Shown here in pieces: positions 1-30,188 of a stretch of DNA of 30,188 nt. A program made the position numbers and the translations under genes. The DNA is from a virus. The notes under the pieces are model-generated. The model saw nothing but the letters and a program-made list of their open reading frames with translations. It had not been told where the DNA came from and searched no databases. Each line of letters begins with the position of its first letter. The stretch's first letter is position 1. The DNA lies in IMG/VR virus record IMGVR_UViG_3300032241_000776, positions 1-30,188 of that record. One strand, given 5' to 3'.

Positions 1-2
1 GC

Positions 3-131
3 CAGCAACAAGCTGAAATAGAGGAACTTAAAATTATTCGTGGTAACTCTGTGCTTGTGCCATCAGATAAGTTAGCCGAAATGCAAGCTGAATTAATTAC
101 ATTAAGAAAGGCATTAAATGAAATGGCTTAA
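3..131 (+). CDS. Partial CDS, C-terminal end of a coiled-coil-like phage protein
   Basis: An open frame enters from the left edge and ends at TAA 129-131, giving 42 residues rich in Gln, Glu, Leu and Lys (it starts QQQAEIEELK and ends LRKALNEMA). The composition suggests a helical or coiled-coil C-terminus. The start lies outside the window. It overlaps the next gene's ATG at 118 by 14 nt in another frame, the same coupling style seen along the whole plus-strand block. No family is recognised. Confidence 0.6.
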   Translation, partial: QQQAEIEELKIIRGNSVLVPSDKLAEMQAELITLRKALNEMA

Positions 132-336
132 AAAGAAACAACCAGCAAAGACTTATAGCTGGAGATCATTAACCGATATTTTGTCCACTTTGGATGAAGA
201 GGAAGTAGGCAATCTATTGGAACAAGAATTGGAAGGTGCAAAGCGTTGGTCTATCGTACAGCGCTTACATCAACGGTACACCATTCTCCGTGCAGCGAGA
301 GAACGGGAAGAGCTTCGCAAACAAATTGCTGCGTAA
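118..336 (+). CDS. Small hypothetical phage protein (72 aa)
   Basis: This 72-residue protein is highly charged. It has a basic N-terminus (MKWLKKKQPAK) and a helical Glu/Arg/Lys-rich remainder ending in REREELRKQIAA. No signal peptide, membrane segment or metal-binding cluster is visible. It is read in the same direction as its neighbours and overlaps the preceding partial gene by 14 nt, which suggests coupled translation. I do not recognise the family. The position in a run of small early-type phage genes suggests an accessory role, which is inference only. Confidence 0.65.
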   Translation: MKWLKKKQPAKTYSWRSLTDILSTLDEEEVGNLLEQELEGAKRWSIVQRLHQRYTILRAAREREELRKQIAA

Positions 337-360
337 ACTGATTTAACTAGAGGAAAAATC

Positions 361-570
361 ATGAGAACACCTTATATTTGGACTAAAGCTGGAACTGACA
401 TCACCAAACGCTGGCGCACTCAATATGGCTGGGTACCGCCATCCGAGTTGCAAGAGTACAAAGACAAATGGAAATATTGGCAAAATCTTCCAATGCGTGA
501 TTTAGATGCCGACATGCGTGAAGTCTATGAGATGGCATTGCAAAAAGCTAAAGTGGCGAGGATTAAATGA
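361..570 (+). CDS. Small hypothetical phage protein (69 aa)
   Basis: A 69-residue soluble, Trp/Tyr- and Lys-rich protein (motifs IWTKAGTDITKRW and YGWVPPSELQEYKDKW). The start ATG is preceded by a GAGG ribosome site, and the 24-nt gap from the previous gene is the largest in this block before 2535. Its TGA stop overlaps the next ATG (ATGA at 567-570), so translation is probably coupled. The protein looks genuine in composition, but no family or function is recognised. Confidence 0.65.
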   Translation: MRTPYIWTKAGTDITKRWRTQYGWVPPSELQEYKDKWKYWQNLPMRDLDADMREVYEMALQKAKVARIK

Positions 571-737
571 ACGACTTATCGCACGATTTGATTAAGCTTA
601 AAAAGCTATTGAACCAACTTGAAGTATTAAACGCCAATCCCGGATTGGTCGGAAAAAAATTGATTACAGATGCAGTAGAAGAGATTAAAGTAGCAGTTAT
701 CCGACTAGAAATTCAGGTGGCGAATTATGCAGACTAG
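567..737 (+). CDS. Small helical hypothetical protein (56 aa)
   Basis: The frame runs from ATG 567 to TAG 735-737 and encodes 56 residues beginning MNDLSHDLIKLKKLLNQLEVL. Regular Leu/Ile/Val spacing with Lys and Glu suggests two amphipathic helices. It overlaps the previous stop by 4 nt and the next start (727) by 11 nt. No membrane segment or known motif is visible. It is supported by the coupled arrangement and protein-like composition; its function is unknown. Confidence 0.6.
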   Translation: MNDLSHDLIKLKKLLNQLEVLNANPGLVGKKLITDAVEEIKVAVIRLEIQVANYAD

Positions 738-834
738 TTGGGCTGATAAGGTGGCTATTACTGTAATAGTAATAGCCACTATCATTCTTCTTTCTGCCAT
801 TCGCTTTGGGATACGATTGGGAGGCTGGGCATGA
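727..834 (+). CDS. Small single-pass membrane protein (35 aa)
   Basis: A 35-residue product with one strongly hydrophobic stretch of roughly 19 residues (VAITVIVIATIILLSAI) followed by a basic tail (RFGIRLGGWA). This pattern predicts a single membrane helix with the C-terminus in the cytoplasm. The ATG lies 11 nt inside the preceding gene and the TGA overlaps the next ATG (831-834). The size and the coupling on both sides argue that it is real. The role is unknown; small phage membrane proteins can act in superinfection control or host takeover, but nothing here identifies that. Confidence 0.5.
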   Translation: MQTSWADKVAITVIVIATIILLSAIRFGIRLGGWA

Positions 835-1010
835 CTACTTGGACATTATCTGAATTAAACGACAATACGAACGTAAAACCGAATGACTGCCCTGCGGTCA
901 TTATCGACAGCGGCGCTAGCGTGGAACCGATTCCGTTTGCGGGGATGGTTGATCTTTCGATTACAAACGGCGAACAAAAGATTGAAATTAAAAAGACATG
1001 GGAGTTCTAA
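831..1010 (+). CDS. Small hypothetical phage protein (59 aa)
   Basis: The frame starts at ATG 831, overlapping the previous TGA, and ends at TAA 1008-1010. The final A of this stop is also the first base of the next ATG. The 59 residues look soluble and beta-rich (PAVIIDSGASVEPIPFAG, then NGEQKIEIKKTWEF). No catalytic motif or membrane segment is seen and no family is recognised. The UAAUG-type junction suggests termination-reinitiation into the following gene. Confidence 0.55.
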   Translation: MTTWTLSELNDNTNVKPNDCPAVIIDSGASVEPIPFAGMVDLSITNGEQKIEIKKTWEF

Positions 1011-1174
1011 TGGACGAAAAAGAAATAGCCAAATTGCAAGAAAAGTTGGCTAAAGCGTTAGCTGACGCGGACTATTGGCGCCTCATGTACGATAAGCTAA
1101 TTAAGCATATCGATCATCAAGATAGTTATGTGCGTTATTTAGAGCAACAGGTTTGGGGAGGGAAAACATTTTGA
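1010..1174 (+). CDS. Small coiled-coil hypothetical protein (54 aa)
   Basis: Fifty-four residues starting MDEKEIAKLQEKLAKALADADYW, with a clear heptad-like Leu/Ala pattern, then IDHQDSYVRYLEQQVWGGKTF. It is probably a short coiled coil that forms oligomers. Start and stop are both coupled: the ATG shares a base with the previous TAA, and its TGA (1172-1174) overlaps the TTG start of the next gene. The GGAGGG ribosome site of that gene falls within its last codons. Function unknown. Confidence 0.55.
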   Translation: MDEKEIAKLQEKLAKALADADYWRLMYDKLIKHIDHQDSYVRYLEQQVWGGKTF

Positions 1175-1605
1175 GCGAATCTATTACGATTACTAATTTG
1201 GTGAATGGTGGGTCTAGTGTTGAAACCGTTAGCGTTGGCGATCCTTCAATGGGTATGGGTATTGGCGATGTCAATAGCGCCGCCAAAGGCTCTGGTGCTC
1301 GCTACAATGCAGGTAAACCAGACATGAGTTTAATTCCGTTGGTTACTTTGGAAGATGAAGCTAAAGTGTGGGCGTATGGTAAACAAAAATATGCTGCATG
1401 GAATTGGGCTAAAGGCATGGATTGGTCGGTACCATTGGCTTGCGCTTTGCGTCATTTATCTAAATGGCAAGCGGGTGAAGAAAACGACGAAGAGTCTGGT
1501 TTACCGCATCTTGCTCACGCCATGTGCAATCTTCGAATGTTAACTTTATATAGTAAAACTTATCCCGAAGGGGACGATCGACCACCACAGGAATTAATGC
1601 CATGA
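1171..1605 (+). CDS. dATP/dGTP diphosphohydrolase-like protein (DUF5664-type)
   Basis: From TTG 1171 this encodes 144 residues. Residues 42-130 match the phage dATP/dGTP diphosphohydrolase N-terminal family as I know it: GARYNAGKPDMSLIP (42-56), then KYAAWNWAKGMDW, then the helical HLSKWQAGEENDEESGLPHLAHA with clustered Glu/Asp that would bind Mg2+ as in MazG-like all-alpha pyrophosphatases. The expected reaction is dNTP to dNMP plus pyrophosphate, so it would shape the nucleotide pool during infection. TTG 1171 is preferred over the in-frame TTG 1153 because GGAGGG (1157-1162) sits 8 nt upstream and the TTGA overlap matches neighbouring junctions. In some phages relatives accompany 2-aminoadenine DNA, but no purZ-like gene is in this window. 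Confidence 0.75.
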   Translation: MSESITITNLVNGGSSVETVSVGDPSMGMGIGDVNSAAKGSGARYNAGKPDMSLIPLVTLEDEAKVWAYGKQKYAAWNWAKGMDWSVPLACALRHLSKWQAGEENDEESGLPHLAHAMCNLRMLTLYSKTYPEGDDRPPQELMP

Positions 1606-2165
1606 GCTATATTTTGTATTCGTTTTTAGTCATTATTAATTTAATTGGCACTTTGCTAACGTATCCGTTAGCTTTTATCGTTGCTATTTGCTATAGCTAT
1701 CAAGATGGTTGGTGCAATAACGCCACCGTATGGCAGAACAGCCCTCGTCTATGGAAGATTTTGTCTTGGTTCCAAGCTCCAGACAATAGCTTAGACGGCG
1801 ATCAAACATTTCAAGCAAGCCATACCCCTTGCTGGTGGTCTAAAGTCCAATGGCTATGGCGTAACCCTTTTTATGGGTTTGCTGTCGTGACATTTGACGG
1901 CTCTACTGGCATGTCGTATTCAGGAAATCTACATTGCGATGAAAAGAACCCCGGGCATATTTTGGTAAAAGGACATGGGTTATTTCAGTGGGTTTACACC
2001 AAGCATATTTTTGGTAAATGCTTATATCTAAACTTTGGTTGGAACATCCGCGCGCTAGTTGACCCTGCTTTCATAACCCCGGATCAGTGGCATAACAATA
2101 CTGCTCTGATTGCCAAATATCCTGCTACGTTTGCCTTTAGCCCAAGGCTGGTAAGCTATCAATGA
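1602..2165 (+). CDS. Phage membrane-anchored hypothetical protein (187 aa)
   Basis: A 187-residue protein. Residues 1-32 form a hydrophobic N-terminal segment (probable membrane helix or signal anchor). The rest is Trp/Tyr/His-rich and globular, with motifs LSWFQAPDNSLDGDQ, WWSKVQWLWRNPFYGFA and HGLFQWVYTKHIFGKCLYLNFGWNIR. It resembles a family of phage proteins of unknown function with the same DNSLDGD and WSKVxWLWRNPxYGF pattern (I believe DUF7338, but cannot verify). It overlaps the previous gene by ATGA at 1602-1605 and the next at 2162-2165. Its neighbours are also membrane proteins, which hints at a shared envelope role (inference). Confidence 0.65.
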   Translation: MSYILYSFLVIINLIGTLLTYPLAFIVAICYSYQDGWCNNATVWQNSPRLWKILSWFQAPDNSLDGDQTFQASHTPCWWSKVQWLWRNPFYGFAVVTFDGSTGMSYSGNLHCDEKNPGHILVKGHGLFQWVYTKHIFGKCLYLNFGWNIRALVDPAFITPDQWHNNTALIAKYPATFAFSPRLVSYQ

Positions 2166-2392
2166 GTCAAACTAAATTAGGCTCTTTTATTGAAGCATGG
2201 GTAAATGTATTAATAGGGTTTACCATTAATTACATAGCCAATTTGTTAATATTTCCGTTATTTGGATTTCATATTAGCCTATTGGATAACCTGTATATGG
2301 GTCTGCTATATACGCTCATTTCCGTAGCTCGTAGCTATTGCATTCGCCGTTGGTTCAATGCTCGTATCCATAAGCTGTTAGCTAACGTATGA
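2162..2392 (+). CDS. Small two-helix membrane protein (76 aa, DUF7220-like)
   Basis: The 76-residue product has two hydrophobic segments (about residues 12-37 and 43-58) followed by a basic tail SYCIRRWFNARIHKLL, giving an inside-positive C-terminus. The pattern SxTKLGSxIEAxxNxxIGFxxNxxAxLxIFPLFGxH recalls a widespread phage family of unknown function (DUF7220, from memory). It is coupled at both ends by ATGA overlaps. A 10-bp palindrome GTTAGCTAAC lies in its last codons (2377-2386) and recurs in the downstream non-coding region (2837-2846). Confidence 0.65.
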   Translation: MSQTKLGSFIEAWVNVLIGFTINYIANLLIFPLFGFHISLLDNLYMGLLYTLISVARSYCIRRWFNARIHKLLANV

Positions 2393-2535
2393 CACCTTGG
2401 CTAATCGTCGTTACAGGGTTAATTTATACCTATATTTTTATAGAGAACCTGTTTAAAGGCGATTACGGTTTGGCTTTTATGTATGCTGGCTATGCTTTTG
2501 CTAATTATGGAGCGTACTTGCTGGCAACTAGATAA
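2389..2535 (+). CDS. Small membrane protein (48 aa)
   Basis: ATG 2389 overlaps the previous TGA and the frame ends at TAA 2533-2535. The 48 residues contain two hydrophobic stretches (TPWLIVVTGLIYTYIFI and LAFMYAGYAFANYGAYLLA) separated by ENLFKGDYG, so two short membrane helices are likely. It is the last member of the coupled plus-strand chain. The -10 and -35 elements of the next transcription unit overlap and follow its 3' end. No known family is recognised. Confidence 0.55.
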   Translation: MTPWLIVVTGLIYTYIFIENLFKGDYGLAFMYAGYAFANYGAYLLATR

Positions 2536-2546
2536 TCTTTTATAAT
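2518..2546 (+). promoter_or_regulatory. Sigma70-like promoter for the 40-aa gene
   Basis: TTGCTG (2518-2523) and a perfect TATAAT (2541-2546) are separated by 17 nt. The -35 is weak (only TTG matches) but the -10 and spacing are ideal. Transcription would start near 2553, inside the inverted repeat at 2547-2561 and upstream of the ATG at 2578. Confidence 0.55.
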
Positions 2547-2561
2547 TGTTGCATTGCAACA
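2547..2561. promoter_or_regulatory. Inverted repeat directly downstream of the -10 (operator or 5' hairpin)
   Basis: TGTTGC-ATT-GCAACA is a perfect 6-bp dyad with a 3-nt centre, abutting the TATAAT box and covering the likely start site. It could be a repressor site or a 5' hairpin. The same GTTGC/GCAAC arms recur in the terminator at 2709-2725. Confidence 0.4.
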
Positions 2562-2577
2562 TGAATAGGAGATTGCT

Positions 2578-2700
2578 ATGTTTGATTTTGAAAAGCCTTA
2601 CAAGCAGTATGAAGAGTTAATAGAACGCGTTAGACAAGTAAACGAGTTCTGGCTTAATTCGGTGTTTTATTCAATTAAAGAATTTTTTAAAATTAAGTGA
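2578..2700 (+). CDS. 40-residue small protein in its own transcription unit
   Basis: ATG 2578 follows AGGAG (2567-2571) with 6-nt spacing, and the frame ends at TGA 2698-2700. The 40-residue product begins MFDFEKPYKQYEELIERV and continues QVNEFWLNSVFYSIKEFFKIK. It is rich in aromatic and charged residues, consistent with a single amphipathic helix. Unlike the upstream genes it is not coupled. It has a separate promoter (2518-2546), a dyad at the start site and a terminator 5 nt after the stop, giving a transcript of roughly 180 nt. A small regulator or host-takeover peptide is possible, but no family is recognised. Confidence 0.55.
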   Translation: MFDFEKPYKQYEELIERVRQVNEFWLNSVFYSIKEFFKIK

Positions 2701-2705
2701 TACCT

Positions 2706-2731
2706 AAAGGTTGCAATTAGCAACCTTTTTT
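2706..2731 (+). terminator. Rho-independent terminator ending the plus-strand block
   Basis: The 9-bp stem AAAGGTTGC (2706-2714) / GCAACCTTT (2720-2728) has loop AATTA and a run of six T (2726-2731). It lies 5 nt after the stop of the 40-aa gene and should end plus-strand transcription before the junction. Confidence 0.85.
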
Positions 2732-2766
2732 CATACTTATAGGTATAAAAAGATATACAAATATCG

Positions 2767-2778
2767 GACAACAATGTC
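2767..2778. repeat. GACA-ACAA-TGTC dyad (left copy)
   Basis: GACA (2767-2770) and TGTC (2775-2778) form a short dyad within CGGACAACAATGTCT. A similar element, CCGACAATATGTCT, lies at the far side of the junction (3108-3121). The resemblance suggests a repeated protein-binding site, but the motif is short. Confidence 0.3.
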
Positions 2779-2785
2779 TTATTTT

Positions 2786-2814
2786 TGCATGACTTTTTAT
2801 TGAAATTTCATGCA
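2786..2814. repeat. Inverted repeat TGCATGA...TCATGCA
   Basis: A perfect 7-bp inverted repeat, TGCATGA (2786-2792) and TCATGCA (2808-2814), is separated by 15 nt that include the palindrome GAAATTTC. It may be a binding site or a cruciform element. There is no T-run, so it is not a terminator. Confidence 0.4.
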
Positions 2815-2843
2815 CTTACAAGCGTTTTTAAAATAGGTTAGCT

Positions 2844-2884
2844 AACAATAACAAAGTAAATTTGAAAACGATAACAAAGTAAAT
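2844..2884 (+). repeat. Tandem direct repeat, two 18-bp copies
   Basis: Copies at 2844-2861 and 2867-2884 share the 14-mer ATAACAAAGTAAAT and differ at one base over 18 bp. The offset is 23 bp, about two helical turns, which fits iteron-like or operator spacing. The first copy overlaps the palindrome GTTAGCTAAC (2837-2846). Confidence 0.6.
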
Positions 2885-2908
2885 AAAAAAAAATTTCCCG
2901 ATAGGGAA
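2885..2908 (-). terminator. Probable minus-strand terminator of the late operon
   Basis: Read on the minus strand, TTCCC-TATC-GGGAA (2908-2895) is followed by AATTT and a run of T matching the nine A at 2885-2893. The stem is only 5 bp, so strength is moderate. It is the first hairpin-plus-T-run I see beyond the stop of the last minus-strand gene at 3145. Confidence 0.5.
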
Positions 2909-2969
2909 TAATTGTTTAAAAATGTAGAATATATGAAACAAATTTCCCGATAAGGAAAGTTTAAAAATG
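2891..2969. repeat. Two degenerate copies of a 45-50 bp unit
   Basis: AAATTTCCCGATAGGGAA (2891-2908) recurs as AAATTTCCCGATAAGGAA (2940-2957), and each copy is followed by GTTTAAAAATG (2914-2924 and 2959-2969). Each copy can fold (TTCCC/GGGAA and TTTCC/GGAAA). The order is conserved with slightly different spacing, indicating an old tandem duplication. Confidence 0.6.
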
Positions 2970-2975
2970 ACCTAT

Positions 2976-2988
2976 TAATGAGTCATTA
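2976..2988. promoter_or_regulatory. Palindrome TAATGA-G-TCATTA (site 1)
   Basis: A perfect 6-bp dyad around a central G. It shares ATGAGTCATTA with a second, longer dyad 31 bp to the right (3002-3024). Paired odd-centred palindromes are typical of dimeric regulator sites, but no regulator gene is identified in the window. Confidence 0.45.
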
Positions 2989-3001
2989 GATGAGTTAAAG
3001 G

Positions 3002-3024
3002 CTTATTTATGAGTCATTAATAAG
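3002..3024. promoter_or_regulatory. 23-bp dyad, candidate operator (site 2)
   Basis: Left arm CTTATTTATGA and right arm TCATTAATAAG flank a central G at 3013. Ten of eleven positions are symmetric. It is the longest dyad in the junction and shares its core with the palindrome at 2976-2988. Confidence 0.5.
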
Positions 3025-3076
3025 GCATGGTGGTGCAATTGCATTGTCAACATAAGTGTTAATAGACCGCACAATC

Positions 3077-3120
3077 TGTACAAAATGTCGACAAAAATGT
3101 ACATATACCGACAATATGTC
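3077..3120. repeat. Nested palindromes TGTACA / TGTCGACA / TGTACA and GACA-ATA-TGTC
   Basis: TGTACA (3077-3082 and 3098-3103) brackets the 8-bp palindrome TGTCGACA (3086-3093), followed by GACA-ATA-TGTC (3110-3120). The arrangement is nearly symmetric. It may be a protein-binding cluster, lying just beyond the stop codon of the SprT-like gene. Confidence 0.45.
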
Positions 3121-3144
3121 TACAAAACTGCAAATTTTATACCT

Positions 3145-3492
3145 TTAGAGTTCATGACCATCAAATCCTAGCTCCAAGCCCACAGCCATTTTTCTACGTT
3201 TAAAAGTGGCGTCATGAAGCGTCCATTTACCAGATTTATGCCGAGAACAATGGATCATTTCGTGAGCCATAGATCGCACCACTGTATCGTAATGACCGCA
3301 ACGAGCTTTAGATATACTAAAAATGTGCGGTTTAGCCATTGATTCATCGTATTCATAGGTAGCCATTACATTGTGGTCATCAACAATTTCATAACGGCAT
3401 AACTCACTGGGAGGCAAATCCCATTTTAAAAATGGTTCACACTTTGCCAAAGTTAAATAAATAAACTCAAGAATTTTAGGTGTGATTTTCAT
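3145..3492 (-). CDS. SprT-like zinc metallopeptidase
   Basis: The 115-residue product has the zinc-protease signature HEMIH (H77, E78, H81) in SMAHEMIHCSRHK, and a third likely ligand H93 in LHDATFKRR, as in SprT/Spartan-like domains (HExxH then H-x-x-F). It ends with LGFDGHEL, a common end of the phage SprT-like family. SprT/Spartan relatives cleave DNA-crosslinked proteins, but the role of short phage versions is unknown. It is the last gene of the minus-strand operon. Its start overlaps the stop of the metallophosphoesterase gene by 4 nt (3489-3492), so the two are probably translated together. Confidence 0.8.
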   Translation of the reverse strand: MKITPKILEFIYLTLAKCEPFLKWDLPPSELCRYEIVDDHNVMATYEYDESMAKPHIFSISKARCGHYDTVVRSMAHEMIHCSRHKSGKWTLHDATFKRRKMAVGLELGFDGHEL

Positions 3493-4472
3493 ACCTTGTG
3501 AATTTCTCCGCGGAACTCATACTCGCCGTTTTGCTCATCGCTAACCATTATCAACTCTGGCATTAACATTCTACCTTGGTCAAAGGACAGCATCACAAAT
3601 CCGGATCGCCAGTCGAGAGGGTTATCTTCCACATACTCAAAGGTAGGACTCATTGGATCAGCTAAACAGCCGGTCTGGATACCAAAAAAGTTGCCTTGAT
3701 AGTTACTGATTGGGCTAACACAGAGAACGTGCGTATGCCCCGTAATGATGTTTGTGTTGCCCGCTGCCATCAAATTGCTATATCCAGCCGTGCGCCCACC
3801 CTTAAACCTATGTTTTATAACGGTATTTTCCCCAACCCAGAAGCTCCAGCAGGTTTCCCATTCGGGGAAGTGGAATTTAAGGCTAAAACCATCTACACCG
3901 CTATATTCTGGCACCTTGTTGACCAGCCAGCTCTCGTAGCGCATGTCATGGTTGCCTAGCGTCCAGATGAGCCGACAGCCCGCAGGTCTATGTTTAACGA
4001 TCTCATCGAGGTGCTGACGACAATATTCTAGTTCTTGCAAGACGGTAGGTTTGGCATTGTAATTAATTGACGGAAAACGGCTCAAAACCTGTCCATCGAA
4101 GGCGTCGCCGTTGCAGACGATTACCTCTGGCTTGAACTTCTTAATCATCTTTAAAAGGGCTTTAAACGCGGTGGTAGTGGTATCAGTGAAATGCGCGTCT
4201 GAGAACACAATAATGCGCTTTACTTTATCAACGTCTATGCCTCTTCGGACGTTATGGGCTGCTTGTTCTACTTTTTTGAGTGGGGGCTTTTTTTCATCCC
4301 GTTGAGAATTGCTGGTAGGAAGGTCTATCTTATATCGAATTTCGATATTTCGTCGTCGTGTCATTGCGCTTCTAGGGTTTATACCTAGTTCTTTTCCTAC
4401 AAGGGTAGGAGAACCTAGTTTTTTCCAAAGTGCAATAAACTCCTCGTCGGAACAAACAGCTTTAAACACCAT
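3489..4472 (-). CDS. Calcineurin-like metallophosphoesterase with N-terminal HTH-like region
   Basis: The 327-residue protein shows the complete metallophosphoesterase motif set in order: SDAH (D92, H94), NGDAFD (D123), GNHD (N174, H175) and GHTH (H246, H248), all expected to bind a dinuclear metal centre. Residues 8-50 look like a helix-turn-helix or homeodomain-like segment (FIALWKKLGSPTLVGKELGINPRSAMTRRRN), followed by a charged linker. The combination suggests a DNA-associated phosphoesterase or nuclease, but the substrate cannot be told. It sits between a small zinc-finger protein and the SprT-like peptidase, downstream of lysis, an unusual place for a nucleic-acid enzyme. Confidence 0.85.
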   Translation of the reverse strand: MVFKAVCSDEEFIALWKKLGSPTLVGKELGINPRSAMTRRRNIEIRYKIDLPTSNSQRDEKKPPLKKVEQAAHNVRRGIDVDKVKRIIVFSDAHFTDTTTTAFKALLKMIKKFKPEVIVCNGDAFDGQVLSRFPSINYNAKPTVLQELEYCRQHLDEIVKHRPAGCRLIWTLGNHDMRYESWLVNKVPEYSGVDGFSLKFHFPEWETCWSFWVGENTVIKHRFKGGRTAGYSNLMAAGNTNIITGHTHVLCVSPISNYQGNFFGIQTGCLADPMSPTFEYVEDNPLDWRSGFVMLSFDQGRMLMPELIMVSDEQNGEYEFRGEIHKV

Positions 4473-4488
4473 GTAAAACCCCTATTTA

Positions 4489-4698
4489 TTAGAATTTACC
4501 CGCTATCTTCTTAATCTTTTGTTCCATTTCCCAATCCTCGCGGCATTCTGCGGAACAGAATCTACCTTGAGGAATTAGTTCATTACAGCATAGGCAGTGC
4601 CCAGTGTAAGGGTGTTTCTTTTCATTACGAACCGCTTTTATAGCTAATTCACGGTGCAAAGCCTCCATATCGGACGCTTCGTCAAAAAAATCGCTCAT
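4489..4698 (-). CDS. Small zinc-finger protein, DksA/TraR-like
   Basis: A 69-residue protein with an acidic N-terminal helix (MSDFFDEASDMEALHRELAI) and a C4 zinc finger made of C35-x2-C38 and C48-x3-C52 (CLCCNELIPQGRFCSAEC). The layout matches the short phage DksA/TraR-type proteins, which in some cases bind the RNA polymerase secondary channel. A simple structural zinc ribbon is equally possible. It overlaps the endolysin stop by 4 nt (4695-4698) and is separated from the metallophosphoesterase gene by 16 nt. Confidence 0.7.
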   Translation of the reverse strand: MSDFFDEASDMEALHRELAIKAVRNEKKHPYTGHCLCCNELIPQGRFCSAECREDWEMEQKIKKIAGKF

Positions 4699-5144
4699 GC
4701 TAAGGTACCACCTACATTTTCATAAAAGGCTTCAAGATGAGCCATTGAATTAGTCCTCTGCCCATAGGGGCTATTAGGCAGACTAGCCCAAATACGATTG
4801 CATCGAATAACAGCATCTTGAAATCTCCCATCGTTAATTAACATATCTGCGCCAGTTTCTTTAATCAGTTCTAGCGCAATCATATCTTGCGCGTGAGGAG
4901 AAAAGTCTACGGCGCCTACACGAGTCTTATAGGCATCGTATATTCGTTCTAATATTTGATATTTGCCAGCCGCCGTAGAGGTCAACCCATTGATGGTAAT
5001 GTGCTTACGGGGATGGTCTTTATAGCTTTGAAAAAGTGTTCCGCCATACAGAACATTGTAGCCTTCGTCAGAATGCGCCAATAAATCTCTGCCAATCTCT
5101 GAAAAACCGATGGTTTTAAGCAATGCTATTTCATTGTTCGTCAT
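4695..5144 (-). CDS. Endolysin, lambda R-type (GH104) transglycosylase
   Basis: The 149-residue protein aligns by eye with lambda endolysin R along its length: GYNVLYGGTLFQSYKDHPRK, STAAGKYQILERIYDAYK, FSPHAQDMIALELIKE and CNRIWASLPNSPYGQ. The catalytic Glu is E16 (GFSEIGRD), equivalent to the Glu near residue 19 of lambda R. It should cleave MurNAc-GlcNAc bonds with 1,6-anhydro products in the periplasm. No signal peptide or signal-anchor is visible, so export should depend on a holin. The start overlaps the Rz gene by 14 nt. The length is normal for the family. Confidence 0.93.
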   Translation of the reverse strand: MTNNEIALLKTIGFSEIGRDLLAHSDEGYNVLYGGTLFQSYKDHPRKHITINGLTSTAAGKYQILERIYDAYKTRVGAVDFSPHAQDMIALELIKETGADMLINDGRFQDAVIRCNRIWASLPNSPYGQRTNSMAHLEAFYENVGGTLA

Positions 5145-5589
5145 CTGGCAGTCCTAGTCTTTCACGCTCATATTTTTGCAATAGCTCGTATTTCAGAGTT
5201 ATTTCAGCGCATTGTCCAGCAAGTAATGTGTATTTGGCTTCTGCATCAGTTCTGGGGGTGGTGGCTGATCTCGATAACAAGGTACCGGGACTTGATGGGC
5301 GCAGCCCGTTAGCATAATAGCGGCGCAAAATGATAGTTTTAGCAGCGAGTTCATCTTGAAGTCCTTTAACAATTAAATCGTGTTGTTGTTTTTTGGCTTG
5401 GTTTTCCGCGAGTTGTTCCTTGACGATCCGCGTTTGCTCTTCTTGGTATCTAAGAAACTTATTATGCTCCCAATGCCAAGGAGTATAGCCAACGCAAAAT
5501 AGCACCACAGCAGCCAGCCCAATTTCGATGTAGGTGAGAACATTACCTGAAAAGAAGCCAATGGCTTTACTGAGAAGAGTTTTCCACAT
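5131..5589 (-). CDS. Rz: Rz-like inner-membrane spanin
   Basis: The 152-residue product has an N-terminal membrane anchor (about residues 15-37, GNVLTYIEIGLAAVVLFCVGY). A long charged helical periplasmic stretch rich in Gln, Lys and Glu (EEQTRIVKEQLAENQAKKQ) follows, with a second helical region near the C-terminus. This is the i-spanin plan. The identity is confirmed by an Rz1-type lipoprotein gene nested in the +1 frame at 5199-5354. It starts within the holin-like gene (23-nt overlap) and overlaps the endolysin start by 14 nt. The spanin complex fuses inner and outer membranes after peptidoglycan breakdown, so the host is Gram-negative. Confidence 0.88.
   Translation of the reverse strand: MWKTLLSKAIGFFSGNVLTYIEIGLAAVVLFCVGYTPWHWEHNKFLRYQEEQTRIVKEQLAENQAKKQQHDLIVKGLQDELAAKTIILRRYYANGLRPSSPGTLLSRSATTPRTDAEAKYTLLAGQCAEITLKYELLQKYERERLGLPDDEQ
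5199..5354 (-). CDS. Rz1: Rz1-like outer-membrane spanin lipoprotein nested in Rz
   Basis: In the +1 frame within Rz, ATG (5354-5352) to TAA (5201-5199) encodes 51 residues. The signal is MNSLLKLSFCAAIMLTGCA with lipobox LTGC, and lipidation is predicted at C18. The mature protein of 34 residues is proline-rich (QVPVPCYRDQPPPPELMQKP), typical of o-spanins. The position inside the C-terminal half of Rz is exactly that of lambda Rz1. It would sit in the outer membrane inner leaflet and bind the Rz C-terminus. Confidence 0.88.
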   Translation of the reverse strand: MNSLLKLSFCAAIMLTGCAHQVPVPCYRDQPPPPELMQKPNTHYLLDNALK

Positions 5590-5809
5590 TTTTATCTGTC
5601 GCTGATTGAGCGCCTACATAAACACCGCTACCACCAATTAAAGCCCCTAGCCCCATGCCAAAAGCTGAAAAATCCATTGAATGATTCAAAATGGCGTGAA
5701 TAAAGCCCAAAACGATAAACGATAAAGCCCCTAAAAATAATGATACTCTACCGATACACCATGTCCGATTATCGTTCTGCGTCAATATATCGGTGAAAAA
5801 CTTTTTCAT
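5567..5809 (-). CDS. Putative holin (two membrane helices)
   Basis: An 80-residue protein with a short N-terminal MKKFFTDILTQNDNRTW, then two hydrophobic segments (about residues 22-42, VSLFLGALSFIVLGFIHAIL, and 50-68, AFGMGLGALIGGSGVYVGA) and a polar C-terminal tail. Size, topology and position directly upstream of Rz and the endolysin fit a class II holin. It overlaps the preceding Lys-rich gene by 4 nt and Rz by 23 nt. The assignment rests on context, and the neighbouring 87-aa membrane protein is an alternative holin or antiholin. Confidence 0.6.
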   Translation of the reverse strand: MKKFFTDILTQNDNRTWCIGRVSLFLGALSFIVLGFIHAILNHSMDFSAFGMGLGALIGGSGVYVGAQSATDKNVENSSQ

Positions 5810-5988
5810 TTTTTCTTTTTAATGGTTGTTTTTTTGGCAACGGTAGTTGCCTTTTTAGCTACGGGCTTACGAGTAGTAGCTTTTTTAACCAGTTCTTTCT
5901 TTTCTTTGACTGGTATTTGTACAGGAAATTCTGGTAATTTAGATTCAACTGGTTTTTTGCAAAGAAGGGCGCAGATTTTAGCGAACAT
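5806..5988 (-). CDS. Lys/Ala/Thr-rich basic protein (histone H1-tail-like)
   Basis: Sixty residues. MFAKICALLCKKP is followed by an acidic/proline linker and then a C-terminal half made almost only of Lys, Ala, Thr and Val (VKKATTRKPVAKKATT, ending KKTTIKKKK). The composition resembles histone H1 C-terminal tails and bacterial AlgP/HctB-like proteins, implying binding to nucleic acid or another polyanion. It is unusual to find it inside a lysis cassette. The start is 1 nt coupled to the upstream stop and its TGA overlaps the holin-like ATG, so it is clearly part of the operon. Function unknown. Confidence 0.6.
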   Translation of the reverse strand: MFAKICALLCKKPVESKLPEFPVQIPVKEKKELVKKATTRKPVAKKATTVAKKTTIKKKK

Positions 5989-6251
5989 TATTTATCCTGT
6001 TTAGTGTCTAGTTTTGCCATTATCAAATCTAGCGTACGTTCCATTCTTGCTAGTCTTTGATCTAAATCGGTTTTTTTAACATACTCATTCGGAAGCATCA
6101 CTTCAATTTTTTTCATATCCCTAGCTAACTGCGCTTGGGCATCGCTCACTTCTTTTTGACTACGGGAAATGCTATTTGTCCACCAACCAATAAGTCCACT
6201 AATAAACATGTAGGCTAGCGTTATCGCTGCGATTATGGACTCCCAAGACAT
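5988..6251 (-). CDS. Membrane-anchored coiled-coil protein of the lysis cassette
   Basis: The 87-residue product has one N-terminal membrane helix (about residues 5-25, SIIAAITLAYMFISGLIGWW) and a charged helical remainder (SRSQKEVSDAQAQLARDMKKIEV, then LDQRLARMERTLDLIMAKLD) likely to form a coiled coil. Similar small proteins lie next to holins in many phages and resemble XhlA-type accessory lysis proteins in architecture. The start is preceded by AGAGGT. It is the first gene of the lysis group after the glycosyltransferases. An antiholin or holin-accessory role is possible but unproven. Confidence 0.6.
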   Translation of the reverse strand: MSWESIIAAITLAYMFISGLIGWWTNSISRSQKEVSDAQAQLARDMKKIEVMLPNEYVKKTDLDQRLARMERTLDLIMAKLDTKQDK

Positions 6252-6279
6252 AGCCTACCTCTCATTTAAACACTAAAAG

Positions 6280-6714
6280 TTACAGAAAGTGTAACATTTC
6301 TTTGGGTTTTACAAAAGCATCTGGATTGTGTTCCGTGTATTCCCACCAAAGAAATTGATTCGTAGCTAAGTACTTACGGTCTTTTAGTAAATTAATGTTT
6401 TCAGGGTGTCCATAAATATTAGGATCAGACACTGACCACAGCACAATGCCCGGTTTGCTTTCGCTCCAAGCTAAATGCTGAAAGAAACTATCTATTCCGA
6501 TCCAAGTGCGGCACTCTTTAATAAGCTGTCGCAGCTCATTCATTGGCAAATTCTTCCGAAAATCAGGCACTAGCTGTTTTTCCCCTTCTACGCCAATTTG
6601 AACGACATGTTCAATTTTTGCCAATTCTTGTACAAGTTCACTCCAATATGGATAGTTTTTGGGGTTTTCTGTACCTTTTAGCAAGGGCTTAGCAAAAGGG
6701 TGGATCAGGATCAT
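6280..6714 (-). CDS. GT9-type glycosyltransferase C-terminal domain (standalone)
   Basis: The 144-residue protein looks like the C-terminal, sugar-nucleotide-binding Rossmann half of a family 9 (heptosyltransferase-like) glycosyltransferase. It begins MILIHPFAKPL and YPYWSELVQEL, then VVQIGVEGEK, LIKECRTWIGIDSFFQHLAW and GIVLWSVSDPNIYGHPEN. The N-terminal half is absent here, but a matching segment ends the upstream gene (6711-7676). The ATG overlaps that gene's stop as ATGA, so a stoichiometric pair is likely. Expected role: glycosyl transfer from a nucleotide sugar to a glycan or protein. Donor and acceptor are unknown. Confidence 0.7.
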   Translation of the reverse strand: MILIHPFAKPLLKGTENPKNYPYWSELVQELAKIEHVVQIGVEGEKQLVPDFRKNLPMNELRQLIKECRTWIGIDSFFQHLAWSESKPGIVLWSVSDPNIYGHPENINLLKDRKYLATNQFLWWEYTEHNPDAFVKPKEMLHFL

Positions 6715-7676
6715 AAATAGAGCTTTCTATATGCGTTTTCTAAACTATCAGTCCATTTCCACTGATCCATCTTGGCATAAATATTCCAAGGCTCTATGTC
6801 CCCGAATAGGTATTGCGCTTCTGCAATCGATCGACCCGGAATAACATCTGGGTAACAAGTGAATACAAGAGGATTGGCAATATCACGCAAAATGCGACTA
6901 AAAACGATATGATCGCCAAGCCCACAATTAAGAACCACAATAGTATTGTTTCTATAAGCGAGGAAATTGCGAAAAATAAATTCATCATGTTCATATAATT
7001 CTTTTTTGTTTTCACTTCTAATGCCGCCTTCTGGGTTTTTTAAATGCCAAGAATTAGCATTTGGCACAACTATAACAGCATACCCTTTTTGATATAAACC
7101 GTATGTAAATAGCGTTTCTTCCCTATGGGCTACCCTAGAAAGCCCTAAATTGTAATCATGAACACCAGCACGATATAAAAATGAACAATGTAAATGTTCT
7201 ACAAAATCAGATTTTTTAATGTAATCCCATTGAATATTTGGTTCTATATCTATGTGTTTAATCTTTCCCGCAGAATTTACTTGTTTTAATGGAGCAGTTA
7301 ATATTGAACCGCCAACAGCACCCACTTTAGGAACTTCTGTAGCATAGGTATAAAGTTGTTCTAAAACATTAGGCTCTGGAATGCAATCATCATCTACCCG
7401 CCAAACCCATTCATAGCCCATTGTATTGGCTATTTGATGGATATGATGTTGTCCCTTTTTGGGAGCAAAAACTACTTCCCAGTTAATTTTTTTAGCATCT
7501 ATTATTTGAAATAAATGCTGATAAATAAATTCTTTTCTAAGGTCTATCGGCTCATTATTGTCATCAAATAAAATAATCTTATCGGGTAATTTAGTTTGAT
7601 TAATTACCGCATTTAATACCATTGGTAAAGTCGTAAAATACCGCCCTCTTGTAGCTATTGAGCAGAGTATTTGCAT
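6711..7676 (-). CDS. GT2 glycosyltransferase fused to a GT9-type N-terminal domain
   Basis: The 321-residue protein has two parts. Residues 1-235 form a GT-A fold glycosyltransferase 2 domain, with the start MQILCSIATRGRY, INQTKLPDKIILFDD, the metal-binding DXD-like RVDDDC (95-97) and SWHL near its end. Residues 244-321 begin NTIVVLNCGLGDHIVFSRILRDI, which resembles the N-terminal Rossmann start of GT9 enzymes (GxGD motif at 252-255). The missing second half of that GT9 fold is the next gene. Its start lies 22 nt inside the preceding gene. Function: probable sugar transfer in a phage-encoded glycosylation pathway. Confidence 0.75.
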   Translation of the reverse strand: MQILCSIATRGRYFTTLPMVLNAVINQTKLPDKIILFDDNNEPIDLRKEFIYQHLFQIIDAKKINWEVVFAPKKGQHHIHQIANTMGYEWVWRVDDDCIPEPNVLEQLYTYATEVPKVGAVGGSILTAPLKQVNSAGKIKHIDIEPNIQWDYIKKSDFVEHLHCSFLYRAGVHDYNLGLSRVAHREETLFTYGLYQKGYAVIVVPNANSWHLKNPEGGIRSENKKELYEHDEFIFRNFLAYRNNTIVVLNCGLGDHIVFSRILRDIANPLVFTCYPDVIPGRSIAEAQYLFGDIEPWNIYAKMDQWKWTDSLENAYRKLYL

Positions 7677-8926
7677 AGCATTAAATTAGATAGATTAAGA
7701 GTATTTAATGGCTCAGGTTTTAATGAACAAATACCGGAATGGTTAATGTATTCAAATTCAAAGCCTTTAAAGTGTGATTCATTTAAATTATGCAATTTAT
7801 GATGTTCGCCCCAAAAACCTTTTGGTTCATTCCAAGGCACGGAAATTAAAAGTCTGTTGCAATGTTTTTTTAATTTTTCAATTATTTCTAATCCGTTATC
7901 TAAATGCTCTATAACTTCAAAAGCGATAATAGTATCGTAATAAGTAAAATTAAAATTATTAATGTCTGCACTAATAAAAGTGTTACGATCTCGCCATCCT
8001 TGCTCTTTAGCAACATTAATAATAATCGGATCATAATCAATTCCAAGATAATTAATGTTATCGGGGAAAAATTGACAACCATAACCAGTAGAGCATCCTA
8101 TTTCTAATATAGATAATCCTTGATAATTTTGTCTTGCCCAATTATATCGAGCAGATTCTCTTGGAAATACCGGATCACCTTTTAAAAATACGGCTCTTTC
8201 ATAGTTATTTGATAATAAATAACGGTAATGGTCAAGATTATATTTTTTAGCTAGTTTTAAAGAATTTTTATAAAACACATCATCGTAATCAGATACTAAA
8301 TTTTTATCGTGAACCGTTCCTTCGCCCTTATGGTATATAGGAAATTCGCCTGTAAATTGATTAATACCCCAATGTTTATCAAAAACCTCTAATACTTTAA
8401 ATCCGGCTTTTTCGGCTTCTATAGAAAATTCAGTATCTTCACCGCCGCCAACACCATATTCTTCATTTAATAAACCAATAGTGTCAAAGACTTTTTTAGC
8501 AATCATGACACAAAAGAAAATAGCAAATTCTTTACCCGCTGGAGGCGAATAAGTTTTAATAATGCAAGAAATGCCGCAATCAGGGTCTTGAAATGGAGTA
8601 TTTAATATATTTAACCAATCGTTTTGATTTTGCTGTAAAAGTAAATTATCGTTATTCAATAAAATAATTTTGTCGCAAGTAGCCATTTTTATACCTACAT
8701 TAGTAGCTTTAGAAAAACCTAAAGCCTCTGAGTATTGTGCTATTAAACAATGAGGGAAATTGGTACTAACATAATTTAAATACCTTATCGTATTATCAGT
8801 ACAGCCATTTGCAACAACAATAAGCTGTATGTCATTTACATCGGTATATTTAAGTATAGATTCAATGCAAGGTTTTAAATATTTCTCGCAATTGTTATAT
8901 GTAGGTATAACTACACTATATTTCAT
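7655..8926 (-). CDS. Bifunctional GT2 glycosyltransferase / SAM-dependent methyltransferase
   Basis: Residues 1-235 are a GT2 domain: KYSVVIPTYNN, VVANGCTDNT (nucleotide-binding), LLNND (91-93, DXD equivalent) and GGGEDTEFSIEAEKAGF (acceptor/base region). Residues 255-423 are a class I methyltransferase: ILEIGCSTGYG (motif I, 273-283), YLGIDYDP (motif II Asp), and FEVIEHL (336-342) followed by LLISVPW. Such fusions can add and then methylate a sugar. The start ATG is preceded by AAGGAT. It is the first gene of the sugar cluster after the tail fibres, consistent with modifying virion or host glycans (inference). Confidence 0.87.
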   Translation of the reverse strand: MKYSVVIPTYNNCEKYLKPCIESILKYTDVNDIQLIVVANGCTDNTIRYLNYVSTNFPHCLIAQYSEALGFSKATNVGIKMATCDKIILLNNDNLLLQQNQNDWLNILNTPFQDPDCGISCIIKTYSPPAGKEFAIFFCVMIAKKVFDTIGLLNEEYGVGGGEDTEFSIEAEKAGFKVLEVFDKHWGINQFTGEFPIYHKGEGTVHDKNLVSDYDDVFYKNSLKLAKKYNLDHYRYLLSNNYERAVFLKGDPVFPRESARYNWARQNYQGLSILEIGCSTGYGCQFFPDNINYLGIDYDPIIINVAKEQGWRDRNTFISADINNFNFTYYDTIIAFEVIEHLDNGLEIIEKLKKHCNRLLISVPWNEPKGFWGEHHKLHNLNESHFKGFEFEYINHSGICSLKPEPLNTLNLSNLMLCKYSAQ

Positions 8927-8972
8927 AATATCCTTTTAGGGCATCATTCCCAAAAGTTTAGTTTAACATTAA

Positions 8973-10025
8973 TTAAGCTGTGTAGCTCCCTGAGCTTGTG
9001 AATTTAATAATGGTATTGCTACCTGAAGTTGTAATAGTTGGCGAACCTGTATAAGTTGCGCTGTAAGATGCTGTAGGCACACTTAAGATTACAACTCCAG
9101 AGCCTCCAGAACCTCCTGTTGGAGTTCCTGCGCCTCCGCCGCCGCCGCCAGTATTGGCAGTCCCACTTGTTCCGCTTGAGCTTGTGCCACCTGCGCCGCC
9201 ACCGCCTAAACCACCAGCCGCACCTCCAGCACCAGTATTTGCCGCTCCACCACCTCCGCCAGCATAATAAGTTGCTGTGCCAGTAATAGAAGATGAAACT
9301 CCAATACCGCCTGCTCCTGCGGCTGAAGATGAACCATTAGCTCCTACTGCACCTGCGCCTCCACCACCAGCACAACCATAATAAGGCGCACCGCTTGTTG
9401 AAGCATCGCCACCAGCATAACCTTGACCAGCAGTTCCGCTTGCAATTACTGTTCCGCCGTTTCCTTGACCGCCACCAGAACCTCCTGATGTTGGATTTGT
9501 AGCAGAATATCCACCTCCAGCACCACCAGCAATGCAGGTTATTGTAGAAATTCCACTTCCAGAAAATGTTGTGTTATTTCCAGAATAGCCATTGTAATGA
9601 CCGCTATTTCCACCAGCGCCGCCTGCACCAATAGTTACGGTATAAGTAGTTCCTGAAACAAAAGATACAGTTCCAGTTACTAAGCCACCAGCACCGCCGC
9701 CACCGCCGTTGTTATAACCACCACCACCGCCTCCAGCAACAACTAAATAAGATGCCGCATAACCTGATGCTAATGTAATCCATCCGCCATTTACATAAAC
9801 TTCATAAACTAAAGTTGATGAATTCCATCGTTGCATACCATTTACAGGTGAACTTGGTCGTTGTGCAGTTGTTCCTGTAGGAATAGCTAAAGCACCTGTC
9901 ACATTAGCCATGCTTACTAAACCACTTGTAGCTTGTAGCTCTAAAGTTCCTGAATTATCAGGAGTAGAAGTTAAACCTGATATACCTGATATTGCGCCTG
10001 AATCAGCTTTAATTATGGTTGTCAT
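8973..10025 (-). CDS. Glycine-rich tail fibre tip protein, paralogue 1
   Basis: The 350-residue protein has an N-terminal region (1-90) with the phage-fibre motif GTTAQRPSSPVNGMQRWN and a WITLA end. A glycine-rich domain (about 92-315) begins SYLVVAGGGGGG and contains TYTVTIGAGGAGG, with many Gly runs compatible with packed polyglycine-II helices. A conserved C-terminus reads SGVVILSVPTASYS and ends TSSGSYTA. Gly-rich domains of this sort form the receptor-binding tips of several phage adhesins. Two close paralogues lie just upstream (10022 and 11980). The start overlaps the stop of paralogue 2 by 4 nt. Confidence 0.8.
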   Translation of the reverse strand: MTTIIKADSGAISGISGLTSTPDNSGTLELQATSGLVSMANVTGALAIPTGTTAQRPSSPVNGMQRWNSSTLVYEVYVNGGWITLASGYAASYLVVAGGGGGGYNNGGGGGAGGLVTGTVSFVSGTTYTVTIGAGGAGGNSGHYNGYSGNNTTFSGSGISTITCIAGGAGGGYSATNPTSGGSGGGQGNGGTVIASGTAGQGYAGGDASTSGAPYYGCAGGGGAGAVGANGSSSAAGAGGIGVSSSITGTATYYAGGGGGAANTGAGGAAGGLGGGGAGGTSSSGTSGTANTGGGGGGAGTPTGGSGGSGVVILSVPTASYSATYTGSPTITTSGSNTIIKFTSSGSYTA

Positions 10026-11089
10026 GCTGTATAGCTTCCTGAAGAAGTGAATTGCATAATAGTATTTGAACCGCTTGTAGTAACTGTTGGGCTACCAGTA
10101 GTTGTGCCTGAATAGTTAGCAGTTGGTACGGATATGATTACGATGCCTGAACCGCCTGTTCCGCTTGTTCCAGCAGATATGCCTTGTCCTCCACCACCGC
10201 CTCCAGTATTTGTTCCGCCATTTCCTGCTGTGTTTCCTGCACCATTAACTATATTTCCATTTCCACCAGAATTTAATGCGCTTCCGCCACCAGTTCCAGC
10301 AACTCCACCACTAGCCAATCCACTACCACCACCGCCACCACCTATACCGCCATTACCAGCAGTAACGCCAGCATTATTTCCATATTGAACACCACCACCA
10401 CCACCACCGCACCAATATAAAGTTGAGCCTGTAATAGTAGAAGATGCTCCAGCGCCTCCTGCTCCTGCAGTGCTTGAATTTACAGCATTATTACCAACAG
10501 AACCAGCGCCACCGCCGCCAGCAGATTGATAAGGATTTGTATTTAAAACAGTATTGTTTCCGCCAGCATATCCTTGCCCTGAAGTTCCGCTTCCGCCATT
10601 TGCACTTGAACCCCAACCGCCACCTCCGCCTGAACCACCATTTTGACCATTAGAAGCAGAAGAAGCGTTGTATTGACCTCCAGCACCACCGCCTATTGCA
10701 GTTAATGTTAATGCTGTTGTATTTGAACCATTAGCAGGTGTTGAATTGTTTACACTTCCTGTTCCTCCAGCACCAATAGAAAATGTATAAACAGTATTTG
10801 AAGTTAAGCTAACAGTTCCAGTCAATAAACCTCCACCACCACCACCACCAGCACCTCCACCGCCTCCGCCGCCAGCAACCAATAGGTATGATGCTGTATA
10901 TGTTTGAGATGATAAAGTTACCCAAGCAATGCCGCTATATACCTCTGTTTGATTTGTAGTGGTATTAAAACGCATAGCACCACTAGCAGGACTTGCAGGT
11001 CTTTGTGCTGTAGTGCCTTGTGGCAAGTCAATACTTTGAGTAGCAGTTGAAGCTGCTATTCCTGTTGAGCCAGCGATAGTTATGCTCAT
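10022..11089 (-). CDS. Glycine-rich tail fibre tip protein, paralogue 2
   Basis: A 355-residue protein with the same plan as its neighbours: N-terminal SITIAGSTGIAASTATQSI, then GTTAQRPASPASGAMRFN and the SYLLVAGGGGGGG transition. A long Gly-rich domain follows (TYTFSIGAGGTGS motif near its start), and the C-terminus is SGIVIISVPTANYSG ending TSSGSYTA. N- and C-terminal parts match paralogue 1 much better than the central loops, as expected for a diversifying receptor-binding domain. The plus-strand shadow frames here are Pro-rich artefacts of Gly codons. Confidence 0.8.
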   Translation of the reverse strand: MSITIAGSTGIAASTATQSIDLPQGTTAQRPASPASGAMRFNTTTNQTEVYSGIAWVTLSSQTYTASYLLVAGGGGGGGAGGGGGGGLLTGTVSLTSNTVYTFSIGAGGTGSVNNSTPANGSNTTALTLTAIGGGAGGQYNASSASNGQNGGSGGGGGWGSSANGGSGTSGQGYAGGNNTVLNTNPYQSAGGGGAGSVGNNAVNSSTAGAGGAGASSTITGSTLYWCGGGGGGVQYGNNAGVTAGNGGIGGGGGGSGLASGGVAGTGGGSALNSGGNGNIVNGAGNTAGNGGTNTGGGGGGQGISAGTSGTGGSGIVIISVPTANYSGTTTGSPTVTTSGSNTIMQFTSSGSYTA

Positions 11090-11097
11090 TTTAAGCC

Positions 11098-11475
11098 TTA
11101 AACTGTGATTTCAACCCAAGCCTTTGTAGGCTCATCCCAACGATAAGGCTTACCATCTGTAGGCATAGGTGTTGGGGCTTCCCATGTCCATGTAGATTGA
11201 TTTAATGTCCAGCTTGCATAAGGCTGTGGAGCATAAAATACATCGTGCTGTGCATCGTATGTGTAGCCAATACCAGCGTAATTACCACGCAAAGCAGGAG
11301 TAGTAGCAGAAGTATCTTCTACGCCTTGAGCATTGTAGTGTTTGCCGCCACGAGTGTTGTAAGAAGTTTGAATCCAAGCACCAGGGCTTGAATCAACAAA
11401 AGTCTTAAAAAAGTCGGCTTCAGCAACAATAACACTGACCACTTTGCCATCTACGATTTTCGCATAATGCGACAT
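11098..11475 (-). CDS. Fibre-associated conserved phage protein (125 aa)
   Basis: The start at 11475 (MSHYAKIVDGKVVSVIVAEADFF) is chosen because AAGGAG sits 7 nt upstream, whereas an upstream in-frame start would overlap the HNH gene and add an unlikely hydrophobic leader. The 125 residues are Trp/Tyr/Pro-rich (SYNTRGGKHYNAQGVED, GNYAGIGYTYDAQHDVFYAPQP, TWTWEAPTPMPTDGKPYRWDEPT). This is a pattern I associate with a conserved aquatic-phage protein found beside tail fibres. A fibre or baseplate-associated virion protein or fibre chaperone is likely. The biochemical role is unknown. Confidence 0.75.
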   Translation of the reverse strand: MSHYAKIVDGKVVSVIVAEADFFKTFVDSSPGAWIQTSYNTRGGKHYNAQGVEDTSATTPALRGNYAGIGYTYDAQHDVFYAPQPYASWTLNQSTWTWEAPTPMPTDGKPYRWDEPTKAWVEITV

Positions 11476-11485
11476 ATAAATCTCC

Positions 11486-11965
11486 TTAAAAATTTCTAGC
11501 AAACTGCTTATGATATAAATCTCTTGCTTCGGTAGCAACCAAATCAGCAAGCTCTAAATCTTCAAAACTACCAATGTACTTCCTGTTACCATTTACCATC
11601 AAACTAACAACCCAGTTACGCTTCCATTCTGGATTCTTTGTTGGTGGCTGCAAGTAAACATTTTTATACGGGGATTTACTTGTGCTTGTATGCTTACGGT
11701 TTAAGCAATTTTGCTGTTGAGTAACTTCCCGTAAATTCTCAATTGCGTTGTTTTCTCTGTTTCCATCAATATGGTCAATACATGACGGTAAATAACCATG
11801 ATTCCATAAATAAACCATGCGATGCAAAGCATAGACTTTGCCGTCAACAGTAATGCGTTTGTAGCGTTTTTTACCAGCTTCAATAACAGCAGATTTACCA
11901 TTTTTATGGATAAGCGCACCATTATTGTAGTCAAATAGGCTTTTGAGGAGTTCTTGAGTAACCAT
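11486..11965 (-). CDS. HNH homing endonuclease with AP2-like C-terminus
   Basis: The 159-residue protein carries an HNH motif, LHRMVYLWNHG (H48), then CIDHIDGNRENNAIENLR (D64-H65 and the Asn-rich helix), then QNCLNR. This is the signature of freestanding phage HNH homing endonucleases. The C-terminal part (SPYKNVYL, WVVSLMVNGNRKYIGSFEDLELA) resembles an AP2-type DNA-binding domain. It should nick or cut a specific sequence and drive copying of the gene. It sits between a Gly-rich fibre gene and the 125-aa gene and interrupts an otherwise continuous structural series. Confidence 0.88.
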   Translation of the reverse strand: MVTQELLKSLFDYNNGALIHKNGKSAVIEAGKKRYKRITVDGKVYALHRMVYLWNHGYLPSCIDHIDGNRENNAIENLREVTQQQNCLNRKHTSTSKSPYKNVYLQPPTKNPEWKRNWVVSLMVNGNRKYIGSFEDLELADLVATEARDLYHKQFARNF

Positions 11966-11979
11966 TTATTTCTCCTTTG

Positions 11980-12969
11980 TTAAGCCGTGTAGCTTCCGCT
12001 ACTTGTGTAAGTCAAAATTGTATTACTGCCTGAAGTTGTTACAGTTGGCGAACCTGTAGTTGTGCCTGAATATAAAAAAGTTGGTATAGAAAGAATAACT
12101 ACGCCGCTACCGCCTGCACCTGAAGTTACTGTTACAGTAGTTTGACCAACGCCTGAAGCGCCGCCTCCTCCTCCTGTATTGGCTGTGCCATTTGTTCCAT
12201 TAGATTGATTAGCTCCACCAGCACCACCACCTCCAGCACCTCCTGCTGCTGCGCTTACTGTTGAATTTGCTCCTGCACCACCGCCTCCAGCATAATAAAC
12301 AGCAGAACCTGTAATAGATGAAGCTAATCCTGCTCCACCTGCTCCTGCTGTTGCGCCACCTGCACCACCAACAGCACCAGCACCACCGCCACCAGCTGCT
12401 AAAAGTCCTGTAGAACTACCGCCAGCATTTCCTTGACCGCTAGTTCCTGAACCGCCAGTTCCACTTCCTCCAGCGGCAACATAAGCACCATAACCGCCAC
12501 CGCCTGAACCACCATTGCCACCTTGACCAAGAGGTGAAGCACCATTTACACAAGCGCCATAACCGCCTCCAAGTGCAGTAGCAAAACTTGAAAAAGAAGA
12601 ATTACTACCTGTATTGCCATTTGAAAGTCCGCTTGAAGTGGTAACGCCAGCACCTCCAGCCCCTACAGTAATAGCATAATTATTTCCAGCAATTAAAGTT
12701 GCAGAACCAGTTAAATAACCTCCTGCACCACCACCAGCCGCACCGCCGCCTGTATTTCCACCTGCACTTCCTCCTGAGCCACCTCCAGCAACAACTAAAT
12801 AATTAATAATATAAGGAAGCTGGCTAGTTAAAGCTAATGTGCCAGTAGCATTTGGAACGGTAACAGTATTTGTGCCACCTTGAGTTTTAAAAGCAAGATT
12901 ACCTGAAGTATCAGGCGCTACTGTAAATGCAGTAGTTGTTGTTGTTCCTGCGGTTATTGTTGTTGCCAT
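11980..12969 (-). CDS. Glycine-rich tail fibre tip protein, paralogue 3
   Basis: A 329-residue relative of the two Gly-rich proteins downstream. Its N-terminus differs (MATTITAGTTTTTAFTVAPDTSG), with no QRPxSP segment, then NYLVVAGGGSGGS, a Gly-rich domain with NYAITVGAGGAG, and the shared C-terminus SGVVILSIPTFLYSG ending YTSSGSYTA. The distinct N-terminus suggests a different attachment point or partner. It follows the collagen-like fibre by 1 nt, so it may form or cap the tip of that fibre (inference). The HNH gene separates it from its paralogues. Confidence 0.78.
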   Translation of the reverse strand: MATTITAGTTTTTAFTVAPDTSGNLAFKTQGGTNTVTVPNATGTLALTSQLPYIINYLVVAGGGSGGSAGGNTGGGAAGGGAGGYLTGSATLIAGNNYAITVGAGGAGVTTSSGLSNGNTGSNSSFSSFATALGGGYGACVNGASPLGQGGNGGSGGGGYGAYVAAGGSGTGGSGTSGQGNAGGSSTGLLAAGGGGAGAVGGAGGATAGAGGAGLASSITGSAVYYAGGGGAGANSTVSAAAGGAGGGGAGGANQSNGTNGTANTGGGGGASGVGQTTVTVTSGAGGSGVVILSIPTFLYSGTTTGSPTVTTSGSNTILTYTSSGSYTA

Positions 12970-12970
12970 A

Positions 12971-15961
12971 TTAGATTACCACCCATCTTTGACCAGCCGA
13001 AACAGTTACCGTTATTCCACTATTGATTGTAATAGCTCCTACTGAAAAAGCGTTTTGCCCAGTAGGAATTGTATAGTTAGAACTTATTGTTGTTCCATTA
13101 ATCATAAATCCATTAGTAGAAACTTGAACAGGCGCATCTAATTGACCTGTTGCAGGATTATAGTTATAGGCAGAATTTACATTAGCGGTACTAAAAGTTC
13201 CTGATGTAGAACTATTAAATACAGGATAGTAAGTTGCATTAGTGCTAGTTGGAGTTACGGTAATGGTTGATCCTGCGCCAGAATATCCGCTAAATCCGCT
13301 ATACCCAGATATACCTGAGCCGCTATAACCGGAAATTCCTGATCCTGAGTAACCAGAAATACCAGATCCGCTATAGCCGGAAATACCGGAATATCCAGAA
13401 ATGCCAGCAGAACCGTTTGCGCCACTATAACCAGAATATCCAGAAACACCAGCAGAACCGTTTGTACCGCTATAACCGCTAATACCGGAAAAGCCTGAAT
13501 AACCTGAGATTCCGCTATACCCTGATATTCCAATAAATCCGCTATAGCCAGAAATTCCACTAAAGCCCGAATAGCCGCTAATACCACTTCCGGAATATCC
13601 AGAAATTCCTGAAAAACCGCTAAACCCAGATATTCCACTAAATCCTGAATAGCCTGAAATGCCTGAATATCCGCTTATACCGCTATATCCTGACTGAGTA
13701 TATGTAACTTGAGCCGCAGAAACAATTACTCCCGGAGTTACAGGTACAGTTGGTGTTGTTTGTGCTCCAGTAGTAACAATAGAAATACTGGTAGTGCTTA
13801 CCGCCCAAAGTAATTGAACATAATCACCAGCATTCAGTTTTAAAGTATATGGGGTAACAGCAATTAAATATCCGTTAGTACCGCCTTGTGCTCTAGGAAT
13901 ATTAAAAATACTATTACTATCTGCAATATCATTTCCATTTACTCTAATCCAAATATCAACATTATCATTTCCACTACCAGTAGCTGTATTGGTAAATTGA
14001 ACAGAGTATTGAATATCGTAAACACCAGCATTAGCAAAAGTAATTCTATTGCCAGAAGTAATGCTTACACCAGTACTATTTGGATCAGTATTTCCAATAT
14101 TAATTACATAAGATGCAGTAGTGCTTGAAGCAGTTTGATTGGTTGTGTCATAGAATGATCCCCAATTAGCAATAATACCGCCAGCACCTGCCGAACCAGA
14201 ATATCCTGATAATCCGCTGTATCCGCTATAACCAGACAATCCTAAGCCAGAATATCCGCTAAAACCTGAATATCCAGAAACACCGCTACCTGAGTAACCA
14301 CTAATTCCGCTAAAGCCAGAATATCCTGAAATACCACTAAAGCCGGAATAACCAGAAATGCCGCTATATCCTGAAAATCCGCTAATTCCAATAGTTCCAT
14401 TTATACCTGAATAACCAGAAAGTCCAGAATAGCCTGATATTCCAGAATAACCGGATATACCGCTAAATCCTGAAATACCGCTAAACCCAGATATTCCACT
14501 AATTCCTGAATAACCTGAAATGCCTGAATATCCGCTAATGCCGCTTTGAGCAGTGCCATTTAATCCTGAATATCCGCTAATGCCACTATATCCAGATTTT
14601 CCAGAATAGCCGCTTATACCTGATGTACCGCTATATCCTGAAATACCAGAATAACCTGAAATCCCGCTATAGCCAGATAAGCCTAAACCTGAATATCCTG
14701 ATATACCAGAAAAGCCGCTGTAACCAGAAATACCGCTTCCAGAATAACCAGAAGTTCCACTATAACCACTAATGCCAGAATAGCCCGATTTACCACTATA
14801 TCCAGAGATTCCGCTATATCCGGAAGAACCAATACCGCTGTATCCTGAAAATCCTGAATAACCAGAAAAGCCTACAATTTGACCAGCGTTATACCAAGCA
14901 GTTCCGTTCCAAACATAAAGATCACCGTTAGAATCTACAATATAAGCATCGTTTGGATTGTTGCCAGTTAAAGGTAAATCTGCTGGTGTAGGGACTGATC
15001 CTTTAATGTTAATTGAAGTTCCCTGCTGTCCACTATATCCAGAAAATCCAGATATACCACTATATCCAGAATAGCCGGATGTGCTTAATCCTGAATATCC
15101 GGAAATGCCGCTGTAACCAGAAATGCCGCTATAACCGCTAAATCCGGAAAAACCGCTATAACCAGAATAACCAGAAGTTCCTACACCAGAAAATTGTGTC
15201 CATGTAATAGGGGTAACACCTATTGTTCCGCTTTCAGGAGCAATTACAACCCATCCTGTACCATGATTAATAGTGCCGTATTCAATAAAAGTAAATGCAC
15301 CCGGCACTTCTGACCAAACAGACATATCTGCTGAACGAGTCCATGCTCCAGAATCAGCAACATAAATACCGTTTTCAGCAGAATTATTTTGGTTTTTAAC
15401 GCAAACACGATCTCCGGCTAAAGTTGTATATCCATCTATAGTTTGTAAATCAGATAAAGTAATGTTGCCGCCTAAAGGGGTAGTTGCAACTTGACATTCT
15501 GCTTTAGCTACCATACCTTGCGCTATAGAATCGGCATAGGCTTTATTAACTAAATCATTTTGATTTACCGGTAAAGTATCTACTTGACCTGTTACCGTAA
15601 ACATATTTTGGAAAACGGCAGAATATAATCCTTCTTCCAATCCTTCAATTTGAACAAATGCACTACCAGTTCCGGCAGTCATTAAATTAACTACAAAATC
15701 ACCAATATTCCAAGCTCTAGGAACTGTTCCTTCTTCACCGCGCGTTACTGTCCATACATCGCCTGTGACATTAGTAACATAAACAATTTCGTTAATTAAA
15801 CTATTAGTTGCATTAACAATTGTTGCAGTAAAAGCTTGCCCAGTTGTTGGGTTTGGAAAATTAATAGACGTACCGCTTGCAACGGTAATAGTAGTGTCAG
15901 TGCTACTTACAGGCAGTGCAAGTGCGGTTTGGGCTTGATTCGAGAATAATAGTATTGACAT
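12971..15961 (-). CDS. Collagen-like long tail fibre with C1q/TNF-like domain
   Basis: A 996-residue fibre. Residues 1-104 are an N-terminal attachment domain shared with the fibre encoded at 16631-17689. Residues 125-260 are a known fibre module (VKNQNNSAENGIYVADSGAWTR). Gly-X-Ser triplets occupy 263-311, 364-592 and 757-897, with X mostly Tyr, Ile, Phe or Leu, interrupted by a SINIKGSVPTPADLP module (316-362). Residues 597-756 resemble a C1q/TNF jelly roll (NRITFANAGVYDIQYSVQF, LNAGDYVQLLW). The last 100 residues form a separate tip. The triplets would make a trimeric collagen-like shaft, although Pro is almost absent from them. Confidence 0.88.
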   Translation of the reverse strand: MSILLFSNQAQTALALPVSSTDTTITVASGTSINFPNPTTGQAFTATIVNATNSLINEIVYVTNVTGDVWTVTRGEEGTVPRAWNIGDFVVNLMTAGTGSAFVQIEGLEEGLYSAVFQNMFTVTGQVDTLPVNQNDLVNKAYADSIAQGMVAKAECQVATTPLGGNITLSDLQTIDGYTTLAGDRVCVKNQNNSAENGIYVADSGAWTRSADMSVWSEVPGAFTFIEYGTINHGTGWVVIAPESGTIGVTPITWTQFSGVGTSGYSGYSGFSGFSGYSGISGYSGISGYSGLSTSGYSGYSGISGFSGYSGQQGTSINIKGSVPTPADLPLTGNNPNDAYIVDSNGDLYVWNGTAWYNAGQIVGFSGYSGFSGYSGIGSSGYSGISGYSGKSGYSGISGYSGTSGYSGSGISGYSGFSGISGYSGLGLSGYSGISGYSGISGYSGTSGISGYSGKSGYSGISGYSGLNGTAQSGISGYSGISGYSGISGISGFSGISGFSGISGYSGISGYSGLSGYSGINGTIGISGFSGYSGISGYSGFSGISGYSGFSGISGYSGSGVSGYSGFSGYSGLGLSGYSGYSGLSGYSGSAGAGGIIANWGSFYDTTNQTASSTTASYVINIGNTDPNSTGVSITSGNRITFANAGVYDIQYSVQFTNTATGSGNDNVDIWIRVNGNDIADSNSIFNIPRAQGGTNGYLIAVTPYTLKLNAGDYVQLLWAVSTTSISIVTTGAQTTPTVPVTPGVIVSAAQVTYTQSGYSGISGYSGISGYSGFSGISGFSGFSGISGYSGSGISGYSGFSGISGYSGFIGISGYSGISGYSGFSGISGYSGTNGSAGVSGYSGYSGANGSAGISGYSGISGYSGSGISGYSGSGISGYSGSGISGYSGFSGYSGAGSTITVTPTSTNATYYPVFNSSTSGTFSTANVNSAYNYNPATGQLDAPVQVSTNGFMINGTTISSNYTIPTGQNAFSVGAITINSGITVTVSAGQRWVVI
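13271..13693 (-). repeat. Collagen-like Gly-X-Ser repeat block C
   Basis: This encodes residues 757-897 of the fibre, a run of GYS/GIS/GFS triplets with interruptions such as TNGSAGV and ANGSAGI. DNA units of 9-18 bp vary mainly at third codon positions. Confidence 0.85.
14186..14872 (-). repeat. Collagen-like Gly-X-Ser repeat block B (longest)
   Basis: This encodes residues 364-592 with two main interruptions (LNGTAQS and INGTIGI). Synonymous variation between units suggests selection on the peptide and a brake on homologous slippage. Confidence 0.85.
15029..15175 (-). repeat. Collagen-like Gly-X-Ser repeat block A
   Basis: This encodes residues 263-311, the first and shortest triplet block, between the fibre module at 125-260 and the small globular module at 316-362. 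Confidence 0.8.
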
Positions 15962-15982
15962 GGCAAACCCTTATCAATGCTA

Positions 15983-16255
15983 TTAAAGAATCGAATAGGT
16001 ATCGTTAGCTGCGCCAGTAAACTTAATGGTCGTAACAGGGAAAGTTAAAACATAATAAATCTGTCCTGTTTCGGTTCCGGTTGGAGTCACCGCGGTGTAA
16101 AAAGTAGTTCCGTTATCTAAAGATAATTGAATAGCTCTACTTCCGTTTGCGGAATTTAAAACAATTGTTGCAGGATATACAACATTTGGAATAGCTACCG
16201 TAGCAGTTGTTCCAGTCAAAGTGCCAGTGATAGGGCTTCCATAGTTATATGTCAT
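15983..16255 (-). CDS. Small beta-rich tail/fibre protein (90 aa)
   Basis: The start at 16255 (MTYNYGSPITGTLTG) follows a GGAG ribosome site 8 nt upstream and lies 1 nt past the previous stop. The longer frame adds an unlikely leader. The 90 residues alternate hydrophobic and Thr/Ser residues (ATVAIPNVVYPATIVLNSANGSRAIQLSLDNG), giving a beta-sandwich-like profile that ends GAANDTYSIL. The position between two fibre genes implies a virion or fibre-connector protein. I do not recognise the family. Confidence 0.65.
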   Translation of the reverse strand: MTYNYGSPITGTLTGTTATVAIPNVVYPATIVLNSANGSRAIQLSLDNGTTFYTAVTPTGTETGQIYYVLTFPVTTIKFTGAANDTYSIL

Positions 16256-16256
16256 A

Positions 16257-16631
16257 TTAAGAACTCCATTTTGCTGTCGGAACAGGTGGGAAAACAGGAT
16301 TAGCAACAGGGGTTACTGCTAATTTTCTAACAGTATTTCTGTACGCAATAAAATCTGCTTGATTTGTTAAATACGGATTATTTGCAGTGCTAGTTACATC
16401 TGGAATAGTAGTCCAATCTGTAGCATAAAGTAAGGCGCTAGCTTGTTTTTTACACGCATCAAACGGTGCTTGAGCATCTAATGCAACGATTTCATCGTTA
16501 ATTTGTTGTTGTGTTGGTTGCTGAATATCGGGGGATAACCAGACACAAGTGCTGTAATCGTTTGGATTAGATAACGTAAAATGCGCTGTAGGGGTTAATG
16601 CGAAAATTGCATCAGTAATAGTTGCGCTCAT
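16257..16631 (-). CDS. Tail fibre assembly/XkdW-like protein
   Basis: The 124-residue protein contains the segment ASALLYATDWTTIPDVTS followed by DFIAYRNTVRKLAVTPVANPVFPPVP. This is the WTxxPDV...YRxxVRxLA pattern found in small phage proteins located beside fibres (XkdW-like and tail-fibre-assembly-like). The N-terminal part contains FALTPTAHFTLSNPNDYSTCVWL. It probably aids folding or attachment of the adjacent fibre, or is a minor tail component. It shares its stop/start junctions with both neighbours (1-nt overlap at 16631). Confidence 0.7.
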   Translation of the reverse strand: MSATITDAIFALTPTAHFTLSNPNDYSTCVWLSPDIQQPTQQQINDEIVALDAQAPFDACKKQASALLYATDWTTIPDVTSTANNPYLTNQADFIAYRNTVRKLAVTPVANPVFPPVPTAKWSS

Positions 16632-17689
16632 TAATACACCTCAATAAGAGTAAGAGTAGAAAGAGTTGTACCTTCTGATCCAGAATATACACCGGGTGCC
16701 ATTACAAATAAACCTGTACTAGAACCATAAACAGTATAGGTAACAGCGGAAGTTGAAGAAGGTGAATCTACCACCGTAAATCCGCAAACTCCTTGATTAT
16801 TACCAGTGTTATATCCGTTTTCTAATGTAGAAAAACCATCAGCCGCGCCACCAGATAAGTTTGTACTATTACGGTATAAAGTCCATGCTGCACCTTGATC
16901 GATACCACCTAATGCTAAAGCAGAAAATGAAGCAATTGCTATGATTTTGCTTGAAGTAGATATAGGTGTAATACTTGCCGTAATATTGGTTGGAACATAG
17001 CTTGAACTATTAAATGAAAAACCTCCAAAAGTTTGATAAACAACTTGTCTTGTCAAACCGGTTGGAATATATACGGCGTTTGTTAAAACAAAAGCTCCAA
17101 AAGTTGCACTCCATGTAAATTGACATGGAAATCCAGCCGCGGGGATTTCACCACCAATTAATGCTTGATTTCCTGCTTTAACAATCGGATGGGTTGTTAA
17201 AACTGTTGAACCTAAGGTTAAAGTGAGAGTTGCCGCGCCTGTATTGGCATATGCTGATTCTAAAGTAAATGAAAATCCATCATATAAAAAAGTTAACGGA
17301 GAATTAATTGTTCCCGTCAAAGCATTTGCGCTGCCGCCAGCCGTACCAAAAGTGTAAGTACCCTGCTGTAATTGAGGTACTTGTACCAAATTTTGCATTG
17401 TACCCGCATTTGGATACATACCAATACTATCGCCAGACACCCAAGTTTGAGGCGACGTATTATCTTGTCCGCGAACCACAGTTAGTGTATCGCTTGAACG
17501 AGCCGTAACTAAAACAATTTCGTAGTTAGTTGCGCCAGCGTTATAAATTGTAGCGTAAAACCCTTGCGTACCTGTTGGATCAGGAAATAAAGAACCTGTT
17601 CCGGGGGTAATATTGATGGTCGTGCTGCTGCTTCCTACCGTTGTAGTTAACAAAGAGGTCGCATTGTTCGCAAAAAGCAAAGTGGTCAT
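16631..17689 (-). CDS. Tail fibre protein (352 aa)
   Basis: Residues 1-102 (TTLLFANNATSLLTTTVGSS, then IVLVTARSSDTLTVVRGQD and GDSIGMYPNAGTMQNLVQ) match the N-terminus of the 996-aa fibre. This suggests both dock on the same baseplate site or that the module was duplicated. Residues 110-220 form a beta-rich shaft or linker. Residues 220-352 look like a globular beta-sandwich (YQTFGGFSFNSSSYVPTNI, ending LSTLTLIEVY), possibly the receptor-facing domain. It is encoded after the I-like baseplate gene with a 9-nt gap. Confidence 0.75.
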   Translation of the reverse strand: MTTLLFANNATSLLTTTVGSSSTTINITPGTGSLFPDPTGTQGFYATIYNAGATNYEIVLVTARSSDTLTVVRGQDNTSPQTWVSGDSIGMYPNAGTMQNLVQVPQLQQGTYTFGTAGGSANALTGTINSPLTFLYDGFSFTLESAYANTGAATLTLTLGSTVLTTHPIVKAGNQALIGGEIPAAGFPCQFTWSATFGAFVLTNAVYIPTGLTRQVVYQTFGGFSFNSSSYVPTNITASITPISTSSKIIAIASFSALALGGIDQGAAWTLYRNSTNLSGGAADGFSTLENGYNTGNNQGVCGFTVVDSPSSTSAVTYTVYGSSTGLFVMAPGVYSGSEGTTLSTLTLIEVY

Positions 17690-17698
17690 AGCTATGCC

Positions 17699-18304
17699 TT
17701 AATAGGTGACATTGAAAGTATACTGGAATGGCAGGTTAATTGCACCTGAATTTACGGCTGCTTGAAAGATTGGCGCATTTACCGCTAATGCTCCAGCGTT
17801 AATGTAAATATTAACTACATCGTTTGGGGCAAAACTAACGCTAATTTCATAAGTATCTGGAATAGGTAATGCGATGCCATTTGGCTGCCCTAAAAAACGA
17901 TATATTCGGTTTTTAAGCCATGCGGTATTGAATTGAAACCCATCCCCTTTATAAAAATTCCATGTCAAAATGCGTTTAAAAAAGTCATCGTTAACAGTGA
18001 AATATCCATCTGAAGTTAATACTTTATTGGTGTTATATATCGTAGTATTGTATATAGCTTGGTTATATACCTCAGGTTGAGAAGTTCCCAAATAAGGCAA
18101 AATTGGTCTTTGTGTTCCGTAAATACTAGAAGCAACCCAATCTAATAAAGCGCCGGATTTTGAGGTGTAAATTGGTAAACTGAGGCTATTTAAGGTATCT
18201 AAATTAGTCTGAGAAAAAGTATTATAAGCAGTAAAAAACGCCAATACATCAGGATCGTTATTATATTGCTGATAAAGATAACTTGGAAGGTTCGTCGTTA
18301 CCAT
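17699..18304 (-). CDS. Baseplate wedge/tail protein I-like
   Basis: The 201-residue protein begins LPSYLYQQYNNDPDVLAFFTAYN and contains SGALLDWVASSIYGTQRP and FFKRILTWNFYKGDGFQFNTAWLKNRIYRFL. It also has the IPDTYEISV/FAPNDVVNIYI segment seen in gpI-like proteins that link the J-like baseplate protein to fibres. Gene order J-I-fibre is the P2/Mu-type order and supports the call. It is separated from the J-like gene by 2 nt. Role: peripheral baseplate wedge and fibre attachment. Confidence 0.75.
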   Translation of the reverse strand: MVTTNLPSYLYQQYNNDPDVLAFFTAYNTFSQTNLDTLNSLSLPIYTSKSGALLDWVASSIYGTQRPILPYLGTSQPEVYNQAIYNTTIYNTNKVLTSDGYFTVNDDFFKRILTWNFYKGDGFQFNTAWLKNRIYRFLGQPNGIALPIPDTYEISVSFAPNDVVNIYINAGALAVNAPIFQAAVNSGAINLPFQYTFNVTY

Positions 18305-18306
18305 TT

Positions 18307-19932
18307 TTAACCTTGAACAATCGTTACCGCGGAAGTTGTTGTGTAAAAATAACTTTCAGGATCGCCATAAATAAGTCCAGTGCTGTTTAACGGAAAAGTT
18401 TCAATTCCATTAATTTCTATTGTAAATATCATTTTTGATATTAAAGCTGGAGAAATGATGCTTGAAATTGATGCTTCAAAGACATTTTGAAGCTCAAACA
18501 AGTTAATTGGTTGCCCAACATAAATATTGTTAATGTAATCCACAATAGCTGGTGCACCTAAAGCGGCGATGGCGGCTGGAGCTACATAGTTTGGAGATAT
18601 GGTATTCCAAATTAAATTAATTAATACAGTTTGTTCTGGTGGATTTACAAAAGTAATATTGTAACTATCAGGATAATCATTAATAGACACAGTAATATTT
18701 CTTAGGTTTGGCGTAACTACGCCGCCGTTAATATATCCGCCGTCATAAGTACTGTCATAATCGGTATAACCTACTGCCGTTGAAGTGCCCGGGTTAGTCG
18801 TTAATGGATAAGTAAAGGTATTGGTACCTGTTGAAGTGAAAGCGTAAGTGCCGTTATATCCTGTTGGAGTACAACCATAGATAGTTCCGGTAACTGTGGT
18901 ACTAGTAGGAATACCGTGAAGTTCAACTGTAGTCACGGTTACAGTGCTACTAGACCAAACAATTGTAGAAATTTGTACTGCTAAACTAAAATTCTTTTCA
19001 TCGATTACAACTGCAACGTAATTTACTCCATTAATGCCTGTCATACCGACAACGCCATTAACTTGCATGATTTGACCAGTGGTATATCCGTGGTTTAAAT
19101 TTGTGCTAACAACGGCAGGATAGCCATTAGTAATATTTAACACTCTTAACGTAGATCCAATTAAATTGGCAATATCAAATAGCCCTGTAAAAATGGCATT
19201 ACCAACCGCATAAGGATCACCACCACCACAAATTACTTGCCATTGATTTGCACCTACATTTCGAACCGCAATTAAATGTCCTTGAACTCCGGATACGCGT
19301 TGTAATTGCGTTTTTAAAAAAGTTGGCATTCCTTGAGCTGTGGCATTTCCTGCTTGAATTACTTGTGCTTGATAAGACTGTAAACTTTGAGTAGCTGATC
19401 CGGGAACACCAGCCGTCAAATTAGTACAAGTAAGGGTATACCCTGCTGGAACAGAGGTGATAATTTGAGTTACCGTATTGACTGGAACTGCCCATGAACC
19501 AGCAGTAGTGGCAAGACAATACAAAGCTGCGCTTTGTCCACCTGTTTCAATAATACCGCCATCTTGTACGGTATATTGATAAGTACCATCAGAAACAGTA
19601 AAACCTACAGGAATCACGAAACCCGCTAATCCAGTAAAAGTAACATAAACAGAAGTATTTGCGCCTAATCCTTGTTGAACGCCATAAACTTGTCCTAATT
19701 GATACAAAATCGATGGATTGGCGGTTACAGGGCTGACAGAGTTAACCAAGTCCACATAAGCTTGATCTTGGACAACTAAGGCTCCTGCGGCAGTAGACGC
19801 TAGATCTTCTATTAAACTTCCGGGTAAATTAGTAGTTAATCCGGGGGATAGTGCAGTTGCCGCTGCAATCTCAGCATTTAATAAGTCTGCTGGGGGAGTT
19901 GGGATTGCGCCCGCTGAAGTAATAATTGCCAT
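18307..19932 (-). CDS. Baseplate J-like protein with inserted beta modules
   Basis: The 541-residue protein has the J-like hallmarks: DLLNAEIAAATALSPGL and LPGSLIEDLASTAAGALV, ANPSILYQLGQVYGVQQG, VYVTFTGLAGFVIPVGF, QLQRVSGVQGHLIAVRN, CGGGDPYAVGNAIF, then RNITVSINDYPDSYNI and VNPPEQTVLI. Between IANLIGS (260) and RNITVS (411) lie two extra beta modules. Residues 266-320 are TNGYPAVVSTNLNHGYTTGQ-type, resembling the E1 FCCH-like motif seen in phages. Residues 322-390 are related to a segment of the sheath. It should form the wedge around the hub. Confidence 0.85.
   Translation of the reverse strand: MAIITSAGAIPTPPADLLNAEIAAATALSPGLTTNLPGSLIEDLASTAAGALVVQDQAYVDLVNSVSPVTANPSILYQLGQVYGVQQGLGANTSVYVTFTGLAGFVIPVGFTVSDGTYQYTVQDGGIIETGGQSAALYCLATTAGSWAVPVNTVTQIITSVPAGYTLTCTNLTAGVPGSATQSLQSYQAQVIQAGNATAQGMPTFLKTQLQRVSGVQGHLIAVRNVGANQWQVICGGGDPYAVGNAIFTGLFDIANLIGSTLRVLNITNGYPAVVSTNLNHGYTTGQIMQVNGVVGMTGINGVNYVAVVIDEKNFSLAVQISTIVWSSSTVTVTTVELHGIPTSTTVTGTIYGCTPTGYNGTYAFTSTGTNTFTYPLTTNPGTSTAVGYTDYDSTYDGGYINGGVVTPNLRNITVSINDYPDSYNITFVNPPEQTVLINLIWNTISPNYVAPAAIAALGAPAIVDYINNIYVGQPINLFELQNVFEASISSIISPALISKMIFTIEINGIETFPLNSTGLIYGDPESYFYTTTSAVTIVQG
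18763..18969 (-). repeat. Beta module in J-like gene, related to the one in the sheath gene
   Basis: This encodes residues 322-390, including TVTVTTVELHGIP, TPTGYNGTY and FTSTGTNTFTYPL. The sheath gene at 26577-26789 has TVTVTTTTPHGIP, TPTAYNGTF and VTSTGTNTFTYPL. DNA similarity is visible too, for example GTAAAGGTATT followed by GTACCTGT in both on the plus strand. Confidence 0.75.
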
Positions 19933-20259
19933 TTAAGTTGCCACCGTAGTTTGAATGGTTGTTCCGTTTTGGAATACAGCGCTAATATTATAAGTCGGGT
20001 TAGGCGCATTTTGACTTTTTAGAATTGTTAAACTAGCAAAATGCGGTGCATATTGTGTTTGAGTTCTATTAATTGCTACATCTGGCGGAATTTGGGTCGC
20101 TACAGAATTTTGTGCGGGGATGCCATAATTTGCGTAAAAAGGGCTTTCACCTTGATTTAACCTTAAAGTTTGCGCTAATGTCGCCAACCAAATATAGCTG
20201 GTTTCGGTAATTTCTACCCATTGACCAGATTCATTTTTTCCATAGCTTCTCATAAACAA
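19933..20259 (-). CDS. Baseplate W/gp25-like protein
   Basis: A 108-residue protein with YIWLATLAQTLRLNQGESPFYANYGIPAQNSV and FASLTILKSQNAPNPTYNISAVFQNG. This is the pattern of short wedge proteins encoded between the spike and the J-like gene (W/gp25 type): a small alpha/beta fold, then a beta hairpin. The short gaps to both neighbours fit the standard baseplate order spike-W-J-I. It should help join wedge to hub. Identity rests on pattern and position. Confidence 0.7.
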   Translation of the reverse strand: MFMRSYGKNESGQWVEITETSYIWLATLAQTLRLNQGESPFYANYGIPAQNSVATQIPPDVAINRTQTQYAPHFASLTILKSQNAPNPTYNISAVFQNGTTIQTTVAT

Positions 20260-20262
20260 TCC

Positions 20263-21033
20263 TTAATTCGGGGCTGTTGTTACAATAGCGGAAGTACCGC
20301 CTTGAACATTAATTACAGTATGTTCATGGTTTTCTAAACTCTTACCATTAGCAACTACATCGCCATTTGTCGTAATACCGCCTGTATTAGAGATAGTACC
20401 AGTTTGAACGATATTTCCAACAATATTCATTGCCGCGCCGCCGCCAGAGTTATTGCTGACATGGAATCCACCGGTACCAGAGATAGATCCGTTAACCATT
20501 AGATTTCCATTTATTGTGACTCCGCCAGCATTAACAATAAGTTCTATACCTTCAATAGCTACAGTGACCCCTGAAGGAACAAGAGTAACAGTACAATTAT
20601 TATTTGTATCGCGTAAAACTACTCCATTAGGGGCGTTAATATTGACAGCATTTGGATCAACCGCTGACCAATTTGCGTTACTAATTGGAACAAATACAAG
20701 ACCGCCAAGATTTAAAGGGTTAGTTAATGGTGCTAATCCTTGTCCTAACCCATTGATGCCGCCCAAGCGAGTATTGGCTGCAATACAAATACCATAGTCA
20801 CCGACTTGTACAGGTAATTGTACATAACTGCTTTCAGCAATAGCACAAGTAACGGGCGGAAAAGTAAATTCGCCGCCGGTATCAATTTCAAAATTAACTG
20901 TAACAATAGACCCTGTAATCGCTGTCACGCGGCAGGGAAGTTGCAATCCAAAAATTTCTTGATTTGAATCAAGTTTATTTTGAATATATTGAGTAATTGT
21001 GACCGCAAAGGGCGTTTTTTGAGATAAATCCAT
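20263..21033 (-). CDS. Baseplate spike protein (gpV/gp45-like)
   Basis: The 256-residue protein starts with a helical N-terminus, followed by an OB-fold-like segment (LPCRVTAITGSIVTVNFEID). A short collar (VQVGDYGICIAANTRLGG) and a C-terminal beta-helix rich in Gly/Asn/Val repeats follow (NAGGVTINGNLMVNGSISGTGG, GNIVQTGTISNTGGITTNGDV). Near the end H236-x-H238 (ENHEHTV) recalls the metal-binding His pair at the tip of P2 gpV-type spikes. It should trimerise into the membrane-piercing needle at the tail centre. It lies directly after the hub gene. Confidence 0.83.
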   Translation of the reverse strand: MDLSQKTPFAVTITQYIQNKLDSNQEIFGLQLPCRVTAITGSIVTVNFEIDTGGEFTFPPVTCAIAESSYVQLPVQVGDYGICIAANTRLGGINGLGQGLAPLTNPLNLGGLVFVPISNANWSAVDPNAVNINAPNGVVLRDTNNNCTVTLVPSGVTVAIEGIELIVNAGGVTINGNLMVNGSISGTGGFHVSNNSGGGAAMNIVGNIVQTGTISNTGGITTNGDVVANGKSLENHEHTVINVQGGTSAIVTTAPN

Positions 21034-21035
21034 GA

Positions 21036-22031
21036 TTAAAACGCCATATTAGGAAAAACAGCATCAATTACCGTAACCCAACTATTTCCGTTGGGTTGAC
21101 GACTACTCCCGATATGATGCAATTTATTAATCATAAATACGCCTTGAAATGCTAAATTATTTCTAAATTGAGAGTTATTATTGATGACGTTATTTACGGG
21201 GATAGCTTGTTCAAAAGTAATGTAATCTCCAACATTCAAATCACCGCGCATGGTTACTCTTGCTTGAATAGTTGCAATATCTAACCATGTTAAATTACCA
21301 ATTACATCCGTAAACGCAATTTGTTTGGTTCCAGTAGGAGCAACAGTAGCATCACTTAATAAAAACCCTTTAGTAGTGTTTGTAATACTTGCGCCAGCAT
21401 AGGAAGGGCTTTTATTAATGTCTTTACTAATTTGCTGTATTTTTCGTGCAAACGAAATAAAGCTGCTATATTGTCCACCAGTATCTTCTGTATATACTAA
21501 ATCAGGGCTAAAACTACCAAATACTTGAGTATCGGCACCATAAGCATTTTTAAGAGCATTTATTACAGCAGTAGTTAATTGCTCCTTTTTTTTCCAAGAT
21601 AGCGTGATATTAGCTGGTGCATTAGGGTTTACTTGCGCGGGGATCAAAACAATATCAAGCCCTACTTCGGTGCCTTGCCAAGTCGAAAACGATTGTAAGA
21701 TTGATCCTTTAACAATTAAACCAGCTTGAGTTGGTTGTGCAAAGGGTAAACCCTTAGACATTCCTACACCGATTTGAATGCCAGCATAGTTATAACCGAG
21801 GGTGCCATTTATTCTTTCTGGATTTAAACTTGCCTTTTGTCCTAAATCTTTTAAATCAACACCCCAAAGTTTTATATGACTATTTCCAGCGGGTTGATGA
21901 TACCAAGTTTGATATATATCCAAATCCAATCTTAAACAAGAATAGTTATCTACACCAAGAGTTGATTGAGAATTAAAAACTATTGGTGAACTTGCGCCGA
22001 CAGGAGTAATTTGAACTGAATATGACCTCAT
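21036..22031 (-). CDS. Baseplate hub protein (gp27/gpD-like)
   Basis: The 331-residue protein is encoded immediately before the spike, the usual place of the hub. Features include LWGVDLKDLGQKASLNPERINGTLGYNYAGIQIGVGMSKGLP and STWQGTEVGLDIVLIPAQ, and a C-terminal part with MRGDLNVGDYITFEQAIPVNN and MINKLHHIGSSRQPNGNSWVTVIDAVF. The HIGSSR..WVTVIDA ending is typical of hub proteins. It would form the trimeric socket that receives the spike and continues the tube. Its start overlaps the plug stop by 4 nt. Confidence 0.75.
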   Translation of the reverse strand: MRSYSVQITPVGASSPIVFNSQSTLGVDNYSCLRLDLDIYQTWYHQPAGNSHIKLWGVDLKDLGQKASLNPERINGTLGYNYAGIQIGVGMSKGLPFAQPTQAGLIVKGSILQSFSTWQGTEVGLDIVLIPAQVNPNAPANITLSWKKKEQLTTAVINALKNAYGADTQVFGSFSPDLVYTEDTGGQYSSFISFARKIQQISKDINKSPSYAGASITNTTKGFLLSDATVAPTGTKQIAFTDVIGNLTWLDIATIQARVTMRGDLNVGDYITFEQAIPVNNVINNNSQFRNNLAFQGVFMINKLHHIGSSRQPNGNSWVTVIDAVFPNMAF

Positions 22032-22300
22032 GGAGTAATTTCAAAATTATTACTACTTGCTCTATAAACAAGCGTTGAAGTCCTAAAATACCCAAAAACC
22101 AAATTAATATCAAAATCATCAAGGGAAGCTACTACTGGATTAGTAACGATTAAATTCCCCGAATTGTCGTAAATATTAATGTAATATCGTGGAGCATATA
22201 AATTCCAAGTGCAAGTTGCTACATAAGTAGTTCCATCCAATGTGGGATTGAATTGAAAATTAGCAAATTGAGAAGGGTTAAATTGAACGTAAGTTGTCAT
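22028..22300 (-). CDS. Baseplate plug protein (cyanophage Pam3 gp18-like)
   Basis: A 90-residue beta-rich protein (VATCTWNLYAPRYYINIYDNSGNLIVTNPVVASLDDFDINLVFGYFRTSTLVYR). The W-N-x-x-x-x-R-Y-Y-I-x-I-Y-D-x-x-G core matches the small plug-like proteins described in simple cyanophage-type myovirus baseplates, encoded between the Dit-like and hub genes as here. It overlaps both neighbours by 4 nt. It probably seals the tube or hub before infection. Identity is from pattern and context. Confidence 0.65.
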   Translation of the reverse strand: MTTYVQFNPSQFANFQFNPTLDGTTYVATCTWNLYAPRYYINIYDNSGNLIVTNPVVASLDDFDINLVFGYFRTSTLVYRASSNNFEITP

Positions 22301-22929
22301 TGTGGTATCACGCTTTCACCGGGGGCTAATCCTAATGGATTTGTCCAATTTGCTGTAGTTGGTAATCCATTAGAAACGGCGTTCATTAAAGTTCCTTGTA
22401 AGGATTGAGCTGCCGATTGAGTGATTAATGGTTGTAAAAAATCCCATTGATACATGAATTGCACTTGTTTATCGCTTGCAGGAGTGATATCCCGAATATT
22501 TGTTAATAAACAATTAAAGTAAGTATAAGCGGGAGTAATAACCGTAAAAGTTCCGCCAGTAGAAATATGACTTTGAATCCCTAATTGTAAAGCGGTCAAA
22601 ATTGCTTGTTTTAAAGTATAGCCGCCTTGAGTTTGGGCTGGGCATACCATCATCATACTAATTTCTAAAGGCTGTTGTACGACCGCATTAGCGGCTGTAG
22701 CGAAATTTGCAAATGGATAAGTGGCTACATCCCATTTAGCTAGAGTCCCGCCCGGTAGCGGTTTGTAATGAGCAAAAAATTGACCGTTTTCAATTCCGGG
22801 TACATCAAACATTTCTGTCAATAAGGTAATGGGGGCGTAGCCACCTAAAAGACTGGCAAGCCCGCCTTGAAGCCAAATTGGAGCAATTTCATAAACGCTC
22901 GAAAATAAAGTTTCTCCAGTAGTTGCCAT
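22297..22929 (-). CDS. Dit-like baseplate hub/tail protein
   Basis: A 210-residue protein with GGYAPITLLTEMFDVPG, FAHYKPLPGGTLAKWDVATYPFANFATAANAVVQQPLEISMMMVCPA and a central FTVITPAYTYFNCLLTNIRDITPASDKQVQFMYQWDFLQPLI. The YPFANxxxAANAVxxxPLxxSMMMxCP pattern is that of Dit-like phage tail proteins in simple myoviruses. It follows the tape measure gene directly, as Dit-like genes do. Role: hub ring joining tube to baseplate. Confidence 0.75.
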   Translation of the reverse strand: MATTGETLFSSVYEIAPIWLQGGLASLLGGYAPITLLTEMFDVPGIENGQFFAHYKPLPGGTLAKWDVATYPFANFATAANAVVQQPLEISMMMVCPAQTQGGYTLKQAILTALQLGIQSHISTGGTFTVITPAYTYFNCLLTNIRDITPASDKQVQFMYQWDFLQPLITQSAAQSLQGTLMNAVSNGLPTTANWTNPLGLAPGESVIPQ

Positions 22930-22930
22930 A

Positions 22931-24475
22931 CTATCTTCCTGTGGTTCCTGCTAATTGCGCTGTAGCATTTGGAATTGAAGTGCCCGGGGCGCCTTCAAAA
23001 GTAATTTGCATTGCGTAGTTTTGACGACGGCTTCGTTCTACTGGATCAATTTGATAGTTATAGTAGCGCTCATAGTTAATATTTGCTTCTACACCTTCGC
23101 GTTTCGATACACCGCTTTGTAATTGTTTTAAAGTGGCAGTTTCGGTGTTTAGCATTTCCCAGCGCATAAAAGCGATTTGTTCATCTTCTGGAGTAGAAGC
23201 CGTTAACGGGTGACCCATAACGCGAGCAAAATCTTTTTGACGAGATACACCCCATTGAGCAAGCCCAACATGCCCGCCACCAATGCTATTGCTTGCAGCG
23301 GGGTTAAATCCGCTTTCGCCATACAATCCACCCATAAATCCTGCCACTACATCGGGTTTTATGCCTAATCCGGCTAACATCATTGCAGTTTTTTGGGCAG
23401 CAGAATTTAACTGAACTTGATCTTTACCAAGAACTTTATGCTCCCAAGCGCCAATTTGTTGCATGCCTTCATAAGTGCCACTAACAAATCCCGGTATTTT
23501 AGAAACTACCCATGCAATTGCTTGTCCAAGCATAGCAAGACCTTTAAAAAAGTCTTTAATATCTTGTTTTCCTTCTTCACTGCCAATAAATTTAGTGAAA
23601 TTTTCAATTGCTTTCTTTAAATCATCGCTTTTTAAAAAATCGGCAATTGCTTGCTCAATGGCTTCTGTTAGCTGAATTAAAGGTTGAGTTAGCCCCTCTA
23701 AATTATTTAAAAGACTTGATTCAATTGCATTACCTGCTTCGCGAATTTTTTGCCAAAAATCTTGCCATCGTTGGCTGTTTTCTTCGGATACTTTTAGCTT
23801 ATCTAAATTTTTCGACGCGTCTATTGCGGCTTGATCTAATCGTTTTAAATCGGTGGCTGCTAATCGAATTAAATTATCTTCGCCGCCAACAATATCTGTC
23901 CATCCCATCGTTTTGGCATAAGGAAGATTTTGACCAGATTTAATAAAAGCTTCACGGATATTTTTTAATACAGGAGCTAAATTTTCAAAAGCATTTTTTC
24001 CTAAATTTCCGCCTGAATTAAATAATTTCCATGATTCTTCAGGAGTTCTCTGAATACGCGCAATATTTGCTAAAGCAGATTCCGCATCAATAAATTTGCT
24101 GTAATAGACATTAGCAGCGCGTAATTGAGCAGTACTAACCCCTACTCCTTGCGCTCTACGATAAACATCGCTACCGCTGGCTGCTAAAGCACCAAAACCA
24201 AATCCTGTAGTACCCGCACTAAAAGCGATCCATTTTGCCGCAGATATAGCCATAGAAGCCATATTGCGAGCAATATTGGATGTTGTTAGAGATAGATCTT
24301 TAAAAGTGCCAGATACATCTTTGGCAGACTTATTTACTTTATCAAAATGCTTATTGATTTCCTGCCATTTTTTGGATTGTTGATCCATTTGTTTGATGTA
24401 TTTATCAAACGTGGCTTGAAAAGCTTTAAACTTTTCATCTTGGACATCAATTTCTATAACGCTTTTTACTGCCAT
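22931..24475 (-). CDS. Tape measure protein with C-terminal tail lysozyme domain
   Basis: The 514-residue protein begins with a coiled-coil N-terminus (residues 10-65) and a Gly/Ala-rich hydrophobic region (80-105). Helical stretches follow, and then a tail-associated lysozyme domain (about 360-470): DVVAGFMGGLYGESGFNP with putative catalytic E387, then VGLAQWGVSRQKDFARVMG. It should set tail length and help open the periplasmic wall during DNA entry. At 514 residues it is short for a myovirus, so a short tail is expected. Position after the frameshifted chaperone and before the Dit-like gene fits. Confidence 0.87.
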   Translation of the reverse strand: MAVKSVIEIDVQDEKFKAFQATFDKYIKQMDQQSKKWQEINKHFDKVNKSAKDVSGTFKDLSLTTSNIARNMASMAISAAKWIAFSAGTTGFGFGALAASGSDVYRRAQGVGVSTAQLRAANVYYSKFIDAESALANIARIQRTPEESWKLFNSGGNLGKNAFENLAPVLKNIREAFIKSGQNLPYAKTMGWTDIVGGEDNLIRLAATDLKRLDQAAIDASKNLDKLKVSEENSQRWQDFWQKIREAGNAIESSLLNNLEGLTQPLIQLTEAIEQAIADFLKSDDLKKAIENFTKFIGSEEGKQDIKDFFKGLAMLGQAIAWVVSKIPGFVSGTYEGMQQIGAWEHKVLGKDQVQLNSAAQKTAMMLAGLGIKPDVVAGFMGGLYGESGFNPAASNSIGGGHVGLAQWGVSRQKDFARVMGHPLTASTPEDEQIAFMRWEMLNTETATLKQLQSGVSKREGVEANINYERYYNYQIDPVERSRRQNYAMQITFEGAPGTSIPNATAQLAGTTGR

Positions 24476-24484
24476 TTTGATTTC

Positions 24485-25191
24485 CTAAAGTAAAGTCTTG
24501 CTTTTTATTGCTCTAATTAAATGCCTTTGGCGATATTCTGACGCATCTTCAAATTTACCGCCAACTTCTTTCATCAGTTCATCAAAATGTTTATAGGTTA
24601 TGAAATCTAAGATACTATGGATGATTCCTTGACTTTCTTGCCAATATTTTCTTTCTTGGTCAATATCGGTAAGCCATTCTGATACTCCATACAACCCAAG
24701 GATGTAAGCTCCCAATTTCGCAGCGCACCTGCCATCTCCAAAAAGGAATTCTTTAAATCCTTCGGTGCGACTTTGGAGATTGCTGTAAAAAACACTAAAG
24801 AACTTAATACCTCTGCTTCTTCATCTTCGTTTAAAAATTCTTTTTTTACTGCCACCTCAAAAGGAATGGTTTCCCATCCTTTTTCGGTATTTATGATTAC
24901 ATTAGTTAAGCGAATAATTTCGTTAACCAAACCAAATTTTACACCGCCTGCGCCGTCCCAATTTCCTGCTTTTGTTGCTATAAATTTCAAAGCAGCATAC
25001 GCTAATTGGGGCGCCGACAACGCTAAATGGGCTTGGCTAACTCCATCAAAACATTGACTAAAAACTTTGCCTAATTCTGAATAAAATTGTTCAAATACAG
25101 ATCGACTAATAGAAGTGGAGTGAATATAAGCTGTTCCATTTTCATCAGTCTGCACCTGCATCACAAGGGACAGATTACGATCGATTTTCAA
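24485..25191 (-). CDS. Frameshifted tail assembly chaperone product (probable -1 frameshift)
   Basis: Reading 25191-24751 in frame and then shifting -1 at T-TTA-AAG (24757-24751) continues without a stop to 24485. The result is a 235-residue product made of 147 residues of the chaperone plus 88 new ones. The extension contains GLYGVSEWLTDIDQERKYW and FDELMKEVGGKFEDASEYRQRHLIRAI and has no start codon with a good ribosome site. A frameshifted chaperone pair just before the tape measure is a hallmark of long-tailed phages (G/GT, E/E'). The geometry and heptamer are visible; expression is inferred. Confidence 0.75.
24607..25191 (-). CDS. Tail assembly chaperone (unshifted product)
   Basis: A 194-residue protein: MKIDRNLSLVMQVQTDENGTAYIHSTSISRSVFEQFYSELGK, then AGGVKFGLVNEIIRLTNVI, WETIPFEVAV, EDEEAEVLSSLVFFTAISKVAPKDLK and LTSLGCMEYQNGL. 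This pattern recurs in myovirus proteins lying between tube and tape measure. It should bind the tape measure protein during tail assembly. Residues after 147 are replaced in the frameshifted form. The start is 14 nt past the tube gene. Confidence 0.8.
   Translation of the reverse strand: MKIDRNLSLVMQVQTDENGTAYIHSTSISRSVFEQFYSELGKVFSQCFDGVSQAHLALSAPQLAYAALKFIATKAGNWDGAGGVKFGLVNEIIRLTNVIINTEKGWETIPFEVAVKKEFLNEDEEAEVLSSLVFFTAISKVAPKDLKNSFLEMAGALRNWELTSLGCMEYQNGLPILTKKENIGKKVKESSIVS
24751..24757 (-). promoter_or_regulatory. -1 ribosomal frameshift site T TTA AAG
   Basis: The heptamer fits X XXY YYZ and is in phase with the chaperone frame (GAT TTA AAG). Both the 0 and -1 frames are open downstream (to 24607 and 24485). 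An SD-like AAGGA lies just upstream. I did not find a clear downstream pseudoknot by eye. Confidence 0.72.
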
Positions 25192-25205
25192 TTTTTAGCC
25201 TTTCA

Positions 25206-25649
25206 TTAAGAAGCAGCAAAGAGTGTTGAGTTAATGTTATATACGCCGCGTAAACGGACAATTAATCCGGCTTGTGTACCATCAAACGCAGTTTCTTGAA
25301 TGCTCATTAAAACACAATTATTTAATTGAAACGGGGGTAATACTTGAGTATCTGGATAAACAGTTACAGATCCTAAAGTAGTATTTGTTTCAATTTGGTT
25401 TTTATAAGCCGCTCCAAGAGCTTGAGTTCTTAGTAAGTGCATGGTAACCGTGCCATAAATATACGGTTCTGGGCTGGTTACGGCTCCAGTCAAAGTTCCG
25501 ATAAGTAAAGATGTATCACCATCAAACGCCAAACTAATTGCTTCTCTAGCCAGATAGCCGGATGTAACATTTAACTGAGTAAAGTTAGCATAGACTACAC
25601 TGGCTAGTAGCCGATTTAATGTACCTTGTTGAATTTGCGGATTGCTCAT
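25206..25649 (-). CDS. Tail tube protein
   Basis: A 147-residue beta-rich protein (MSNPQIQQGTLNRLLASVVYANFTQLNVTSGYLAREAISLAFDGD, TLTGAVTSPEPYIYGTVTMHLLRTQALGAAYKNQIETN, LIVRLRGVYNINSTLF). It lies between the sheath and the chaperone, the standard tube position in contractile tails. The SPEPYxxGTVTMHLLRTQ segment recurs in tube proteins of this phage type. The RBS is the AGGAG preceding the start. It should stack in hexameric rings inside the sheath. A 12-nt gap to the sheath gene supports co-translation. Confidence 0.78.
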   Translation of the reverse strand: MSNPQIQQGTLNRLLASVVYANFTQLNVTSGYLAREAISLAFDGDTSLLIGTLTGAVTSPEPYIYGTVTMHLLRTQALGAAYKNQIETNTTLGSVTVYPDTQVLPPFQLNNCVLMSIQETAFDGTQAGLIVRLRGVYNINSTLFAAS

Positions 25650-25661
25650 TATTTATTCTCC

Positions 25662-26957
25662 TTAAACTGGAATGTTAGATGCAGTTAAGTAAATAGTAAT
25701 GGAACTAAATCCGCGCAACGGTACAAATGTCAAGCTTAGACCATTGTAAGTACCAGTTGAATAATCACTAGGATGCTGTGCTACGTAAGTAGTAAATGAA
25801 ACAGCAGCCACAGTCGCAGGAGAAAGAATTAACCCAAACGAAATACCATTATTAACTGTTGCTTGTGCTACCTTTTGCAAGGTATTGACACCAGCTTGGT
25901 TATAGTACAAAGGATTTGTTGGTAAATTGGATCCATTAATAATTGCAGCGGATAAAGCTTGAGCCACGTTAATAGAAAGCCAATCTACGCAATACCAGTA
26001 GTTAAACGGATTCAAATCCATAAACGTACCGCCCATAATTAGCGTATTGCTAATTCCACCTTGCGCGCCTGTTCCGATCCAGTTTACGCCAGCGGCTAAC
26101 AATTGAGTTTGTTGAGTGCTAGTTAATGTAGTGTATGGCGTTACAGAATAAACATAGCTATATTCCAAAGGAGAAGCTAAGTTAGTTGCACTTGGGTTGT
26201 AGCTTAATGTTGTCCAGAAAATAGCTGCAATGCTAAATTCAGTTGATGGAGCGCTTGGACTTTGAACCGTTGCAAATACAGATTTAATACCTTCCCAACC
26301 CGTATAAGTCGCTAAAGTAGTAGTTACATAAAAGTACAATTGTGCAGTTGTACCTTCATATTGTTTAGCCATTGTTTGGGCGGCTGTAATATCCCAAGTT
26401 GTCGGTAACAGGTAGCTATAAAATTTTATTGTTGGATTAGCAATATATGCTTCCAAAGCGGTAATTCCATTAGCTACTGTATTTGTACCTAATTCCAACA
26501 CATATACTGGAGTAGTTGCGCCTTGTGCAAAAAATGTATTATTCATTGCAACGAGTTCAGCAACATCTTCCAAAGTGACAACACCTTGAACAGTGACGGA
26601 ACCGGGGCTACCCGCTAATGGATATGTAAAGGTATTTGTACCTGTAGATGTTACGGCAAAAGTACCGTTATATGCAGTTGGAGTAACTCCTGTAATAGTT
26701 GCTTCAACAGTGTCACCAGAAGGAATTCCGTGTGGAGTTGTTGTAGTTACCGTTACAGTTCCGGTGCTTAATACCATTGTAGTAATGGAAACAGCGCCAG
26801 ACAAAATACTGGCTAAACTGCTTGCTTGAGTCAGCAAATAAGGTGTTCCCTCAGCGAGCGTAGTAGCTCCTTGTGAGATAAACGCGCCTGTTTGCTGTAG
26901 CGTACTTGGTGCGCTTGCCACCTGTTGGGTGACAACGACATTGACAATATTTGGCAT
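25662..26957 (-). CDS. Contractile tail sheath protein (DUF3383-like)
   Basis: The 431-residue protein starts MPNIVNVVVTQQVASAPSTLQQTGAFISQGATTL and ends with GLSLTFVPLRGFSSITIYLTASNIPV. In between it has WEGIKSVFATVQSP, IAAIFWTTLSYNPSATN, WIGTGAQGGISNTLIMGGTFMDLNPFNYWYCVDWLSINVAQALSAAIINGSN and NGISFGLILSP. These fit the DUF3383 sheath family. Residues 57-127 are an extra beta module also found in the J-like protein. It makes the contractile outer layer that drives the tube into the cell envelope. Confidence 0.87.
   Translation of the reverse strand: MPNIVNVVVTQQVASAPSTLQQTGAFISQGATTLAEGTPYLLTQASSLASILSGAVSITTMVLSTGTVTVTTTTPHGIPSGDTVEATITGVTPTAYNGTFAVTSTGTNTFTYPLAGSPGSVTVQGVVTLEDVAELVAMNNTFFAQGATTPVYVLELGTNTVANGITALEAYIANPTIKFYSYLLPTTWDITAAQTMAKQYEGTTAQLYFYVTTTLATYTGWEGIKSVFATVQSPSAPSTEFSIAAIFWTTLSYNPSATNLASPLEYSYVYSVTPYTTLTSTQQTQLLAAGVNWIGTGAQGGISNTLIMGGTFMDLNPFNYWYCVDWLSINVAQALSAAIINGSNLPTNPLYYNQAGVNTLQKVAQATVNNGISFGLILSPATVAAVSFTTYVAQHPSDYSTGTYNGLSLTFVPLRGFSSITIYLTASNIPV
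26577..26789 (-). repeat. Beta module in the sheath gene, related to one in the J-like gene
   Basis: This encodes residues 57-127 (STGTVTVTTTTPHGIP, YNGTFAVTSTGTNTFTYPL). It is flanked by ordinary sheath sequence (SLASILSG before, VVTLEDVAELVAMNN after), as expected for an inserted surface domain. The related copy is at 18763-18969. Confidence 0.75.
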
Positions 26958-26969
26958 AATGCCCCCTAA

Positions 26970-27287
26970 TTAAATGTAGCTAATCGCTAAAACCATACCA
27001 GTGCCGGGAGATACGACGATTCCGTTTGATACAGGCATATCGATGTTATAAACACCAACAGCTTCAGGAATAACTGCAAGCCAATTTCCAGTGCCAGCGG
27101 CGCCAGTTGTAGCGGCATCATATAAATTTCCGGCAGTAGAACCAGCAGTAACAACGCTAATTTTAGCAACGCGCCCAGCGGTAGATTTAACTACTGCGGC
27201 AGAGCCAGTAATATTGAAAAAAGTTTTTTGACCTTGAGCTGTAAGAACAGCGCCGTTTTGAACGGTTGGATTAGAGGTAATAGCCAT
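26970..27287 (-). CDS. Small beta-rich virion protein (105 aa)
   Basis: A 105-residue protein (MAITSNPTVQNGAVLTAQGQ, VAKISVVTAGSTAGNLYDAATTGAAGTGNWLAVIPEAVGVYNIDMPVSNGIVVSPGTGMVLAISY). The VxVVTAGSTAGxxxDAxTTG...PxxVGxYxIDxPVxxGIVxxPGTG pattern is common in small phage structural proteins of uncertain role, sometimes annotated as head decoration or tail proteins. It is placed directly before the sheath, 12 nt away. The start has a good AGGAG. Confidence 0.7.
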   Translation of the reverse strand: MAITSNPTVQNGAVLTAQGQKTFFNITGSAAVVKSTAGRVAKISVVTAGSTAGNLYDAATTGAAGTGNWLAVIPEAVGVYNIDMPVSNGIVVSPGTGMVLAISYI

Positions 27288-27341
27288 TTGATAACTCCTT
27301 ATTTACACTTGGTTGAGATAACAACATCTTACTACTTAATT

Positions 27342-28343
27342 TTATACTGGAATAGTACCTTCTGTAAAACTAATAAAGGCATGTTCGATTAACTGTCTTG
27401 CAATATTATTTACTGTGGTTTGAAAATAGCTTACTTCAAAAGTAATCACTTTTTTCTGAGCGATTATTCCCATTTCAGGTTGAGTGACTTTTTCATCCTG
27501 CATAATAGGCATATTCATTAACCCTATATTATCGGTATTTCTGCTGTAATCAAGGATATACTCAACAAAATTAAGCGCGTCGTGGTTTTTAACTCCAAAA
27601 AGTTCAATTCTGACCGTATCTTTAGTCAACTGCCAAGGGTTAGATTCAGGGTCTAAAAGGGGAAAATCTTGTAAAGCAGTGGTTTGACGTGGATCAATAT
27701 CTACTGCGGCGTAGACTGGAGGAAGGTTTTGCTCTACCAAATAAGACGGATACATCGGAAAAAATTGATTTAAACTAAGCCAAATAGGAAGGCTATTTGA
27801 TACGATTACGCTATTTGTATCAAATCCAGTCATGGAATCAATAATTTGCGTATCCATAATGGAATACAATGCGTCGCCGCGGTAATGGTATAAATCCGCT
27901 TGTTTATAAAAATTTTCTCTACGACTAAATGCAAACCTATTTCCTTGATAGTTTGCTATATACAAGAATTGAGGGTTAACTAAATTAAAATCCTGTATTG
28001 GCTGAATCGAGGTAAAAATAACGTGATTATACGTTGTCGTTCTATCCGCTAATTGATGGATTTCTTGATTAAAATGAAAAGATCCCGACGCTGTTAATTG
28101 TCTTGCGGGGACGCCTTCAGGATAGTTATCATATAGTAGTCTATTATATTGCGATGCATTATAAAGCGCTGAATCTGTTAAAAGGCTAGCATTAACCCAA
28201 AATACATAACCATCCAAGGGCAATACAAGCTTTACATAAAGCGTAAAAGTAACCTGTTCGTTACCTGAAAGCGTTTCGGCACCTTGGGCTAAACCAGCGC
28301 CAAGTTGGGGCTTTGCGGTTGCTGCTTCAATTGCGGACGCCAT
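27342..28343 (-). CDS. Neck/tail-completion region protein (333 aa, unknown)
   Basis: A 333-residue protein without signal peptide. Visible segments are FTLYVKLVLPLDGYVFWVNA, FHFNQEIHQLADRTTTYNHVIFTSIQPIQDFN, IANYQGNRFAFSRRENFYKQADLYHYRGDALYSIMDTQII, and a C-terminal half with TVRIELFGVKNHDALNFVEYILDYS and IAQKKVITFEVSYFQTTVNNIARQLI. The last part has the look of a tail terminator-like fold, but I do not recognise the family. Position between a completion-type gene and the sheath suggests a neck or terminator role (inference). Its start overlaps the previous stop by 1 nt. Confidence 0.65.
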   Translation of the reverse strand: MASAIEAATAKPQLGAGLAQGAETLSGNEQVTFTLYVKLVLPLDGYVFWVNASLLTDSALYNASQYNRLLYDNYPEGVPARQLTASGSFHFNQEIHQLADRTTTYNHVIFTSIQPIQDFNLVNPQFLYIANYQGNRFAFSRRENFYKQADLYHYRGDALYSIMDTQIIDSMTGFDTNSVIVSNSLPIWLSLNQFFPMYPSYLVEQNLPPVYAAVDIDPRQTTALQDFPLLDPESNPWQLTKDTVRIELFGVKNHDALNFVEYILDYSRNTDNIGLMNMPIMQDEKVTQPEMGIIAQKKVITFEVSYFQTTVNNIARQLIEHAFISFTEGTIPV

Positions 28344-28828
28344 TATTCAATCCATCCTTTTAAAGAAGCCTCAAAAATTCCCGTATCAATGAATGAAGGG
28401 CGTCGAATACCTGTAACAACTTTTTTAAACTTTTGACCTTTTCGAATTTTTTTAGGTGTTTTGCCATTTACGGTGCGCGTATTAATACCCTCTAATGCTG
28501 CTTTTGTAGGAATGCCAAATTCCCCGTATTTCCCTGCAACGCGTTCAACTTCTTGAGTCGTCAAAAAATCGTGCATTTTATTGGTAATTGTTTGTCCGCT
28601 TACTGCAAAAACTTCTTTTACTTTTATTGGGGCGCCTTGCTCCATCATTTCCAATCCAATGGCAGCGTCTTTAGCCAATAAATCTGCTATTTCTTGTTGA
28701 TGAGCGTTATAAAACATAGAAAATAACCCGTATCTTTCTTCAAGGACTTTTCCAACGGTATAGGTAGTCCCCTCAATTTCAGGAACGTCTATGACGCCTA
28801 AATGCAACTTAATCAAGTTAATCCCCAA
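28343..28828 (-). CDS. Putative tail completion protein (161 aa)
   Basis: The 161-residue protein begins MGINLIKLHLGVIDVPEIEG and has a helical central region (FNAHQQEIADLLAKDAAIGLEM-like composition, with LLAKDAAIGLEMMEQGAP). Its basic C-terminus is TPKKIRKGQKFKKVVTG, ending RRPSFIDTGIFEASLKGWIE. The PSFIDTGxxxASxxxW ending resembles gpS- or gp10-type head-tail completion proteins. It overlaps the upstream gene by 16 nt and the downstream by 1 nt. The call is from its end motif and position. Confidence 0.55.
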   Translation of the reverse strand: MGINLIKLHLGVIDVPEIEGTTYTVGKVLEERYGLFSMFYNAHQQEIADLLAKDAAIGLEMMEQGAPIKVKEVFAVSGQTITNKMHDFLTTQEVERVAGKYGEFGIPTKAALEGINTRTVNGKTPKKIRKGQKFKKVVTGIRRPSFIDTGIFEASLKGWIE

Positions 28829-29271
28829 AGAGTGCCAAGTTGTTGCATATAACTCAATGCTAGGCGTCCATAGGGGTCTTTAATCCTTTGTAAATCTAAA
28901 ATACTGAGATCACGCAGTCCATGCCCTACAGAAAGCGATTCATTGGTACTAACATCGCCTGCCGCGTTTACAACTCCAGCTACGAAATTATTAATTCCAA
29001 ATTGGGCACGTAAAGTGGCAAAATACGTTTGCCCCGGCAAATCCTGTTGGAACTGCAATAGCTGACTTCCAGCCCAGTTATAGACTGTTAAAGTATAAAT
29101 ATCAGGTACAGTGGCGGCAAAATCGGTCGGTACGATATCTAATGCCACTACATAAGCATAATTCCAGCCCGGATCAGTTGGGGACATAGCAGTAGTGGGT
29201 ATACCCATAACGGCTTGCGCCCAGTCGATAAAGCCGTTTAAAGAAGGTGGCGAAACAATTGGATCAGCCAT
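28813..29271 (-). CDS. Head-tail connector region protein (152 aa, unknown)
   Basis: A 152-residue protein: SLNGFIDWAQAVMGIPTTAMSPTDPGW, ALDIVPTDFAATVPDIYTLTVYNWAGSQLLQF, SVGHGLRDLSILDLQRIKDPYGRLALSYMQQLGTLWGLT. The GLRDLSILDLQxxKDPYGRxALxxAQ-like end is recurrent in phage head-completion neighbourhoods. It is the first gene after the terminator at 29308-29328, so it may head its own transcript. A short dyad, TAGAAA-GAT-TTTCTA (29282-29296), lies just upstream of the ribosome site. Confidence 0.65.
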   Translation of the reverse strand: MADPIVSPPSLNGFIDWAQAVMGIPTTAMSPTDPGWNYAYVVALDIVPTDFAATVPDIYTLTVYNWAGSQLLQFQQDLPGQTYFATLRAQFGINNFVAGVVNAAGDVSTNESLSVGHGLRDLSILDLQRIKDPYGRLALSYMQQLGTLWGLT

Positions 29272-29307
29272 AGAACCATCCTAGAAAGATTTTCTATATT
29301 CTAAATG

Positions 29308-29328
29308 AAAAAGCCCCGCAAGGGGGCT
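29308..29328 (-). terminator. Rho-independent terminator, minus strand
   Basis: On the minus strand, AGCCCC (29328-29323), loop CTTGC and GGGGCT (29317-29312) are followed by TTTTC. It lies 5 nt past the stop of the 168-aa gene and should reduce transcription into the tail genes. Confidence 0.8.
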
Positions 29329-29333
29329 ATTTA

Positions 29334-29840
29334 TTATCCTTTTCTTGGTCTGCCACGTCCTTTTGGTGCTTCACCTTCGTGAACCACTTCAATTCTTTGG
29401 TCAAACTTTTCGCCTTGATCGGCTGCGTTCTTTTTATCTTCCGTAATTTCAAACTCAATACCGCCTTTTTGTTTGATCCCCATTTCTTGCGCTTTCATTG
29501 AAATGATTTGATCTTGTGCTGCGGCGGTAATACTGCGAGCTTCTTGAGCGCGGTCAATATTTTCTTGGTCAGATTGGCTAATACCAGCTTCAATTGCTTC
29601 GACATTGATTGGTTTGCCGATGCGATAGCATAAGCCGCCAAAGCCTTTTTTAACCTTAGTGACTTCCATCATTCCATACAACTCGTGCTGTTTAATGATC
29701 GCATCGACTTGAATTTGATCTTGACTTAGCTTAATTTGTGCTCCAGCACGAATTTTGTGTGAAAAAGGTCTAATGTTCTCAGGCAACATATATGTGAACA
29801 AAAAGTCTTGCTTACTGCAATTTGCGATATATAAATCCAT
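29334..29840 (-). CDS. Conserved phage structural-region protein with AT-hook-like tail (168 aa)
   Basis: The 168-residue protein has an N-terminal beta-rich domain (MDLYIANCSKQDFLFTYMLPENIRPFSHKIRAGAQIKLS, then IIKQHELYGMMEV and GLCYRIGKPINVEAIEAGI). A helical middle and an acidic linker follow, and the C-terminus is APKGRGRPRKG, an AT-hook-like GRPRK core. Similar proteins occur next to phage capsid genes, with unknown role. The tail could contact the packaged DNA or simply be a basic extension. It lies between two terminators (29948-29971 and 29308-29328), so it is nearly an independent unit. Confidence 0.7.
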   Translation of the reverse strand: MDLYIANCSKQDFLFTYMLPENIRPFSHKIRAGAQIKLSQDQIQVDAIIKQHELYGMMEVTKVKKGFGGLCYRIGKPINVEAIEAGISQSDQENIDRAQEARSITAAAQDQIISMKAQEMGIKQKGGIEFEITEDKKNAADQGEKFDQRIEVVHEGEAPKGRGRPRKG

Positions 29841-29860
29841 TTTAATTCTCCCTAATAGGG

Positions 29861-29906
29861 TGACGGGACTGATGATGCGGGGTCTTTTGAACCCCCAGCC
29901 CCGTCA
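29861..29906. promoter_or_regulatory. Long stem-loop in the 5' leader of the 168-aa gene
   Basis: TGACGGGACT (29861-29870) pairs with AGCCCCGTCA (29897-29906), nine of ten positions matching. Inside it GGGGT (29879-29883) pairs with ACCCC (29891-29895). There is no T-run and no tRNA layout. It may be an mRNA 5' stabilising or processing element. Confidence 0.5.
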
Positions 29907-29947
29907 TAAGAAATACCTCTGCATCACTAGAGTTCTTATATATTAAC

Positions 29948-29990
29948 AAAAAACCACCCCGAAGGGTGGTTAAATCCTCACGCAGGATTT
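29948..29990 (-). terminator. Strong tandem-hairpin terminator after the capsid-type gene
   Basis: Reading leftward, AAATCCT/AGGATTT (29990-29972) forms a first hairpin. Then AACCACCC-TTCG-GGGTGGTT (29971-29952) with a stable UUCG loop is followed by a T-run (A at 29948-29953). It directly follows the stop at 29990-29992. Confidence 0.88.
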
Positions 29991-30188
29991 TAATAGGCAG
30001 CCGAAATAATCGTCATACCTTCTGGACGGATACCCCAACCAGAGGTGCTACGCATTGTGTAGAGAGTAGTAATACCACCGTCTGGCAATGGAGTAGGAAT
30101 CTCTGTAGGTGCAGCCACGTCGCAGAGCATCAAAGATGTTGCAGTTGTATTTGGTGTCAATTCAGCAAATACGTTGGTGTTGATGCGA
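29990..30188 (-). CDS. Partial CDS, C-terminus of a probable major capsid/virion protein
   Basis: An open frame runs from the right edge to TAA 29992-29990, giving the last 65 residues. They include NVFAELTPNTTATSLMLCDVA, PLPDGGITTLYTMRSTSGWGIRPEGMTIISAAY. Codon use is slightly richer than that of its neighbours and a very strong terminator follows, both consistent with a highly expressed virion protein. Position upstream of neck and tail genes fits the major capsid or a capsid-associated protein. The C-terminal WGIRPEGM segment alone is not enough to name the family. Confidence 0.6.
   Translation of the reverse strand, partial: RINTNVFAELTPNTTATSLMLCDVAAPTEIPTPLPDGGITTLYTMRSTSGWGIRPEGMTIISAAY

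Follow-up and report, generated by a model that had tools for sequence, protein, structure and literature searches.

The tail assembly chaperones G and GT of phage lambda arise through a -1 frameshift that is conserved in most long-tailed phages (reviewed in PMC5009743). Assays of X_XXZ_ZZN motifs and shorter tetramers in Escherichia coli place U_UUU with the tetramers that shift readily, provided a stimulator lies downstream (Sharma et al. 2014, PMC4066793), and the rule for tetramer sites is a U_UUY core with a hairpin 4-10 nt downstream (PMC4066793). A degenerate relative of the usual heptamers, G_UUU_UUU, has been predicted as the -1 site of the insect flavivirus NAKV, where it was proposed as an exception to the conserved -1 site (PMC4342338).

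Here we describe a locus in the IMG/VR virus record IMGVR_UViG_3300032241_000776 (30,188 nt, analysed whole and called the window below), at which a -1 slip of the ribosome very probably gives a phage two forms of a protein that helps to build its tail. We hold with good confidence that the locus encodes a tail assembly chaperone pair of the lambda G/GT kind, with -1 programmed ribosomal frameshifting at a U run at 24793-24787 followed by a hairpin. As in lambda, the locus lies just before the tape measure gene, its two ORFs overlap in a -1 relation, and a minor fusion is predicted from an in-phase slippery run. Unlike lambda G/GT, it belongs to the families phrog_11810 and phrog_14324, uses a U-run site with a downstream hairpin, and has a mismatched first heptamer base in the window. 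It shares its degenerate heptamer with NAKV, although there the ribosomes are eukaryotic and the genes unrelated (PMC4342338); the E. coli assays (PMC4066793) differ in that their stimulators came from IS3/IS911 and not from the window hairpin, and E. coli may not be the host of the lake phages. The system is of an already known kind, with the degenerate first base as a mildly unusual detail.

All features of the locus are encoded on the minus strand. A tail sheath gene (phrog_205, 26957-25662), which marks the virus as a contractile-tailed phage, is followed by a probable tail tube gene (phrog_6566, 25649-25206; its identity as tube comes from its position after the sheath only), by the chaperone-like ORF (25191-24607), and by a tape measure gene (24475-22931) that starts about 10 nt past the -1 stop and encodes 514 aa with a C-terminal phage tail lysozyme domain. 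A chaperone-like gene between the tube and sheath genes and the tape measure gene is the order of lambda G/GT-like loci, and the tail genes of cultured relatives have the same spacing. The lysozyme domain is PF18013, and 514 aa is short for a tape measure protein; the equivalent gene in cultured relatives is variously annotated as lytic transglycosylase, lysis protein, virion protein or tape measure protein. Elsewhere on the same strand, near the tail fibre genes, lie a glycosyltransferase group at 6280-8926 (GT9-like, GT2, and a fused GT2 and methyltransferase) and three apparently paralogous Gly_rich_2-domain genes at 8973-12969, which adjoin a 996-aa collagen-repeat tail fibre (12971-15961).

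The 0-frame ORF begins with TTG and encodes 194 aa, and its match to phrog_11810, a family of unknown function, spans the length of the product. Among the 81 aligned sequences described below, the position equivalent to 25191 carries TTG in 34, GTG in 28 and ATG in 16, so non-ATG starts are common for this ORF. The -1 frame is closed upstream by a TGA at 24823-24821, which confines the slip site to the interval between 24823 and 24607, and is open from just past that codon to the stop at 24487-24485. The sequence-only reading, which had proposed a slip at T_TTA_AAG (24757-24751), was correct that this frame stays open across the heptamer to 24485 and that a -1 shift gives products of 194 and 235 aa. 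Read after a slip at the U run, the extension would comprise 100 codons and a TAG (24787-24485), to give a fusion of 235 aa; a phrog_14324 match lies in its C-terminal part, so that both ORFs are recognised elsewhere, as unnamed families.

The two-frame layout is widespread. In IMG/VR, 80 near relatives with 66-90% identity were found (81 aligned sequences with the window). The -1 ORF is kept in all 80, and with few exceptions its stop lies a short way ahead of the next long ORF. It is also present at about 29-36% identity in six cultured-phage loci, with recorded hosts Actinobacillus, Escherichia, Klebsiella, Shewanella and Yersinia, and in all 55 distinct sequences among 80 further, more distant loci found with an alignment of the relatives (two are shorter, cut near a contig end). 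As in lambda G/GT, the second ORF overlaps the first in the -1 frame, has no conserved start of its own and is conserved in relatives. A MAG labelled Mucilaginibacter matched on one contig and was not trusted as a host assignment, and the G-type relative L146 (see below for first-base types) gave no match to an E. coli chromosome or plasmid. Two overlapping frames with no convincing start codon for the second could in principle be one gene broken by an assembly indel or by decay. The relatives refute such a frame error, leaving it a negligible probability: the same layout recurs in well over 100 loci, cultured phages included, and purifying selection acts on both frames. In the window clade (the window and its nearest relatives, L002, L003 and L018), pN/pS in the -1-only part is 0.00-0.04, that is, strong purifying selection, which indicates that the extension is still in use despite the degenerate heptamer.

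The sequence-only reading also held that the -1 ORF has no convincing start, and this was confirmed: there is no ATG near the junction, and the first possible starts, TTG at 24715 and TTG at 24694, have no Shine-Dalgarno sequence. Translation of the second ORF alone from one of these codons or from ATG 24574, with no fusion, would nevertheless find some favour in a TTG at -1 codon 24 in 36 of 51 distinct relatives. We reject an independent start as most improbable, since no internal start in the window has a Shine-Dalgarno sequence, and the first start varies between relatives and in one of them, L004, comes no earlier than codon 71; such a start would also leave an invariant TTT TTT, and the suppression of synonymous change that sets in at the U run, without reason.

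The slip site itself had been misplaced, while the broader proposal of a chaperone-like ORF fused by a conserved -1 frameshift just before the tape measure gene stands. TTTAAAG is indeed present on the minus strand at 24757-24751, in the phase T_TTA_AAG of the 25191-24607 ORF. It occurs, however, in only 4 of the 81 aligned sequences (the window clade) and is missing from 77 of the 80 IMG/VR relatives, which keep both ORFs; comparison of homologous loci, the check proposed with that reading, thus decides against TTTAAAG and for the U run. Its presence does not exceed chance. The minus-strand genes of the AT-rich window contain 73 in-phase X_XXY_YYZ heptamers in 8459 codons, about one in 116, three of them TTTAAAG, and when the chaperone gene was shuffled synonymously with codon usage preserved, at least one in-phase heptamer fell in the overlap in 85% of shuffles and TTTAAAG in 12%. 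Nor did folding of the sequence downstream, also listed as a check in that reading, point to a stimulatory structure: the 70 and 100 nt that follow fold no better than shuffles (z +0.5 and +0.3). On conservation, on its position in a hairpin loop and on the want of structure downstream, TTTAAAG was rejected as the conserved site. The -1 stop at 24823 disqualifies two other in-phase candidates located upstream of it, TTTAAAC at 24835 and AAAAAAA at 24847.

The proposed site, G_TTT_TTT followed by A (24793-24787), lies 36 nt upstream of T_TTA_AAG and is orthologous to a conserved T_TTT_TTT. T_TTT_TTT is found in all near relatives outside the window clade, whose four members have G_TTT_TTT, and in the six cultured-phage loci; among the 55 distinct distant sequences it is found in 50, with G_TTT_TTT in the other 5. 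IMG/VR was also searched with patterns that left the first base free and permitted TTC as well as TTT at each Phe codon. All 220 matched sequences have TTT twice; 207 of them begin the run with T, 12 with G and 1 with C. An enterobacterial clade, separate from that of the window, has G_TTT_TTT at 9 loci and C_TTT_TTT at 1; in these ten sequences the overlap lacks any further in-phase heptamer, and the -1 ORF is intact in each, though in one it is cut by the sequence end. The single C_TTT_TTT case is relative L178 (3220-3249), with its -1 ORF intact. The canonical X_XXY_YYZ form with identical X bases fits most of the family (U_UUU_UUU) and not the run in the window (G_UUU_UUU); the Z_ZZN form with a stimulator does fit the window, with T_TTT at 24790-24787 and, 6 nt further on, a core helix from 24780. 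The enterobacterial clade has G_UUU_UUU with no other heptamer and keeps its -1 ORF under selection. All this makes 24793-24787 the best candidate for the slip, which would probably proceed by A-site re-pairing on U_UUU with the hairpin as stimulator.

Counted as seen against expected on a minimum spanning tree that links 56 distinct sequences, synonymous change is suppressed at the run and in the hairpin arms beyond it. The codon before the run (GTT) has 1 change against 12.6 expected and TTT TTT has 0 against 16; the codons of the hairpin 5' arm (GCA ATC TCC) have 3 against 43 and those of the 3' arm (TTG GAG) 0 against 24, while the loop codons GTT GCA CCG, at 41 against 48, are near expectation. 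Dual coding alone is expected to explain part of the suppression in the arms, including that at TCC and in the 3' arm, which codes for GDG.

In the window the hairpin is formed by a 5' arm at 24783-24771 (GC.AUCUCCAAAG) and a 3' arm at 24743-24731 (UUUUGGAGAU.GC); the outer GC pair step at 24783 is separated from the run by 3 nt and the core helix by 6 nt (fold z -2.9). The family form is GC.AUCUCCAA(G/A)G paired with U(C/U)UUGGAGAU.GC, and pairing holds in 98.5% of cells. A double change from G-C to A-U occurred in the window clade and separately in L066. This covariation is modest: one pair changed on both sides was equalled in 189 of 500 shuffles, although the score was reached by only 2 of 500. 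One or more pairs are broken in L076, L077 and L079, of which L076 and L079 are the most distant lake relatives, and no shared hairpin was found in the enterobacterial group. That group usually has a GAGG, a Shine-Dalgarno-like stimulator upstream of the run, in 74 of 80 sequences, versus 6 of 38 distinct lake sequences, and such a conserved stimulator was rejected for the latter on this count; the GAGG of the window, 17 nt from the run, is at the edge of the range.

Besides the altered hairpins of the most distant lake relatives and the lack of a shared one in the enterobacterial group, the history of the window clade counts against the U run: its first U was lost, so that tandem cognate re-pairing is no longer possible, and among distinct lake sequences TTTAAAG is confined to this clade, both changes falling on one branch. 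T_TTA_AAG might then be the slip site, by itself or as a second site to which slippage passed once the change from U to G had weakened the run; it is in phase with an open -1 frame and includes A_AAG, which of all tetramers shifts most readily in E. coli (PMC4066793). We regard this as unlikely. The heptamer is not conserved in the family, it sits in an unconstrained apical loop, so that a ribosome there would already have unwound the hairpin, and the structure downstream is no better than chance. In the window clade, moreover, none of the 12 codons between the U run and TTTAAAG has changed, whereas 35 of 133 have done so upstream (35-37 synonymous changes in comparisons with the window); the stretch looks frozen, as it would be if dual coding persisted there. 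A relocated site is possible and not needed, as the separate enterobacterial clade has the same G with no substitute heptamer and an intact -1 ORF.

The run could also act during transcription, RNA polymerase slipping on it to give a subpopulation of mRNA with an added base, and many relatives do have a run of 8 T. The window, however, has a G and then only 6 T, which is short for slippage by RNA polymerase, and a TTT TTT fixed in phase, with a hairpin at ribosomal spacing, fits ribosomal slippage better; we consider the transcriptional route very unlikely.

From the conserved two-frame architecture, the U run, the constraint that begins at it, the conserved hairpin and the selection on the -1 frame, we infer that ribosomal frameshifting occurs at the U run. 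Ribosomes on the 194-aa ORF would read GUG UUU UUU ACA, and would meet the hairpin, 3-6 nt on (AUCUCCAAAG with UUUUGGAGAU), while UUU occupies both the P and the A site. The A-site tRNA-Phe would then, in a minority of passages, re-pair one base back on UUU, a cognate pairing on the U_UUU tetramer, while the P-site tRNA-Phe would re-pair on GUU with a first-position mismatch or be detached. Reading would then continue with UAC AGC AAU to give the 235-aa fusion (135 + 100 residues), at an efficiency that may be lower in the window than in T-type relatives. Residues 136-147 of the fusion would come from the -1 frame. With the conserved run, the onset of suppression and the hairpin all at 24793-24731, the junction is expected after residue 135 (VFF|YSNLQSR), instead of at residue 147 (DLK|EFLFGDGR) as the sequence-only reading had it; the tryptic peptide expected from the U-run slip is EFLNEDEEAEVLSSLVFFYSNLQSR, and that from a TTTAAAG slip is DLKEFLFGDGR.

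The tape measure protein, whose gene comes next, would be the client of both the 0-frame product and the scarcer fusion, a chaperone role suggested mainly by gene order and by the frameshift itself. The AlphaFold2 model of the 0-frame product is confident over most of its length, with a mean pLDDT of 84.5 and low values only at residues 1-3 and 183-194. Several of the viral matches in a fold search were weak ones to annotated tail assembly chaperones (E 0.03-1); the Pfam search gave no significant match for the chaperone, and the PDB fold search none.

The first base of the run (U in most, G in two separate clades, C in few) offers a tentative and rather doubtful further reading, in which the family tunes the ratio of chaperone to fusion by this base alone, so that P-site mismatch works as a natural rheostat; T_TTA_AAG may then be a second site gained by the window clade, with a second fusion isoform as its product. 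Our findings show that picking a slippery heptamer on form alone can mislead to the wrong site, and the natural U, G and C variants provide a test set for the weight of P-site pairing in bacterial -1 frameshifting. No joined gene is annotated at the locus in any of the six cultured-phage records, and the fusion product has thus been missed across a widespread myovirus family.
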